64,000 bases of DNA, from assembly GCA_947497475.1 (NCBI GenBank), contig CANMGS010000001.1, positions 1,509,747 through 1,573,746 on the forward strand, read 5' to 3'. The notes under the pieces were generated by a model. It saw only the letters and a list, made by a program, of their open reading frames with translations. It made no database searches and had not been told where the DNA came from. A program made the position numbers and the translations under genes. The DNA is from an uncultured Amylibacter sp. (GTDB taxonomy: Bacteria; Pseudomonadota; Alphaproteobacteria; Rhodobacterales; Rhodobacteraceae). This document shows positions 1 through 64,000 of this stretch, piece after piece. Within the stretch, counting starts at the first letter, position 1; each line of letters opens with the position of its first letter.

Positions 1-1
1 G

Positions 2-274
2 ATTATGTCATCCAAGGTTGGTGTTATGCGTGATGGCGATGGCATGGCGCAGGCTCTGCGCGACTTGCGTGAATTGTCAGAGCGCCATGGTGAGGTTTCG
101 ACCAATTTTGATAATATGCTAGCAGCGGCGACTTTGATTGCTGCGGCTGCGTATAACCGTAAAGAGTCTCGTGGGGGGCATTACCGTACGGATTATCCTG
201 ATAAGGATGATAGTATGCAGCACCGTACTGAGATCACTTATGCCGAAGCGATGACTTTGCGCGATAGTTTGTAG
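2..274 (+). CDS. nadB: L-aspartate oxidase, C-terminal end (partial)
   Basis: C-terminal end of L-aspartate oxidase, the flavoenzyme that turns aspartate into iminoaspartate at the start of bacterial NAD synthesis. The gene enters from the left edge, so only about 90 residues are visible. The stretch RKESRGGHYRTDYP is the family's typical C-terminal signature in the helical domain, and the remainder is helical as expected. nadC and nadD follow on the same strand, which fits a de novo NAD operon; nadA would be expected outside the window. The FAD-binding part cannot be judged here. Confidence 0.9.
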   Translation: MMSSKVGVMRDGDGMAQALRDLRELSERHGEVSTNFDNMLAAATLIAAAAYNRKESRGGHYRTDYPDKDDSMQHRTEITYAEAMTLRDSL

Positions 275-280
275 GTTTTT

Positions 281-577
281 ATGACGCTAGGGGGATTCAT
301 AAAAGTCAGTCTTACCACAGGTGCATGTATTGTTTTGGTTGCGTGCCAAGATGAACAAGCGACTGTGGTTGAGACAATTCCTGATAACGATAAATGTGTT
401 GCTAGTGAGTTCGCTAAGTTCATAGGGCAAAGCGAAGATGTGTTGACAACAGTGGACTTGCCTAAACGCCATCGCATTATTCAGCCAAACAGTGCTGTGA
501 CTGCTGATTACATCGAAACCAGAGTGAATTTCCTAATTGATAAATCTGGTTTGATTGAAGACGTGAAATGTTATTAA
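281..577 (+). CDS. Peptidase inhibitor I78 family lipoprotein
   Basis: Small predicted lipoprotein of 98 residues. The N-terminus is hydrophobic and ends in a lipobox-like LVAC with the Cys near residue 22. The mature part fits the I78 inhibitor family: a Cys followed by a SEFAKFIGQ helix, an LP..RII.P strand, a T.DY..R.N..ID core and a C-terminal V.C. The two distal cysteines may form a disulfide. Family members resemble potato-inhibitor-I folds and inhibit serine proteases, but the target here is unknown. It sits 6 bp after nadB and 25 bp before nadC, so it is probably co-transcribed with NAD genes without an obvious link. No clear ribosome-binding site precedes the ATG. Confidence 0.7.
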   Translation: MTLGGFIKVSLTTGACIVLVACQDEQATVVETIPDNDKCVASEFAKFIGQSEDVLTTVDLPKRHRIIQPNSAVTADYIETRVNFLIDKSGLIEDVKCY

Positions 578-602
578 TTCATATCATATGAAGGATATCC
601 TA

Positions 603-1451
603 ATGAGCCATGCATCTATCCCTGATTTTCTTTTACAAGATTTGATCTCTCGGTCTTTGGACGAAGACTTGGGCGGTGCAGGTGATGTGACCAGCCGTGC
701 AGTAATTCCTGATGGCACTGTGTATGGTGCACGGATGAATGCGCGTGACGCTGGTGTGATCAGTGGTATGCAATTGGCGCGATTATCCTTTCATACCGTT
801 GATCCTTTGTTGAAGGTGGAAACACTTATTCCTGATGGTGGCGTGGCCAAGGCTGGCGATGTGACGATGACGATTACGGGGGATGCCAAATCAATCCTGA
901 TGGGGGAGCGTGTGGCGTTGAACCTTGCAGGACGTTTGTCTGGGATTGCGACGATGACGGCGGCTTTTGTTGCGCAAACTAAGGGCACTAAAGCCAAGAT
1001 TACATGTACACGTAAAACAACACCCGGCTTACGTTTGGTGGAAAAAGAAGCGGTACGTCATGGCGGTGGATCAAACCACCGTTTTGGGTTGAACGATGCG
1101 ATTATGATTAAGGATAATCATATTGCAGCCGCTGGCTCGATTAAGGATGTGCTGACCCGTGCGCGCGAATTTGCATCACATATGCGCCGTATTGAGATTG
1201 AAGTTGATAACTTGAAACAGCTTGAAGAAGTGTTGAAAGTTGGTGTGGCTGATGTGGTGTTGCTGGATAATATGAGCAACGCCGATATGACCAAGGCTGT
1301 TGGTATGGTTGATGGCGCTATGGTGGTTGAAGCCAGTGGGAATATGCGGCTGGAACGGATTGCCGAAGTGTCTGCAACGGGTGTGGATTACATTTCTGTG
1401 GGGGCTTTGACCCATACGGTGACGAACCTTGATTTGGGTTTGGATTTTTAA
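603..1451 (+). CDS. nadC: Nicotinate-nucleotide pyrophosphorylase (carboxylating)
   Basis: Quinolinate phosphoribosyltransferase: converts quinolinate and PRPP to nicotinate mononucleotide, CO2 and pyrophosphate in the cytoplasm. About 282 residues, the usual family size. Visible family landmarks are DEDLGGAGDVTSRAVIP near the N-terminus, the basic substrate loop TRKTTPGLR, the HGGGSNHRFGLNDAIMIKDNH segment, and VEASGN.....I..TGVDYISVGALTH near the end of the barrel. An in-frame ATG at 588 also exists, but the AAGGAT at 591-596 lies at proper distance only from the ATG at 603, which was chosen. Followed after 3 bases by nadD. Confidence 0.95.
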   Translation: MSHASIPDFLLQDLISRSLDEDLGGAGDVTSRAVIPDGTVYGARMNARDAGVISGMQLARLSFHTVDPLLKVETLIPDGGVAKAGDVTMTITGDAKSILMGERVALNLAGRLSGIATMTAAFVAQTKGTKAKITCTRKTTPGLRLVEKEAVRHGGGSNHRFGLNDAIMIKDNHIAAAGSIKDVLTRAREFASHMRRIEIEVDNLKQLEEVLKVGVADVVLLDNMSNADMTKAVGMVDGAMVVEASGNMRLERIAEVSATGVDYISVGALTHTVTNLDLGLDF

Positions 1452-1454
1452 GCT

Positions 1455-2051
1455 TTGAAGAACGGGTTTCCGATAGCAACTTCTGGCCTGCGTGTAGGCC
1501 TGTTGGGTGGATCGTTTGATCCGCCACATAATGGGCATTTGCATATTTCCAAATGGGCGTTGAAAGAGTTTGGATTGGATCAAGTTTGGTGGCTGGTATC
1601 CCCTGGTAATCCTTTGAAGGAACGGGGCCCAGCATCAATAGAAAAGCGGATGAATGCTTGCCATGAATTGGTTCAGCATCCACGAATTAAGATCACCGAT
1701 TTGGAATGTAAGTTGGGCACACGTTATACGGCGGAAACGTTGGAGCGGTTGTTGGCGATATATTCTGATGTGCGGTTTGTTTGGTTGATGGGTGCGGATA
1801 ATTTAGCCAGTTTCCATAAATGGGATCGTTGGGCAGATATTATGATGACGCTGCCAATTGGTGTTTTGGCACGGCCCGAAGAGCAAGTGATCGCGGGGAG
1901 TTCACCTGCAGCACGTAGGTTTTCGAAATCGAGATTATCTGCACGGCGGTCTACGGCTTTGCCGTTTCGCGCGGCCCCTTGTTGGAGCCTGTTGAATGGG
2001 CCGATGGTGGATATGTCATCAACAGAGATCAGAAAACGTGGCGATTGGTAA
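1455..2051 (+). CDS. nadD: Nicotinate-nucleotide adenylyltransferase
   Basis: Adenylates nicotinate mononucleotide with ATP to deamido-NAD, the step after NadC. It has 198 residues, normal for the family. The nucleotidyltransferase signature GGSFDPPHNGH lies near residues 18-28, MGADNLASFHKW in the middle, and the SSTEIRKR motif close to the C-terminus. The start is a TTG three bases after the nadC stop; no ATG suits the conserved N-terminus, so a TTG start and translational coupling to nadC are likely. The last conserved helix appears slightly short compared with larger NadD proteins. Confidence 0.9.
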   Translation: MKNGFPIATSGLRVGLLGGSFDPPHNGHLHISKWALKEFGLDQVWWLVSPGNPLKERGPASIEKRMNACHELVQHPRIKITDLECKLGTRYTAETLERLLAIYSDVRFVWLMGADNLASFHKWDRWADIMMTLPIGVLARPEEQVIAGSSPAARRFSKSRLSARRSTALPFRAAPCWSLLNGPMVDMSSTEIRKRGDW

Positions 2052-2095
2052 AAAGTGAATTGCCTTAAGGGTGATCGTCCGTTTACTGTCTTGTT

Positions 2096-3559
2096 ATGAC
2101 TGATATTTTATCACCTTTGAAATTCAAGAGACGCCATATTTTGGCAATGGCTTTTGCTGCTTTGGCAACTGTGCCCGCGTTTGGGCAAGAACTGAAGATT
2201 AAGAACTCGATTGGGACGATTGTAGCTAGCGCTGGATTGTCAGGCGTTAAGAGTATTGTCGTTATGGATGCTACCACTGGCCGTGTTCTAGAGAGCCATA
2301 ATGGGTCAAAGGCTTTGCCACCTGCGAGTGTGACGAAAGCGGCGACTGCGCTTTATGCGATGTCTGCTTTGGGAACAGAAGGTACTTTTAAAACACGGCT
2401 TTTGGCGACGGGGCCGGTTAAGAATGGTGTTTTAAAGGGTGATTTGATTTTAGAAGGATCGGGTGATCCGCGATTGGATACGGATGCGCTGGGTTCCTTG
2501 GCTGGGCAGTTGAAAAAAGCTGGTGTGAAGTCGGTTAAAGGTAAGTTTTTGGTTTATGCTGGGGCATTGCCGTATCAGCCGCAAATTGATGACACACAGC
2601 CTAGTCATGTTGGGTATAACCCCACGATTTCTGGGATGAATTTGAATTTTAACCGTGTGTTTTTTCAATGGAAGCGCAGCACCAAAGGCTATGCGGTGGA
2701 TATGTTTGCACGAGCAAAGAAATATTCGCCAAATGTGCGCGGGATTAAAATGGCGGTTCGAAACCGTGATTTGCCCGTTTTCAAATACCGCTCTGTGAAT
2801 GGTGCAGATCATTGGTCGGTTGCGCAATCTGCATTGGGCAAAGGCGGCAGTCGTTGGTTGCCTGTGCGCCAACCAGCGGATTATGCGGGTGAGGTGTTTC
2901 AGTCTGTGGCAGCGATCAATGGTATTCGAGTGCCAAAGCATAAAGTGGTGACGCGGCAAGTTTCTGGGAAACCGATTGCTGTGTGGGAAAGCAGTACTGT
3001 GCGCCAATTGTCGAAATCAATGATTAAGTATTCCACGAATATGACAGCCGAAACTTTGGGGTTATCTGCCAGTGTAAAACGCGGAAGCAAAGCTAATAGT
3101 TTGCGCAGTTCAGGTAAAGCTATGACTGATTGGTTGGAAGCCACATACGGCGTGCGGGGGGCTCGGTTTGTGGATCATTCAGGGCTTGGATCTGATAGTC
3201 GTATCTCAGCGCATGAAATGGCGCGGTTGCTGGTGAATGCGAAATGGAATGGGCCATTGCGGCCTATTATGAAAGAAGTCACCTTGCGCAATGCGCAGTT
3301 TAAGAAGGCTCCTATTCAAGGGGCGAAGGTGGTGGTGAAAACCGGCACTTTGAATTTTGCCAGTGCTTTGTCGGGTTATATTACCTGTCCGAATGGGCGC
3401 AAACTGGCGTTTGCGATATTCACTGCGGATCAAAAGAAACGTGGTCAGATTACGAAGAAAGATCGTGAACGGCCTGCGGGTGGCAGAACTTGGGCGCGTA
3501 AGTCGCGTGTGATGCAACATCAGTTGATACGGCATTGGGTGCAGTCTTATGGGACTTAA
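2096..3559 (+). CDS. dacB: D-alanyl-D-alanine carboxypeptidase/endopeptidase (PBP4, family S13)
   Basis: Periplasmic penicillin-binding protein of the S13 family, which trims pentapeptide stems or cuts peptide cross-links in peptidoglycan. The signal peptide runs to about AFG at residue 30. All three serine-penicilloyl motifs are present: SVTK at 78-81 (catalytic Ser and Lys), STN at 313-315, and KTG at 415-417. The large insert between the first two motifs is typical of the S13 family. Length 487 residues is normal. It starts 45 bp after nadD and probably shares its transcript, although the function is unrelated. Confidence 0.92.
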   Translation: MTDILSPLKFKRRHILAMAFAALATVPAFGQELKIKNSIGTIVASAGLSGVKSIVVMDATTGRVLESHNGSKALPPASVTKAATALYAMSALGTEGTFKTRLLATGPVKNGVLKGDLILEGSGDPRLDTDALGSLAGQLKKAGVKSVKGKFLVYAGALPYQPQIDDTQPSHVGYNPTISGMNLNFNRVFFQWKRSTKGYAVDMFARAKKYSPNVRGIKMAVRNRDLPVFKYRSVNGADHWSVAQSALGKGGSRWLPVRQPADYAGEVFQSVAAINGIRVPKHKVVTRQVSGKPIAVWESSTVRQLSKSMIKYSTNMTAETLGLSASVKRGSKANSLRSSGKAMTDWLEATYGVRGARFVDHSGLGSDSRISAHEMARLLVNAKWNGPLRPIMKEVTLRNAQFKKAPIQGAKVVVKTGTLNFASALSGYITCPNGRKLAFAIFTADQKKRGQITKKDRERPAGGRTWARKSRVMQHQLIRHWVQSYGT

Positions 3560-3570
3560 AGGAATACGCC

Positions 3571-3975
3571 ATGTCAGGTGAGATGGATTTAGATACGTTG
3601 ATTGGATCTATGGAGCCAGTTTTGCATCCTGAGCATTATGTTTTTGCGACGACAACAGATGCTGATGTTGTTGCACATGCAAAAGCCAAGATGGTTTTTC
3701 ATGAAACTGAAGGGACGACGTTAATCGTTTTGCAAGAAGAGGCAGAACGTTTGGGATTAGATGGCGAATTTTTATGCCAGATGATTACGTTGAATATTCA
3801 CTCATCGCTTGAGGCTGTTGGTTTTATGGCACGGATTGCAACACATCTGAGCAAGCTTGATATGGGCGTGAACCCTGTGGCGGGGTTTTACCATGACCAT
3901 TTGTTTATTCAGGTGGATAAGGTTCAAACTGCTATGGATGGGCTGCAAGACCTGATTGGGTCGGTTGGTAAATAG
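3571..3975 (+). CDS. ACT domain-containing protein (DUF2241-like)
   Basis: Predicted cytoplasmic protein of 134 residues made almost wholly of ACT-type regulatory folds. The start was placed at the ATG at 3571 because AAAGGAA lies just upstream, although the open frame reaches back to 3535. Conserved landmarks are LIGSMEPVLHPEHYVFAT near the N-terminus and LDMGVNPVAGFYHDHLFI near the C-terminus, matching the alphaproteobacterial DUF2241/COG3602 group. ACT domains generally bind small ligands such as amino acids; the ligand here is unknown. It begins 11 bp after the PBP4 stop, so co-transcription is likely. Confidence 0.8.
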   Translation: MSGEMDLDTLIGSMEPVLHPEHYVFATTTDADVVAHAKAKMVFHETEGTTLIVLQEEAERLGLDGEFLCQMITLNIHSSLEAVGFMARIATHLSKLDMGVNPVAGFYHDHLFIQVDKVQTAMDGLQDLIGSVGK

Positions 3976-3976
3976 A

Positions 3977-4906
3977 TTATTCGACGACTTTAAAGGGTTC
4001 TAATGTTTCTACATCCATAGTTTGGATGCGAGCAAACCGTTCAGTGACATCGTTTACTACGATCCATGTGTGATGGGTTTTCGCTGTCATTTGGGCGCCA
4101 TTTGGTAAAATACCGTTCCATGCAAAATCCATTTCAATAGTGAAATTTGCGTCAGATGCTGCAGTCACTTTGAAGTTTTCAATGGCATGGCGGCTTGCAT
4201 CGACAGAGGATGCGGGGCCTGACAGCCATTTTTTGAAACCGCCTTTGGTGGCGATTGCGCCAGAGGCGAAGTTGAGCTTGAAAGGGGCGGCGAGCAATTC
4301 GTTAAAGGGGGCAGGATTACGTTTTGGTTCTTCGACCAAAGCGAGCCAATAATGCACAAGACTTTTGGCGCGGTTATGTGCATAAGCATCGTTCCATTCA
4401 CCGCCTGTGCTGTCTGCGTTCTGAGTGATTTCGATACTGCTAAACTTTGGCAAAGGGTCATTTACGCTTGGGGTCAGGTGCATTGCATAACTTAAATCAG
4501 CGTTGCGGGTTTGACCGTCTGGCAGGATGCCCTGATTTTGATAGGTGATGGTTGCCTCTAATATCAGGGTGCCATCGTCATTTTGTTTAATCTGGGTTGT
4601 TTTGGGGAAATGCGCGTTTTTCCATGTATCAGGTAACTTGGTGACGCGTGCGGCATAAGCATCATGGCCTTTTGCCTCTCCTAAGCCAGATTTTATAGTG
4701 ACATCGGGTGTTAAGATATCCAATGTATTTTCTATGCCTGCTTTAGGGCGCTCATAAAACTGATACCAGCGGTGGAATTGTGCTAGGCTTGCATGTTCCA
4801 GATAGCTGTTGCGGATTTTTGTTTCATCCATTTGGGCATATCCTATCTGCGTTGTGGCGAGCAGTGTGATTGCTGAACTGATACAGAATAGAATTTTTCC
4901 AAACAT
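3977..4906 (-). CDS. Secreted protein with two NTF2/SnoaL-like repeats
   Basis: Predicted periplasmic protein of 309 residues with a signal peptide ending near GYAQ at residue 25. Two similar halves can be seen. The first begins FHRWYQFYERPKAG and contains ITYQNQGILPDGQ; the second begins LVHYWLALVEEPKRNPAPF and contains MDFAWNGILPNGA. This points to a tandem NTF2-like (SnoaL-like) cone fold, a scaffold used by many isomerases, hydrolases and ligand-binding proteins. No catalytic residue set can be assigned. It follows the TerB-like gene with a 3-base gap, so the two are an operon. Its stop lies one base from the ACT-domain gene on the other strand. Confidence 0.6.
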   Translation of the reverse strand: MFGKILFCISSAITLLATTQIGYAQMDETKIRNSYLEHASLAQFHRWYQFYERPKAGIENTLDILTPDVTIKSGLGEAKGHDAYAARVTKLPDTWKNAHFPKTTQIKQNDDGTLILEATITYQNQGILPDGQTRNADLSYAMHLTPSVNDPLPKFSSIEITQNADSTGGEWNDAYAHNRAKSLVHYWLALVEEPKRNPAPFNELLAAPFKLNFASGAIATKGGFKKWLSGPASSVDASRHAIENFKVTAASDANFTIEMDFAWNGILPNGAQMTAKTHHTWIVVNDVTERFARIQTMDVETLEPFKVVE

Positions 4907-4909
4907 GGT

Positions 4910-5332
4910 TTAAACAGTCATATGACGTGCGCGTGCGCCGCGTTCGATAGCAGCTGTGCAAAGGCGGTCGAGGTTAAATTCATAACGGGTTTCTTGTAAA
5001 AAACGCAGCTCCACTTCACGCAAGCGACCGTCAGATGCAGCGACATCACAGCACAGCGCGTAGGATGTTTCGTAGAGCTTTTCAGGCAAGGCTGCTTTGA
5101 CAAGGCCGAATAGGGCATCCAATCCGTCCTCTTCTTCGAACAGGTCAAAAACAGTTTGGGAAATGGTTTTCAAGCGATCCTCGTCGTAATCGGCAAAGAT
5201 GGGCAGGTGATCGACGATGCGTTGGATAGACAGAAGTTCTAGCGTTTTCATGGCTTCGTCAGAGACAGCCCCTGCGACCATCATCGCAACGAGAGCGTCT
5301 TGGTGTGTCCATGGGAGGGGTGTTTGTGACAT
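4910..5332 (-). CDS. TerB-like helical protein
   Basis: Small all-helical protein of 140 residues without signal peptide. The segment ALCCDVAASDGRLREVELRFLQE fits the acidic (A.SDG....E..FL) signature of the tellurite-resistance TerB fold, found in many proteins that have nothing to do with tellurite. First gene of a two-gene minus-strand operon with the secreted NTF2-like protein; the region 5333-5431 upstream is shared with the divergent lysK and should hold both promoters. The exact role is unknown. Confidence 0.65.
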   Translation of the reverse strand: MSQTPLPWTHQDALVAMMVAGAVSDEAMKTLELLSIQRIVDHLPIFADYDEDRLKTISQTVFDLFEEEDGLDALFGLVKAALPEKLYETSYALCCDVAASDGRLREVELRFLQETRYEFNLDRLCTAAIERGARARHMTV

Positions 5333-5431
5333 CTTTATCGACTCTTTATATGAATTACCCCCTGATATTATTGACCAAGCGGGTTTGGAGCAATAGGGGA
5401 GTGTTTGAAAACAACCTTAATGGATAGAACA

Positions 5432-7081
5432 ATGTCTGAATTGCGCGAAATTGCGATGAAATCTAAAGCTTGGCCCTTTGATGAGGCGCGCAAGCTTTTG
5501 AAACGATTCAAAAAGGGCGCACCTGAAAAGGGATATGTATTGTTCGAAACGGGTTATGGCCCCTCTGGTTTGCCGCATATCGGGACGTTTGGTGAGGTTG
5601 CGCGTACAGCGATGATCCAGCACGCGTTTACGGTGTTGAGTGATATTCCAACGAAACTGGTTTCATTCTCGGATGATCTGGATGGGATGCGTAAAGTACC
5701 AAGTAATGTTCCACAGCAAGAGATGATGGGGGAGCATTTGCAAAAACCATTGACGGATGTGCCTGATCCGTTTGGCACGCATGATAGCTTTGGTGCACAT
5801 AACAATGCGATGCTGCGCCGTTTCTTGGATACTTTTGGGTTTGAATACGAGTTTTATTCATCAACAGAGTATTACCGTTCGGGTGCTTTTGATCAGGTAT
5901 TACTCCGTGCTGTTGAAAAGTACGATGAGATCATGGCTGTGATGTTGGAAAGCTTGCGTGCGGAACGTGCGCAGACGTATTCGATTTTCTTGCCGATTTC
6001 ACCAAAATCTGGCCGTGTTTTGTATGTTCCAATGAAATCTGTGAATGCAGCGGATGGTACGATCACTTTTGACGATGAAGATGGTGAAGAAACAACGCTG
6101 CCAGTGACAGGTGGCAATGTGAAATTGCAGTGGAAACCAGACTTTGGGGCGCGTTGGGCCGCTTTGGGTGTGGATTTTGAGATGTATGGTAAAGACCATT
6201 CAACGAATACACATATTTACGATAAGATTTGCCGTATTTTGGGAGCGCCTGCACCTGCGCATTATTTTTACGAGATGTTCTTGGATGAAAAAGGCGAGAA
6301 GATTTCGAAGTCTAAGGGTAATGGTGTATCGATTGACGAATGGCTGACATATGCGTCTGCTGAAAGCTTGTCGTACTTTATGTACCAGAAACCAAATACG
6401 GCGAAGCGGATGCATTTTGATGTGATCCCTAAGGCAGTGGATGAGTACCATCAGCAGTTGCGTGCGTATGTGGATCAAGAGCCAGCACAGCAGTTGAACA
6501 ACCCTGTGTACCATATTCACAAAGGCAATGTTCCTGTGTCAGATATGGTTGTGCCGTTTTCTATGTTATTGAACTTGGCCTCTGTTTCAAGTGCAGAGAC
6601 AAAAGATGCGATGTGGGGTTTCATTAATAAATATGCGCCTGATGCATCACCAGAGGCAAACCCTGTGATGGATGAAGCGGCTGGCTTTGCGGTGCGGTAT
6701 TACCATGACTTTGTGAAGCCGACGAAAGTGTTCCGCGCGCCAAGCGATCAGGAACGCGCTGCGCTGACGGATTTGATAGCGGGCTTGAAAGATGTCGATG
6801 TGGCGAAAGCTATGATCGATAAAAAGAACGCGGATATGGGCAAAGAGCCTGCTGATTTATCGGCTTATGCTTTGGACAATGGGGATGATCTGCAAGCATT
6901 GGTTTTTGCTGTGGGTAAGAATCATGGTTTTGAAAACCTGCGCGATTGGTTCCAAGCGATTTATGAAGTTTTGTTGGGTGCATCACAAGGGCCACGTTTT
7001 GGTGGATTTGCGGCGCTTTACGGTGTTGATGAAACCATTGCGCTGATCGAAAGCGGACTGAAAGGCGAATTACTCGCCTAG
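5432..7081 (+). CDS. lysK: Lysyl-tRNA synthetase, class I
   Basis: Charges tRNA-Lys with lysine using the class I fold, the archaeal-type LysRS that replaces LysS in most alphaproteobacteria. The HIGH-type motif is seen as HIGT at 49-52 within [12 protein letters not shown], and the KMSKS-type motif as KISKS at 290-294. The length of about 549 residues is typical. Other start codons lie in frame at 5405 (TTG) and 5420 (ATG); the ATG at 5432 gives the conserved MSELRE...SKAWPF N-terminus and was preferred. The 3' end overlaps the convergent SRPBCC gene by 12 bases. Confidence 0.93.
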
Positions 7082-7510
7082 GCCAAGCAAACGTAGTCTT
7101 GGTTTGTGGCGCGCTTTGTATAAGAAGCGTGCCCATAGGACGAAAATGGGGGTCATAAACCCCGCATCAATTTCTATTGTATCTGTTAGGCGTGATCCTG
7201 TTTCTGTTGGGGTCACGCGCATATTGTGGCGCCAGCTTTTCACGCCTGCGCCACGTTCAAAGGATTGTGCAATCATCTGGTCGTGATCGCAGGATACGAC
7301 TTCCATGTAATAGGGTTGTTTGGGCAGTTTGCCAAAAAGGGACACTTCGATGTCCATTTTTTGGCCTGCTTGAAGTTGCCCACTTGGGGTGCCTGTATAA
7401 CTGACGATGCCCTTCATCACTTCTTCTAGGGCGTCGTAATCTGTAATTAGATCCCATAATTTTTGCGGGGCAACTGCGTAATCGTGAATGATCTGGATTG
7501 TTTTAGGCAT
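7070..7510 (-). CDS. SRPBCC family protein (START-like fold)
   Basis: Protein of 146 residues from the ATG at 7510 that fits the SRPBCC/polyketide-cyclase fold: an N-terminal strand [31 protein letters not shown], a middle with [24 protein letters not shown], and a C-terminal amphipathic helix after [22 protein letters not shown]. Such proteins bind hydrophobic ligands in a deep cavity. It starts 4 bases after the ChrA stop and is the last gene of the chr operon, so a link to chromate stress is possible but unproven. Its 3' end overlaps lysK by 12 bases. Confidence 0.7.
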
Positions 7511-7514
7511 GGCT

Positions 7515-8783
7515 TTACCCGATTTGTGAAACACCTAGGGCGAGTATAGCTGACAGGGCGAGGACGCCAACCACATTCCAATGACGTTTGAGCAATAAAT
7601 ATCCTGATAGAATAGCAAGTGCCATAACGATTGGGTTTATGGTTGAAAGCTCTGGTAGCCAGAGTGTGAGCAGGCCTGTTTCATTTTTCGTTACAGTGTC
7701 GAAAAAGACATGGAGTGCGAACCAGATTGAAAGATTTAAGATGACGCCAACAACTGCTGCTGTGATGGCGGATAAGGCGCCACGCAAGCGGGGCTGTGTG
7801 CCGATCCAATCGATATATGGGGCGCCTGCGAATATCCATAGGAAACAGGGGGTGAATGTGACCCATAGGGTGACGATTGCTGCTGCAACACCTAGCCACC
7901 AGCCGCCAGCGGCGAAGCCTGCTAGGAAACCTACGAATTCGGTTACGAGGATAAGTGGGCCAGGAGTTGTTTCGGCAAGGCCTAATCCATCCATCATTTG
8001 ACCGGCTGTGAGCCAGCCTTTGAGCGTCACGACGTCCTGGCCCATATAAGCGAGTACGGCATAGGCTCCGCCAAAGGTTACAACCGCGAGTTTTGAAAAG
8101 AAGTAAGCGATTTCATTTATAATACTGGTTTCTGTTACGGCATCCAGCAATAGGATTGGCGCCCACCAGATAGCGAGCCAAATTACGATGGTTTGCATTG
8201 TCTTACTAAATGGCTGTCTGTGTTGAATATGTTCATCGGGCTCTGTTGAACTATCGTTAAAGAACAGACCGTATAGTGCTGCGATAAGAACAATCAGTGG
8301 ATAGGGGATGTTTAGAAAGAATATGCCTATGAAAGATAGGCCTGCTATCATCCAGTGGTCCGTGCGTTTGAGAGCCTTTTTTGAAACGCGTAATAATGCT
8401 TCGATTACGATAATTACCACTGTAGCTTTGATGCCTAGGAATAGAGCCTCTACGATTGGGACAGTGCCCAAGTAAGCGTAGAGCGTTGCTAGAGCAAGTA
8501 TGACCAATGCGCCTGGTATTACGAAGAGAAGACCAGCGATAAGGCCACCGATTAATCCGTTTATGCGCCAGCCAGCGTAGGTGGCGAGTTGCATGGCTTC
8601 TGGGCCTGGTAAGAGCATGCAAAAGCTGAGTGCATTTAAGAACTGTTTTTCTGTGAGCCATTTTTTGTCTTCGACTACTTCGCGGTGCATCATCGCGATT
8701 TGGGCGGCTGGGCCGCCGAAGGATAATACGCCGATTTTGCCCCAAACACGTAAGGCCTCGGATAGGGTTGGATTGGTGGTCAT
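7515..8783 (-). CDS. chrA: Chromate transporter, ChrA family (long-chain)
   Basis: Inner-membrane transporter of the CHR family that exports chromate and perhaps sulfate-like anions. About 422 residues with two homologous halves, each opening with the CHR signature: KIGVLSFGGPAAQIAMMHREVV near residue 15 and KLAVVTFGGAYAVLAYMGQDVV in the second half, each followed by LLPGPEAMQLATYAGW or ETTPGPLILVTEFVGF. Roughly ten or more hydrophobic segments are visible. The start at 8783 was chosen because GGGATAAG precedes it and the conserved N-terminus begins there. It starts 4 bases after the stop of the ChrB-like gene. Confidence 0.9.
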   Translation of the reverse strand: MTTNPTLSEALRVWGKIGVLSFGGPAAQIAMMHREVVEDKKWLTEKQFLNALSFCMLLPGPEAMQLATYAGWRINGLIGGLIAGLLFVIPGALVILALATLYAYLGTVPIVEALFLGIKATVVIIVIEALLRVSKKALKRTDHWMIAGLSFIGIFFLNIPYPLIVLIAALYGLFFNDSSTEPDEHIQHRQPFSKTMQTIVIWLAIWWAPILLLDAVTETSIINEIAYFFSKLAVVTFGGAYAVLAYMGQDVVTLKGWLTAGQMMDGLGLAETTPGPLILVTEFVGFLAGFAAGGWWLGVAAAIVTLWVTFTPCFLWIFAGAPYIDWIGTQPRLRGALSAITAAVVGVILNLSIWFALHVFFDTVTKNETGLLTLWLPELSTINPIVMALAILSGYLLLKRHWNVVGVLALSAILALGVSQIG

Positions 8784-8787
8784 AGTC

Positions 8788-9603
8788 TTATCCCTTTGCC
8801 CCATTCGTAGGCCAATCGTGCGTTTCATCTGATGCGTCACGTGCCCAACGGTAGAAGGCATCATATAGCAACATACCTGCATCCAGTTGTGCGATATCAT
8901 CTTTGTACATGCGTGACAGTCCTAAAGAGGCTGCCATTAAGCCTGCAGCTTCTGGTGCGATGTCATGGCGGTCTGTGTCTGCGCCGCGTATGATGGTTGC
9001 CAGCTTTTTTAGGGCAGGGATTTCGAGACTGAACTCTTTGACCATTTTATCAAAGGTGCAATCGTCGCCGTCATGCGTCCAATAACAGTCTTCGACATCA
9101 AATGGTGTGGCGTTGAATTTTTCTGCAACGTTTAGGACTTGGGATGGAGAGACGAAAAGGAATTTTGCTTTTGGGTCGATGAAGCGGCGGATTAACCAAG
9201 GGCAGGCGATACGGTCTATTTTTGGGCGGTGACGGGTAACCCATAGGGTGCTGCCGTCTGGTTGATATGGTATCTTATCTGTTGGGATGAGAGGTAGGCC
9301 AGCTTCGCGCCATCCTACGATACCACCTTGGACGGTTTCACATTGTATGCCGTGGTGACGTAACAATGCAGCGGCACCTTGGCTGAGCTTTAGACCTTTG
9401 TGACATACTAGGATGGTTTTTTTGCCTTCAAGTTCGGGAATAAGGTCTTCGATCTTTGTAAAACAATGACGGCGTGCAGTTGGTATCAGGCGCGGATCTT
9501 GGTTGAAGTCCTCGTCAATACATACGTCTATGATGATAGGATAATCGGGAGTACCGATAAGACGGTTTAATTGGTTCGGTGTGATTTCTGTTGGGGCGGG
9601 CAT
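8788..9603 (-). CDS. Rhodanese and ChrB C-terminal domain protein (chromate resistance)
   Basis: Two-domain cytoplasmic protein of 271 residues. Residues 1-105 form a rhodanese-like domain with the active-loop Cys in VCHKGLKLS. Residues 115-260 match the ChrB C-terminal domain, with WVTRHRPKIDRIACPWLIRRFIDPKAKFLFV and FDVEDCYWTHDGDDCTFDKMV. ChrB proteins are linked to chromate sensing and chr operon expression. Here the N-terminal ChrB part is replaced by rhodanese, an arrangement known in several proteobacteria. First gene of the operon with chrA and the SRPBCC gene, preceded by the structured leader at 9604-9690. Its Shine-Dalgarno AAGGAAGG (9611-9618) partly falls in that structure. Confidence 0.85.
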   Translation of the reverse strand: MPAPTEITPNQLNRLIGTPDYPIIIDVCIDEDFNQDPRLIPTARRHCFTKIEDLIPELEGKKTILVCHKGLKLSQGAAALLRHHGIQCETVQGGIVGWREAGLPLIPTDKIPYQPDGSTLWVTRHRPKIDRIACPWLIRRFIDPKAKFLFVSPSQVLNVAEKFNATPFDVEDCYWTHDGDDCTFDKMVKEFSLEIPALKKLATIIRGADTDRHDIAPEAAGLMAASLGLSRMYKDDIAQLDAGMLLYDAFYRWARDASDETHDWPTNGAKG

Positions 9604-9690
9604 AGCGCATCCTTCCTTTGGCTAGGGTTATGGATGCGAAACTTGGGCTGGCGCCTCACGGGGCATTCGCGGTCCCCATGTAGGCAGTTT
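9604..9690 (-). promoter_or_regulatory. Structured 5' leader of the chr operon (candidate cis-regulatory RNA)
   Basis: Read on the minus strand toward the ChrB-like gene, the leader holds an 11-bp hairpin (arms 9674-9685 and 9653-9663, with one bulged A) carrying a 10-base loop (9664-9673). Five loop bases, GCGAA (9666-9670), are complementary to TTCGC at 9636-9640, which would make a pseudoknot. A second 7-bp hairpin pairs CGCATCC (9632-9638) with GGATGCG (9606-9612), covering the last bases of the Shine-Dalgarno. The pseudoknot and the second hairpin share 9636-9638, so they exclude each other. One pair of the first stem is a U-G wobble only in minus-strand RNA. A possible -35 TTGACG lies at 9709-9714; the -10 is unclear. 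Confidence 0.6.
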
Positions 9691-9779
9691 TTACAGAATA
9701 TGGTCTTTCGTCAAGGGGGAGGATTTGACTGTTAGGGTTTTAAGACTAATTTTAAAGCACATTGGGTGGAGGAAAGCTG

Positions 9780-10172
9780 ATGATGTTATTGCGTGCATTT
9801 TTTATTCTAGTGATGATGACGCTTCCTGTGAAGGCACAAGATATTGATATTCAACGGGTTATTTCAGGGCAGATCAACGCGTTTTTGGCGGATGACTTTG
9901 AGACAGCTTTTACCTTTGCTGCGCCTAATATTGTGAATATTTTTAAAACCGCAGATCGGTTTGGAACGATGGTACAGCGCGGGTACCCGATGGTGCATCG
10001 ACCTGCATCATTTCGCTTTGCAAAATTGAGCGATAAATCTGGCGAATGGTTGCAAAAGGTCGAATTAAAAGATGAGGCAGGGCGTTTGTTTATCGCTGAT
10101 TATGTGATGGAGCAAACCGAAACAGGCTGGAAAATCAAAGGGGTAAGTGTTTCAGAGGCGCCTAAAGCATAG
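9780..10172 (+). CDS. Secreted DUF4864-type protein
   Basis: Predicted periplasmic protein of 130 residues. The signal peptide MMLLRAFFILVMMTLPVKAQ begins at the ATG at 9780, chosen because GGAGGA (9768-9773) is placed correctly; a longer TTG frame from 9762 is less likely. The mature part has I..QI.AFLADDFETAFTFAAPNI...F and MVQRGYPMVHRPASF, fitting the DUF4864 family, whose function is not known. It stands alone, divergent from the chr operon. A 12-base palindrome (10175-10186) follows the stop. Confidence 0.7.
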   Translation: MMLLRAFFILVMMTLPVKAQDIDIQRVISGQINAFLADDFETAFTFAAPNIVNIFKTADRFGTMVQRGYPMVHRPASFRFAKLSDKSGEWLQKVELKDEAGRLFIADYVMEQTETGWKIKGVSVSEAPKA

Positions 10173-10268
10173 GTCAGCGTACGCTGGTCAAATTTTGTGT
10201 TAATATTTCATTGATAAATTCAACTTCGGAGTGATGGCCCAACTGGGTGTGTTCGAAGAGGATTTATT

Positions 10269-12563
10269 ATGAACAAAGTTATTACAGAAGGTGTTGTTTT
10301 ATCACCGCCCGCTTTTGGGGATGGGTTGGATGTATGGTCTAGCGAAGATGGTTTGGCGGGAGATCCAACATACGATGGGGCATCTAATGCAAGTTTGATT
10401 GCTGCGGATGCGGATTTTGGTACCTGTTTAGAGTTGGTGAAAACGCAAGATGTGCAAAAGCTACGCGCGCTTTTTGAAACTCCGATAGAGGCTGGGTGTT
10501 ATTTACGTGTACGAGCGCGTGTCAAAGCGATTGCGGGTGCCTTGCCGTCCGTGCGTATTGGGGCATGGGCCGGTCGTTCGGGCGGAACGCATTTACTTGG
10601 TGTTGTTGAGGTTGGCAATTCTATACAATTAACCACTTATGGTGAAATAGTAGAAGTGAGTGCAATTGTTGGATCTGGGTTGCGAACTGGTGTGGATTTG
10701 CCTTGGGGGCGCGATGCAACATTTGGGCATTTTGGGTTAGATTTCACAGGGAATACGGGTGGTGTTGTTCGTGTTGAAGATATCAAGATTGAAGATGTGA
10801 GTGCTGCTTTTCAAGGAGATCTGTTAGATGTAGTTGATGTCCGTGATTATGGTGCTGTTGGCGACGGTGTGACGGATGATACGGCGGCTTTTGAAGCGGC
10901 AGATGCGGCCGCTAATGGGCGCGATCTATTGGTTTCCGAAGGGCAGTATTTTCTAGCGCGGACAGTTACTTTGGCATCCTCTGTGAGCTTCCAAGGTACA
11001 TTAATCATGCCAGATACTGCTATTTTGCAGATTACGCAGAATTATAAATATAGCACATATCTGGAAGCTTTTGGGAATGAGACACTGGCCTTTAAAAAAG
11101 CCTTTCAAGCTTTGTTGAACTTTACAGACCATGATGCATTAGACTTAGAAGGTTATAGTATTTCACTTGATGAACCTATCGATCTGCATGCTGTCGTTGG
11201 TAATCGGAATAGTTTTTCTTCTCGGCGTGTTTTGCGTAACGGACAATTTCAAGCTCTTAATAATGCAAATTGGACTGATGATGTTGTTACATCCACTGCA
11301 AATTATTCTGCGAGTGATGCCACTAAACTTACAAATGTCTCAAATATTGCATCGATAGCTGTTGGGTCTTTGGTTGAAGGGTTCGGAGTGGGGACCGAAA
11401 TTTATGTTAGGGCTGTTGATGTAGGAACGAATACAATTACGTTAAGCAACCCATTATGGGGCGCGAATACGAGTCAATCATATACATTTACGCGGTTTAA
11501 ATACCTTTTAGATTTTAGTGGCTTCACATTTATATCACGCTTCACATTTGATAACATTGATTTCAACGGGAAAGGGTTTGCCAGTGCTGTGATGATTTCT
11601 CCGAACGGATTAATTTATCATTTCAAAGATTGTTTTTTCTCAAATAATAAAGACCGCTGCATCACATCTATCGGGCGCGGTTGTGCTGGAATGCTTATAG
11701 ATAGATGTCAGTTTTTGTCGAATGAGCAGCCATTGGATGTTGCAGATCGAAAGTCCATTGCATTTAATGCGAATGGGAACGATATAAAGTGTCGTGACAA
11801 TCGTGCGGTAAGATATAAACATTTTGGCGTGATTGGGGGAACTGGCAACATTGTAACTGGAAATCATTTTTTCCAAGGAGATAATGCAGGTGATGGTGAA
11901 CGCACGGCTGGCTTAATTTTTACAGCTGTGAATTGCAAAACAACTTTCAATGGAAATTATGTTGATAATTGTTTTATAGAATGGACGAATGAACATGATG
12001 CGACACCTGACTTTACGGCAGGATTTTCGTTTGGTTCTTTCACGATTACGGGGAATATTTTCTTTTCATCAGGTTCTGCAAATTGGTTTCGTTTCATCCA
12101 TATAAAACCATTTGGGACTGGGCAATTTATCAATGGTTTCACAATTACTGATAACCTTTTTAAAGCAATTTCTGGGCCAAGTTTAGATCGTGTAGACATT
12201 GTTAATACCACCCATGCTGACTTAAATCATACGCGAACAAGGAATTTAACGGTTACAGGTAATACGTATCATTCTGTAAATGAACGCATGGAAAATCCTG
12301 CGATTGTAAGTGTCTCGCGGTCCAGTCCAAATCAATCATGGGCGAATGATGTTTCAGAACACTTACCTTTTGGTGGGCGTACCAAAACGATAACGGCTAT
12401 TGTTCCTGAAGGACAAGTGTTGGATGCCGCGAACCGAGGTGTGTTTGAGCAACCATATGCATCTGTAGGGCAAGGGAGTAACGGCACTGAATTCAATGTG
12501 ACATGGTCGAAACCAGTTAAAGGGCGAGTGCAAGTTACTGTGCGAAGTGACACGCCTAATTAA
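10269..12563 (+). CDS. Right-handed beta-helix protein with pectate lyase 3 domain; GTA head-spike-like
   Basis: Large protein of 764 residues without a signal peptide. Residues 1-185 look like a beta-sandwich region (repeated strands around GGTHLLGVVEVGN and RDATFGHFGLDFTGNTGG). At about 195 the pectate-lyase-3 opening DVVDVRDYGAVGDGVTDDTAAF starts a long parallel beta-helix to about 690, with recurring N.F and TGN turns. The last 60 residues form another beta module. This is the layout of phage tail spikes and of secreted polysaccharide-binding proteins. I recall a widely conserved Rhodobacterales family of this size and think it corresponds to the gene transfer agent head spike GhsB, but this is from memory. 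Flanking genes are unrelated; the middle is AT-rich. Confidence 0.6.
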   Translation: MNKVITEGVVLSPPAFGDGLDVWSSEDGLAGDPTYDGASNASLIAADADFGTCLELVKTQDVQKLRALFETPIEAGCYLRVRARVKAIAGALPSVRIGAWAGRSGGTHLLGVVEVGNSIQLTTYGEIVEVSAIVGSGLRTGVDLPWGRDATFGHFGLDFTGNTGGVVRVEDIKIEDVSAAFQGDLLDVVDVRDYGAVGDGVTDDTAAFEAADAAANGRDLLVSEGQYFLARTVTLASSVSFQGTLIMPDTAILQITQNYKYSTYLEAFGNETLAFKKAFQALLNFTDHDALDLEGYSISLDEPIDLHAVVGNRNSFSSRRVLRNGQFQALNNANWTDDVVTSTANYSASDATKLTNVSNIASIAVGSLVEGFGVGTEIYVRAVDVGTNTITLSNPLWGANTSQSYTFTRFKYLLDFSGFTFISRFTFDNIDFNGKGFASAVMISPNGLIYHFKDCFFSNNKDRCITSIGRGCAGMLIDRCQFLSNEQPLDVADRKSIAFNANGNDIKCRDNRAVRYKHFGVIGGTGNIVTGNHFFQGDNAGDGERTAGLIFTAVNCKTTFNGNYVDNCFIEWTNEHDATPDFTAGFSFGSFTITGNIFFSSGSANWFRFIHIKPFGTGQFINGFTITDNLFKAISGPSLDRVDIVNTTHADLNHTRTRNLTVTGNTYHSVNERMENPAIVSVSRSSPNQSWANDVSEHLPFGGRTKTITAIVPEGQVLDAANRGVFEQPYASVGQGSNGTEFNVTWSKPVKGRVQVTVRSDTPN

Positions 12564-12574
12564 TCATATTCGAT

Positions 12575-12588
12575 ATGACATAGATCAA
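12575..12588 (+). promoter_or_regulatory. FNR/FnrL-type binding site upstream of usp
   Basis: ATGAC, four bases, ATCAA: matches the FNR consensus TTGAY-N4-RTCAA at 9 of 10 defined positions. It lies about 60 bases before the usp start. A class II arrangement would put the start of transcription near 12621-12623, with GCTAAT (12609-12614) as a modest -10. Universal stress genes are common FnrL targets in this order. Sequence match only. Confidence 0.5.
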
Positions 12589-12594
12589 AGATTG

Positions 12595-12631
12595 CCTTTG
12601 TTCCCTTTGCTAATGTCGAAGGGAACAAAGG
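12595..12631 (+). repeat. 13-bp perfect inverted repeat covering the usp Shine-Dalgarno
   Basis: CCTTTGTTCCCTT (12595-12607) is the exact reverse complement of AAGGGAACAAAGG (12619-12631), with an 11-base spacer. The right arm contains most of the usp Shine-Dalgarno AAAGGAG (12627-12633). As RNA this would be a strong hairpin hiding the ribosome-binding site; as DNA it could be an operator placed directly over the predicted -10 region. There is no U-tract, so it is not an intrinsic terminator. Confidence 0.75.
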
Positions 12632-12640
12632 AGACTGACC

Positions 12641-13048
12641 ATGTATAAACATATTCTTGTAACTGTTGCCCCTGATCATAGCCGTGACCTAACAGATGCG
12701 TTTAACGTTGCATCAAAATTACGGGAAGAAGGTGGCCGTGTCACTTTATTATCCGTTCTTGAAGGATTGCCGACATATGTCGCTCTGGAATTACCGCAAG
12801 AGCAGATGCAAAGAAATGCTGATAAGTTGAAAAAAGAACTATTAGAAGATGCGAAAAAACTACCTGATAGCGATGTTGAGGTTCTGATTGGCCATTCATC
12901 TAAGACTATCTTGGAATACGCAGGTGACAATGATGTAGATTGTATCACTATCGCATCGCACCGCCCAACGTATCATGATTACTTACTGGGATCGACAGCA
13001 TCACGTGTTGTGCGCCACGCCACTTGTGCGGTACATATTACACGCTAA
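12641..13048 (+). CDS. Universal stress protein (UspA family)
   Basis: Single-domain Usp of 135 residues: N-terminal strand KHILVTVAPD, then the Rossmann-like core, and near the C-terminus IASHRPTYHDYLLGSTASRVVRHATCAVHI. In ATP-binding Usps this loop reads G-2x-G-9x-G-S/T; here the first glycines are replaced (SHRP), so ATP binding is doubtful, while the LLGSTASRVVRHA end is conserved. Preceded by an FNR-type site and a dyad covering its ribosome-binding site, so expression is probably tied to low oxygen and to a further layer of control. Monocistronic or co-transcribed with the ABM gene 53 bases downstream. Confidence 0.9.
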   Translation: MYKHILVTVAPDHSRDLTDAFNVASKLREEGGRVTLLSVLEGLPTYVALELPQEQMQRNADKLKKELLEDAKKLPDSDVEVLIGHSSKTILEYAGDNDVDCITIASHRPTYHDYLLGSTASRVVRHATCAVHITR

Positions 13049-13101
13049 GGCGTTTTGGGAATACCCAACAATGTGGTAGATTGGGGCAAAGGAGATTTCT
13101 G

Positions 13102-13419
13102 ATGCCCCATATAAAAACCGATATATCTGCACAAACCGTATTAACAACTTTTGAAGTCACACCAGGGACTTGTCAGGACTTGCTTGATTTACTGACGGAT
13201 GCTTATCGCGACGTGATTAGTAAGCAGTCTGGGTTTATTGCAGCTGGGTTGCATGTGAATGACGCGCAAACGCGTATTGCTAATTATTCGCAGTGGGAAG
13301 ACCGTAACGATTTTCAAGCGATGTTGCGTACGGATGAGATGCGTAAACGGAACCGCGTGATTAACGAGATGTGTAAAAGTTTTGAGCCTGTCATGTATGA
13401 TGTGGCTGCGGTGTTTTAG
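13102..13419 (+). CDS. ABM (antibiotic biosynthesis monooxygenase-like) domain protein
   Basis: Small protein of 105 residues from the ATG at 13102, which is preceded by AAAGGAG (13088-13094). The sequence [39 protein letters not shown]...[18 protein letters not shown] fits the dimeric alpha/beta ABM ferredoxin-like fold; these proteins include quinol and haem-degrading monooxygenases and many uncharacterised members. No catalytic residues can be assigned. Its stop overlaps the convergent uvrB stop by 4 bases. Confidence 0.75.
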
Positions 13420-15602
13420 AACTTCCTTTGAGACTTGCCACGGTATGTCCGTGTCCCACCTTTACCAGCAGTGGAACGCCCTCCACGTTTAACGGCATCT
13501 TCAACTGCTGCGTCTACCGCGGATTGGCGTGCCAGAGGATCGTCGGCGATGGTCAACTCTACAGCTTCAAGTCGTTTAACCTCGTCACGTATGCGTGCAG
13601 CTTCTTCGAACTCTAAGTTCTCTGCGGCGGTCAGCATATCTTTGCGTAAACTGTCTAGATGGGCTTGCAGGTTTGCACCGACCAGTGGTTTTTTATCGAC
13701 TTTTGCTGTGATGCGGCTTTCATCGGTATCGGCCCCAAAGACGCCTTCAAGGACATCTTCCACATTCTTTTTGATCGTTGTTGGTGTGATGCCGTGCTCT
13801 TCGTTATAGGCTTGTTGTTTCGCACGGCGACGATTGGTTTCGCCAATGGCACGTTCCATGCTGCCTGTAATTTTGTCGGCATACATAATGACACGGCCAT
13901 CTGCATTACGCGCGGCGCGGCCAATGGTTTGGACGAGTGATGTTTCAGACCGTAAAAAGCCTTCTTTATCGGCATCAAGAATTGCTACGAGAGCGCATTC
14001 AGGAATATCCAAGCCTTCGCGTAGAAGGTTGATGCCGATTAGGACATCAAATGCACCAAGGCGTAAGTCACGCAGGATTTCAATCCGTTCGATTGTATCA
14101 ATATCAGAGTGCATGTAGCGCACACGAATGCCTTGTTCGTGCAGGTATTCTGTTAGGTCTTCGGACATCCGTTTGGTGAGTGTTGTGACCAACACACGGC
14201 TGCCTTGTTCTGCGACGATGCGGATCTCAGACAGTAGATCATCGACCTGTGTGTTCACTGGGCGGATTTCAACTGGTGGGTCCAACAATCCTGTTGGGCG
14301 GATCACCTGTTCTGCGAACACACCTTGTGCTTGTGCCAGTTCCCATTTTTGAGGGGTTGCTGACACAAAAATAGATTGGGGGCGCATGGCGTCCCATTCT
14401 TCGAACTTAAGTGGGCGGTTGTCTGTACATGACGGCAGGCGGAAACCGTGTTCGGATAGGGTGTTTTTGCGATTAAAGTCACCTTTATACATGCCACCGA
14501 TTTGGGGAACGGATACATGAGATTCGTCTGCAAATACGATCGCATCATCTGGGATGTATTCGAATAAGGTTGGTGGAGCTTCGCCAGGGGCGCGACCAGT
14601 CAGGTAGCGCGAGTAGTTTTCGATACCTGCGCATACGCCTGTTGCTTCTAACATTTCCAGATCGAATTTCGTGCGTTGCTCCAGACGCTGGTATTCTAAA
14701 AGTTTGCCGTCCTTTTCAAACTGTTTTAGGCGGATGTCTAATTCGGCTTTGATGCCTTTTATGGCCTGTTGCATTGTCGGGCGCGGTGTCACGTAGTGGG
14801 AGTTTGCGTAAATGCGCACCTTTTCCAATGTACCTGTTTTTTCACCTGTTAAGGTGTCAAATTCGGTGATGTTTTCCAATTCTTCACCAAAGAAAGAAAA
14901 TCGCCAGCCGCGATCTTCCAAGTGGGCTGGCCATACTTCTAGGGTGTCGCCGCGGACGCGAAAAGACCCACGTTGGAACGCTTGGTCGTTACGGCGGTAT
15001 TGTTGAGCCACGAGATCGGCCATGATTTTACGTTGGTCATATTCATTGCCAGCAATCAGGTCTTGGGTCATTGCAGTATACGTTTCAACAGAACCAATAC
15101 CATAGATACAAGATACGGAAGCGACGATAATAACATCATCGCGTTCTAATAATGCCCGTGTTGCTGAGTGGCGCATACGGTCGATTTGTTCGTTAATTTG
15201 GCTTTCTTTTTCTATGTATGTGTCTGAGCGGGCAACATAGGCCTCTGGCTGGTAATAATCATAGTAGCTGACGAAATACTCGACGGCGTTGTCAGGAAAA
15301 AATCCTTTAAACTCTGCATAAAGCTGGGCCGCAAGTGTTTTGTTTGGGGCAAGGATGATAGCGGGGCGTTGAGTGTGTTCTATCACTTTGGCCATGGTGA
15401 ATGTTTTACCTGTACCCGTGGCGCCTAAAAGGACTTGATTTTGTTCGCCTTCGTTTATGGCTTGTACCAGCTCTGCAATCGCTGTTGGTTGGTCGCCTGC
15501 AGGTTCAAACTCTGTATTCATCACAATCTTACGGCCGCCTTCCAATTTAAGCTTGGCATGGCGATCTGGAGTATTCAAAAGTGGTGGTGACGATAGGGTC
15601 AT
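13416..15602 (-). CDS. uvrB: Excinuclease ABC subunit B
   Basis: DNA damage recognition helicase of nucleotide excision repair, loaded by UvrA and recruiting UvrC. Walker A GATGTGKT lies at about 60-67, the beta-hairpin [11 protein letters not shown] follows, then the DESHV Walker B box, the helicase motifs [15 protein letters not shown] and IGRAARN, and a C-terminal UVR domain ([28 protein letters not shown]). The Arg/Gly/Lys-rich tail [18 protein letters not shown] is typical of alphaproteobacteria. The 728-residue length is normal. The N-terminal 25 residues before the conserved region are slightly long, so a start further in is possible. Confidence 0.97.
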
Positions 15603-15674
15603 TCTACGGAGTTTTCCTTTTAAATAAACATGCAGCAGTTAGCAAAAAGTTCAAGACTGTTTGGCAAATTTAAT

Positions 15675-15693
15675 ATACAACTTTAAGTTGTAT
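15675..15693. repeat. 9-bp inverted repeat in the uvrB upstream region
   Basis: ATACAACTT and AAGTTGTAT flank a single T. The dyad lies about 75 bases upstream of the uvrB start and about 85 bases before the candidate RNA at 15761. It does not resemble the alphaproteobacterial LexA direct repeat GTTC-N7-GTTC. Together with the RNA it accounts for most of the 335-base gap 15603-15937; I see no small gene there. Confidence 0.5.
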
Positions 15694-15760
15694 TAATGTT
15701 TGTAGTGCGCAACCTATGCGAATATTTTTGTTGCAATTTACTTCGACTCACTGTTTATTC

Positions 15761-15893
15761 GAGGTGCAAGCAGCAAGACCGGTTGTCAGCTGAATATGTA
15801 CACACCCACCCCACCCCTCGCTCTACATATTCGGTTGGCGACCTTTCTCCCTAAAAAAACATATTGAATGTGGACTGAGGCTTGCACCTTTTG
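15761..15893 (+). ncRNA. Candidate structured small RNA (unassigned family)
   Basis: An outer stem pairs 15761-15771 with 15880-15890 (10 Watson-Crick pairs and a G-U). It encloses a 19-bp uninterrupted hairpin (arms 15781-15799 and 15825-15843) with a 25-base C-rich loop. Five pairs of this hairpin are G-U and would be A-C mismatches on the other strand, which argues for plus-strand RNA. A TTTTGCC...TTTT stretch follows the outer stem. A promoter-like TTGCAA (15731-15736), 17 bases, TTTATT (15754-15759) precedes it. Part of the hairpin arm could instead pair with ACATATT at 15860-15866. It could also be the 5' leader of the gene at 15938. Confidence 0.55.
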
Positions 15894-15937
15894 CCTGTTT
15901 TAGCGATAAGCAAGTAAGCAATCAGTTTGAGGCAACC

Positions 15938-16249
15938 ATGCTCGCACGTATTTATCAACCTGCACGTAATGCAATGCAATCTGGACAAGCAAAAACTAAA
16001 ACTTGGGTTTTAGAGTTTGCCCCAGAAGAAGCGCGCAAAGTTGACCCTTTGATGGGGTGGACAAGTTCAAGTGATATGAATGCGCAAGTGAAATTGAGCT
16101 TTGAGAGTAAAGAAGCAGCCATTGAGTATGCGACTGGAAAAGGGATTGCTTATAGGGTGTCTGAGCCGCAAAAACGTAAGCCTAATGTACGCAACGGCGG
16201 TTATGGTGAAAACTTCGCTACAAATAGACGAAGTGTTTGGACACATTAA
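15938..16249 (+). CDS. NDUFS4-like complex I accessory subunit (ETC complex I conserved region)
   Basis: Protein of 103 residues matching the family of the mitochondrial 18-kDa NDUFS4 subunit of NADH:quinone oxidoreductase, which sits at the N-module/Q-module junction. Key segments are ARIYQPARNAMQSGQ at the start, WVLEFAPEEARKVDPLMGWTSSSDMNAQVKLSF in the middle and YGENFATNRRSVWTH at the end. These supernumerary subunits are known in alphaproteobacteria, and the gene is typically not within the nuo cluster, as here. A GAGG precedes the ATG by 6 bases. tRNA-Arg follows after 6 bases and may be on the same transcript. Confidence 0.9.
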   Translation: MLARIYQPARNAMQSGQAKTKTWVLEFAPEEARKVDPLMGWTSSSDMNAQVKLSFESKEAAIEYATGKGIAYRVSEPQKRKPNVRNGGYGENFATNRRSVWTH

Positions 16250-16255
16250 AGGTAA

Positions 16256-16332
16256 GGTCCCGTAGCTCAACTGGATAGAGCATCTGCCTTCTAAGCAGAG
16301 GGTTTCAGGTTCGAGTCCTGACGGGATCGCCA
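16256..16332 (+). tRNA. tRNA-Arg (anticodon TCT)
   Basis: Complete cloverleaf: acceptor stem GGTCCCG/CGGGATC with one G-U pair, D stem GCTC/GAGC, anticodon stem TCTGC/GCAGA with loop CTTCTAA (anticodon TCT at 16290-16292, reading AGA), T stem TCAGG/CCTGA, discriminator G and an encoded CCA (16330-16332). No copy of its 3' end was seen elsewhere in the window, so there is no sign of an integrated element here. Confidence 0.97.
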
Positions 16333-16350
16333 TTTAATACATTGTGAAAA

Positions 16351-17244
16351 TTAAGTACTCTTTAAGGACTTAACCCAATCTTCGAATATATCCGCAGTTT
16401 TGTCACTATGTGAACGCCTGATGTTACTTCTAATGAGGTAATAATTAAATTCATCTCTGACGGTCGTTTTTGAAAGCTGTATCAATCGACCACTTTCTAA
16501 GTCATTTTGGATCATAGCTTCTGGGCATAATGCTATACCTTGCCCAGCGATTGCGGCCGCTCGCAATAGATTGAAATCTTGGTATGTTGGGCTGTTTTCT
16601 AGCTTTGGCGAAGATATCCCTGTTTTTTCAAACCATGATTTCCATGCAGATGTATCTGTGTCATGCAGAAGTCCGACGGATGACATATCTGTTGGATTAA
16701 GCGCCATTATTTCAGGCATTGCTGCTATTGATGGGTTGCAAACAGCGCAACATTTCCCTGATAGATAAATTTCGGAACGTGCGTTTGGTTCTGACGGCAA
16801 TGCCTCTGAAAACGTGAAAGCAAAATCGACATCGTTAAAATTGATCGGGCTGCCATGTAGGGCGTATTCAATCTTAATATTTATATCTGGATGAGCACGT
16901 TGAAACGCATCTAAACGAGGTACCAGCCAAATGGCAGCAATGGACGGAATAGCGGCAATGACAAGAGGTTGGTCCTTATGCTGTACTCGTATCGTATTAC
17001 AAACTTGACCAATGCGCCCTAATGTTAATGTCAATGTGTCTGCCAGTTCTTGCCCTTGGGGTAAAAGGTGCAATGCATTCCCTTGTCTAGAAAAGAGCGG
17101 TGTTTCTAACCACGCTTCCAAACGTTTAATCTGATGGCTAACAGCAGATTGCGTTACACATAATTCTTTTGCTGCCTCACTGAAGCTGTTTAAGCGAGCC
17201 GCAGCTTCAAAAGCGCGAAGGGCATTAAGCGGAAGATTTATCAT
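16351..17244 (-). CDS. LysR family transcriptional regulator (GcvA-like)
   Basis: Regulator of about 297 residues. The N-terminal winged helix-turn-helix reads LPLNALRAFEAAARLNSFSEAAKELCVTQSAVSHQIKRLE, followed by the two-lobed effector domain. The opening NALRAFEAAAR is typical of the GcvA subgroup. The start was taken at 17244, with AAAGAG just before it; an upstream ATG at 17259 is in frame. It is divergent from creatinase with a 114-base intergenic region, so it most likely controls creatinase and perhaps the transporter behind it. The effector is unknown; a guanidino compound is a natural guess. Confidence 0.88.
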   Translation of the reverse strand: MINLPLNALRAFEAAARLNSFSEAAKELCVTQSAVSHQIKRLEAWLETPLFSRQGNALHLLPQGQELADTLTLTLGRIGQVCNTIRVQHKDQPLVIAAIPSIAAIWLVPRLDAFQRAHPDINIKIEYALHGSPINFNDVDFAFTFSEALPSEPNARSEIYLSGKCCAVCNPSIAAMPEIMALNPTDMSSVGLLHDTDTSAWKSWFEKTGISSPKLENSPTYQDFNLLRAAAIAGQGIALCPEAMIQNDLESGRLIQLSKTTVRDEFNYYLIRSNIRRSHSDKTADIFEDWVKSLKST

Positions 17245-17358
17245 AATTCTCTTTAGCATGAATTTTTCTAATACTTATCGTAAAAAATGTCGTTTGCTGA
17301 AATCATTTTCCATTCGTAGGTTTATTAAAACTTTATGTTCGAATGGGAGAGACTGAAC

Positions 17359-18579
17359 ATGATGCGAGATCGCTTGCAATCTTATGCAAATAATGGCCCT
17401 AAAGCGAAACCTACCTTTTCAGCCGAAGAAATGGCACGCCGTCAAGATACGCTGCGCACTTATATGGCCGAGAAAAATATAGATGCGACGTTGTTTACGT
17501 CTTATCATAACGTAAATTACTACAGTGACTTTCTATACTGTCAGTTTGGGCGTCGTTATGGTTTAATCGTTGATCATAATAAGGCAACATCAATTAGTGC
17601 TGGTATCGACGGAGGCCAACCATGGCGCCGTACTTCCGGTGAAAACATCACTTATACTGATTGGCAGAAGGATAATTATTTTCATGCTATACGTGGCTTA
17701 ATAAAAGGTGCTAAGCGTCTTGGCCTTGAATTTGACCACGTTAATCTTGATCTTTTAGAATTGTTAAAATCAGAATTCCCAGGCGTTCAATTTGTTGATG
17801 TTGCGGAACATACGATGCGTTTGCGCATGATTAAATCTGCCGAAGAGATTGCACATATCACAGAAATGGCACGTATTGCAGATATTGGAGGAGCAGCTTG
17901 TATTGATGCCATAGATGTTGGTGTCCCTGAACATGAGGTGGCTTTACATTCCACGGCTACGATGATCCGTGAGATTGCAAAATCATGGCCTGATGGAGAA
18001 TTGTTGGATACATGGACTTGGTTTCAATCTGGATTGAACACAGACGGTGCTCATAATCCTGTCACAAGCCGCAAAATTGAACGTGGTGATATTCTATCTT
18101 TGAACTGCTTCCCAATGGTTGCTGGTTATTATGTTGCATTAGAGCGGACATTGTTCGCCGAAGAGGCAACGGATGAAGATATCCGTTTATGGAATATAAA
18201 CTGCGCAATCCATGATCGTGGTAAGGAACTGTTGGTGCCTGGTGCGAAATGTTCGGATATCGCAAAAGAGTTGAATGATATGTATGAGGCAGAAAACCTC
18301 TTACAATATCGCAGCTTTGGATATGGCCATTCTTTCGGTGTTTTATGCCACTACTATGGCCGTGAAGCTGGTCTTGAACTACGCGAAGATTGTGAAACCG
18401 TATTAGAACCTGGCATGGTTGTTTCTATGGAGCCAATGATCACAATACCCGAAGGAATGCCCGGAGCTGGTGGGTACCGTGAACATGATATTCTTGTCAT
18501 AAGTGATGCAAATAATGTGGGGAATGTGAACATTACGCATCACCCATATGGCCCTGACACGATGATCATTAAAAAGTAA
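17359..18579 (+). CDS. Creatinase (creatine amidinohydrolase)
   Basis: Hydrolyses creatine to sarcosine and urea. About 406 residues of the pita-bread (M24 peptidase-like) fold. Sequence blocks match Pseudomonas creatinase closely: TSYHNVNYYSDFLYCQFGR, IDGGQPWRRTSG, DTWTWFQSGLNTDGAHNPVT, GYGHSFGVLCHYYGREAGLE and EPGMVVSMEPMI. With the start at 17359 the His of GAHNPVT is residue 232, the number of the catalytic His of the Pseudomonas enzyme. GGGAGAG (17345-17351) fits this ATG better than the one at 17335. An ABC transporter follows in the same direction. Ectoine hydrolase and Xaa-Pro peptidases are more distant alternatives. No sarcosine or urea pathway genes are in the window. Confidence 0.88.
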   Translation: MMRDRLQSYANNGPKAKPTFSAEEMARRQDTLRTYMAEKNIDATLFTSYHNVNYYSDFLYCQFGRRYGLIVDHNKATSISAGIDGGQPWRRTSGENITYTDWQKDNYFHAIRGLIKGAKRLGLEFDHVNLDLLELLKSEFPGVQFVDVAEHTMRLRMIKSAEEIAHITEMARIADIGGAACIDAIDVGVPEHEVALHSTATMIREIAKSWPDGELLDTWTWFQSGLNTDGAHNPVTSRKIERGDILSLNCFPMVAGYYVALERTLFAEEATDEDIRLWNINCAIHDRGKELLVPGAKCSDIAKELNDMYEAENLLQYRSFGYGHSFGVLCHYYGREAGLELREDCETVLEPGMVVSMEPMITIPEGMPGAGGYREHDILVISDANNVGNVNITHHPYGPDTMIIKK

Positions 18580-18764
18580 ATTATGAAGATTCGGTACTTT
18601 TTACTGCGACTGGTGTGTAATTAAGATTGTATAACTGTGTTTTAGGGCAAGATTGGTGTTTTTCACTTTAATGGTCGCAAATGCGTGTTTTTTTATCGGT
18701 TTTTGTTGCTAATTTAAGAATGCTTGTTCATGCTGACTGAAATGAATCGTAGGGAGAACGATAT

Positions 18765-19856
18765 ATGGCACGAGACTCAAACCCTGAGGGCTTTGTTGTA
18801 TTTGATCATGTCCAAAAGAGTTATGATGGTGAAATTCTTGTTGTAAAAGATCTCAATCTAAGCATTGCAAAGGGCGAATTCCTGACGATGTTAGGCCCTT
18901 CAGGTTCTGGTAAGTCAACGTGCTTAATGATGCTTGCAGGTTTTGAAACCGCAACACATGGTAATATTTTATTAGGCGGTACGCCAATTAATAATATCCC
19001 ACCGCACAAACGCGGCATTGGCATGGTGTTTCAAAACTATGCGCTCTTCCCTCATATGACAGTGGGTGAAAATCTCTCTTTTCCATTAGAAGTCCGTAAA
19101 ATGGGTAAATCAGAACGCGAAGCAAAAGTTAAGCGCGCTTTGGATATGGTCCAAATGGGTGATTTTGCTGGGCGTAGACCCGCCCAGTTATCTGGTGGTC
19201 AACAACAAAGGATCGCATTAGCGCGTGCTTTGGTGTTTGACGCAGAACTTGTCTTAATGGACGAACCGTTGGGAGCGTTAGACAAGCAACTGCGTGAACA
19301 TATGCAGTATGAAATCAAACATTTGCATGAAAGTCTCGGTATTACGGTTGTTTATGTTACCCATGATCAATCAGAAGCTTTAACAATGTCTGACCGCGTT
19401 GCTGTGTTTGATGATGGTATTATTCAACAACTTTCTACACCTGATGATCTATACGAGCGCCCACAAAATGCATTCGTTGCGCAATTTATTGGTGAAAATA
19501 ACAAGCTTTTAGGGGTTGTTAAGTCTGTAAAAGGCGACACAGCGACTGTTCAGTTGGACAATGGCGCAACGACAGAAGCATTGGCGGTAAATTGCGGTGA
19601 TGTTGGGAATAGAACAACATTATCCATCCGCCCCGAACGCGTTAACATAGGTGGCCGCAAGACGAAAATGTCCGTCGAAGGTGAAGTTAAAGAATTGATT
19701 TATTTAGGCGATCATATTCGTTGTCGAATGGATGTACACGGCAATGAAGATTTTATCGTTAAGGTGCCAAACTCAGCAGGTCACACACATCTTAAGGAAG
19801 GTGAAAAGACGATGCTGTCATGGTCAAAAGAGGATTGCAGGGCATTAGATGCATAA
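18765..19856 (+). CDS. ABC transporter ATP-binding protein, PotA-like
   Basis: ATPase subunit of an importer of the spermidine/putrescine type, 363 residues. Walker A GPSGSGKST at 44-52, Q-loop FQNYALFPHMTVGENL, signature LSGGQQQR from 142, Walker B LVLMDEP at 162-168, and the switch His in THDQSEALTMSDRVAV. The C-terminal part has the TOBE regulatory fold (RPERVNIGG). Preceded by GGGAGAA. First gene of a transporter operon after creatinase; the 185-base gap between them shows no terminator and may hold a promoter. The substrate is inferred from context, not from the ATPase. Confidence 0.9.
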   Translation: MARDSNPEGFVVFDHVQKSYDGEILVVKDLNLSIAKGEFLTMLGPSGSGKSTCLMMLAGFETATHGNILLGGTPINNIPPHKRGIGMVFQNYALFPHMTVGENLSFPLEVRKMGKSEREAKVKRALDMVQMGDFAGRRPAQLSGGQQQRIALARALVFDAELVLMDEPLGALDKQLREHMQYEIKHLHESLGITVVYVTHDQSEALTMSDRVAVFDDGIIQQLSTPDDLYERPQNAFVAQFIGENNKLLGVVKSVKGDTATVQLDNGATTEALAVNCGDVGNRTTLSIRPERVNIGGRKTKMSVEGEVKELIYLGDHIRCRMDVHGNEDFIVKVPNSAGHTHLKEGEKTMLSWSKEDCRALDA

Positions 19857-19933
19857 ATGCCCGCATAATCACTTGGTTAGCCCGGAGCTAAGTGAATTAA
19901 GGGAGAACGGGTAACAACATGGAGAGTACTAAT

Positions 19934-21016
19934 ATGAAAATTAAAACATTATTGTTAGGCGCCGCTGCTGGTGCACTATGTGCTTCTGCAGCCACAGCCG
20001 CTGACTCACTAACTGTCGTATCATGGGGCGGTGCTTATACGAAATCACAAGTAGAAGCTTACCATAAACCATATACAGCAAGCACAGGTACAAACATCGT
20101 ATCTGAAGATTACAATGGTGGTTTGGCTGAAATTAAATCACAAGTTGAAGCTGGCAATGTAACTTGGGATTTGGTTGACGTTGAATTGTCAGACGCTGTT
20201 CGCGGGTGTGATGAAGGCTTGCTAGAGCCAATCGACCCATCAATCCTACCAGCTGGTGCTGATGGTACAGCCGCTGCAGACGATTTCTTGCCTGGTACAT
20301 TGCATGAATGTGCTGTTGCAAACATCGTTTGGTCAACAATCTTTGCTTATGATTCAAGCAAAATTGAAAATGGCCCAACAACGATTGCTGATTTCTTTGA
20401 CACAGCTAAATACCCAGGCAAGCGTGGCCTTCGTAAAGGTCCAAAAGCAAACCTAGAATTAGCATTGGCTGCTGATGGTGTTGCTGCTGGTGATATCTAC
20501 GAAATGTTAGGTACAGCAGAAGGTGTTGATCGCGCATTCGCCAAACTAGACACAATCAAAGGTGACACAGTTTGGTGGGAAGCTGGTGCACAGCCTCCAC
20601 AACTATTGGCTGATGGCGAAGTTGCTATGACAACAGCGTATAATGGTCGTATTTTCAATGCTGTAGCATCAGAAAACAAACCATTCGAAATCGTTTGGGA
20701 CAGCCAAGTATATGACTTGGATCTATGGGTAATTCCAAAAGGTGCGCCAAACAAAGACAAAGCTATGGATTTCCTAGCTTTCTCAACAGCGACTGAACAG
20801 TTGGCTGCACAAGCATCTTGGATTTCTTATGGTCCAGCACGTAAATCATCAGCACCTCTTGTGGGGTCTTTCCACAACAAACCTGATCTTGCGATGGGCC
20901 CACAGATGCCAACAGCACCTGAAAACTTCACAACTGCGCTACAGAATGACTATGAATTCTGGGCAGATAATGCAGATGAGTTGAATGAGCGTTTCAACAC
21001 TTGGTTGGCTCAATAA
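19934..21016 (+). CDS. ABC transporter periplasmic substrate-binding protein (PotD-like)
   Basis: Periplasmic binding protein of about 360 residues. Signal peptide MKIKTLLLGAAAGALCASAATAA from the ATG at 19934, preceded by GGAGAG; an ATG at 19919 is also possible. The mature part opens DSLTVVSWGGAYTKSQVEAY, typical of the polyamine/opine binding cluster. Trp-rich segments such as VWWEAGAQPPQLL are present. The usual polyamine carboxylate residues cannot be assigned with confidence, which agrees with a different cationic or zwitterionic substrate such as creatine. A hairpin follows the gene at 21026. Confidence 0.88.
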   Translation: MKIKTLLLGAAAGALCASAATAADSLTVVSWGGAYTKSQVEAYHKPYTASTGTNIVSEDYNGGLAEIKSQVEAGNVTWDLVDVELSDAVRGCDEGLLEPIDPSILPAGADGTAAADDFLPGTLHECAVANIVWSTIFAYDSSKIENGPTTIADFFDTAKYPGKRGLRKGPKANLELALAADGVAAGDIYEMLGTAEGVDRAFAKLDTIKGDTVWWEAGAQPPQLLADGEVAMTTAYNGRIFNAVASENKPFEIVWDSQVYDLDLWVIPKGAPNKDKAMDFLAFSTATEQLAAQASWISYGPARKSSAPLVGSFHNKPDLAMGPQMPTAPENFTTALQNDYEFWADNADELNERFNTWLAQ

Positions 21017-21025
21017 TATAAATAT

Positions 21026-21058
21026 TGGTGCAAGGGGGCCGCCCCTTGCACCATTTTT
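21026..21058 (+). terminator. Hairpin after the substrate-binding protein gene (partial terminator)
   Basis: GGTGCAAGGGG (21027-21037) and CCCCTTGCACC (21042-21052) are perfectly complementary around a 4-base loop, followed by ATTTTT. It separates the binding-protein gene from the permeases in the same operon, where such hairpins commonly lower downstream expression or protect the upstream message. Confidence 0.8.
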
Positions 21059-21087
21059 GAATTCTGTGCTTTTGGAAAGTTACATAA

Positions 21088-22350
21088 ATGACTGACGCTA
21101 CAACAAACGATGATGGGATAGTTCGTGCCGCAGACGGGACACCATTAAAAAAGCGATTAGGTCAAGCATTGTTCCGCAGTCGTTTGCGGGCATTTGGTTT
21201 GGTCACACCATTGTTGTTGATGATCGTTATGGCATTTTTATTGCCAGTTGTGATTTTCCTAAAGCAAGCAATTTATAATCCAACATTTGAAAGCAATATG
21301 GCGAATGTCTCGCCTGTACTTGCCCAGTGGGATGCTGTCAGCGAACCGACCGAAGACATGTATGCAGCCTTGGTTGCGGATCTGGTGCAAGCACGCAAAG
21401 ATAAAACAATTGGTAAAGTTGCCACCCGCGTTAATCGCGAATTATCTGGGACACGATCCTTGTTTACCAAATCTGCACGTAAAGCAAAAAAGCTAGAAGC
21501 CCCCTATAAAGAAGCACTTGAAGATATTAGCAAGAAGTGGGTGGATATAGAGACATGGAAAGCAATGAAGATTGCTTCAAAATCATGGACACCTGCCTAT
21601 TTAGCATCTGCCGTCGACATGAAATACAATGCCGATGGTTCATTCGAACGTAAAGCAGAAGAACGCCGTATTCACTTAAAGCTATTTGTTCGAACAATGG
21701 AGATCTCCATCATAGTGACTGTAATGGGTTTGTTGTTGGGATATCCCGTCGCTTACCTTCTTTCGACCCTGCCAGCACGAACGTCAAACCTTCTCTTGAT
21801 CCTTGTTCTATTGCCATTCTGGACATCGTTATTGGTACGGACAACCGCATGGATTGCCGTTCTACAAGGACAGGGGGTACTTAATGATCTATTCGTTGTC
21901 TTCGGTCTCGCTACCGATGAGGATCGCTTTTCTTTGATCTACAATAAGACAGGCACGTTGATATCAATGACGCATATCCTGCTGCCCTTTATGATCTTGC
22001 CGCTTTACTCGGTGATGAAAACTATCCCGCCTAGTTATGTACGGGCGGCTAAATCTATGGGGGCAACAAACTGGACAGCATTCTGGCGCGTATATTTCCC
22101 ACAGAGTATCCCAGGAATTGGTGCTGGTGGTATATTGGTATTCATCCTTGCGATCAGTTTCTATATCACGCCTGCCTTGGTGGGTGGCGAAGATGGAACG
22201 ATGATTTCAAACTTTATTGATTTCCACATGCGCCGGTCACTGAACTGGTCATTGGCCGCTGCTATGGGTGCGGTATTGTTAGTGATCGTTCTATTCCTCT
22301 ACTACCTCTACGACCGCATCGTGGGTATTGATAATATGAAGTTGGGTTGA
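21088..22350 (+). CDS. ABC transporter permease, PotB-like, with N-terminal insert
   Basis: Inner-membrane permease of 420 residues, clearly longer than the usual 280-310 of PotB. One membrane segment lies at about 33-55, then a hydrophilic stretch of about 130 residues rich in charged residues (to about 190), then the normal binding-protein-dependent permease core with five segments. The ATPase-contact loop reads YVRAAKSMGATNWTAFWRVYFP, the EAA motif. The insert between the first and second segments would be periplasmic and could contact the binding protein. Downstream gene starts 4 bases later. Confidence 0.87.
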   Translation: MTDATTNDDGIVRAADGTPLKKRLGQALFRSRLRAFGLVTPLLLMIVMAFLLPVVIFLKQAIYNPTFESNMANVSPVLAQWDAVSEPTEDMYAALVADLVQARKDKTIGKVATRVNRELSGTRSLFTKSARKAKKLEAPYKEALEDISKKWVDIETWKAMKIASKSWTPAYLASAVDMKYNADGSFERKAEERRIHLKLFVRTMEISIIVTVMGLLLGYPVAYLLSTLPARTSNLLLILVLLPFWTSLLVRTTAWIAVLQGQGVLNDLFVVFGLATDEDRFSLIYNKTGTLISMTHILLPFMILPLYSVMKTIPPSYVRAAKSMGATNWTAFWRVYFPQSIPGIGAGGILVFILAISFYITPALVGGEDGTMISNFIDFHMRRSLNWSLAAAMGAVLLVIVLFLYYLYDRIVGIDNMKLG

Positions 22351-22354
22351 TCAA

Positions 22355-23605
22355 ATGAGCCATGAACACAAAGAATATAAGTACATCCCACCGCGCCCAC
22401 CAATGTGGTTCAATCTGGCTTGGACGGGTGGTTTTGGTGCTATTGCTGGTTTCCTAACAGCTCAGGGTCAGTTCAACCTAATGATCCCATATTTACTGAT
22501 AGGTGCTGCTTTATTTGCAGCAGTTGCATTCATATCCATTACGTTTCTTAAAACGCGTGTCTTATCTGGGCTCTTTGGTGCAGGGCTATTCTTTGCACTG
22601 GGCACGGGCTTGTTTGTGCTATCGTACGGTGTTTTGATGGCCGTCATTGGGTGGATCATTGGCCGTATGTCGATTTGGCTATCCTCGGGTGATTACCGTG
22701 CAAACCAACCACCATATGTTACATCAAACGAAGTTCTCTGGTTTTATGGTTTTAGAACGATTTGTGGTTTCATTTTCCTTTTCTTGATTGCCCCTATTTT
22801 GGTGCTCATCCCGCTCAGTTTTAACCAAGAACCGTACTTCAGCTTCACAGCTGGAATGTTGTCCTTTGATCCTGATGCCTATTCTTTACGCTGGTATAAA
22901 GATATCTTGGAAAACGGTATGGCAGCGCCCGAAGCCATTGCGGGATGGTGGTCTGATATGTGGAACAATGCACAATGGATTCGATCTGTGCGTAACAGTT
23001 TCTTCATCGGCATATGTGCAACGGCATTAGCAACCGCAATCGGCACGTTGGCAGCGATTGGTTTGGCGCGTTCTGAAATGCCATACCGTCGTCCAATTAT
23101 GGCTTTGCTTATTTCACCAATGATTGCACCTTTGGTAATTATTGCATCAGGCATGTTCTTTTTCTTCTCAGATGTAGGGTTGGCAAAAACATACATGGGA
23201 CTGATCATTGCACACGCAGTTTTGGGCACCCCTTATGTGATTATTACAGTCACAGCGACACTTGTTGGTTTCGATCAAAGCCTCTCGCGAGCTGCTGCAA
23301 ATATGGGTGCAAACCCAATAACGACCTTCTTTAAAGTCCAAATGCCATTGATCTTGCCCGGTGTGATTTCAGGTGGGTTGTTTGCGTTTATTACCAGCTT
23401 TGATGAAGTCGTTGTGGTCTTGCAGATGGCAGACGTCAAACAACGAACAATTCCACGTCAAATGTTTAGTGGGATTAGAGAACAAATCAGCCCAACAATT
23501 TTGGCTGTTGCGACCATCCTTGTAATTCTATCCATTCTCATGCTGACAGTGGTAGAACTACTGCGTCGTCGTAGTGAGCGATTACGAGGGTTATCTCCGA
23601 GTTAA
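22355..23605 (+). CDS. ABC transporter permease, PotC-like, with extra N-terminal membrane segments
   Basis: Permease of 416 residues, about 140 more than a standard PotC. Residues 15-110 hold three to four extra hydrophobic segments (FNLAWTGGFGAIAGFL, LMIPYLLIGAALFAAVAFIS, VLSGLFGAGLFFALGTGLF, VLMAVIGWIIG), followed by a core with the usual six segments and an EAA-type loop LSRAAANMGANPITTFFKVQMP. The extension does not look like another known domain to me. Last gene of the plus-strand transporter operon; its stop is 8 bases from the stop of the convergent putrescine permease. Confidence 0.85.
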   Translation: MSHEHKEYKYIPPRPPMWFNLAWTGGFGAIAGFLTAQGQFNLMIPYLLIGAALFAAVAFISITFLKTRVLSGLFGAGLFFALGTGLFVLSYGVLMAVIGWIIGRMSIWLSSGDYRANQPPYVTSNEVLWFYGFRTICGFIFLFLIAPILVLIPLSFNQEPYFSFTAGMLSFDPDAYSLRWYKDILENGMAAPEAIAGWWSDMWNNAQWIRSVRNSFFIGICATALATAIGTLAAIGLARSEMPYRRPIMALLISPMIAPLVIIASGMFFFFSDVGLAKTYMGLIIAHAVLGTPYVIITVTATLVGFDQSLSRAAANMGANPITTFFKVQMPLILPGVISGGLFAFITSFDEVVVVLQMADVKQRTIPRQMFSGIREQISPTILAVATILVILSILMLTVVELLRRRSERLRGLSPS

Positions 23606-23613
23606 AATGGTAG

Positions 23614-24432
23614 TTAATGATTTTGCGCTGCAAGCTCTTCTTGGCGTTTCCGGTGTAACGCTGCGCGCTTGGTTACAAGAGATGCTGTAATGACACCAAT
23701 TGTAACGATACCAATTAAAAGCGTTGAGAGTGCATTGATTTCGGGACTGACGCCAAGCCGAACCGCACTGTAGATTTTGATGGGCAATGTTGTTGCTGCT
23801 GGGCCAGTGGTGAAACTAGCGATTACGAGATCATCTAGGGATAGTGTAAAAGCAAGTAGCCATCCTGAGATCACAGCTGGTGCAATGATTGGTAGGGTCA
23901 CAGATTTAAATGCGTCAAACGGTGTGCAGCCAAGATCATAAGCGGCCTCTTCTATGCTTTGGTCGAATGAGATTAGGCGTGATGACACTACGACTGATAC
24001 ATAACACATGGAAAAGGTTGCGTGGGCTAGGACGATAGTGAAAACGCCGCGATCTACGCCTGCTGCGATGAATAGGAGGAGTAGGGATAGGCCCGTTATG
24101 ACTTCAGGCATAACCAGTGGGGCGTAGATCATACCGCTGAACAATGTGCGTCCGCGAAACTTACCGCCGCGTACGAGGACTAGGGCAGCGATTGTGCCAA
24201 GGACTGTTGCGATTGATGATGATATCAAACCAACCTTTAGCGTTACCCAAGCTGCATCTAGGAATTGTTGGTTTTGTAAAAGCTCGCCGTACCATTTGGT
24301 GGAAAACCCTGCCCAAACGGTTACAAGGCGTGAAGCGTTGAAGCTGTAGATCACCAAAATAAGGATTGGGACGTATAGGAATGCAAAACCTAACGTTAAG
24401 GATGTGGCGTTAAAGAAGGTGAACCGTTTCAT
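23614..24432 (-). CDS. potI: Putrescine ABC transporter permease (PotI-like)
   Basis: Inner-membrane permease of 272 residues with six hydrophobic segments and the EAA loop IEEAAYDLGCTPFDAFKSVTLP. FNASRLVTVWAGFSTKWYGELLQN near the first periplasmic loop is typical of PotI/PotC. The start at 24432 was chosen because GGAGG lies just upstream and the ATG overlaps the stop of the preceding permease as ATGA (24429-24432), indicating translational coupling. Fourth and last gene of the minus-strand potFGHI-type operon. Confidence 0.88.
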   Translation of the reverse strand: MKRFTFFNATSLTLGFAFLYVPILILVIYSFNASRLVTVWAGFSTKWYGELLQNQQFLDAAWVTLKVGLISSSIATVLGTIAALVLVRGGKFRGRTLFSGMIYAPLVMPEVITGLSLLLLFIAAGVDRGVFTIVLAHATFSMCYVSVVVSSRLISFDQSIEEAAYDLGCTPFDAFKSVTLPIIAPAVISGWLLAFTLSLDDLVIASFTTGPAATTLPIKIYSAVRLGVSPEINALSTLLIGIVTIGVITASLVTKRAALHRKRQEELAAQNH

Positions 24433-25319
24433 GAATCCGCCTCCTGTTGTCGTTCTTGTTGTTTTTGGAACAAGACGATTGGGATCACGAGGATCAACAA
24501 TAGAATTATTGCGACAGCAGATGCGACAGGCCAATCACGGTTTGAGAAGAATTCTTCCCACAGGACTTTACCAATCATAAGGGTTTTTGACCCACCCAAT
24601 ACTGACGGTATAACAAATTCTCCGACAGCTGGAATAAAGACTAAAAAACACCCTGCGATAACGCCTGGTTTTGATAGAGGTACTGTGACTGACCAAAAGG
24701 CTTGTATGCGCGAGCAGCCCAAATCCTCGGCGGCTTCTAGATAAGATGGGTCTAACTTTTCCAAAGTTGCATAAATTGGCAAGATCATAAACGGAATGTA
24801 TGTATAAATGATACCAATATAGACGGCCCAATCGGTGTTTAATATTTGAAGTGGGGTGTCTATTAAACCTATCCATATAAGGAATTGGTTTAGAAAACCT
24901 TCTGTAGATAATATGCCCATCCATGCATAAACGCGGATTAAAAAGCTGGTCCAGAAAGGTAGGATGATTAGCATCATTAATGTTGGTTGCCATTCTTTTG
25001 ATGCTTGCGCCATTGCATAAGCAATTGGGAAACCTGCTAATAATGTAAGGATAGTTGATATGATCGCGATCTTTAAACTGGAAAGATAGGCTTTCCAGTA
25101 CAGGTCATCTTCAGTCAACCATACGAAGTTTTCAAAATCTAACTGTGACAAGAAATCCTTGAACCCAGCCCATCCAGCCGAAAAGTCGAAGTTTGGGGTG
25201 TAGGGAGGTATTGCGGTAGCTATGTCTGATAATGATATTTTTAGAACAATTCCAAAGGGAACCAGAAACAATGCGACCAGCCAGAGGTAAGGGATTAATA
25301 TGACGACAGCACGGCGCAT
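24429..25319 (-). CDS. potH: Putrescine ABC transporter permease (PotH-like)
   Basis: Inner-membrane permease of 296 residues. Landmarks are the N-terminal segment RRAVVILIPYLWLVALFLVPFGIVLKISLSD, the stretch YTYIPFMILPIYATLEKLDPSYLEAAEDLGCSRIQAFWSVTVPLS holding the EAA motif, and GGSKTLMIGKVLWEEFFSNRDWPVASAVA near the C-terminus, all characteristic of PotH. Three bases after the ATPase gene and overlapping the next permease by 4 bases, so part of a tight operon. Confidence 0.9.
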   Translation of the reverse strand: MRRAVVILIPYLWLVALFLVPFGIVLKISLSDIATAIPPYTPNFDFSAGWAGFKDFLSQLDFENFVWLTEDDLYWKAYLSSLKIAIISTILTLLAGFPIAYAMAQASKEWQPTLMMLIILPFWTSFLIRVYAWMGILSTEGFLNQFLIWIGLIDTPLQILNTDWAVYIGIIYTYIPFMILPIYATLEKLDPSYLEAAEDLGCSRIQAFWSVTVPLSKPGVIAGCFLVFIPAVGEFVIPSVLGGSKTLMIGKVLWEEFFSNRDWPVASAVAIILLLILVIPIVLFQKQQERQQEADS

Positions 25320-25322
25320 GGA

Positions 25323-26441
25323 TTATTCCGTCAACACTATGCCAGCTGTGTCTGACCATGACAGCCAGACGGGATCTTCCCATGTGAAACTGCGGCGGGA
25401 CAAGCGGCGTGCATTTGCGATTTGCGCTTTGATTGTTTGACCTGTGGTGGTTTCAACGTAGTAGGTTGAAATATTACCGAGATATGCGATATCTAACACC
25501 TTGCCTTCTACGGCATTCCCGCTTTTGGGTTTTGTTTTTGCGATTGAAATTTTTTCAGGGCGTACGGCGAAACGAACTTCTGTTCCCTTTTCCAGCTTAT
25601 TGGTTGGTTGGGCCGTGATTGTTCCCCCCTCCCAAGCTATTTTACATGACTTTGAAGTGCAGGATGTAATCTTACCGTTCATTAAGTTCACTTCGCCTAT
25701 GAAGTCCGCAACATAACTTGAATTCGGGCGCTCATAGATCGCGTCTGGTGTAGCGATTTGTTTGATTTGGCCACCATTCATTACGGCGACACGGCTTGCT
25801 ACGGTCATGGCTTCTTCTTGGTCGTGGGTAACGATCATGAATGTGGTACCAAGCTTTTCTTGGATGTCCATCAATTCAAATTGTGTTTCTTGGCGCAGTT
25901 TTTTATCAAGCGCTGCAAGCGGTTCATCCAGTAATAATACCTTTGGGTTTTTCGCAAGAGAGCGGGCAAGAGCCACGCGCTGTCGTTGCCCACCAGAAAT
26001 TTGATGCGGTTTACGTTTGGCGAAGGGGCGTAATTGCACCATGCTTAGCATTTCATCAACACGCCCATCTATTTCTGATGCAGGCATGTCAGAACGTTTC
26101 AAGCCAAAGGCAATGTTATCTGCGACTGTAAGGTGAGGAAATAAAGCGTATGATTGGAACATCATATTTACAGGGCGCTTGTTGGCAGGGACGGGTGCAA
26201 TATCTTCGCCTGCTAATGTAATGCGACCTTCGGTTGGGCTTTCAAATCCTGCAAGCATTCTCATCAATGTGGTTTTACCGCAGCCTGATGCACCCAACAG
26301 GGCAAAGAATTCACGTTCGTATATATCAAGTGTTAGATTATCTACAGCGATGAAATCACCAAAGCGTTTGGTGACATTCTCAAAACGGATAAGAGGAATT
26401 TCTTTGGGAATTTCCCAAGGAGCAAAGATATCTGCAGACAT
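25323..26441 (-). CDS. potG: Putrescine ABC transporter ATP-binding protein (PotG-like)
   Basis: ATPase of about 372 residues from the ATG at 26441, which AAAGGG precedes; the frame extends ten residues further. Walker A GASGCGKT at 50-57, signature ISGGQRQR from 148, Walker B LLLDEP ending at 174, switch His in VTHDQEEAMTVASRVAVM, then a C-terminal TOBE region with FAVRPEKISI. The N-terminal APWEIPKEIPLIRFENVTKRFGDF extension before the core is common in PotG. The terminator-like hairpin at 26453-26486 separates it from the binding-protein gene. Confidence 0.92.
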   Translation of the reverse strand: MSADIFAPWEIPKEIPLIRFENVTKRFGDFIAVDNLTLDIYEREFFALLGASGCGKTTLMRMLAGFESPTEGRITLAGEDIAPVPANKRPVNMMFQSYALFPHLTVADNIAFGLKRSDMPASEIDGRVDEMLSMVQLRPFAKRKPHQISGGQRQRVALARSLAKNPKVLLLDEPLAALDKKLRQETQFELMDIQEKLGTTFMIVTHDQEEAMTVASRVAVMNGGQIKQIATPDAIYERPNSSYVADFIGEVNLMNGKITSCTSKSCKIAWEGGTITAQPTNKLEKGTEVRFAVRPEKISIAKTKPKSGNAVEGKVLDIAYLGNISTYYVETTTGQTIKAQIANARRLSRRSFTWEDPVWLSWSDTAGIVLTE

Positions 26442-26452
26442 AGAGAGCCCTT

Positions 26453-26486
26453 TAAAAAGCAAACCCCACACAGTTGTGCGGGGTTT
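26453..26486 (-). terminator. Hairpin between potF and potG (partial terminator)
   Basis: In minus-strand RNA, AAACCCCGCACA pairs with TGTGTGGGGTTT (positions 26461-26472 and 26475-26486), including one G-U pair that exists only on this strand, then GCTTTTTAAA follows. It should reduce read-through from the binding-protein gene into the ATPase and permeases, giving excess binding protein. potG translation starts only 20 bases further. Confidence 0.8.
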
Positions 26487-26497
26487 ATGTTATTAAA

Positions 26498-27583
26498 TTA
26501 TTGACCAGATTTGATCTTTGTCCACATACGTGTAACGACACGTTGCACTTTTGCAGGATAAGGACGTGCTGTGTATAGGTTCTTGACAGTTTCCTCATCA
26601 GGGTAAATTGCCGGATCACCAATAACATCTTCTAATAGCAGCGGTTGTGATGCTTTGTTACCATTCGCATAGTAAACATAGTTTGATGCTGCTGCCATGT
26701 TTTCTGCATCCATGATGAAGTCTAGGAATTTATGTGCTGCTTCTGGGTTTGGCGCATCTGTTGGGATCGCCATTTGGTCGAACCACATCAAAGCACCTTC
26801 GGACGGCGCATTATATGCAATCTCTACACCATTCTCTGCTTCTGCTGCGCGGTCGCGTGCTTGCAGAACATCACCTGACCAGCCAACTGCTACACAGATG
26901 TCACCATTTGCGAGCGCGTTGATGTATTCTGATGAGTGGAATTTTTGCACATATGGAGCAACAGCAGCCAATACAGGCTCTGCTTTTTTGATGACTTCTG
27001 GATCATGGCTGTCTGGGTTTTCGCCTAGATAGGCCAATGTGGCTGGGATGATTTCTGTTGGTGCATCTAGAATGTGAACGCCACAGCTGGCAAGTTTTTC
27101 CATGTTTGCAGGATCTAATACGAGCGCCAATGAACCGATAGGAGCATCATCCCCCAACACTTCTTTAACCTTACCAACATTTACACCAATGCCAGTAGTA
27201 CCCCACATATAGTTGATGGAATAAGCGTTACCTGGGTCGTATTGTTCTGTGCGGTTTTCAATCACATCCCACATGTTGCCTTTATTGGATAGCTTGCTTT
27301 TGTCTAATTTCTGGAAAGCGCCGGCTGTGATCTGGCGTTGCAGGAAGTCACCTGTAGGAACAACAACATCGTAACCTGAGCTGCCCGCCAACATTTTTGT
27401 CTCTAGAACTTCGTTAGAGTCGAATACGTCGTAGATTAATTTAATACCAGTTTCGGTTTCGAATTTTGTCAGCAGTTCTTCATCAATATAGTCGGACCAG
27501 TTATAGACACGCACCTCTTCGGCGCTCGCTATAACCGTGCTGGCCAGAAGGGCCGTAAGCATCGTAGTAATAGATCGTTTCAT
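26498..27583 (-). CDS. potF: Putrescine-binding periplasmic protein (PotF-like)
   Basis: Periplasmic binding protein of 361 residues with signal peptide MKRSITTMLTALLASTVIASA. The mature start EEVRVYNWSDYIDEELLTKFETETGIKLIYDVFDSNEVLETKMLAGSSGYDVVVP is the strongly conserved PotF signature, and Y.WSDY plus S.EVLETK line the polyamine pocket in known structures. VGWSGDVLQA and WFDQMAIPTDAPNPEAAHKFLDF follow. First gene of the operon potF-potG-potH-potI. A 12-bp palindrome at 27621-27632, about 40 bases upstream of the start, is a likely operator of the adjacent GntR regulator. Confidence 0.92.
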   Translation of the reverse strand: MKRSITTMLTALLASTVIASAEEVRVYNWSDYIDEELLTKFETETGIKLIYDVFDSNEVLETKMLAGSSGYDVVVPTGDFLQRQITAGAFQKLDKSKLSNKGNMWDVIENRTEQYDPGNAYSINYMWGTTGIGVNVGKVKEVLGDDAPIGSLALVLDPANMEKLASCGVHILDAPTEIIPATLAYLGENPDSHDPEVIKKAEPVLAAVAPYVQKFHSSEYINALANGDICVAVGWSGDVLQARDRAAEAENGVEIAYNAPSEGALMWFDQMAIPTDAPNPEAAHKFLDFIMDAENMAAASNYVYYANGNKASQPLLLEDVIGDPAIYPDEETVKNLYTARPYPAKVQRVVTRMWTKIKSGQ

Positions 27584-27620
27584 TCTGTTCTCCCTAAATA
27601 TTCGACTCGTTTTTCTTTAA

Positions 27621-27632
27621 ATTTGATCAAAT
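27621..27632. promoter_or_regulatory. Putative GntR operator, potF/gntR intergenic
   Basis: Perfect 12-bp palindrome ATTTGATCAAAT in the divergent region between potF and the GntR gene. The same 12 bases occur at 28392-28403 upstream of the aminotransferase, and TTGAC occurs 3 bases downstream of each. Two identical copies flanking a regulator gene are best explained as its operators. Confidence 0.6.
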
Positions 27633-27751
27633 CTTTGACCAAAAGCAAGCTTTTGCTTATTATGATGATAAATGGAAAACGATAGAAACCAAGTTGAAAT
27701 CAATAAAACTGTCTAAAAGATAAATGACTAAAAGACTAAAAGAGGCTTAAG

Positions 27752-28390
27752 TTGGCGACTAAAATACCAGTGCATGAACAGGTTTACCGCAAATTACGAG
27801 AGATGATTTTGTATGGTGAGTTGGCGCCAGGGCAAGCTGTAACTATTTATGGCCTCGTGGATGAACTGGATGTCGGCATGACACCTGTACGCGAAGCAAT
27901 CAGGCGTTTAACAGCTGAAGGTGCGCTTGTATTTCAAGGGAATCGCCGCGTTTGTTTGCCAGATTTGGGGGCACAAGATTTTGAAGACATCGTTTTTGTA
28001 AGGCGTAGTATTGAACCAAAGCTTGCGATGCAGGCGGCAGAAAATATAACGCCTGATACCATTGAAAAGATGAAGGCGATTGATACGAAGTTGAATGATG
28101 CAATCGCAAAGGGAAATGTGCTGGATTATATGCGGTATAATCATCAGTTCCATTTCACTTTATATGCAGAAGCGCAGTCTGAATTACTACATTCTATGGT
28201 GTCGACATTATGGCTTCGTTATGGTCCGCTTTATCGTGTCATTTCTGGCCGTTGGGGTACGCAGCAATTAGCAGACCGTCATGATGAAACAATTGCTGCT
28301 TTAACCAAAGAGGACATTCAGGGGGTCGGCGATGCTATTTCAGCTGATATGGAGCAGGGCTTTGATATTGTCCGAAAACTCTTTGAGTAA
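27752..28390 (+). CDS. GntR family transcriptional regulator (FCD type)
   Basis: Regulator of 212 residues. The N-terminal winged helix reads VHEQVYRKLREMILYGELAPGQAVTIYGLVDELDVGMTPVREAIRRLTAEGAL, a standard FadR-subfamily reader, followed by an all-helical FCD ligand domain whose metal-site type residues are D and H in YNHQFHFTLY and RHDETIAAL. The start is TTG at 27752 with AGAGG upstream; no better ATG exists. It lies between the putrescine importer and the aminotransferase, with matching palindromes on both sides, so it probably represses both, with putrescine or a product as inducer. Confidence 0.88.
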   Translation: MATKIPVHEQVYRKLREMILYGELAPGQAVTIYGLVDELDVGMTPVREAIRRLTAEGALVFQGNRRVCLPDLGAQDFEDIVFVRRSIEPKLAMQAAENITPDTIEKMKAIDTKLNDAIAKGNVLDYMRYNHQFHFTLYAEAQSELLHSMVSTLWLRYGPLYRVISGRWGTQQLADRHDETIAALTKEDIQGVGDAISADMEQGFDIVRKLFE

Positions 28391-28391
28391 A

Positions 28392-28403
28392 ATTTGATCA
28401 AAT
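28392..28403. promoter_or_regulatory. Putative GntR operator upstream of the aminotransferase gene
   Basis: Second copy of the palindrome ATTTGATCAAAT, beginning 2 bases after the GntR stop codon and about 70 bases before the aminotransferase start. The TTGAC at 28406-28410 could be a -35 element, which would place the palindrome directly beside the promoter and suit repression. Confidence 0.6.
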
Positions 28404-28472
28404 TATTGACGGACTCATTTCTTTAAGATTAAATCGTATCCAAATGAACGCAATTTAGCGATTGAGGATGCC

Positions 28473-29867
28473 ATGACATTAATCGATAACCACTTGCCGA
28501 CTGCCGAATTACAAGCTTTGGATGCGGCACACCATATTCACCCTTTTACTGCGAATACTGCGCTGGGAAAAAAGGGTACACGCGTAATAACGCAAGCCAA
28601 TGGTGTTTATCTTACGGACAGTGATGGTGAACGCATATTGGATGGTATGTCTGGTCTGTGGTGCGTGAACATTGGATACGGACGCAAAGAATTGGCAGAT
28701 GTTGCCAGTTCACAGATGAACCAATTGCCTTATTACAATACATTCTTTCAAACCAGCCATCCGCCTGTGATTGCTTTAGCCGCACGTTTGGCTGAATTGA
28801 TGCCGGGTGATTTGAACCACGTATTCTTCGCGGGATCAGGATCAGAAGCGAATGATACGAATATTCGCATGGTGCGCCATTATTGGGCGCTAAAAGGTAA
28901 ACCGACTAAGAAAACAATTATCAGTCGTAAGAATGCTTATCATGGATCAAGCATGGGGAGTGCAAGCTTGGGCGGGATGCAAGGAATGCATGCCCAAGGC
29001 GGAATGCCGATCCCCGACATCGTGCATATAGATCAACCGCATTGGTATAGCGAAGGTGGGGATATGTCGCCCGAAGAATTTGGGGTGCATTGCGCGCGTA
29101 AATTAGAAGCAGAGATTGATCTTTTGGGTGAAGACAATGTTGCAGCCTTCATCGCGGAACCAATCCAAGGAGCGGGCGCTGTTATCATTCCCGCTGAAAC
29201 CTACTGGCCTGAAATCCAACGTATTTGCGATGAACGCGAAATTTTGTTGATTGCGGATGAGGTCATCTGTGGCTTTGGGCGTACTGGGAATTGGTTTGGA
29301 AGTGATACGTTCAATATTACTCCTGATATTATGACCATCGCTAAAGGATTAAGTTCTGGGTACTTGCCAATTGGTGGGTCTGTTGTGACAGATGAGGTTG
29401 CAGATGTGATTGGGTCTGATGAATTTAATCATGGATACACATATTCTGGTCATCCAGTCGCTTGTGCTGTAGCCTTAGAAAATCTACGGATTTTAGAAGA
29501 AGAGAAAATCGTCGACTACGCCCGTGATGAAATAGGACCATACTTGCAAAAGAAATGGATGGCTTTGGCTGATCATCCTTTGGTTGGTGAGGCGCGTATG
29601 ACTGGAATGATGGGGGCTATTGAACTTTCCCCAGACAAATCTAATCGTGCGGCATTTGCCAGTGATAAAGGTACTGTTGGTTTTATCGCTCGTGAGTATT
29701 CTTTTGGGAATAATCTAATCATGCGTCACGTTGGTGATGCTATGATCATATGCCCACCACTGATTTTATCACGAGAAGAGGCAGATATTTTGATAGAACG
29801 TGCGGCCAAAACATTAGATCAAACGCATGATCATCTTAAAAAGAATGGTATGATGGTATCTGCATAG
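28473..29867 (+). CDS. Class III aminotransferase, putrescine-pyruvate type (SpuC-like)
   Basis: PLP-dependent aminotransferase of 464 residues. Family blocks: DGMSGLWCVNIGYGRKEL near the N-terminus, FFAGSGSEANDTNIRMVRHYW, NAYHGSSMGSASLGGM, IAEPIQGAGAVIIPAETYW, LLIADEVICGFGRTG, and the PLP lysine at about 291 in MTIAKGLSSGYLPIG. The N-terminal D..HHIHPFT and the overall pattern fit omega-amino acid/polyamine:pyruvate transaminases such as SpuC. Next to a putrescine importer and a GntR gene, the likely role is conversion of putrescine to 4-aminobutanal. The exact substrate is inferred from context. Confidence 0.85.
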   Translation: MTLIDNHLPTAELQALDAAHHIHPFTANTALGKKGTRVITQANGVYLTDSDGERILDGMSGLWCVNIGYGRKELADVASSQMNQLPYYNTFFQTSHPPVIALAARLAELMPGDLNHVFFAGSGSEANDTNIRMVRHYWALKGKPTKKTIISRKNAYHGSSMGSASLGGMQGMHAQGGMPIPDIVHIDQPHWYSEGGDMSPEEFGVHCARKLEAEIDLLGEDNVAAFIAEPIQGAGAVIIPAETYWPEIQRICDEREILLIADEVICGFGRTGNWFGSDTFNITPDIMTIAKGLSSGYLPIGGSVVTDEVADVIGSDEFNHGYTYSGHPVACAVALENLRILEEEKIVDYARDEIGPYLQKKWMALADHPLVGEARMTGMMGAIELSPDKSNRAAFASDKGTVGFIAREYSFGNNLIMRHVGDAMIICPPLILSREEADILIERAAKTLDQTHDHLKKNGMMVSA

Positions 29868-29966
29868 CTTTTTTAGCGATTTATTTGGCGACATACTGTT
29901 AATTTGACCTATCGGAAACTTTTTACTCGGTAGTTATTCGGAGTTGACCTTTAGGGCGACGTATTT

Positions 29967-29996
29967 TTACACGGCTGCTATCGTGCAGTCGTGTAA
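29967..29996 (+). promoter_or_regulatory. Leader hairpin upstream of pyruvate carboxylase
   Basis: TTACACGGCTGC (29967-29978) pairs with GCAGTCGTGTAA (29985-29996) around a 6-base loop; one pair is G-U on the plus strand only. TTTATGTTT follows and the pyc start codon is 43 bases further. It may be an attenuator or a terminator for spuC read-through. A weaker 6-bp hairpin, CTATCG with CGGTAG, lies about 40 bases upstream. Confidence 0.5.
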
Positions 29997-30039
29997 TTTA
30001 TGTTTAAAGAACGCGATTCTTTCATTTTTTGGGGACCCA

Positions 30040-33000
30040 ATGACTGATTTTTCTAAGATACTGATCGCCAACCGTGGTGAAATTGCCATTCGCATTATGC
30101 GTGCAGCGAATGAGATGGGCAAAAAGACGGTAGCTATTTATGCGGAGGAGGACAAATTAGGTCTTCATCGTTTTAAAGCGGACGAAGCCTACCGTATCGG
30201 TGAAGGGATGGGGCCAGTTGCGGCTTACCTGAGTATCGAAGAGATTATTCGCGTTGCGAAGATGTCTGGTGCAGATGCTATCCACCCAGGGTATGGCTTG
30301 TTATCTGAAAACCCAGATTTCGTGGATGCCTGTACAGCTGCTGGTATCAAATTCATTGGCCCGAAAGCTGAAACGATGCGCCAGTTGGGTGACAAAGCTT
30401 CAGCACGCCGCGTCGCGATGGATGCGGGCGTTCCAGTTGTTCCAGCAACTGAAGTGCTACCAGATGATATGGATGAAGTGCGCCGTATGGCGGATGAAGT
30501 TGGATATCCATTCATGTTAAAAGCCTCATGGGGTGGTGGTGGTCGCGGTATGCGCCCGATTATGTCAGCTGATGAATTGGAAGAAAAAGTATTAGAGGGT
30601 CGCCGCGAAGCGGAAGCTGCTTTTGGCAATGGCGAAGGGTATTTGGAACGCCTTGTGCGCCGTGCGCGCCACGTAGAAGTGCAAATTCTGGGCGATAGCC
30701 ACGGCGATATTTATCACCTTTATGAACGCGATTGTTCTGTTCAGCGTCGCAACCAAAAAGTTGTGGAACGTGCCCCTGCGCCGTATCTGAGCGAAGAACA
30801 ACGTGCTGAAATCTGTGAGCTTGGTCGCAAGATCTGTGCGCATGTTGGGTATGAATGTGCAGGTACTGTTGAATTTTTGATGGATATGGACACGGAAGAG
30901 TTCTTCTTTATTGAAGTAAACCCACGTGTTCAGGTTGAGCATACTGTGACAGAAGAAGTGACGGGCATTGATATTGTCCGTTCGCAAATCTTAATCGCTG
31001 AAGGCAAAACATTGGCAGAGGCCACAGGCAAAGCATCACAAGATGAAGTGAAACTGAATGGCCATGCACTGCAAACGCGTATTACAACCGAAGATCCGCA
31101 AAACAACTTTATTCCTGACTATGGTCGCATTACAGCTTACCGCTCTGCGACAGGTATGGGCGTTCGATTGGATGGCGGCACGGCTTATTCTGGCGCGGTT
31201 ATCACGCGCTATTATGATAGCTTGTTGGTGAAGATCACTTGTTCTGGCCCAACACCAGAAGCAGCGATTGCGCGTATGGACCGTGCATTGCGCGAATTCC
31301 GTATTCGCGGTGTCTCTACGAACATCGCATTTGTGATTAACTTGCTGAAACATCCAACGTTCTTGGATTACAGCTATACAACCAAATTTATCGATGATGC
31401 GACGAGCGATCTGTTTAACTTTAAGCCGCGTCGTGACCGTGCAACGAAAATCTTGAAGTATATTGCTGACATCACAGTGAATGGTCATCCTGATGTGGAA
31501 GGCCGCCCAATGCCTGATGCAAATGCGAAGGCACCAAAAGCACCTGCGAACCGTGCAGATAACCCTGCATATGGCACACGTAATTTGCTTGAGGAAAAAG
31601 GCCCACAAGCTGTCGCCGACTGGATGTCAGAGCAAAAGCAATTGTTGATTACAGATACAACGATGCGCGATGGTCACCAATCTTTGTTAGCAACACGTAT
31701 GCGCAGTTTCGATATGATCGAAGTGGCGGATACTTATGCACATAACTTGCCGCAACTATTCTCAATGGAATGTTGGGGTGGTGCTACGTTTGATGTGGCA
31801 TACCGTTTCTTGCAAGAATGTCCATGGCAACGTTTACGCGACCTACGTGCAAAGATGCCAAACTTGATGTCACAAATGTTGCTGCGTGCCAGCAATGGTG
31901 TGGGGTATACGAACTATCCAGATAATGTGGTTCAAGAATTCGTACGCCAAGCGGCAGAGACTGGTGTGGATGTTTTCCGTGTTTTCGACAGTTTGAATTG
32001 GGTTGAAAACATGCGCATCGCTATGGATGCGGTTGTTGAAAACGGCAAAGTTTGTGAAGGCACAGTTTGTTACACTGGTGATATTCTTGACCCGAACCGT
32101 TCAAAGTATGACCTGAAGTACTATGTTCAGATGGGTAAAGACCTAAAAGCGGCCGGCGCACATGTTCTTGGTTTGAAAGATATGGCTGGCTTGCTGAAAC
32201 CTGCGTCTGCACGCATCTTGGTAAAAGCGTTGAAAGAAGAGGTTGGCCTACCAATCCATTTCCATACACATGATACATCGGGCATTGCTGCGGCAACGAT
32301 TCTAGCGGCCGCTGACGCAGGTGTTGATGCTGTTGATGTTGCAATGGATGCGTTCTCTGGTGGTACATCGCAACCATGTTTGGGCTCTGTTGTCGAAGCA
32401 TTGCGTAATACAGATCGCGATACTGGTCTCGATATTGAAGCTGTTCGTGAAATCTCGGATTATTGGGAACATGTGCGCGGTCAATATGCAGCTTTTGAAA
32501 GCGGTCTAGCGGCTCCTGCATCTGAAGTTTACTTACACGAGATGCCTGGTGGCCAATACACAAACTTGAAAGCACAGGCACGTAGCCTAGGCCTTGAAGA
32601 ACGCTGGCCGACTGTTGCGAAGACATATGCAGACGTAAACCAAATGTTTGGTGACATCGTTAAAGTGACACCAAGTTCCAAAGTTGTGGGTGACATGGCC
32701 TTGATGATGGTAACGCAAGATTTGACACGCGAAGAAGTAGAAGACCCAGAAGTGGATGTGGCATTCCCTGACAGTGTAATTGACATGATGAAGGGTAATT
32801 TGGGGCAACCTCCTGGTGGATTCCCAGATAAATTCGTATCTAAAGTACTTAAGGGTGAAAAGCCTGAAACATCTCGCCCTGGTGAGCATTTGAAGCCACT
32901 TGATTTAGAAGCTGCACGTAAAGAAGTTGCTGATCTAATCGGAGCAGAGACTGTCGATGATGAGGATCTAAACGGCTACTTAATGTATCCTAAAGTATTC

Positions 33001-33489
33001 CAAGATTATATGACACGTCACGGCATTTATGGCCCAGTACGTACTTTGCCAACAAAAACGTTCTTCTACGGTATGGAAGCTGGTGAAGAAATTAGCGCAG
33101 AGATTGATCCGGGTAAAACGCTTGAGATTTTGATGCAAGCCGTTGGTGAGACAGATGATGCTGGCGAAGCTCGTGTGTTCTTTGAACTGAATGGTCAACC
33201 ACGTACAGTCCGTGTTCCAAATCGTAAAGTTGCGGCAACAACGCAGAAACGACCACAAGCCGAAGCTGGAAATGATGCACATGTCGGTGCACCTATGCCT
33301 GGCGTGATTTCAAGTGTAGTAGTTTCTGCTGGTCAAGAAGTTAAGCAAGGTGATTTACTTTGTACGATCGAAGCCATGAAGATGGAAACAGGCATCGCTG
33401 CAGAACAAGACGGTGTTGTCAAAGCGATACACGCTCCTGCAGGCTCGCAAGTTGATGCAAAAGACCTACTAATTGAGTTCGAAGGCTAA
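30040..33489 (+). CDS. pyc: Pyruvate carboxylase
   Basis: Biotin enzyme that carboxylates pyruvate to oxaloacetate, refilling the TCA cycle. About 1149 residues from the ATG at 30040 (GGGGA upstream), the standard single-chain length. Domains: biotin carboxylase from residue 1 (ILIANRGEIAIRIMRAA, ATP-grasp loop WGGGGRGMR, EVNPRVQVEHTVTEEVTG) to about 450; carboxyltransferase from about 530 (TDTTMRDGHQSLLATRMR, HFHTHDTSG, metal-binding H.H); and a C-terminal biotinyl domain with the biotin Lys at 1114 in EAMKMETG. Followed after one base by the phosphoesterase gene. Confidence 0.97.
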   Translation: MTDFSKILIANRGEIAIRIMRAANEMGKKTVAIYAEEDKLGLHRFKADEAYRIGEGMGPVAAYLSIEEIIRVAKMSGADAIHPGYGLLSENPDFVDACTAAGIKFIGPKAETMRQLGDKASARRVAMDAGVPVVPATEVLPDDMDEVRRMADEVGYPFMLKASWGGGGRGMRPIMSADELEEKVLEGRREAEAAFGNGEGYLERLVRRARHVEVQILGDSHGDIYHLYERDCSVQRRNQKVVERAPAPYLSEEQRAEICELGRKICAHVGYECAGTVEFLMDMDTEEFFFIEVNPRVQVEHTVTEEVTGIDIVRSQILIAEGKTLAEATGKASQDEVKLNGHALQTRITTEDPQNNFIPDYGRITAYRSATGMGVRLDGGTAYSGAVITRYYDSLLVKITCSGPTPEAAIARMDRALREFRIRGVSTNIAFVINLLKHPTFLDYSYTTKFIDDATSDLFNFKPRRDRATKILKYIADITVNGHPDVEGRPMPDANAKAPKAPANRADNPAYGTRNLLEEKGPQAVADWMSEQKQLLITDTTMRDGHQSLLATRMRSFDMIEVADTYAHNLPQLFSMECWGGATFDVAYRFLQECPWQRLRDLRAKMPNLMSQMLLRASNGVGYTNYPDNVVQEFVRQAAETGVDVFRVFDSLNWVENMRIAMDAVVENGKVCEGTVCYTGDILDPNRSKYDLKYYVQMGKDLKAAGAHVLGLKDMAGLLKPASARILVKALKEEVGLPIHFHTHDTSGIAAATILAAADAGVDAVDVAMDAFSGGTSQPCLGSVVEALRNTDRDTGLDIEAVREISDYWEHVRGQYAAFESGLAAPASEVYLHEMPGGQYTNLKAQARSLGLEERWPTVAKTYADVNQMFGDIVKVTPSSKVVGDMALMMVTQDLTREEVEDPEVDVAFPDSVIDMMKGNLGQPPGGFPDKFVSKVLKGEKPETSRPGEHLKPLDLEAARKEVADLIGAETVDDEDLNGYLMYPKVFQDYMTRHGIYGPVRTLPTKTFFYGMEAGEEISAEIDPGKTLEILMQAVGETDDAGEARVFFELNGQPRTVRVPNRKVAATTQKRPQAEAGNDAHVGAPMPGVISSVVVSAGQEVKQGDLLCTIEAMKMETGIAAEQDGVVKAIHAPAGSQVDAKDLLIEFEG

Positions 33490-33490
33490 T

Positions 33491-34303
33491 ATGAAAAAGT
33501 TGCTGGCCTTTACTGATTTACATATCAGGGCCAGCAACATCATTGGTTTGAACCCAGTTAATCGGTTCAAAGAAGGTCTGGACCACGCACTTAAATATCA
33601 TTCTGACGCAGAAGGTATCGTACTTATGGGGGATTTAACCCATAGTGGTTCCGCTTCAGAATATGAAATCTTAAAAACAGTTTTAGCGGGTGTTAAACTG
33701 CCTATCACCTTTCTGATGGGTAATCATGATCGGCGTGAAGCGTTTTTAAGTGTTTTCCCTGACATCATTTTAGATGAGGCGGGATATGTCCAAACAATTC
33801 AAGATATTGATGCTTGGAAAGTGATTTCTTTAGATACTTTAGATGGGCCACCTTATCCCGATAGGCACCATTCGGGGCGTTTATGTACCGATAGATTAAC
33901 TTGGCTTGCAAACGCCTTAGATCAGTCTCTGGATAAGCCTGTTGTGATTTTTCTTCATCATCCTTTGGGAGATGTCGGATTTCCAGGAATGGATGATATC
34001 AAACTTAGTAATTCAGAAAATATCCTTGAATTAGCGAAGTCGCACCCTATGCCAGTGCATGTCATTGCTGGCCACGTGCATCGTACAATCTCTGGAATGT
34101 GGTCTGGAGTTCCGTATACGATTTTTAAAAGCCCATGCCATCAGCAACCATTAGACTTTGATGTTGCAAACTCATCTTTGGCGGTTGATGAGCCCGGGGC
34201 ATATGGTTTGTTATTATTTGATAGAGAAAACTTGATCGTACATAGTGAAGACTTTGCTATTGCAAAGCACGATGTTTCTCCTGACCCTGATGTAGATGGG
34301 TAA
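33491..34303 (+). CDS. Calcineurin-type metallophosphoesterase (CpdA/Icc-like)
   Basis: Predicted cytoplasmic phosphodiesterase of 270 residues. All metal motifs are present: D.H as DLH near residue 11, GDLTHSG, GNHDRR, HHP and GHVHR. This order is that of class III cyclic nucleotide phosphodiesterases and glycerophosphodiesterase GpdQ. The substrate cannot be told from sequence. It begins one base after the pyc stop, so the two are translationally linked, and ends in a strong hairpin terminator at 34308. Confidence 0.85.
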   Translation: MKKLLAFTDLHIRASNIIGLNPVNRFKEGLDHALKYHSDAEGIVLMGDLTHSGSASEYEILKTVLAGVKLPITFLMGNHDRREAFLSVFPDIILDEAGYVQTIQDIDAWKVISLDTLDGPPYPDRHHSGRLCTDRLTWLANALDQSLDKPVVIFLHHPLGDVGFPGMDDIKLSNSENILELAKSHPMPVHVIAGHVHRTISGMWSGVPYTIFKSPCHQQPLDFDVANSSLAVDEPGAYGLLLFDRENLIVHSEDFAIAKHDVSPDPDVDG

Positions 34304-34307
34304 AAGA

Positions 34308-34330
34308 AAAGGGGCCAATTAGGCCCCTTT
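34308..34330. terminator. Bidirectional terminator
   Basis: AAAGGGGCC (34308-34316) and GGCCCCTTT (34322-34330) around a 5-base loop. It sits between the convergent phosphoesterase and Pit genes and has A/T runs on both sides, so it can end transcription from both strands. Confidence 0.85.
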
Positions 34331-34351
34331 GAAGTTTAAGTTATATTGTAT

Positions 34352-35836
34352 TTACGCAAATGCGCTTAGAATTAAGAATATGCTTGCTGATAATAAAGCT
34401 GCTGCAGGCACAGTAATTACCCAAGCCGCGATAATCGTCATAAAATGCGATCTGCGAACCAACTTACGGTGTTTCCGTTTGCTTTGCTCTTGCTTCTGCG
34501 CTTCAGTTTCCACGACCTTTTCAACTTTAGAATTGCTTGTTGTGATGCGCCAATGTGCTTCGCGGAAGAAGCCCACACCAAAAACAGCACCAACGGCAAT
34601 ATGTGTTGAACTTACAGGTAACCCTAACCAAGAGGCGATGATTACGGTAATTGCTGCAGAAAGAGCGACGCAATAAGCACGTAATGGATTGAGCTTTGTG
34701 ATCTGTTCGCCAACCATTTTGATTAGCTTTGGGCCGAATAGAAGTAGGCCAAATGATAGTCCAAACGCACCCACAGCCATTACCCAGATTGGAATGGAGA
34801 CTTTTGTCAAAACATCGCCAGCTTCCGCGGTGTGGACGATAGCTGCTAGAGGGCCAACTGCGTTTGCAACATCATTTGCGCCATGCGCAAATGATAAAAG
34901 AGCCGCTGCAAAAATCAGAGGAATTTTGAATAGTTCGCGAACACTTTTCTTCGTATTTTCTTTGCCTTCGGATTGGCGGTGAATAAGCGGGCGTGTGATG
35001 AAATATGTTGCTGCAAATGCGAAAGCACCGATAAGAAGGGCTGTTTGTAGATCAATCTTAATAATCTTCTTTAGCCCTTTTACTGCAAGATATGCAGAAA
35101 AAGCACCTGTCATAATAGCGATAAGGACGGGAACCCAGCGGCGTGCGGCTGCTATTTTGTCTTGCTTGTCTGATACTTTTGATTTGATGAACCAGAGGAA
35201 TAGTGCAGCAACGATGCCGCCTAATAAAGGAGAAATCACCCAGCTGGCAGCGATTTTACCCATTGTTGGCCAGTTTACTGCAGCAAAGCCTGCAGCAGCG
35301 ATGCCTGCGCCCATAACGCCGCCTACAACCGAGTGCGTTGTAGAAACAGGTGCACCAATCCATGTTGCTAGATTGACCCAAAGAGCAGCAGAAAGTAGCG
35401 CTGCAAACATTGCCCATATAAATACTTCAGGGTTGCTAACATATGATGGGTCAATGATGCCTTTTGATATGGTGCCTACAACATCACCACCTGCGATAAG
35501 TGCACCAGCACTTTCAAAAATAGCAGCGATGATCAATGCGCCAACCATTGATAATGCATTGGATCCAACTGCGGGCCCCACGTTGTTTGCAACGTCATTT
35601 GCGCCAATGTTTAGTGCCATATAGGCGCCAACTGCTGTGGCCGCCACAATCAAGTAAGTTTCAGAATTCCAACCGAATGAAAGACTGGCAATTAAACCCG
35701 CTAATAAAATAAAAGCACCAGCAAGACTTGGTGCAACAAACGGTCTTCTTGTAGCAAGATTAGCTTGCTCTAGGTTTACGCGACTTTTGAGATCTCTATC
35801 GAGCGTTTTGTTCGGGCGTGGATTTTTGGATGCCAT
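34352..35836 (-). CDS. Inorganic phosphate transporter, PiT family
   Basis: Low-affinity phosphate symporter of 494 residues with about ten to twelve hydrophobic segments. The duplicated PiT signature appears as GANDVANNVGPAVGS in the first half and GANDVANAVGPLAAI in the second, and PVSTTHSVVGGVMGAG and PVSSTHIAVGAVFGVG are the paired second motifs. The hydrophilic N-terminal 30 residues are longer than in E. coli PitA. A candidate PHO box at 35921-35949 and a 7-bp hairpin (35857-35874) lie upstream. No phoU-like pit accessory gene adjoins. Confidence 0.93.
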   Translation of the reverse strand: MASKNPRPNKTLDRDLKSRVNLEQANLATRRPFVAPSLAGAFILLAGLIASLSFGWNSETYLIVAATAVGAYMALNIGANDVANNVGPAVGSNALSMVGALIIAAIFESAGALIAGGDVVGTISKGIIDPSYVSNPEVFIWAMFAALLSAALWVNLATWIGAPVSTTHSVVGGVMGAGIAAAGFAAVNWPTMGKIAASWVISPLLGGIVAALFLWFIKSKVSDKQDKIAAARRWVPVLIAIMTGAFSAYLAVKGLKKIIKIDLQTALLIGAFAFAATYFITRPLIHRQSEGKENTKKSVRELFKIPLIFAAALLSFAHGANDVANAVGPLAAIVHTAEAGDVLTKVSIPIWVMAVGAFGLSFGLLLFGPKLIKMVGEQITKLNPLRAYCVALSAAITVIIASWLGLPVSSTHIAVGAVFGVGFFREAHWRITTSNSKVEKVVETEAQKQEQSKRKHRKLVRRSHFMTIIAAWVITVPAAALLSASIFLILSAFA

Positions 35837-35920
35837 GCTAGGAATTCCTTTTTTTACTTACTATTTTTAGTAAGATTTCCCCTTACAGAATCAGACGATC
35901 GTATGATTCATGAAGTTTAT

Positions 35921-35949
35921 ATGACACTTATGTAACAATTTTGTAACAG
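35921..35949 (-). promoter_or_regulatory. Candidate PHO box upstream of the phosphate transporter
   Basis: Reading toward the Pit gene there are three 7-base units, CTGTTAC (35943-35949), TTGTTAC (35932-35938) and GTGTCAT (35921-35927), spaced exactly 11 bases apart with A/T-rich 4-base spacers. This is the form of PhoB binding sites (CTGTCAT repeats every 11 bp). A further CTGTTAC on the same strand lies at 35972-35978. The LpxR-like gene on the other side could share the control. Confidence 0.6.
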
Positions 35950-36111
35950 AATGTTGGAGTTACTAAGAAATGTAACAGTTTGTTAAATTTCTGCGGTGTT
36001 CTTTTGGGTGAGGTGAGGGCTGAAACCAGTAATATTTTATTCTATGCCCAAGCCATAAAATCGTCTAAATGTATTTATAACGATAATAAAAAAAGAAATC
36101 AGGGGCATGTT

Positions 36112-37053
36112 TTGTTAAAGTCAGTATCTATTACGACAGCTATTTTTGCTGCGCTATCGCTTTCTCCAGTTTACGCTGATGGAATATTGAAATCAAAACC
36201 TGCTGGTGAAAAAAAACTCCAAATATCATCGATTTTTACCAATGATTTCCTAGGGGATGGTGATGACCGCTGGAGAACGGGGTCTCTTGATATTTCAGCA
36301 ACATTCGGTGGAGGTGATCTTCGTGAGCTGCCAAATAATGCATGGGAGCGATATCAATTACGGTTCCGCGGTGAGATTATATCACCAAGTAATATAACAA
36401 CCCCAGTTGCAACAGACCGCCAATATGCTGGTGTGCTTGGTTTGGGACTGTTCACGCATTTTCAAAAAAGCAGCTATGATATTTATTATGGTGGTGAACT
36501 TGTCTTCGTTGGCGAAAATACAGGTATTGGCGCACTTCAAAGGAACTTTCACGAGGAATTAGATATCCTGCCGCCATCTGCTGCTGTTTTAAATAATCAA
36601 ATTGCAAATGCAGTATATCCGACTGTTCACGGGGGAATATCAAAAAGTTTTCGTTCTGAAAAACGTTTGATCCGTCCTTTTGCAGAAGTGCAAGCTGGCG
36701 TTGAAAGTTTCGCACGGATTGGAGCGGACGTTGTTTTTGGCGGCGCTTTGATTGATGATTTTTTATTGCGCGACAGTGTGAGTGGCCAATTGGTCAGCCA
36801 TTCTAAAGCTGACCATAGCAAAGGTTTTGGTTTTCTGATGGGGGCAGATGCAGCATATGTAGTGGATAGCAACTATTTGCCAAATTCTGGTGTACTCGCC
36901 TTTGAAAGTTTCCGACCACGTGCGCGTGCAGGAATAGTTTACCAACAAGAGAAATTTGGTTTGTTTTATGGTGTTTCATGGCTTGGTAAAGAATTCGAAG
37001 CACAAAATGATAGCCAAGTTGTTGGCAGTCTAAATATTAACGTTAGTTTTTAA
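36112..37053 (+). CDS. LpxR-like outer membrane protein (DUF2219)
   Basis: Predicted outer membrane beta-barrel of about 313 residues ending in F (NINVSF), as barrels do. A TTG start at 36112 is preferred: AGGGG (36101-36105) precedes it and it begins a clean signal peptide MLKSVSITTAIFAALSLSPVYA; a longer ATG frame from 35980 has no such site. SIFTNDFLGDGDDRWRTG, TDRQYAGVLGLG and GALQRNFHEELDILPPSAAVLNNQ resemble the LpxR family of lipid A 3'-O-deacylases, including a candidate catalytic His in RNFHE. Sequence is divergent enough that enzymatic activity is uncertain. Stands alone. Confidence 0.65.
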   Translation: MLKSVSITTAIFAALSLSPVYADGILKSKPAGEKKLQISSIFTNDFLGDGDDRWRTGSLDISATFGGGDLRELPNNAWERYQLRFRGEIISPSNITTPVATDRQYAGVLGLGLFTHFQKSSYDIYYGGELVFVGENTGIGALQRNFHEELDILPPSAAVLNNQIANAVYPTVHGGISKSFRSEKRLIRPFAEVQAGVESFARIGADVVFGGALIDDFLLRDSVSGQLVSHSKADHSKGFGFLMGADAAYVVDSNYLPNSGVLAFESFRPRARAGIVYQQEKFGLFYGVSWLGKEFEAQNDSQVVGSLNINVSF

Positions 37054-37218
37054 ACTTCGCGTTGTTGACTCTGTTCATTTTATCCCTATAAACCGCCCAT
37101 CGCTGCTTTGCAGTGACCATATTGGTGTTTGTGGCCCTAGCAATAGGTTGCCTGTCGCCCAAAGCAGTTAAGCCGCGGGAAAGGAAAGCATCTTTCATAA
37201 ACTTGAAAGGATCCAGCC

Positions 37219-37839
37219 GTGACTAAACGTACAGCTGCCAAATATAAAATCGATCGCCGTATGGGCGAAAACATTTGGGGTCGCCCAAAATCTCCAGTAA
37301 ATCGTCGTGAATATGGACCAGGTGTTCATGGTCAACGTCGTAAAGCTAAATTGTCAGACTTCGGTATCCAGTTGCGAGCTAAGCAAAAACTAAAAGGTTA
37401 CTACGGTGATTTGACAGAAAAACAATTCCGCCGCATCTACACAGAAGCTGTTCGTGTGAACGGTGACACAGGTGAAAACTTGGTAGGTCTACTTGAGCGT
37501 CGCTTGGATGCTGTTGTTTACCGTTCAAAGTTTGTTCCAACAGTATTTGCTGCACGTCAGTTCGTGAACCACGGTCACGTGAAAGTAAACGGCAAGAAAG
37601 TGAACATTCCTTCATACCGCGTTAAAGAAGGCGACGTGATCGAAGTTCGTGAAAAGTCAAAGCAAATGGCTTTGGTTCTTGAAGCTGTAGGCTCTCAAGA
37701 GCGTGACTTGCCAGAGTACCTAAACGTAGACCACGGCAAAATGACTTCTACATTCGTTCGCACACCAGGTCTTTCAGACATCCCTTACCCAGTGATGATG
37801 GAACCAAACTTGGTTGTGGAATATTACGCGAAGAACTAA
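37219..37839 (+). CDS. rpsD: 30S ribosomal protein S4
   Basis: Primary 16S rRNA-binding protein of the small subunit and, in many bacteria, a translational repressor. 206 residues: N-terminal [39 protein letters not shown], then the S4 RNA-binding domain from about residue 95 ([53 protein letters not shown]). GTG start with AAAGG nearby. The 165-base leader contains a small hairpin with TTT loop around 37112-37128; whether it binds S4 cannot be told. A terminator follows at 37865. Confidence 0.98.
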
Positions 37840-37864
37840 TCTTCACCGTACATATCAGAATTCG

Positions 37865-37893
37865 AAAAGGTCGCCTGTTGGGCGACCTTTTTT
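37865..37893 (+). terminator. Rho-independent terminator of rpsD
   Basis: AAAAGGTCGCC (37865-37875) pairs with GGCGACCTTTT (37881-37891) around TGTTG, followed by more T residues. Confidence 0.95.
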
Positions 37894-37990
37894 CGTATGG
37901 GTGCTATATTAAAAGATAAAATATATTTGGTGTAATTGGGGTTTCGTTTTAAAATTAGGATATTGTTAAGCTTATAGATTGGAATTTGTT

Positions 37991-39085
37991 ATGACGTTCT
38001 ATCACGGCCTAAAGTATTATAAAGACGACCCAGATTACCCAGATAAACAAACATGGATTGCCTCGCGATTGCTAACATTAAGGCATGACCTTTATGAACA
38101 AATAGAAAAAGACCGACACCCAAAATCGTTGATTATTGGCTCATGGAATATTCGCGCTTTTGATGATGGCATGCCGCGTTTGGATGAGAGTTATCATTAC
38201 ATCGCTGAAATCATCGATCATTTTGATATTTGCGCCATTCAAGAGATTAAGGCGGATTTGAAACCGTTACAGCGGTTGGTAAAGTTGCTGGGGCCAAACT
38301 GGGATTACTTTGTATCTGATGTGTCAGAAGCAAAGGGTGGTAATAATGAACGTATGGCGTTTGTGTATAATACCGATCGCGTGTTTTTTAGGAATTTGAT
38401 TGGTGAAATTGTCATCCCACGCGAAGATTTAATTGCAGGTGAACAAGTCGCGCGATCTCCGTTCTTTGCATCGTTTCAAGCGGGATGGTTTAAGTTTTCA
38501 CTTTGCTCAGCCCATATCATTTACGGCGATGACTTAGATTTACGCGCACAAGAGATTAAAGTGATTGCTGATACTTTGGTGCGGCGATCAAAAAAGGAAG
38601 ATCAAGTTCATGTATTTCTTGGTGATATGAATATCGAGAAGAAAGATGATGTTGTCATGCAGGCTTTAAAGGGTACACAGATGACTGTACCAGATTTTGG
38701 ACCGACCAATATGAGTGGTAATAGGTATTTCGATCAAATGGCTTTTACGACCAAAGGTAAAGCTGGGCGTAAAACCAGATTGCTCCGGCATGGAAGATTC
38801 GATTGGCGCCATGCTGTGTTTGGGCCACATCCTAAAGTGAAGGCTTCGGAGTTTACTGAAAAACAGAACAAGCTTGGTTTGTCACGCATAGATAGGGATG
38901 GTTTGTTAGCGCATTATAAGGATATCGTGACTGCAGCTCGGGCGAAGTATAATAAAGAACCTTATTCCGATTGGGCGAAGTCTTACAAAAATTGGACAAC
39001 GTTTGAGATGTCAGATCATCTGCCGATTTGGGTAGAGCTTGAGGTGGATTATTCTGATGATTACTTAAGAAGGTACCTAAAGTAA
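37991..39085 (+). CDS. Endonuclease/exonuclease/phosphatase family protein (DNase I fold)
   Basis: Protein of 364 residues without a signal peptide. Core residues of the EEP fold are all visible: the Asn in GSWNIRAFD near residue 50, the metal Glu in AIQEIK, HIIYGDD with the catalytic His position, GDMNIE (Asp/Asn pair) and SDHLPIWVEL at the C-terminus. The fold covers DNases, sphingomyelinases and phosphoinositide phosphatases; the substrate cannot be assigned. The ATG at 37991 was chosen over a TTG at 37979. Stands alone after rpsD. Confidence 0.8.
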   Translation: MTFYHGLKYYKDDPDYPDKQTWIASRLLTLRHDLYEQIEKDRHPKSLIIGSWNIRAFDDGMPRLDESYHYIAEIIDHFDICAIQEIKADLKPLQRLVKLLGPNWDYFVSDVSEAKGGNNERMAFVYNTDRVFFRNLIGEIVIPREDLIAGEQVARSPFFASFQAGWFKFSLCSAHIIYGDDLDLRAQEIKVIADTLVRRSKKEDQVHVFLGDMNIEKKDDVVMQALKGTQMTVPDFGPTNMSGNRYFDQMAFTTKGKAGRKTRLLRHGRFDWRHAVFGPHPKVKASEFTEKQNKLGLSRIDRDGLLAHYKDIVTAARAKYNKEPYSDWAKSYKNWTTFEMSDHLPIWVELEVDYSDDYLRRYLK

Positions 39086-39158
39086 CGATAGGGGTAACTG
39101 GTTCGATTGGTACAATATTGCGCTTGTGCCTGTTAAGTATTTCCCGTTAGGTCGCGCT

Positions 39159-40379
39159 ATGCAGTCCAGTTCTATTCTTATCAGCAACGCGGGCCATCTT
39201 CCGTTTTGGCGTCGCCCGTTCACTTTGCTCGCTCTTATGGCGTTTTGCATGCCTATGGCGTTTTCAACGTGGATGGCATTGCTTAATAATTTTGTTGTTC
39301 ATGAGGCTGGTTTTAACGGGCGTGACATTGGCTGGTTGCAATCTATTCGCGAAGTGCCAGGATTTTTTGCCGTTGGCGTGATCATTGTTATTCTATTTAT
39401 CAGAGAACAACTTTTAGCAATTATCAGCATGATGTTACTTGGGGCTGTGATTGCTGTTACGGCATGGTTCCCTACGTTTTACGGTTTGTTGATCACGACT
39501 TTCTTATCCAGTCTTGGTTTCCATTATTATGAGACAGTCAAAATGTCATTGGAATTGCAATGGCTTAGTAAAGAAGAGGCGCCCCAAAAACTTGGTTGGT
39601 TGATTTCAATTGGATCAGGCGCATCGCTCATCACCTATCTGTTTATCATGTTCACATGGAAAACTTTGGGGTGGGATTACAATACGCTTTATATAATTGG
39701 TGGTGGGGTAACTTTTGTTGTCGCCGTTTACTGTTGGGCGGCGTTCCCTCGTTTTGAGGGCGATGTAATCCAGCATAAGAATATGGTGCTGCGCAAACGT
39801 TATTGGTTGTATTACGCACTACAATTTATGGCGGGCGCGCGCCGACAAATTTTCATCGTTTTTGCGGCCTTTATGATGGTCGAACGTTTTGGGTTTGAAG
39901 TGCATGAAGTAACTGGGCTTTTCCTTGCCACTTATTTCGTAAATATCTTCATTGCGCCAATCATGGGCCGTATGGTTTCCAAGTTTGGTGAACGGAATGC
40001 TTTGGCGTTCGAATACGTTGGGCTGGTTTCCGTGTTTTTAGCCTATGCAGGCATTTATGTGTTTGGGTGGGGTGTGGTCGTCGCTGCAGCTTTATATTTA
40101 TTGGATCATTTCTTTTTTGCGCTGGCTTTAGCGCAAAAGACTTACTTTCAGAAAATCGCGGACCCAAAGGATATCGCTCCAACAGCTGCCGTCGCATTTA
40201 CAATTAATCATATTGGCGCTGTCGTTTTACCTGCCTTGCTAGGGTATGTGTGGTTGGTTTCTCCTACTGCAGTGTTCGGTATAGCAGCGGCAATGGCGGG
40301 GATTTCATTAGGCCTTGCTTTGTTAATACCGCGCCATCCTATGATGGGGCGCGAAACTATTTTCGCGAAACAAGGTTAG
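39159..40379 (+). CDS. MFS transporter
   Basis: Inner-membrane carrier of about 406 residues with around twelve hydrophobic segments, and the loop between segments 8 and 9 reading IMGRMVSKFGERNALAFEYVG resembling the MFS cytoplasmic loop. An unusual opening (FSTWMALLNNFVVHEAGFNGRDIGWLQSIREVPGF) contains a DIGWLQS stretch typical of one MFS subgroup. The ATG at 39159 was preferred; a GTG at 39126 is in frame. The substrate is unknown. The MATE gene follows 3 bases later, so both are likely one operon. Confidence 0.8.
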   Translation: MQSSSILISNAGHLPFWRRPFTLLALMAFCMPMAFSTWMALLNNFVVHEAGFNGRDIGWLQSIREVPGFFAVGVIIVILFIREQLLAIISMMLLGAVIAVTAWFPTFYGLLITTFLSSLGFHYYETVKMSLELQWLSKEEAPQKLGWLISIGSGASLITYLFIMFTWKTLGWDYNTLYIIGGGVTFVVAVYCWAAFPRFEGDVIQHKNMVLRKRYWLYYALQFMAGARRQIFIVFAAFMMVERFGFEVHEVTGLFLATYFVNIFIAPIMGRMVSKFGERNALAFEYVGLVSVFLAYAGIYVFGWGVVVAAALYLLDHFFFALALAQKTYFQKIADPKDIAPTAAVAFTINHIGAVVLPALLGYVWLVSPTAVFGIAAAMAGISLGLALLIPRHPMMGRETIFAKQG

Positions 40380-40382
40380 TAT

Positions 40383-41753
40383 ATGGCCGAGGGTAAACAA
40401 GCGCGTTTTCTAACAGGCTCTACCATGCGCCATGTTTCGGTTATGACCGTGACAGGTATGATCGGGCTGACGTTCTTGTTTTTGGTCGATGCGGCAACAG
40501 TATTCTGGGTTTCATATTTAGATAATGAGACATTTATGGCAGCTCTGGGGTTTGTCTGGATCGTACAGTTGTTTATGATTTCGACCAGCATTGGTTTTAT
40601 GATTGCTGGTACTGCTTTGGTTGCAAAATCACTAGGGCAGGGCAATTTACAAAATGCGCGGGAACAGGCCACAACATCTTTAGTGATTGGTATTACGACG
40701 CAAAGTATATTGGCTTTGATCATTACGATTTTTCGGTACGAGGTGTTGCAATTATCGGGGGCTTCGGGAGAGGTCTTACAAATCAGTGCGGACTTCTTGC
40801 TTATTTCAGTACCGTCTTCAACATTTATCGTAACAGGCATGATCTCATCAGCTGTCTTGCGTGCCGAAGGCGATGCCCGGCGTTCTATGTACGTAACTTT
40901 ATCTGCTGGTTTGGTTGCTATGATCGTAGACCCATTCTTGATCATTTTTATGGATATGGGCATTTATGGTGCTGCTTGGGGTGTGGTGATTTCACGTGTA
41001 GTATCATGTGCACTAGGGCTGTATTTCCTTATAGGTGTTCATAATTTAGCGGCACCTATTAAACTACATTTTGTCAAACGCTGGAGTATGCCGTTTTTCA
41101 TTATTGTGTTGCCTGCAATGATCACGCAGCTTTCATCGCCTTTTGGGAACTATCTGATTACGCGCATTATGTCCGAGTATGGTGAAAGTGCTGTAGCAGG
41201 TTGGGCCGTTTTGGGGCGTTTAACTGTGCTTACATTCGGTGGCGTGTATTCATTGTCAGGTGCTATTGGCGGGATTATCGGTCAAAATTACGGAGCACAT
41301 ATGTTTGATCGTATTCGCATGGTGTACCGCGATGCTTTGATTTTTTGCGTGGTGTATGTTGTGATTGCTTGGATAATTTTGGCGGCAATGACTGACCCGA
41401 TTATCGCGATTTTTAATTTGACTGACGAAGCTGCCGAAGTGATCAAGTCATTCACATATATTGCGGCTGGCAGTTATGTTTTTGCAGGCGCTTTATATGT
41501 TTCAAACGCTTCTTTTAATAATCTAGGACGCCCTGTTTATTCGTCGTGTATTAATTGGTTCAAAGACGGCGTATTGATGTGGCCTCTATGTTTAATAATG
41601 GGTGCATATTATGCAGCCCCTGGCGTAATCTATGGCCAAGCATTGGCATGGTGCATAGCGGGTACAGTATCCATGATGCTTGGCTGGTATTTCATTGGTA
41701 ACGTTGAAGAGAGGGATGCTGCTAAGGCTAGACATAAAGCTCGTAAACGCTAA
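40383..41753 (+). CDS. MATE family efflux transporter
   Basis: Inner-membrane antiporter of 456 residues with twelve predicted segments in two halves, of the multidrug and toxin extrusion family. Typical pieces are [32 protein letters not shown] in segments 1-2 and [32 protein letters not shown] near the end. Family members couple drug or organic-cation export to Na+ or H+. Begins 3 bases after the MFS gene. Substrate not predictable. Confidence 0.85.
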
Positions 41754-41782
41754 ATATCAGATTAAATCTATGGAGAGATCAG

Positions 41783-42427
41783 ATGTTCTTTAAACGCCCT
41801 GTTGAAATCCCAACGAAGTCACAAGCATTGGCTGGTCGCAGCGAAGCAATTTCTACAGCCGAAACGCATTTTGTGAATGGTCGCGCCTTGCAAACGGATA
41901 TCCCTTCTGGTTTTGAGCAGGCTATGTTTGGTATGGGCTGTTTCTGGGGTGTGGAACGGATGTTCTGGGGGCTTGATGGTGTTTGGGTCACGGCTGTTGG
42001 GTATGCAGCGGGCCACACGCCAAATGCGACCTATGAAGAAGTCTGTACTGGTAAGACTGGACATAATGAAGTTGTGTTAGTTACGTATGATCCTTCAGCG
42101 ATCAGTTATGAAGCTTTGTTAAAAGTGTTCTGGGAAAACCATGATCCTACACAAGGGATGCGCCAGGGTAATGATCAAGGTACGCAATATCGTTCGGGCA
42201 TTTATACATATTCAGATGCACAGCGTGATGCTGCAAAAGAGAGTTTAGCAGCATTTCAACCACGTTTGGCTGATAAAGGCTACGGTGCTATAACTACGGA
42301 AATTATTCCTGCGCCAGAGTTTTTCTATGCTGAAGAGTATCATCAACAGTATTTGGCAAAGAACCCTGATGGTTATTGTGGCATTGGCGGAACTGGTGCG
42401 GTCTGTCCGATTGGCTTGAATGCTTGA
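41783..42427 (+). CDS. msrA: Peptide-methionine (S)-S-oxide reductase
   Basis: Repairs oxidised methionine S-sulfoxide in proteins, with thioredoxin as reductant. 214 residues. The catalytic Cys is residue 53 in [14 protein letters not shown], followed by [61 protein letters not shown] and [25 protein letters not shown], whose C-terminal cysteines can act as resolving residues. This is the longer MsrA form with an N-terminal extension. GGAGAG precedes the ATG. prmA follows 54 bases later. Confidence 0.95.
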
Positions 42428-42481
42428 CGTAATGGCTGCACTGTCTTATCCGCGAGGCAAACGAACCCCCGTGAGGATATC

Positions 42482-43351
42482 ATGCCAACATATACTGCCT
42501 TAACTACACTTGCGAATAAACAAGCTGCCGAAGCTATGGGCGAAATGTTGGAAAATCTAGAGCCAACACCGATTGGTGTCGGGGTTTTCGAAATCGAAGA
42601 TGGTTCTGGCCTATTTGAGGTTGGTGGATATTTTTTGGAAAAGCCAGATGAGGTTGCTTTAGCTCTGATTTGTGCTGCTAACGATGCAAAACCATTCGCT
42701 GTTTCAGAGGTTCCTGACAAGGATTGGGTTGCAGAAGTTCGCCGTGAGCTAGCTCCAATTCGTGCAGGTCGGTTTTATCTTTATGGAAGCCATGACGCAG
42801 ATTCTGTACCAGAAGATTGTGTGCCGATGCTGATTGAAGCAGCGATGGCATTTGGAACAGGGCATCATGGTACAACGCAAGGCTGTTTGACGGCTTTGGA
42901 TGCGATTGCGAATGACGGGTTTACCCCAAAGAATGTTGCAGACATTGGTTGTGGTACAGCTGTTCTGGCAATGGGAGCTGCGAAGGTTTGGGATGTTCCT
43001 ATGATTGCTAGCGATATTGATGAAGTTGCGACCGATACAGCAATAGCGAATTTGTCATGTAACGGTTTGGATGGCCGCGTAGAAGTTGTGACATGTGCAG
43101 GTTTTGATCATCCACGTTTGCGCGAAGGGGCGCCATATGATTTGATTTTGGCGAATATTCTAAAAGGTCCACTTATTGCTTTGTCTGCTGATATGGGTGC
43201 TTCTTGTGCAAAAAATGGATATGCAATCCTATCAGGTATATTGAATCACCAAGCAGATGATGTATCAGAAAGCTATGAAAACAATGGGTTTGTTGAAAAA
43301 GACCGTTTGATTATTGGTGAATGGTCGACCTTAACATTACAAAAGATTTAA
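42482..43351 (+). CDS. prmA: Ribosomal protein L11 methyltransferase
   Basis: SAM-dependent methyltransferase that trimethylates ribosomal protein L11. 289 residues. An N-terminal substrate-recognition domain leads to EAAMAFGTGHHGTTQGCLTALD, then the SAM-binding motif DIGCGTAVLAMGAAKVW with ASDIDEVATDTAIANL and the catalytic-region LILANILKGPLI. GTGAGGATATC precedes the ATG. It is downstream of msrA, perhaps in one transcript. Confidence 0.92.
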   Translation: MPTYTALTTLANKQAAEAMGEMLENLEPTPIGVGVFEIEDGSGLFEVGGYFLEKPDEVALALICAANDAKPFAVSEVPDKDWVAEVRRELAPIRAGRFYLYGSHDADSVPEDCVPMLIEAAMAFGTGHHGTTQGCLTALDAIANDGFTPKNVADIGCGTAVLAMGAAKVWDVPMIASDIDEVATDTAIANLSCNGLDGRVEVVTCAGFDHPRLREGAPYDLILANILKGPLIALSADMGASCAKNGYAILSGILNHQADDVSESYENNGFVEKDRLIIGEWSTLTLQKI

Positions 43352-43429
43352 CATAATTTCGCCACACTCTTATGATCAGTTTACGTAAAGTAAGTCTGTT
43401 TTTTAGTTTTAGTAGAAGAGTGTTCCGTT

Positions 43430-43804
43430 ATGTCAGACATCCAAATGGACGAGTTCCGCTCTAGAGTGGATAAAATTGAACGAAATATGGGTAAGTCACG
43501 CCGTAATTTGCGACGTGACCGTTTTGGTGTGATCCAACAAAGTAAAGGCACAACCCCTAAAAGCGCAGTATATGGAACGATTAAGGTTCTGTTTAAGCTT
43601 TGTTTGATTTTTACTGTGACAAAAGCGGTTATGATCTACCATTCGGACCAAGCAGCATATCAAGGTAAAATTGAAAAATGGTCCAAAGGTGCGGGTGTTG
43701 CGCCAATCATGTCTATTATTATGGCGCCAGATTATTTTACAGGCCCTATCCATGTCATGATTGATCAGCTTTCAGATTTAACGAAGAGCAGCCCCAAAAA
43801 ATAA
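43430..43804 (+). CDS. Hypothetical protein with one membrane segment
   Basis: Protein of 124 residues that I do not recognise. It has a charged N-terminus (FRSRVDKIERNMGKSRRNLRRDRFG), one hydrophobic segment at about 49-66 (IKVLFKLCLIFTVTKAVMI) and a C-terminal part with a second weakly hydrophobic stretch. This resembles a small inner-membrane-anchored protein. It may be confined to this order. A terminator-like hairpin overlaps its 3' end on the opposite strand. Confidence 0.6.
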   Translation: MSDIQMDEFRSRVDKIERNMGKSRRNLRRDRFGVIQQSKGTTPKSAVYGTIKVLFKLCLIFTVTKAVMIYHSDQAAYQGKIEKWSKGAGVAPIMSIIMAPDYFTGPIHVMIDQLSDLTKSSPKK

Positions 43805-43827
43805 GCCACCCAAATATGGATGGCTTT
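43795..43827 (-). terminator. Terminator of the DUF1127 gene
   Basis: In minus-strand RNA, AAGCCATCC and GGGTGGCTT (positions 43818-43826 and 43803-43811) pair with one G-U that exists only on this strand, followed by TATTTTTT. The T run lies inside the last codons of the gene on the other strand. Confidence 0.8.
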
Positions 43828-43852
43828 AAAATTTAGAATGTTTTGAAGGTGC

Positions 43853-44074
43853 TTAAAGTTGGCGGAAAAGGCCAGTGTTTAGCGCTTCAACATCTGCACG
43901 TGTCATGCCGATATCTTCTAGCTCGCGGTTTGTTAGGCGATCTAGCATCTTATATGTCTTACGTTTTGCATTCCACACGACAAGGCTGTTAACAGCAGCC
44001 TCAACAGCACGTGTAGCGCGGTATGTTGAAATAGCACCGAATGGTGCAGCATTTGTTGGGTTCATAGTAGCCAT
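43853..44074 (-). CDS. DUF1127 domain-containing small protein
   Basis: Small protein of 73 residues whose C-terminal half LVVWNAKRKTYKMLDRLTNRELEDIGMTRADVEAL matches the DUF1127 (YjiS-like) signature, an Arg-rich helix pair. In alphaproteobacteria such proteins are often stress-induced, and some bind RNA. The N-terminal 40 residues are Ala-rich and variable. It ends in its own terminator at 43795 and faces ruvC across a 209-base intergenic region. Confidence 0.8.
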   Translation of the reverse strand: MATMNPTNAAPFGAISTYRATRAVEAAVNSLVVWNAKRKTYKMLDRLTNRELEDIGMTRADVEALNTGLFRQL

Positions 44075-44283
44075 TGGCTTAATCCTTGAATGTGGTCATT
44101 ATGACCGTGTCTGATAATTCCCATCTATGCCTGCCTATGGGTTTCTACAATGGTGATTATTGCATGTCCGAAATGCTGTTTTTGCATAGCCGGTTAACAA
44201 AATATGAATGCGAATTTATAAAGATGCTTGGCTAATGTTCTCGTTTCGTGCTATTGCTGCTTTAGGCAAGAAACAGGACTAAT

Positions 44284-44796
44284 ATGCGCGTCATAGGGAT
44301 CGATCCGGGTTTGCGAAACATGGGGTGGGGTATTATTGATATCTCAGGCACTAAATGTAGCCATGTTGCAAACGGTGTTTGTAAATCTGAAGGAACAGAT
44401 TTTGGGAAACGTTTATTGAGCTTACATGAGCAATTAACCGCGATATTCCAAGAATATGAGCCCGAAACAGCCGCCGTTGAACAGACTTTTGTTAACAAAG
44501 ACGGGGCTGGTACCTTGAAATTAGGCCAAGCAAGGGGGATTGCAATGTTGGTTCCAGCACAATTTGGGCTGGAAATTGGTGAATATTACCCCAATGCGAT
44601 CAAAAAAGTGGTTGTTGGTGTGGGGCATGCCGAAAAAAAACAGGTCGATCATATGGTGAAATTGCAATTGCCTGGGGTGAAAATTGCTGGCGCAGATGCT
44701 GCAGATGCACTTGCGATTGCCTTATGTCATTCACACCACGCACAGTTTTCCAACAAATTACATGATGCGATTGCCAAAGCTGGAGCCGTGGCATGA
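44284..44796 (+). CDS. ruvC: Crossover junction endodeoxyribonuclease RuvC
   Basis: Holliday junction resolvase acting with RuvAB. 170 residues with the catalytic Asp at residue 7 ([13 protein letters not shown]), the Glu in [11 protein letters not shown], and the C-terminal acidic pair in [16 protein letters not shown]. The ATG is preceded by AACAGGA. Its last codon overlaps the ruvA start (ATGA at 44793-44796). First gene of a block coding ruvCAB. Confidence 0.95.
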
Positions 44797-45470
44797 TTGG
44801 TAAGATTACGGGTAAGGTTGACTATCGCGCCAAGGATCATGTCTTGGTTGATGTTCAAGGCGTCGGATATTTGGTTTATTGTTCTGAACTGACATTAGCA
44901 TCTTTACCGCCTGCGGGTGGTGTTGTGGCACTTTATACGGATTTATTGGTGCGCGAAGATAATTTACAACTGTTTGGCTTTTTAACTTTAGCAGAAAAAG
45001 AATGGCATAAATTGTTAACCACTGTGCAAGGTGTAGGAGCAAAAGCAGCATTGGCGATTGCAGGAACCCTTGGAACAGATGGTGTGTCGCGTGCCATTAC
45101 ATTGGGTGACATTGCGGCGATTAAGGCTGCGCCTGGTGTCGGACCAAAGATAGCGCAGCGCATTGTGACCGAGCTGAAAGATAAAGCGGCTAGCATTATC
45201 TCTATGGGTGCGGCGGGTTCTGAGCAAGCTGTTGCTGATGATAGTATGGTCATCGATGTACCAGTTGCGACAGAGCGTGTGGTGAAACCTGTTACATCAG
45301 GTGTGAATACGGCAGGAGCGCAAGCTGATGCTCTTTCTGCGTTGGTTAATTTAGGCTATGGTCAAGGGGAAGCGGCAAGTGCTGTTGCAGAGGCCTCTGG
45401 TGTTGATCCAGAGGCAGACTCTGGGGCATTGATCAAAGCCGCTTTGAAACTACTGGCACCAAAAGGGTGA
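44793..45470 (+). CDS. ruvA: Holliday junction DNA helicase subunit RuvA
   Basis: Tetrameric Holliday junction-binding subunit that loads RuvB. 225 residues: OB-like N-terminal domain ([31 protein letters not shown]), two helix-hairpin-helix motifs ([33 protein letters not shown]) and the C-terminal RuvB-contact domain ([22 protein letters not shown]). The linker between domains two and three is rather long and acidic. Overlaps ruvC by 4 bases; ruvB starts 4 bases after. Confidence 0.95.
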
Positions 45471-45474
45471 TAAT

Positions 45475-46509
45475 ATGACGGAACCTGATCCGAATTTACG
45501 CCCTGAAGAACAACCAACCGATGTTGATCGCGCGATGCGCCCCCAATCTTTGGATGAATTTGTTGGGCAGGCTGGTGCGCGTGCCAATCTGAAGGTGTTC
45601 ATTGAAAGTGCGCGTCAACGTGGGCAAGCAATGGATCATACATTGTTTTATGGTCCCCCTGGGCTTGGTAAAACAACACTCGCGCAAATCATGAGTAAAG
45701 AGTTGGGTGTGAACTTCCGCATGACCTCTGGCCCTGTTTTGGCAAAAGCGGGGGATTTGGCGGCGATTTTAACCAACCTAGATGAGCGCGATGTTTTGTT
45801 CATTGATGAAATACACCGTTTGAATCCAGCAGTTGAAGAAGTGCTTTATCCAGCCTTAGAAGATTTTGAACTGGATCTGGTGATTGGCGAAGGCCCCGCT
45901 GCGCGGACTGTGCGTATTGATTTGCAACCTTTTACTTTGGTTGGGGCTACGACACGATTAGGTTTGTTAACTACGCCTTTACGAGACCGCTTTGGCATTC
46001 CAACGCGTTTAGAATTTTATACAGTTGATGAGTTATGCCATATCGTTGATCGCGGCGCGCGATTGATGGGAGCTGATGCCACAGGAGATGGCGCGCGCGA
46101 AATTGCGCGACGTTCGCGTGGAACACCGCGTATTGCAGGGCGTTTATTGCGCCGTGTCGTTGATTTCGCAATCGTTGAAGGCAATGGGAAAGTCGATCAA
46201 AAGATAGCGGATATGGCTTTGACGCGCTTGGGTGTTGATGATCTTGGCCTTGATGGTGCGGATCGTCGATATTTACGTCTGTTGGCAGAAAACTATGGGG
46301 GCGGCCCAGTTGGTGTTGAAACCATTGCTGCTGCGTTATCTGAAGCACGTGACGCGATTGAAGAAGTTATTGAACCTTATTTATTGCAACAAGGCCTTAT
46401 TCAGCGTACTCCGCGCGGGCGTATGTTGGCGGCAAAAGCATGGAAGCACCTGGGATTGGATGCGCCAAAGCCAACTGCACAGACGGATATGTTTGGGAAC
46501 GGTAAATGA
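45475..46509 (+). CDS. ruvB: Holliday junction branch migration helicase RuvB
   Basis: AAA+ motor for branch migration, 344 residues. Walker A GPPGLGKT at 60-67, Walker [11 protein letters not shown], sensor TLVGATTR and the arginine-finger region [17 protein letters not shown], then [19 protein letters not shown]. The C-terminal winged helix ends with FIQRTPRGR-like [19 protein letters not shown]. The stop overlaps the next start as ATGA. Confidence 0.97.
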
Positions 46510-47165
46510 GCGATGATATGTTGACTGTGGAAGCGGTTGAAAAACTTTTCACACGTAAGACTGGTGAATATAGTTTTGCACGTTGGGGGCGCCCGATTGC
46601 CCCCGTGGTTTTTGGGGTTGATGATAATACACTGGCCTATTTGAAAGACGCGATTGCGCAAACGGTTGCTATTTCAGGCGGCACATTAGCGGAAACAGAC
46701 CCTGAGTTGGGCGTTAACTTTATGTGGTTTTTCTGTTCTGAATGGGATGAAGTTTCTAATGTTCCTGATTTGGAAAAACTTGTTCCTAATCTGGGTAACC
46801 TTATCATCACATTGCAAACAAAGAATATAAACGAGCATCGTATGTTTATCTTTGATGCAGATGGTGCGATCAAAATGTGTTTGTTGTTTATCCGTATGAA
46901 AGGAGCCGTTGCAGACATGCCTGTTCAGGCTCTTGCTACAGGTGAAACATTGCAAAGTCTTTTAGTGTGGTCTGAAGATGCGTTCGAGATGCAAAGCCCG
47001 ATTGCTACGATCAAAGAAAATGGCATATGTATTGTAAAGCCAAGCTTTGCTTGCCTTGTGCGTGCTGCTTATGATCCTATCATGCCAGCAAGTGCATCTG
47101 ATCCCAGCCATGCACTTCGTTTGCACCCAAGAGCATATAAATTATACAACGATCTAAAACAATGA
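46506..47165 (+). CDS. Conserved hypothetical protein between ruvB and ybgC
   Basis: Protein of 219 residues without signal peptide or membrane segments that I cannot assign to a named family. It is overlapped by 4 bases at both ends (ATGA with ruvB at 46506-46509 and with ybgC at 47162-47165), so it is translationally coupled on both sides. [19 protein letters not shown]-like N-terminus (here [20 protein letters not shown]) and [27 protein letters not shown] in the middle suggest an alpha/beta fold. I recall the gene as being common in this place in Rhodobacterales. Its relation to recombination or the envelope is open. Confidence 0.65.
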
Positions 47166-47560
47166 AACATCAATTCCCTGTCCGCGTTTATTATGAAGAC
47201 ACCGATTTGGCGGGGATTGTGTATTATGCGAATTACCTAAAATTTATTGAACGTGCTCGTAGCACATTGGTGCTAGAAGCGGGTATTGATCAGGTTGCGA
47301 TGCGCGATCAGGAACTGGTGTTCGCGGTTAAAAAAGTCGAAGCTGATTATATAGGTAGCGCAAAGTTGAACGATGATTTATCTGTTGAGACCACTTTAAG
47401 CAGTGTTACAGGGGCTAAAATTGTGTTCACGCAAAATGTCTTTCGAGGGGGACAGATGATTTTTTCTGCTTTGGTTACAGTTGTTTGCATCACAATTTCT
47501 GGAAGAATAGCCCGTTTCCCAGCGGATATTCGCGCAAAATTAAACGATTTGGTGAAATAA
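47162..47560 (+). CDS. ybgC: Acyl-CoA thioesterase of the Tol-Pal operon (hotdog fold)
   Basis: Short thioesterase of 132 residues acting on acyl-CoA. The catalytic Asp lies in VYYEDTDLAGIVYYANYLKFIERAR near the N-terminus, the YbgC signature, and the rest follows the hotdog fold. It opens the tol-pal gene group, as in many proteobacteria, overlapping the preceding gene by 4 bases. A terminator-like hairpin at 47567 separates it from tolQ, so tolQ may have its own promoter. Confidence 0.92.
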   Translation: MKHQFPVRVYYEDTDLAGIVYYANYLKFIERARSTLVLEAGIDQVAMRDQELVFAVKKVEADYIGSAKLNDDLSVETTLSSVTGAKIVFTQNVFRGGQMIFSALVTVVCITISGRIARFPADIRAKLNDLVK

Positions 47561-47566
47561 CGCAGC

Positions 47567-47593
47567 AAAAGCTATGCCTAGCATAGGTTTTTT
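47567..47593 (+). terminator. Terminator-like hairpin between ybgC and tolQ
   Basis: CTATGC (47572-47577) pairs with GCATAG (47581-47586) around CTA, flanked by AAAA on the left and TTTTTT on the right. The short stem with one G-G mismatch makes it a moderate terminator. About 80 bases remain before tolQ for a promoter. Confidence 0.6.
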
Positions 47594-47667
47594 GCTAAAA
47601 GGCTGCCAAGAACAATAAAAACACGAAATCATCATAAAGATGGTTCATAGGCAGAACGAGTGGACTT

Positions 47668-48363
47668 ATGGCAGTAGAAACACTGGGTGCAGTGCAAGAT
47701 GTTGATTTTTCAATGCTTGCTTTATTCTTACGTGCAACAATTACAGTTAAATTGGTAATGTTGGTTTTGATCTTCGCGTCTTTTTGGTCGTGGGGCATCA
47801 TTATTCAAAAATTTATAAACTATCGTAAAGCAAGGCGAGATACCGACAAATTCGACCGTGCATTTTGGTCCGGCGAGCCTTTGGATGGTCTTTATCAACA
47901 ACTGGGTGATAACCCACAGGGCGGCTCTGAACGCATTTTTGTGGCGGGTATTTCCGAATGGCGCCGTTCACATAGATCAGATGGACAGATGATTGCTGGT
48001 GTGCAGCAACGGATTGATAGATCTATGGATGTTGCGATCTCACGTGAGTCAGAAAAACTCAATAACGGTTTAACATTCTTAGCAACTGTCGGTGCGATCG
48101 CACCTTTCGTTGGACTGTTTGGTACAGTTTGGGGGATTAAGCATTCGTTTGAACAAATCGCAATTCAACAGAATACGAACCTTGCTGTTGTAGCACCTGG
48201 TATTGCCGAAGCGCTTGCAGCGACAGCGCTTGGTTTGGTTGCCGCGATCCCAGCCGTTATCTTCTATAATAAACTTTCTACAGACGCTGATCGTATCATC
48301 GGTGATTACGACAGCTTTGCGGATGAGTTTTCGACAATCCTTTCCAGACAGCTAGACGCATAG
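47668..48363 (+). CDS. tolQ: Tol-Pal system subunit TolQ
   Basis: Inner-membrane proton-channel subunit of the Tol energising complex (TolQ-TolR), homologous to MotA/ExbB. 231 residues, three membrane segments: LRATITVKLVMLVLIFASFWSWGIII near the start, then LTFLATVGAIAPFVGLFGTVWGIKHSF and LAVVAPGIAEALAATALGLVAAIPAVIFY, the ExbB-type channel signature. The complex drives outer membrane constriction at division. tolR follows 9 bases on. Confidence 0.96.
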   Translation: MAVETLGAVQDVDFSMLALFLRATITVKLVMLVLIFASFWSWGIIIQKFINYRKARRDTDKFDRAFWSGEPLDGLYQQLGDNPQGGSERIFVAGISEWRRSHRSDGQMIAGVQQRIDRSMDVAISRESEKLNNGLTFLATVGAIAPFVGLFGTVWGIKHSFEQIAIQQNTNLAVVAPGIAEALAATALGLVAAIPAVIFYNKLSTDADRIIGDYDSFADEFSTILSRQLDA

Positions 48364-48372
48364 GAGTAAACT

Positions 48373-48846
48373 ATGGGTGCAGGTGTTATTCAAAGCGGTG
48401 GAGGCGGCGGTAAGCGTCGTCGTAGTCATGCAAAACGTAAACCAATGGCAGAAATCAATGTCACGCCATTCGTGGATGTTATGCTGGTACTATTGATTAT
48501 CTTTATGGTTGCAGCTCCTTTGCTGACAGTTGGCGTGCCTATTGAATTGCCTAAGACGGCAGCAACAGCTTTACCGACTGAAGACGAGGAACCACTGACA
48601 ATTGCAATTTCAGCTGATGGAACTTTGGTTTTGCAAAGTACTGAGATTGACCGCAACACTTTGATTCCAAAACTACAAGCGATTGCAGCTGAACGTGAAA
48701 ATGACAAAGTGTTTTTGCGCGCTGATGGGGCCGTATCATATGAAGTCGTGATGCAGGTTATGGGCGCACTGAATGCAGGTGGTTTCCGCGATATCGGTTT
48801 GGTTACTGATGCGGGTGGCCCATCATTGAATGATCAGGACGGCTGA
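48373..48846 (+). CDS. tolR: Tol-Pal system subunit TolR
   Basis: Inner-membrane protein of 157 residues of the ExbD/TolR family. A basic Gly-rich N-terminus (GGGGGKRRRSHAKRKPMAEINVTPFVDVMLVLLIIFMVAAPLL) carries the essential channel Asp in FVDVMLVLL, and the rest forms the periplasmic domain. The start at 48373 lies downstream of GGAGTAAAC. Together with TolQ it makes the proton-driven motor; TolA is encoded next. Confidence 0.96.
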   Translation: MGAGVIQSGGGGGKRRRSHAKRKPMAEINVTPFVDVMLVLLIIFMVAAPLLTVGVPIELPKTAATALPTEDEEPLTIAISADGTLVLQSTEIDRNTLIPKLQAIAAERENDKVFLRADGAVSYEVVMQVMGALNAGGFRDIGLVTDAGGPSLNDQDG

Positions 48847-48854
48847 GGTGTAGT

Positions 48855-49874
48855 GTGCAAACAGGCACCAAAATATCAGGCGCATTGCATGTAGGCTGTA
48901 TCGGGCTAGCTGTGTTCGGTGTGGATTTTTTTGATTCCGCTGACAGCACACCTATACAGATTTCTGAAGTCAGTATTATTTCCTCTGATGAATTTGCAAC
49001 CCTGCAAACTACGGCACCTGAAACTGCACCCGAGCCAGAAAAAGCTCCTGAATTGAATGAGCCAAAACCAGAACCGCGTGAAGAAAAGGCTCCAGAGATT
49101 GTGCAACCCGAAAAACCTGCGGAACCTAAACCTGAGGAACAGATTGCAATAGCTGCACCTGAGCCAACACCCGCACCACGAATTGATAAACAATCTGCGC
49201 CAAAACCAGATGTGAATGCCAAAGAAGCCGAAACAGTTGTTAAGGAAACGGCATCTGATGATAGTGCTGAAAAAGCTGAACAGGTAAAGGAACCAAAACA
49301 AGAACAAGCTCCGAAAGAAGCGGCGACTGAAATCGTTACTGAGGCTGAAAAGCCAAGTGAATACGCGCCAACGACATCAAGTGTGCCACGTTCGCGTCCT
49401 AAGAATATCAAGCCTAAGATAGCTGAAATTGAAAAGCCTGAACCAAAGGAAGAACCTGTAAAGGAAGAACCAAAGGATAATACCGCAGATGAGATTGCCA
49501 AAGCTTTGGCGCAAGCGGAAAAAGAAGCACAGGAAAACAAACCAGCTGTGCCTGTAGGCCCACCTTTGACAGGTGGGGAACGTGAAGGTTTGGTTTTGGC
49601 CGTGCAAAAGTGTTGGAACGTACCTGTTGGTTTACAAAATGCGGGTGACCTTTCCGTTGTGATTGGTATTGAGTTGAATCCTGACGGTAAACTGGCAGGA
49701 GCCCCGAAACTATTAGAGCCTTCTGGTACGCCGACTGGTGCGTTGAAGCAGGCGTTTGAAGCTGGTAGACGTGCGTTAATTCGCTGTGCACCTTATGACT
49801 TACCAAAAAAAAAATATGAACAATGGCGACAAATCGAAGTCGTCTTTAACCCTGAAAATATGGTATTGAGATGA
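48855..49874 (+). CDS. tolA: Tol-Pal system protein TolA (Pro/Glu/Lys-rich)
   Basis: Membrane-anchored periplasm-spanning protein of 339 residues. A GTG start with GAGGTG upstream is followed by one N-terminal membrane segment ([20 protein letters not shown]), a low-complexity Pro, Glu and Lys-rich domain of about 200 residues, and a C-terminal globular domain ([24 protein letters not shown] ... [14 protein letters not shown]) resembling TonB. The extended middle is shorter and richer in Pro than E. coli TolA. It ends with a 4-base overlap (ATGA) with tolB. Homology of the middle is by position and composition only. Confidence 0.9.
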
Positions 49875-51196
49875 TGAAAAAAGTTTTGACATTTTTATGT
49901 AGCGCTTTGGCCGCTGCCACACTGATATCGACGCCTGTGATTGCACAAGGTAAACCTTTGCGGATTGAAATTACGGATGGGGTGATTGAACCATTACCAT
50001 TCGCCGCACCTGTCTTTATTGCAGAAAATGCTGCGGCTGGAAAATATGCAGCAGACCTTACTAAAGTAATTGTTTCGGATTTGACGGGCTCAGGATTGTT
50101 TCGTGAGATTCCAAATGCAGCACATATTTCCAAGATCACCAACTTTAATGCGCCAGTTCAATTTGCAGATTGGAAGGCAATCAATGTCCAGGCCTTGATC
50201 GCTGGATCTATTAGTGTGACGGGCGATAAGTTGACGATCAAATTCCGTTTATTTGACGTCTTCGCACAAACACCATTGGAAGGCTTGCAATTTTCGGCTT
50301 CTGTAAACAGTTGGCGCCGCATGTCACATAAAATTGCGGATGCTGTGTATAGCCGTTTGACAGGTGAGGGTGGTTATTTCGACAGTCGTGTTGTTTACAT
50401 CTCGGAAGAGGGGCCAAAGAATAAACGCCAAAAACGTTTGGCTTTGATGGATTATGATGGTGCGAATGTGCGCTACCTGACGGATGCCAGTTCAATTGTT
50501 TTGGCACCACGGTTTTCCCCGAATGCGCGTGATATCATTTACACAAGTTACGAAACTGGTTCGCCACGTGTGTTCTTGTTGAATGTGGATACATTGCAGC
50601 GTCGTATTTTGGGTGATCAGCCATCTATGGCTTTTGCACCGCGCTTTTCACCTGATGGCAGTAAGGTTGTGATGTCGTTATCTGAAAACGGTAACTCGGA
50701 TATTTTTGTTATTGATGTTGCAAGTGGCCGTCGCGCGCAGTTGACCAATTCGCCAGCAATTGAAACTGCACCAAGTTTTTCACCCGATGGATCACAGATT
50801 GTGTTTGAATCAGATCGTGGTGGTAGCCAGCAAATCTATGTTATGTCTGCTACAGGTGGTGCCGCAAAACGGATTAGTTTTGGGAGTGGACGTTATGGTA
50901 CGCCTGTATGGTCACCTCGTGGAGACATGATTGCATTCACAAAATTGAACAAAGGCCAATTTCACATTGGCGTGATGCGTACTGATGGAAGCCGTGAAAA
51001 ACTATTGTCTCGTTCATTCCTTGATGAAGGCCCAACATGGGCACCTAATGGACGCGTAATCATGTTTTTCCGTGAAACTGCAGGGGCAAATGGAGCACCA
51101 AGTATTTATTCTGTAGATGTAACTGGCCGTAATTTACGTAAAGTGAACACACCTACTTTTGGATCAGATCCTAATTGGTCTGGTTTGTTGGAATGA
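49871..51196 (+). CDS. tolB: Tol-Pal system beta-propeller protein TolB
   Basis: Periplasmic protein of 441 residues with signal peptide to about VIAQ at residue 26, an N-terminal alpha/beta domain and a six-bladed propeller. The blades repeat the [14 protein letters not shown] pattern ([50 protein letters not shown]). It binds Pal and TolA. Two ATGs (49871 and 49874) are adjacent; the first overlaps tolA by 4 bases. Confidence 0.96.
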
Positions 51197-51282
51197 ACGG
51201 GAAACCGTTCACAATGAAGAAGAGTTCTGGTATAAATAAGAAAAATGATGGCAAAAAGCGATCAAGAGAGGCAGAGTAAGCG

Positions 51283-51807
51283 ATGATTATGAACAGTGTT
51301 ATAAAGTTAAGCACAACATTAGTATGTGTGGTTAGTCTAAGCGCTTGTAGCGGCGGATTAGGTGGATTTGGGAAAAAACCAGGCGATGTTACTGCTGGTG
51401 GTAATGGTGCGATCACACAGGGCAGTTTGGATGACCCAACATCTGTAGCGTACTTCCAACAAACAATCGGCAATCGTGTATTGTTTGCAGTTGATCAAAG
51501 TACACTAAGTCCAGAGGCTACGGCAGTATTGGATGGACAAGCAAATTGGCTGAATCAAAATACACAGTACAGTGTAACAGTCGAGGGCCATGCAGACGAA
51601 CAAGGTACACGTGAATACAACTTAGCTTTGGGTGCGCGCCGAGCCAGTTCTGCCAAAAACTATTTGGTTAGCCGCGGTGTCGCCGAAAATCGCGTAAAGA
51701 CGTTGACATACGGTAAAGAGAAGCCATTAGAAATTTGTTCAACAGAAGCATGTTGGTCTAAGAACCGCCGTGCGGAAACAGCGATCAATGCTGGTTTAGG
51801 TAGTTAA
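51283..51807 (+). CDS. pal: Peptidoglycan-associated lipoprotein Pal
   Basis: Outer membrane lipoprotein of 174 residues. The lipobox is at LSAC near residue 22 after a hydrophobic signal. The OmpA-type peptidoglycan-binding domain spans the C-terminal 110 residues: VLFAVDQSTLSPEATAVLDGQANWL, VEGHADEQGTREYNLALGARRASSAKNYLVSRGV, ending NRRAETAI. It anchors the Tol system in the wall. Confidence 0.97.
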   Translation: MIMNSVIKLSTTLVCVVSLSACSGGLGGFGKKPGDVTAGGNGAITQGSLDDPTSVAYFQQTIGNRVLFAVDQSTLSPEATAVLDGQANWLNQNTQYSVTVEGHADEQGTREYNLALGARRASSAKNYLVSRGVAENRVKTLTYGKEKPLEICSTEACWSKNRRAETAINAGLGS

Positions 51808-51817
51808 GAGGTACCTT

Positions 51818-52645
51818 ATGTCTATTGGGCGTAAATTTGCAAAATTCACATCTATTTGTATTTGGGCAGCATGCGCGCCAGCATTGCTGCATGCTCAATC
51901 TAATGAAGAGACTCTTGCTGATATCCGGCAAGAGTTGGTTTCTTTGAACACGCAAATTCAAAACTTAAAAGGTGAGTTGGCAACGACTTCAAACGGCACA
52001 ACGCAAAACAATAATGGTTCTTTATTACAGCGTACGGATGCACTTGAATTGGAATTAAGGCGCATTACTGGCGTTGTTGAACAATTACATTACCGTATCG
52101 ACCGTATCGTTGCTGATGCAAACAATAAATTAGGTGATCTGCAATTTCGAATTGTAGAACTAGAAGGTGGTGATGTTACAAATTTACCTCCAATTGATAT
52201 ATTAGATGAACAAGGTCAGACTGCAGCTACAACACCCAATGCGACGGCGGGCATCGAATTGACGGCTTCTGAACAGAATGACTTTGATCGTGCAAAAGCG
52301 GCTGTTGAAGATGGTAATTTTGCTGATGGTGTTAAGCAATTTGATCAATTTATGCTCACATACCCAGATGGGCCGCTGACAGACCAAGCGCATTATTGGC
52401 GCGCAGAAGGTTTGGCTGGTCAAGGGGACTGGAGCAATGCTGCAAGAGCGTTCTTGGAAAGTTTTAGTGGAACACCTAATGGTACGATTGCGCCTAAATC
52501 ATTGTTCCGTCTTGGTGTAAGCTTGGCACGATTGGGACAGACTGAAGATGCCTGTGCTACATTGGGTGAAGTTGAACGCAGATATCCTTCAGCTGTTGAA
52601 GTTGGTGATGCGCAAGCTCAGATGACAGCATTGAGCTGTTCTTGA
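51818..52645 (+). CDS. cpoB: Cell division coordinator CpoB (YbgF)
   Basis: Periplasmic protein of 275 residues with signal peptide to about LHAQ at residue 27, an N-terminal coiled coil (ETLADIRQELVSLNTQIQNLKGEL ... LEDALELELRRITGVVEQLHYRIDRIV type heptads), and C-terminal TPR repeats beginning DRAKAAVEDGNFADGVKQFDQFMLTYPDGPLTDQAHYWRAEGL. CpoB tunes the coordination of Tol with septal wall synthesis. The stop overlaps tilS (TTGA). Confidence 0.9.
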   Translation: MSIGRKFAKFTSICIWAACAPALLHAQSNEETLADIRQELVSLNTQIQNLKGELATTSNGTTQNNNGSLLQRTDALELELRRITGVVEQLHYRIDRIVADANNKLGDLQFRIVELEGGDVTNLPPIDILDEQGQTAATTPNATAGIELTASEQNDFDRAKAAVEDGNFADGVKQFDQFMLTYPDGPLTDQAHYWRAEGLAGQGDWSNAARAFLESFSGTPNGTIAPKSLFRLGVSLARLGQTEDACATLGEVERRYPSAVEVGDAQAQMTALSCS

Positions 52646-53898
52646 GATCGGTGGATCACAAAACATTATACACGAAACTAGATGCTGTAATGTGTGAAGT
52701 ACCTGAAGGGGCTTTGGGTGTTGCCGTTTCAGGAGGCGGGGATTCCATCGCTTTGCTTCGGCTTTTGGCTGAATGGACGCAAAGGAATGATCGGTTACTT
52801 TATGTGGCTACCGTTAACCATAACCTCCGTCCCGAAGCTGTAGACGAAGCAGCTTTTGTTGGTCAACTGTGTGCTAACATTGGGTTAAAGCACACTACAT
52901 TAGAGTGGAATGGGTGGGTTGGGAAAGGCAATTTGCAAAGTGCTGCACGTAATGCACGCAAAACACTCTTGGCAAAATGGGCCGCAGATCTTGAAATAAC
53001 GACCATTGCATTAGGGCACACACAAGATGACCAAGCAGAGACATTTCTTATGCGTTTGGCGCGTGGATCTGGTGTGGATGGATTATCGGGTATTCAACAC
53101 ATTAATGGAGAAGAGCCAATTTGGGTTCGCCCTTTGTTAAACATCCCACGTGCTGTACTGCGTGACTATCTGACGAGTCTTGATCAAGTTTGGATCGATG
53201 ACCCATCGAATGATGATACAAAATTTGACCGAGTCAAAATGCGTAATGCATTACCTATATTAGCAGAGTTGGGGCTTACGAGTGAGCGTTTGGCGCAGAC
53301 TGCACAAAATTTGCAATTGCCACGAAAAGCATTAGAGCAACTTACTCAAGTTGCTGCTTATCGCTGTTGTTTACCAAATAAGTACGGTGTTGTTGAAGTG
53401 AATTTGGAACAATTTTCCAAAGAACCATTAGATATCCAATACAGGTTGCTAAGCTGTATAATGGCTTGGGTTTCAGGCGCAGAATACCGTCCACGTTTTG
53501 ATGCTTTAAAAACAATTCATGAACGTATCCTATCTAGCACTTCTCAAACTTTGGGTGGATGTTTTTTTAAACCCACAAAAGACGGCACATTACATATTAT
53601 GCGTGAGTTGGCATGTTTGCCTAAATTACGGATCGAGAATGTACTTTATGATAATCGTTGGCTGATTTCTGCCGATCATAATGATGGGTTATTTGTTGGC
53701 CCTTTAGGGGATAAAGGGCTGCCTCAAATTCAAAACTGGCGTGAATTGAATGTTATAAGAGATGTTTTGCTTCAAACGCCTGCGATTTGGGAAGATGAAA
53801 CGGTTATTGTTGCACCATTGCTTGCATCAGCGGGAAATGAGACAATCTCACTAAAAACTGATCCTAAACATTTCTATAAAAGCATTGTTTCACATTGA
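52642..53898 (+). CDS. tilS: tRNA(Ile)-lysidine synthetase
   Basis: Modifies the wobble C34 of tRNA-Ile(CAU) to lysidine, which switches it to reading AUA. 418 residues. The PP-loop motif is SGGGDS at 30-35 in GVAVSGGGDSIALLRLL, followed by ATVNHNLRPEAVDEAAFV and LGHTQDDQAETFLMRLARGSGVDGLSGI. The TTG start overlaps the cpoB stop as TTGA (52642-52645), suggesting coupling. The C-terminal TilS domain is less conserved but present in outline. ftsH follows. Confidence 0.92.
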   Translation: MRSVDHKTLYTKLDAVMCEVPEGALGVAVSGGGDSIALLRLLAEWTQRNDRLLYVATVNHNLRPEAVDEAAFVGQLCANIGLKHTTLEWNGWVGKGNLQSAARNARKTLLAKWAADLEITTIALGHTQDDQAETFLMRLARGSGVDGLSGIQHINGEEPIWVRPLLNIPRAVLRDYLTSLDQVWIDDPSNDDTKFDRVKMRNALPILAELGLTSERLAQTAQNLQLPRKALEQLTQVAAYRCCLPNKYGVVEVNLEQFSKEPLDIQYRLLSCIMAWVSGAEYRPRFDALKTIHERILSSTSQTLGGCFFKPTKDGTLHIMRELACLPKLRIENVLYDNRWLISADHNDGLFVGPLGDKGLPQIQNWRELNVIRDVLLQTPAIWEDETVIVAPLLASAGNETISLKTDPKHFYKSIVSH

Positions 53899-53978
53899 AT
53901 AACCTCAAAAGAGGATTATGTTCATAAGTCACCGCACTAAGCGAGTCGGCATTTGCTGACATAAACAGGAGAAAACCC

Positions 53979-55889
53979 TTGGGTAACGCCAGAAATCTTA
54001 TTATTTGGGTCGCGTTGTTTTTACTCGTGATTGGACTATTCAGTATTTTTAACAACAATGCAGAATCGCAAGGTGGTAAGGCTATTACCTTCTCGCAATT
54101 CATGGAACGTGTGGACAATGGTTCTGTTAAGCGTGTTGTTCTTGATGGAGAGAAAGTTTACATCCGCGGAAGCGACGACCAACAATACCGTACAGTTAAG
54201 CCACGTGAAGTAGACATTACAGAGCAACTACTTGCTGCGAAAGTTGAAGTTGAAGCCGCTCCACAAGAGCAATCAGGCTTTATGAGCACAATTTCATTAT
54301 GGCTGCCATTCCTATTGTTGATCGGTGTATGGATATTCTTCATGAACCGTATGCAAGGTGGCGGTAAAGGTGGGGCAATGGGTTTTGGTAAATCCAAAGC
54401 GCGTTTGTTGAACCAAAATGAAGACCGTAAAACATTTGACGATGTTGCTGGTATCGATGAAGCTAAAGAAGAGCTTGAAGAGATTGTGGAATTCCTACGT
54501 GATCCACAAAAGTTTTCACGTCTTGGTGGTCAGATCCCAAAAGGTGCTTTATTGATTGGCCCTCCTGGTACAGGTAAAACATTGCTTGCACGTGCGATTG
54601 CTGGTGAAGCTGGAGTTCCATTCTTTACTATCTCTGGTTCTGATTTCGTTGAAATGTTCGTCGGTGTTGGTGCATCTCGTGTGCGCGACATGTTTGAACA
54701 AGCGAAAAAAAATGCTCCTTGTATCGTTTTCATCGATGAGATTGATGCAGTGGGTCGCCACCGTGGGGCAGGCCATGGTGGAGGTAATGATGAGCGTGAG
54801 CAAACATTGAACCAATTGTTGGTTGAAATGGATGGTTTTGAGGCAAACGAAGGTGTGATCCTTTTGGCTGCAACCAACCGCCCTGATGTTCTTGATCCAG
54901 CTTTGAAACGTCCAGGCCGTTTTGACCGTCAGGTTCAAGTGCCTAACCCTGATATTAAAGGACGTGAAAAGATTTTGAATGTACATGCACGCAAAACTCC
55001 ACTTGGCCCAGATGTTGATCTACGCATTATTGCACGTGGTACTCCAGGGTTTTCTGGTGCTGATCTTGCAAACCTAGTGAATGAAGCTGCATTAGGTGCT
55101 GCACGTACAGGTAAACGATTTGTCATGATGGAAGATTTTGAAACAGCCAAAGACAAAGTTATGATGGGCTCAGAACGTCGTTCTATGGTTCTGACCGAGA
55201 AGCAAAAAGAGCATACTGCTTATCACGAAGCGGGTCATGCTTTGGTTGGTCTGTCTTTGGAAGAATGTGATCCTGTTTATAAGGCGACTATTATCCCTCG
55301 CGGACAAGCATTGGGTATGGTTGTATCGCTTCCAGAAATGGATCGCCTAAATTGGCATAGACGCCAATGTGAACATAACCTTGCGATGACAATGGCAGGT
55401 AAAGCTGCAGAGATCATCAAATGGGGCGAAGAGAATGTTTCTAACGGCCCATCCGGCGATATCCAGCAAGCATCGTCTTTAGCACGTGCTATGGTTATGC
55501 GTTGGGGTATGTCTGATGTTGTGGGTGATGTGGATTATCAAGCTGCCCATGAAGGCTATTCTGGCGGTAACGTTGGCGGTTTCTCTATTTCAGCAAAAAC
55601 AAAAGAGCTGATCGAAGATGAAGTAAAGCGCATGATCGAAGACGGTTACCAAACAGCTGTTTCTATTCTAAAGAAAAAGAAGAAAGAGTTTGAGCGCTTG
55701 GCACAAGGTCTTTTGGAATATGAGACACTTACTGGTGATGAGATTGTTAAAATTATGAATGGCCAAAAAATTGGCAATGATGATGATGACCCATCCGGAG
55801 ATGATGAAAAACCGAGTGTAATTGCAGTTCCTAAGACTAAAAAGCCTAAAGCTAAGCCTTCGGGTGACATGGAGCCTGAACCGTCTTAA
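53979..55889 (+). CDS. ftsH: ATP-dependent zinc metalloprotease FtsH
   Basis: Membrane-bound AAA+ protease of 636 residues that degrades membrane and some cytosolic proteins. Two N-terminal membrane segments ([18 protein letters not shown] and [14 protein letters not shown]) bracket a periplasmic domain. Walker A GPPGTGKT is at 194-201, Walker B is FIDEID, the second region of homology is [19 protein letters not shown], and the zinc motif is HEAGH at 416-420. Start TTG with AGGAG upstream. A terminator follows. Confidence 0.97.
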
Positions 55890-55908
55890 ACGGAAAGTTA
55901 AGTGTTTG

Positions 55909-55936
55909 AAAAGCCTGCAATTTTGCAGGCTTTTTT
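55909..55936 (+). terminator. Rho-independent terminator of ftsH
   Basis: AAAAGCCTGCAA (55909-55920) pairs with TTGCAGGCTTTT (55923-55934), followed by further T residues. The next 240 bases to fhs contain a short GCCCA/TGGGC hairpin just before the fhs Shine-Dalgarno, and no gene that I can support. Confidence 0.95.
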
Positions 55937-56177
55937 CGTTTTTGCACAGGCGAGTCGTTTTTCAAACTTTATTAGCTGAAATTCTTTAATTTTACCTTCA
56001 AAATCGGTGCTTTCGGCCTCTTTGGTAAACATAAGTTTCCAATAGTGGACTTTTAAAGTCATAAAAGACGATTCAGGGACGCAGAATGTCGGTTTCTAAA
56101 GGATGAAATGTCGCACTCATAGGTGATAAGGTTACCAGAGAAACGCCCATATTGGGCAAATACAAAGGTATCCGCTC

Positions 56178-57854
56178 GTGTCCTATAAAACTGATATTGA
56201 AATTGCTCGCGAAGCCAATAAAAAACCAATCCAAGAGATCGGTGCAAAGCTTGGTATTCCATCTGATGACTTGCTGCCATTTGGCCATGATAAAGCAAAA
56301 GTATCTGCTGAATTCATCAAAGCACAAGCTAGTAAAGAAGACGGTAAACTGATCTTGGTAACAGCGATTAACCCAACACCTGCTGGTGAAGGGAAGACGA
56401 CAACGACTGTTGGTCTGGGTGATGGTTTGAACCGTATTGGTAAAAACGCTGCTATCTGTATCCGTGAAGCTTCATTGGGTCCGTGTTTCGGTATGAAGGG
56501 TGGCGCTGCTGGTGGTGGTTACGCTCAAGTTGTTCCAATGGAAGACATGAACCTACACTTCACAGGTGATTTCCATGCGATTACATCTGCACATAACCTA
56601 TTGTCTGCAATGATAGATAACCACATTTACTGGGGTAACGCGCTGAAAATTGACCAACGTCGTGTTGTATGGCGCCGTGTTCTAGATATGAATGATCGTG
56701 CATTGCGTGATGTTGTGACATCATTGGGTGGCGTTTCTAACGGTTTCCCACGTCAAGCTGGATTTGACATCACTGTTGCGTCAGAAGTTATGGCGATCTT
56801 ATGTTTGTCTAACGATCTGGACGATCTTAAGAAACGCTTGGGTGATATCATTGTTGCATATACGCGCGACCGCGAGCCAATTTACTGCCGTGATATCAAA
56901 GCAGACGGTGCTATGACTGTTTTGTTGCAACAAGCAATGCAGCCAAACCTAGTACAAACATTGGAAAACAATCCAGCATTTGTACATGGTGGTCCATTTG
57001 CGAACATCGCACACGGTTGTAACTCTGTTGTTGCAACAAAGACTGCTTTGAAATTGGCAGACTATGTTGTGACAGAAGCTGGCTTCGGTGCTGACTTGGG
57101 CGCTGAAAAATTCATGAACATCAAATGCCGTAAAGCAGGTATTGCACCATCCGTAGTGGTTTGTGTGGCAACTGTTCGCGCTATGAAAATGAACGGTGGC
57201 GTTGCAAAAGCTGATCTTGGCCCAGAAAATGTAGCAGCTGTTGAATCTGGTTGTGCAAACCTTGGCCGTCACATTGAAAATCTAAAAGGTTTTGGTGTTC
57301 CAGTTGTTGTTGCAATCAACCACTTTGTGACTGACACAGATGCTGAAATTCAAGCGGTAAAAGACTATGTAGAAACACAAGGTTCAGAAGCAATCTTATC
57401 TCAACACTGGGAATTCGGTTCTAAAGGGTCTGAAGACTTGGCAAAACGCGTTGCAGAAATTGCTGATGCAGACATGGCAAACTTTGCGCCGATCTATCCA
57501 GATGATATGCCATTGTTCGAAAAAATTGATACAATTGCAAAGCGTATCTATCGTGCTGATGAGGTTCTTGCAGATAAGAAAATTCGCGATCAATTGAAAC
57601 AGTGGGAAGAGCAAGGCTATGGTAACTTGCCAGTCTGTATGGCGAAAACACAATACAGCTTCTCTACTGACCCTAACTTGCGCGGTGCGCCAACAGGTCA
57701 CTCGCTTCCAGTGCGCGAAGTACGTCTTTCAGCAGGTGCGGGTTTCATAGTCGCGATCTGTGGTGAGATTATGACAATGCCTGGTTTGCCACGTGTGCCA
57801 AGTGCTGAAGCAATCATGCTGAATGATGACGGTCAAATCGAAGGCTTATTCTAG
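56178..57854 (+). CDS. fhs: Formate-tetrahydrofolate ligase
   Basis: Makes 10-formyl-THF from formate, THF and ATP, feeding C1 units into folate metabolism. 558 residues, the normal length. Nucleotide-binding loop in [25 protein letters not shown], then [39 protein letters not shown], the well-known N-terminal signature. Start GTG at 56178 with AAAGG ten bases upstream. folD, the next step of the pathway, follows on the same strand behind a terminator-like hairpin. Confidence 0.97.
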
Positions 57855-57894
57855 AAAATAGCTTGATTAGCATGCATAAATTCTAAATGAATAT

Positions 57895-57931
57895 ACACAC
57901 CATCCAATGATTGGGTGGTGTGTCTTTTTTT
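57895..57931 (+). terminator. Terminator-like hairpin between fhs and folD
   Basis: ACACACCATCCAA (57895-57907) pairs with TTGGGTGGTGTGT (57911-57923), 13 bp with one G-U and a TGA loop, then CTTTTTTT. Only 15 bases lie between the T run and the folD ATG at 57947, so there is no room for a folD promoter after it. Confidence 0.85.
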
Positions 57932-57946
57932 GAAAAAGGAAAACCA

Positions 57947-58846
57947 ATGTCGGCAAAAATAATCGACGGTAAAGAGTTTGCAGCAAATGTGCGTACACAA
58001 GTAGCGAAACATGTTGAACGTTTGAAGAATGATAACGGTATTACACCAGGTTTAGCCGTAGTTTTGGTCGGAGAAGATCCAGCGAGTCAAGTGTATGTAC
58101 GCAACAAACATAAATCGACGATTGAAGTTGGTATGAACAGCTTTGAACACCGTTTGGATGTTGATACATCTGAAGAGGATTTGTTAGCACTGATAGATCA
58201 ATTGAACAAAGACCCAGCGGTTCATGGCATTCTATGCCAATTGCCACTGCCAGGACATTTGAATGAAGAATTGGTGATTAATTCGATTATTCCTGAAAAA
58301 GATGTCGATGGCTTTCATATCTCTAACGTCGGTTTGTTAGGTACAGGGCAACGTTCTATGGTGCCATGTACACCACTTGGCTGTTTAATGATGTTACGTG
58401 ATCATCATGGTAGCTTATCAGGTTTGAATGCCGTTGTTGTAGGGCGTTCGAATATTGTTGGTAAGCCAATGGCAAATTTATTGCTGAAAGACAGCTGCAC
58501 TGTCACAATCGCGCATAGCCGTACAAAAAATATCGAAGCCATCTGTCGTGCTGCAGACATCGTTGTTGCGGCTGTAGGTCGCCCTGAGATGATTACAGGT
58601 GATTGGATTGGTGAGGGTGCAACTGTTATTGATGTGGGTATCAACCGTATTCCTCACCCTGAAAAAGAAGGTAAATCTAAATTGGTTGGTGACGTGCATT
58701 TTGAAAGTGCTGCAGCAAAAGCTGGTGCTATTACTCCTGTTCCAGGAGGTGTTGGACCAATGACAATTGCATGTTTACTAGCGAATACTTTAACAGCTTG
58801 TTGTCGTGTGAATGGTTTGGAAGAACCAGAAGGTTTAACGGCATAA
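57947..58846 (+). CDS. folD: Methylenetetrahydrofolate dehydrogenase/cyclohydrolase
   Basis: Bifunctional enzyme that interconverts 5,10-methylene-, methenyl- and 10-formyl-THF. About 299 residues from the ATG at 57947 (AAGGA upstream). Landmarks are [23 protein letters not shown] with the catalytic Lys, [47 protein letters not shown], the Rossmann part [18 protein letters not shown], and [16 protein letters not shown] at the end. Downstream of fhs, with which it forms the 10-formyl-THF pathway. A terminator follows. Confidence 0.97.
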
Positions 58847-58866
58847 ATTAAATAAGTTTATCAAAT

Positions 58867-58902
58867 AAAAAGCTCTCTACAGTTGCTGTAGAGAGCTTTT
58901 TT
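58867..58902. terminator. Bidirectional terminator after folD
   Basis: AAAAAGCTCTCTACAG (58867-58882) pairs perfectly with CTGTAGAGAGCTTTTT (58886-58901) around TTG; A and T runs on both ends suit both strands. It separates folD from the convergent AAA ATPase gene. Confidence 0.97.
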
Positions 58903-58922
58903 ATGCCTTAGATAAGGTGATG

Positions 58923-60233
58923 TTATCTTTCGACATCGCTATCTTCGACGAACATGTTCGCCCAGGCACTATCTATCAGGCTACGTGACATTACACGTGG
59001 CAGCCCCTGATAGTCACAAATGGATATCATTTGATCTATTAGGAATGGTGCTTGATATGCTGCATATTTATGATCAACTTCATCATATTTTGCACCAAAC
59101 AAGTAAACTAATGCGTCTTTTTCCAAAGTAAATCGTTTGGCTTTTGCAACCAACATATAGATTTGGAGCATGTCTTCACGACTTGGGGACTCGATGATTA
59201 TCTTGAAATAAATCCGGCGTAGTGCAGCACCATCAAAAATCTTATTTGGGTGGAAGTTGGTTGAAAAGATCACCAATGTATCAAATGGCACTGTGAATTT
59301 TTCACCAGATTGAAGACTCAGAATATCTTCGCCACCTTCCATTGGAACAATCCAACGGTTGATCAATGCTTGTGGACTTTCAGCTTGGCGTCCCAAGTCA
59401 TCCACGATGAATACGCCACCTGCAGCTTTTAATTGTAAAGGTGCTTGGTAAGTTTTTGAATTTGGGTTGTACTTAAGCTCAAGCATATCAAGGTTAAGCT
59501 CACCGCCTGTGATAACTGTTGGGCGGTCACATTGAATATAGCGACGATCGTATGCTCCGCCAGTGCGGCGTAAACCACTACCTTCTTCAGCAGCTTCTTG
59601 TGCCGATGTATGAATGATTGGATCGTATACAGATATAACTTGTCCAGCGTACTCCAATACACGAGGGATAAAGACTTTGTCACCCATAGCATCCCGGATG
59701 CCATTGGAAATCGATGATTTACCATTGCCAGGAGGGCCATACATTAAGATTGAGCGACCAGAGTTTACTGCAGGTCCAATTTGATCAAGAAGGCCATCAG
59801 GGATGATCAGATGGGACATAGCCCCTTCTAGTTTATCCTTTGTGATGCCGACATTGCGAATTGTTTGACGTTTAACCTGCGCTTCAAATTCAGCCATCGG
59901 AACAGGTAGTGGTCCAAAATACTCTGATTGCTTTAATGCATCTATGGTGCGGTTTTTACCTGTTTCAGTCATTTGGTAGCGCATTTCTGTGGTAACATCA
60001 CCGTCGCCACTTCCAAGCGTTTCAATCAAGTTTTGATTGCGACACATCGCAATCAATTCATTTACAACAGGAACTGTTACGCAAAGTTCGCGCGCCATTT
60101 CACTCGCATATTGTAGGTTTTTGCGAAATATAGTTTTCAAAAACACTTCCCGTACGAAAACGGGAGAGAGGCCTGTTTCCTCAAGCGTTGTTGGCTCAAG
60201 TGGTGCAAGTGCTATGCGCGAGTGCATATTCAT
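58923..60233 (-). CDS. AAA family ATPase of the Tad region
   Basis: Protein of 436 residues. The N-terminal 130 residues hold a winged-helix-like part (FVREVFLKTIFRKNLQYASEMARELCVTVPVVNELIAMCRNQNLIE). The ATPase core has Walker A GPPGNGKS at 166-173, Walker B-like VFIVDDLGRQ and a sensor region FSTNFHPNKIFDGAALRRIYFKI with an Arg finger. I recall such ATPases next to pilus genes in alphaproteobacteria, but its role is not established. It differs from the CpaF/TadA secretion ATPase, which is not in the window. Last gene of the minus-strand Tad group; its own promoter may lie in the 93-base gap 60234-60326. Confidence 0.7.
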   Translation of the reverse strand: MNMHSRIALAPLEPTTLEETGLSPVFVREVFLKTIFRKNLQYASEMARELCVTVPVVNELIAMCRNQNLIETLGSGDGDVTTEMRYQMTETGKNRTIDALKQSEYFGPLPVPMAEFEAQVKRQTIRNVGITKDKLEGAMSHLIIPDGLLDQIGPAVNSGRSILMYGPPGNGKSSISNGIRDAMGDKVFIPRVLEYAGQVISVYDPIIHTSAQEAAEEGSGLRRTGGAYDRRYIQCDRPTVITGGELNLDMLELKYNPNSKTYQAPLQLKAAGGVFIVDDLGRQAESPQALINRWIVPMEGGEDILSLQSGEKFTVPFDTLVIFSTNFHPNKIFDGAALRRIYFKIIIESPSREDMLQIYMLVAKAKRFTLEKDALVYLFGAKYDEVDHKYAAYQAPFLIDQMISICDYQGLPRVMSRSLIDSAWANMFVEDSDVER

Positions 60234-60326
60234 AGTTTATAGCTTTCTTTTTTTATTATGATTACACTGTGTTGCAGTGAATTAACTATTTTTTGAAAGC
60301 AAAACTAAGGCTGAATTTGGACTTTT

Positions 60327-60815
60327 TTACGAATAGAAGTTTATCATTGCTAGGTAAAAGATAATGCTTGCCGATAGAGTTAACCCAAATGGAAAAACGC
60401 CACGGCGTTTCCATGAAACCCAGTCTTGTACATGGTCTCGTATTCCAGGAGTTTTACCTGCTAGCTTATGTAAAGCCACAGAAAGAAGTGACATTACTGC
60501 CATAATAACAATGAAGTATAAGATATGCGAAAAAGCTACAAAAGGAGCCATTGCTGCTGCGTATTTTGAATCGCCCCCACCTACAGCACCAATACTGGTT
60601 GCAAAGAAGCCGATAATTAAAACTATTATACCTTGTAAAACCCTTATTCCATACTCTGGTAAGTCAAATATTAATATGCCCATAACTAAGAAGCTGGCGA
60701 ATAAAATAAGGCAAGATGTATTTGGAATGCGCATATATTTCATATCACTCCAAGCAACATAAACACCAATAATAACTGCAGGGATTAATAAGAGAAATTC
60801 AGGTAGATTCAGCAA
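60327..60815 (-). CDS. cpaA: Prepilin peptidase (CpaA/TadV family)
   Basis: Inner-membrane aspartic protease of 162 residues with about five membrane segments that removes the leader of Flp prepilin and may methylate the new N-terminus. The catalytic Asp positions are in AWSDMKYMRIPNTSC near residue 23 and in the GxGD motif AVGGGDSKYAAA. Small size is typical of TadV. It lies 11 bases after the TadD stop in the pilus cluster. Confidence 0.85.
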   Translation of the reverse strand: MLNLPEFLLLIPAVIIGVYVAWSDMKYMRIPNTSCLILFASFLVMGILIFDLPEYGIRVLQGIIVLIIGFFATSIGAVGGGDSKYAAAMAPFVAFSHILYFIVIMAVMSLLSVALHKLAGKTPGIRDHVQDWVSWKRRGVFPFGLTLSASIIFYLAMINFYS

Positions 60816-60826
60816 TTTTAGTGTCC

Positions 60827-61675
60827 TTAACCGAGTGCTTCTAGGCTACGTGTAGCCGCTTCAAAATGGCGAGGGTGTGTTTCAATCGCATCTTCTAACA
60901 ACCCGCGACCGATTGATTTTTTCCCTTGTTTAACAGCGGTTAAACCGAGGGTGTATAGTAATTGTGCGCGCTCTTCTTGTGATAGCTGGATCAAAGGTAT
61001 AGCGTAATTTCCCTGGGAGCCGCGTGCAATTACGAGATTATTTTTTGCGGTGAAAAGTTGCGGGTCGTAAGAAATTGCTTCTAGGAATAACTCTTCAGCC
61101 TGATTGTACTTACCACGGCTTAGTTTTGAATAACCCCAGTTGTTTAGAACGTTTGCTGGTTGTGTTGTTAAGCCAACAGCTGTCTCATAAAAGCTATCAG
61201 CTTTTTCCCATTTCTTATTTGCATCTGCAACGATTGCTTCTAGCCGGTAGCGCTTGAAGGTCTCTACAGTTGGAGGAACTTTGTTAAGTTCAGCTTCTGC
61301 ACCTTTCCAATTATTTGAACGAATAAGTGCATCTGCGTAATTAACACGATCTTCATTAGTTGCATCTTTGTGCTTTAACAGTGATTTGAAGACTGGAACT
61401 GCTTCTGTTGCACGTTTCGCACGCACAAGCGAAGACGCAAGGCCTCTTTGAAAATCAATACGCTCAGGTGCTTTTTCTAAAGATGTTCTGAAAAAATTAA
61501 CTGCTTCATTGGGATCTGCAACAGTTAGCATAATGTCATTTAGATTGGTTTCATCAAGGACACCAATGACGCTTTTTTCAGGGTTCTTCTTTGCAAGTGG
61601 TCCCCCTAACTGTCCGCACGCGGTTAATCCTAATGCCCCAGTTAAACACACCACAGTCCATAGCGAAGTTCGCAT
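60827..61675 (-). CDS. tadD: TPR lipoprotein, TadD-like
   Basis: Outer membrane lipoprotein of 282 residues involved in secretion of Flp pili. Lipobox LTAC near residue 20 (GALGLTACGQLGG). The mature part is built of TPR helices (FFRTSLEKAPERIDFQRGLASSLVRAKRATEAVPVFKSLL, FKRYRLEAIVADANKKWEKADSFYETAVGLTT, VLNNWGYSKLSRGKYNQAEELFLEAISYDP). It neighbours another TPR lipoprotein. The exact position in the Tad apparatus is inferred from family. Confidence 0.85.
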   Translation of the reverse strand: MRTSLWTVVCLTGALGLTACGQLGGPLAKKNPEKSVIGVLDETNLNDIMLTVADPNEAVNFFRTSLEKAPERIDFQRGLASSLVRAKRATEAVPVFKSLLKHKDATNEDRVNYADALIRSNNWKGAEAELNKVPPTVETFKRYRLEAIVADANKKWEKADSFYETAVGLTTQPANVLNNWGYSKLSRGKYNQAEELFLEAISYDPQLFTAKNNLVIARGSQGNYAIPLIQLSQEERAQLLYTLGLTAVKQGKKSIGRGLLEDAIETHPRHFEAATRSLEALG

Positions 61676-61696
61676 TGCCTGTTTCCTGTCTCTGCT

Positions 61697-62299
61697 CTAT
61701 TTCGACTTGGCGGTTTTCAGCAACAGATACCTTCCATTGCCGCGTCTGACCAAATTGAATTCGTTATTATTTTTATTAGGTGCAGTATAACCTGTTTTTT
61801 CGATCTTTGCGATAATTTTGGTTAAATTTTGGCGAATTTCTTCTGAATCACCATTATCTAAGCCATATGCGAGCTGAAAGACACGCTTTGCTTCTTGTAA
61901 ATTGCCTTCACTTGATAAAACAACACCTAAATTGTTCCATGCAGGAACGAATTTATCGTCCTCTTCAACCGCTCTTTTTAGCAATTTCTTTGCTTGTACT
62001 AACCGCCCTAACTTTAAATTAGCGGAACCTAGGGCACTTAAAACATCAACGTTTAGTCCCTTTGTGACTGCGGCACGCGTGTAAGCTCGTAAAGCCACTT
62101 CATATTCACCAGCGGCCATTAGGCGGTGACCAACAATAAGCCCATCCACAGCCTCGTCTATCTTTGCAACGTCAATTTGTGGGGCGCTTTTATCATCGGT
62201 TATTTCAAGAGATGTATTTTGTTTTACATCACAACTTACACAGAAAACAAGCCCACATAAAAGTAAGGTAAATGAACGTATTTTTATATTATTAAACAC
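61697..62299 (-). CDS. TPR lipoprotein of the Tad cluster
   Basis: Lipoprotein-like TPR protein of about 200 residues. The open frame reaches back into tadC, but the likely start is the GTG at 62299, which gives a basic, hydrophobic signal with lipobox CVSC. Repeats are seen as HRLMAAGEYEVALRAYTRAAVTKG, LGSANLKLGRLVQAKKLLKRAV and NNLGVVLSSEGNLQEAKRVFQLAYG. It lies between tadC and tadD and probably belongs to the same apparatus. Confidence 0.65.
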   Translation of the reverse strand: MFNNIKIRSFTLLLCGLVFCVSCDVKQNTSLEITDDKSAPQIDVAKIDEAVDGLIVGHRLMAAGEYEVALRAYTRAAVTKGLNVDVLSALGSANLKLGRLVQAKKLLKRAVEEDDKFVPAWNNLGVVLSSEGNLQEAKRVFQLAYGLDNGDSEEIRQNLTKIIAKIEKTGYTAPNKNNNEFNLVRRGNGRYLLLKTAKSK

Positions 62300-62307
62300 A
62301 AGCTGTA

Positions 62308-63282
62308 TTAACCTAGAACTTGCATGATTTGGTATACAGATGGACCAACCAACATGACCATAAGAGGCGGAACAGTGAACATCATTGTACATAGTGTCAT
62401 TTTTGTTGGAAGCTTGTTTGCTTTTTCTTCTGCATTCATAATACGTTTGTCGCGCATCTCACCTGCATAAACACGTAAACTTTCACCGATTGAGGTACCA
62501 AATGTTGTTGATTGGATTAACACTGTTACGAACGACTTAATATCTTGAACACCGCAACGCTCTGCAAAGTCCTTCAACACAGTTGGTTTATCTTTACCAG
62601 CTCGCATTTCGTTCGACACGATCATAAATTCATCAGATAAATTAGGGTAGGAATGGCTAAGTTCTACACCAACACGGGTAATGCTTTGGTCAAATGACTG
62701 CCCAGCTTCAATACATACTAGCATTAAGTCTAAGCTATCAGGAAAGCCATTTTCTAATTCGCTTAAACGTTCGCCAGCGCGACGCTTAACCCAAACAATC
62801 GGAGCAGCATAGCCGATGATAATTGGTATGATAATTACTTTTGCCATATCAAATGCAGCTAAGTCTCTTGATATTATGAAAGCATATATAAGGCCTCCCA
62901 GTAAACCAAGGGCAATTAATGCGAATTGGGCAAAATGATAGTTACGAACTGCATTTCTAGAACGATACCCAGCTTGCATCAAAGTCATTCGACTTTTTGA
63001 AAGCTCTTCTTGGCTTTGTGGTTCGAGAAATGCCGAAAATTTATCTAGATTGGGGCCTTTTGATGTTTCACGTAAATTCACAGACGCGGTTTTTTTTGCT
63101 GGTTTCTTAACCTGTGAGTGCGTTGGGGATTTGATGCGATCAAATGGGTCTTTTTGTTTCACCAAAATAAATGGTAGAGTCAATGTTACTAAAAATATCC
63201 CAACCACGCCAATGCCAATGATAGGGCCTGAAGGCCCTAAGAGTTCTGTTAAAGTATTGATTAATCCAGTTATCATCATCAC
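62308..63282 (-). CDS. tadC: Tad secretion system membrane protein TadC
   Basis: Inner-membrane platform protein of 324 residues of the Flp pilus apparatus, in the T2SS-F/GspF superfamily. An N-terminal membrane segment, a basic cytoplasmic part, then the conserved core ELENGFPDSLDLMLVCIEAGQSFDQSITRVGVELSHSYPNLSDEFMIVSNEMRAGKDKPTVLKDFAERCGVQDIKSFVTVLIQSTTFGTSIGESLRVYAGEMRDKR and C-terminal segments. The start overlaps the tadB stop by 4 bases (63279-63282). Confidence 0.92.
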   Translation of the reverse strand: MMMITGLINTLTELLGPSGPIIGIGVVGIFLVTLTLPFILVKQKDPFDRIKSPTHSQVKKPAKKTASVNLRETSKGPNLDKFSAFLEPQSQEELSKSRMTLMQAGYRSRNAVRNYHFAQFALIALGLLGGLIYAFIISRDLAAFDMAKVIIIPIIIGYAAPIVWVKRRAGERLSELENGFPDSLDLMLVCIEAGQSFDQSITRVGVELSHSYPNLSDEFMIVSNEMRAGKDKPTVLKDFAERCGVQDIKSFVTVLIQSTTFGTSIGESLRVYAGEMRDKRIMNAEEKANKLPTKMTLCTMMFTVPPLMVMLVGPSVYQIMQVLG

Positions 63283-64000
63283 ACCTTAATATTTACCATT
63301 GCTTTCATGATGAAGATATTCAGTACAATCATGGCGCCAACAATTAATGCTGCGGGTACAAAAGCGGCTGTTTTTTGTACATCATCGTAATAATCTGGTT
63401 TGATAAATAAAATCGCAGCAAGCGCAAACAATGGAAAACCAGAAAGGAAAAATCCTGAAAATTTAGCCTCTGATGTGATCGCTTTAACACGCCTAAATAG
63501 TCTAAAACGTAAGCGAATGACTTGTCCTAAACCAGCTAATACTTCTGCAAGGTTACCACCAGACTTTGCTTGAATACTTACAGCAACTGTCAAGAAACGT
63601 AGATCCTGTACATCAATACGTTCTGCCAGATCTTCTAATGCTAAAGATATATCTCTACCATAAGTGGCTTCATCTGCGATCATGCCGAATTCACTCCCAA
63701 TTGGGTCAGGCATTTCTTGTGCTACAGTATTAATTGCGCTTGAAAATGGGTGTCCTACACGTAAAGAGCGGACAATAAGTTCGATTGCCTCAGGAAGCTG
63801 TTCTTCAAATAAAGCCAATCGATCTTTTGCTTTTTTATTTAACCAAACGAAAACACCACCTACACCCATTGCAATAGCAATAGCTACTGCGGCTAAATCT
63901 GGTAATTTTGTAAATGTTATCAATACTATAGCACTTATGATTGTCACTGCAACCATGATGCCGATCAGTGCTGACGGAGAAAAAGCAATATTAGCCTGAG
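63279..64000 (-). CDS. tadB: Tad secretion system membrane protein TadB (partial)
   Basis: Second platform protein of the Tad apparatus, paired with TadC. The gene runs off the right edge in an open frame, so the N-terminus is missing; about 240 residues are visible. The GspF-type core reads LFEEQLPEAIELIVRSLRVGHPFSSAINTVAQEMPDPIGSEFGMIADEATYGRDISLALEDLAERIDVQDLRFLTVAVSIQAKSGGNLAEVLAGLG, followed by two membrane segments. Upstream genes, likely the TadA ATPase, are outside the window. Confidence 0.9.
   Translation of the reverse strand, partial: QANIAFSPSALIGIMVAVTIISAIVLITFTKLPDLAAVAIAIAMGVGGVFVWLNKKAKDRLALFEEQLPEAIELIVRSLRVGHPFSSAINTVAQEMPDPIGSEFGMIADEATYGRDISLALEDLAERIDVQDLRFLTVAVSIQAKSGGNLAEVLAGLGQVIRLRFRLFRRVKAITSEAKFSGFFLSGFPLFALAAILFIKPDYYDDVQKTAAFVPAALIVGAMIVLNIFIMKAMVNIKV

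Follow-up and report, generated by a model that had tools for sequence, protein, structure and literature searches.

The window analysed here, a stretch of 64,000 nucleotides from the genome of an uncultured Amylibacter sp. (Rhodobacteraceae), contains uvrB on the minus strand (positions 13416–15602, recognized by its Pfam UvrB domains) and, diverging from it on the plus strand, an NDUFS4-like gene (15938–16249, Pfam PF04800). The spacer between the two genes harbours, at 15766–15843 on the plus strand, the member of an RNA family that is the subject of this report. An earlier note on this DNA had proposed a structured RNA in the spacer, and our analyses confirm both its position and the existence of a fold far beyond chance expectation. 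Two further features border the element. Directly 3' of the NDUFS4-like gene lies a gene for tRNA-Arg with the anticodon tct (16256–16332, plus strand), and tRNA matches occur shortly 3' of NDUFS4 also in two other loci (L045 and L066). On the uvrB side, a perfect inverted repeat (ATACAACTTTAAGTTGTAT, 15675–15693) is located upstream of the promoter of the small RNA; such a repeat is not general in the family (mean length of 5.4 bp compared with 4.9 bp in shuffled sequences), with three loci (L027, L050 and L056) containing other repeats.

The predicted RNA begins with an unpaired leader (GCAAGCAGCAAGACC, 15766–15780, plus strand as all parts named here), whose start is placed by the spacing from the promoter and whose first ten bases represent the conserved part. 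The leader is followed by the 5' arm of a 20-bp hairpin (15781–15800), a C-rich loop containing the conserved sequence ACCCACCCCACCCCTCGCTC (15801–15823), and the 3' arm (15824–15843); the arms are defined by the predicted fold and by covariation, and the loop is unpaired in the fold and nearly invariant in the alignments. A short pyrimidine-rich tail comes next (TTTCTCCC, 15844–15851), similar tails being present in many of the 60 relatives compared. The plus strand of 15766–15848 folds with −29.4 kcal/mol (z = −5.13), a value not attained by any of 200 shuffled sequences, whereas the minus strand of the same stretch is unremarkable (z = 0.26, with 112 of 200 shuffled sequences as good); the z-score for the whole of 15761–15893 on the plus strand is −6.09. 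Some details of the original description need adjusting: instead of a 19-bp stem with a 25-base loop, the fold shows 20 bp and a loop of 23 nt, and we count by eye four rather than five G-U pairs in the hairpin. The motif ACATATT, previously suggested as an alternative partner for one arm, is missing 3' of the hairpin in all three near relatives compared (loci L004, L005 and L006).

A DNA search of 33 genomes of the genus found similar DNA in 17 of them. In a plain MAFFT alignment of these 17 copies, 15 of the 19 stem pairs have changed on both sides and 98.1% of the cells remain paired, with none of 500 shuffled alignments as good on four measures and one as good on a fifth. A covariance model built from the 17 copies located the element in 22 of the 33 genus genomes and in 102 of 295 genomes of the family, and a second model, built from 50 matches of the genus and family searches with the first one, detected it in 114 of 290 Rhodobacteraceae genomes, that is, in 113 of 289 sampled genera, leaving 176 genomes with no match. 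Among 385 genomes sampled across the class, the only match was the Amylibacter genome itself, none of the four other family members listed in this sample being matched; the family and class searches were run with stricter filters. The genus and family searches returned a single match per genome, with one exception (G022). A pattern scan of named genomes, from which at least 119 loci were fetched and 80 listed by name, has among its listed matches representatives of Amylibacter, Aliiroseovarius, Celeribacter, Maritimibacter, Thalassobacter, Thalassovita, Frigidibacter, Amaricoccus, Pseudooceanicola, Sagittula, Roseicyclus and others.

The comparative alignment that had been recommended for this spacer indeed reveals strong covariation, since in an alignment of 50 sequences all 19 modelled stem pairs exhibit compensatory changes on both sides and 95.6% of the cells are paired, although these sequences were fitted to the model, so that the counts lean towards the structure, which is not the case for the 17-sequence MAFFT alignment. 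None of 500 shuffled versions of the 50-sequence alignment reaches this level of pairing, and sliding the partner by one to three columns reduces it to 15.6–44.1%. The parts that do not pair are conserved in sequence: a loop segment of approximately 20 nt (ACCCACCCCACCCCTCGCTCC) and the 5' end (GCAAGCAGCA) are nearly fixed across many genera, with columns 1–10 at least 90% identical in the alignment of model matches, and the length of the loop differs by a few bases among members. The paired columns of the 50-sequence alignment contain 115 G-U combinations as opposed to only six A-C or C-A. As A-C is what a wobble pair of the other strand would look like, this imbalance indicates that selection acts on the plus-strand RNA, and the original observation that the G-U pairs make sense on the plus strand only thus holds, the plus strand being also the only one that folds better than shuffled sequences. 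The element belongs to a small-RNA family of Rhodobacteraceae, in which the stem drifts and the pairing and the C-rich loop are kept; a regulatory function of the RNA is thus very probable.

To characterize the surroundings of the RNA we relied on 129 distinct loci (150 minus 21 identical stretches) chosen with a text pattern in which AAGCAGC and a part of the loop are fixed; these letters are hence conserved by construction, and the promoter region had no part in the choice. All counts out of 129 or 120 loci given below for the promoter, neighbouring genes, terminators, the NDUFS4 promoter, the closing helix and pairing with gene starts, as well as that for the tail above, are based on pattern-chosen loci. 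The profile of the 129 loci upstream of AAGCAGC displays peaks of TTGC around −37 and of TAnnnT between −14 and −9. The corresponding elements in the window are TTGCAA (15731–15736) and TTTATT (15754–15759), a degenerate version of the family consensus, separated by 17 nt and preceded at around −59 to −40 from AAGCAGC by a moderately conserved AT-rich box (CAACCTATGCGAATATTTTT, 15710–15729) that may serve as an UP element or an activator site, all on the plus strand. A generic promoter scan of the window lists no promoter there. The plausible promoter mentioned in the earlier note is thus weak in the window itself, yet its positions match the peaks of the profile. Because this conserved promoter occurs at a fixed distance, we place the start of the RNA at GCAAGC. 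Judging from sequence, the RNA would have its own promoter of the sigma-70 type and constitute a transcription unit separate from its neighbours.

The 3' end is less clearly marked. The T runs that had been noted after the hairpin find no support as a part of the RNA: no terminator-like site is found within 15603–15960, and a terminator directly follows the hairpin in only nine of the 129 relatives (compared with 1.6 in shuffled and two in antisense sequences), most clearly in two Celeribacter loci (L080 and L096).

Rfam 15 yields no match at the gathering cut-off over the element in the window or in the loci of 15 relatives, and lowering the stringency to E = 5 for 15600–15960 does not produce any match over it either. 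The only nearby candidate, an ohsC match on the minus strand (15643–15697), is below threshold (E = 3) and outside the element, and was discarded. Elsewhere in the window, Rfam identifies the cis-regulatory chrB-a RNA (RF03078, 70.5 bits, 9601–9682, minus strand). Rfam includes 6S, tmRNA, RNase P, 4.5S RNA and 6C. None of the first four matches at the element, in agreement with the lack of their hallmarks stated initially, and neither does 6C. The latter RNA, from actinobacteria, and sX13 from Xanthomonas have C-rich loops that are regarded as seeds for pairing with G-rich sites in mRNAs, and differ from the RNA described here in the number of hairpins, in sequence and in lineage. Rhodobacteraceae themselves possess small RNAs with C-rich loops, namely the CcsR or ‘cuckoo’ RNAs of Rhodobacter, which come in several tandem copies with CCUCCUCCC loops; in contrast, our RNA is typically matched once per genome and its loop differs.

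Among the papers listed in our literature searches we found no description of this RNA, with supplements and most subscription papers lying outside the search. The word ‘uvrB’ is absent from the main texts of small-RNA surveys in Ruegeria (PMC4809877) and Paracoccus (PMC5107571), nor does it occur in the main text of either of two motif surveys (PMC2864571 and PMC8632094). The latter survey describes HRC-8-4, a hairpin restricted to Rhodobacterales with conserved loop nucleotides and a terminator-like stem, along with further Rhodobacterales motifs different from the RNA studied here (PMC8632094). HRC-8-4 resembles our RNA in being a Rhodobacterales hairpin with conserved nucleotides in the loop, but it is found mainly between cco operons rather than beside uvrB. 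A motif presented solely in the supplement of the same survey could be identical to the RNA reported here (PMC8632094).

The most instructive comparison, made by features and not by alignment, is with GsrN of Caulobacter crescentus. According to its published description, GsrN exposes near its 5' end a C-rich loop that is its most conserved part in Caulobacteraceae, its predicted targets are G-rich, and pairing of the loop with the katG leader is supported by compensatory mutations, making the loop a proven seed (PMC5869019). The same source reports that GsrN needs the general stress sigma factor and that its predicted homologues are usually located near sigT/nepR/phyR, the C. crescentus gsrN itself being a stated exception (PMC5869019). 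Like in GsrN, an exposed C-rich loop is the most conserved part of our RNA; unlike GsrN, it resides between uvrB and NDUFS4, away from ecfG/sigT-nepR-phyR, has a TTGC-N17-TAnnnT promoter instead of one of the EcfG type, and possesses a longer fixed loop of a different sequence.

Since the combination of a fixed C-rich loop with a drifting stem is the GsrN pattern, we take a GsrN-like way of working as the most likely, and consider it somewhat probable from our analyses that the element is a stand-alone, trans-acting small RNA of Rhodobacteraceae whose C-rich loop is a seed for base-pairing with mRNAs. The RNA would be transcribed on the plus strand from its own sigma-70-type promoter, starting at GCAAGCAGCA, and the 20-bp stem, able to change in sequence provided that it still pairs, would hold up the fixed loop of approximately 20 nt. 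The loop, possibly aided by the fixed 5' end, would pair with short G-rich stretches of several mRNAs, and such pairing at translation starts or in leaders might alter the translation or stability of these mRNAs. Hfq probably takes part, and the conserved AGCAGCA could be a candidate Hfq site, as these sites have an A-R-N motif. The computations show that the structure is conserved, which strand is concerned, where the promoter lies, which genes are the neighbours, and that NDUFS4 has a separate promoter (discussed below); expression, action in trans by base-pairing and the involvement of Hfq are inferences.

The search for pairing partners gave neutral or negative outcomes. Allowing at most one mismatch, the complement of 14 nt of the loop occurs at 129 sites in the 33 genus genomes, 18 of which are the element itself, compared with 102 sites for a reversed control; exact complements are limited to the element in 15 genomes and one other site in G021. 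Complements of a shorter, 8-nt part of the loop are present 42 times in the genome of the window (32 in the reversed control), and 39 times in a second test (34 in the control). Thirty sites from each of these two sets were examined. Two of them carry GGGTGGGG at the position of a Shine–Dalgarno sequence, one preceding the gene for RNase R (L320) and the other that for a PhnC-like transporter (L327). RNase R was rejected as a conserved target: across the 29 loci read of 30 fetched from 31 genus genomes with a match (G011 was left out), the full GGGTGGGG precedes this gene in one of 19 genomes with the RNA, the one under study, and in one of ten without it (G010), so the site is not conserved and is kept in a genome that lacks the RNA. 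The starts of uvrB and NDUFS4 do not pair with the loop beyond the level of shuffled sequences. The complement of the 5' end, TGCTGCTTG, has 45 sites in the genome of the window (G000) as opposed to 11 for the reversed control, and 27 of the 30 sites examined fall within open reading frames of at least 90 amino acids on either strand; codon content is the likely cause of this excess, without explaining it fully. The earlier description of the loop as exposed and C-rich is upheld, the suggested pairing with Shine–Dalgarno regions being unproven, with sites slightly above control, and no target was found, nor any clearly enriched or conserved GsrN-like partner, among the G-rich sites examined. 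This result, the presence of a terminator in only nine of 129 loci, the 176 of 290 genomes without a match and the loss of the RNA in a close relative (see below) all count against the seed-loop explanation, and so does the fact that a wholly fixed loop of 20 nt exceeds what a short seed would need.

One alternative is that the RNA is a protein-binding platform, its loop and 5' end sequestering or guiding an RNA-binding protein with no pairing to mRNAs. The nearly fixed loop and ten-nucleotide 5' end in many genera are what such a platform would be expected to have, and no complementary partner stands out in our searches; we nevertheless regard it as unlikely, as a candidate protein is lacking, the loop is devoid of GGA, the motif of CsrA-type sponges, and the slight variation in loop length is something that a strict protein site might not permit. 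A more general version, in which the fixed C-rich loop together with the 5' end binds a single partner, be it a protein or a structured RNA, instead of many mRNAs, appears rather doubtful to us. If true, it would mean a new kind of RNA platform that has been kept at one chromosomal site through much of the history of the family.

The genomic setting bears on yet another alternative, i.e. that the element is a cis-acting leader of NDUFS4, with transcription reading through from the upstream promoter and the hairpin controlling the gene. In 120 of the 129 loci NDUFS4 follows downstream at a short distance on the same strand (it is further away in three and not found in six), the median distance from AAGCAGC being 188 nt; a terminator after the hairpin is missing in 120 of 129; and there is a weak signal of pairing between the leader and NDUFS4, with a mean of −8.7 kcal/mol compared with −7.3 kcal/mol after simple shuffling, and 89 of 120 loci below the shuffled mean. 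The divergent uvrB is near in 104 of the 129 loci, further away in nine and not found in 16, several of which are close to the end of the fetched stretch, and all 52 loci fetched from the first-model searches contain uvrB and/or NDUFS4; these neighbour counts cover fetched loci and not all genomes matched by the second model. However, NDUFS4 appears to have a promoter of its own, located outside the RNA (TTGCAC-N17-GATAAG at 15882–15910, plus strand, in the window): in the interval from the hairpin to NDUFS4, a loose pattern finds a promoter-like site in 85 of 120 loci (1.45 expected from shuffling, zero for the reverse strand), and the strict pattern CTTG[C/A] does so in 66 of 120 (0.05 from shuffling). 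The RNA does not hold a constant position directly upstream of NDUFS4 either. In six genus genomes (L020, L021, L025, L028, L030 and L034) it stays beside uvrB and NDUFS4 is found approximately 1.5–2.5 kb further on the same strand, two of these loci that were read having in between a long frame that would encode a membrane protein, which looks by eye like a channel of the MscS type. Furthermore, a terminator stands right after the hairpin in the nine loci mentioned above. A cis-acting role thus seems to us an improbable one.

The NDUFS4 promoter overlaps a feature formerly assigned to the RNA. The closing stem around the hairpin does form in the predicted fold, with 11 bp, but relatives provide no support for it: of 120 loci, 19 can form a closing helix that reaches 8 bp, compared with 10.3 expected from shuffled spacers, and the 3' arm coincides with the −35 box of the separate NDUFS4 promoter. 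The closing stem was therefore not retained as a part of the RNA.

Eleven genomes of the genus lack the RNA, and we inspected seven of the corresponding loci, the other four genomes (G007, G011, G015 and G018) having no NDUFS4 match. The uvrB–NDUFS4 spacer is 144–193 nt long in six of the seven and 564 nt in one, and none of them contains the element even with filters off (best score 9.8 bits). One of these genomes, G010 (L003/L252), is the nearest fetched relative of the genome under study in terms of UvrB identity (97.7–97.8%); its hairpin and the −10 element of the small RNA are gone and the NDUFS4 promoter is kept. The loss in G010 and the absence from the genus loci examined imply that the RNA is dispensable. 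Two observations support the stand-alone RNA: NDUFS4 has a separate promoter in genomes devoid of the RNA as well, and the RNA remains by uvrB when NDUFS4 is 1.5–2.5 kb apart.

A DNA element instead of an RNA, be it a cruciform, a protein site or a minus-strand G-quadruplex upstream of uvrB, for which the G-rich minus strand of the loop and the divergent position of uvrB might speak, is very improbable given that G-U pairs keep the plus strand paired (115 versus 6), that folding of the minus strand does not surpass that of shuffled sequences, that the strand opposite some loops has no fourth run of G, and that a promoter occurs at a fixed distance.

The occurrence of the family in 113 of 289 sampled genera and its strong covariation, combined with no match in Rfam, make it very likely that a real regulator is encoded between uvrB and NDUFS4, one that would escape automatic Rfam-based annotation in a bacterial family of ecological importance. 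The RNA offers a defined gene for deletion in culturable strains, and close relatives with and without it are available for comparison.
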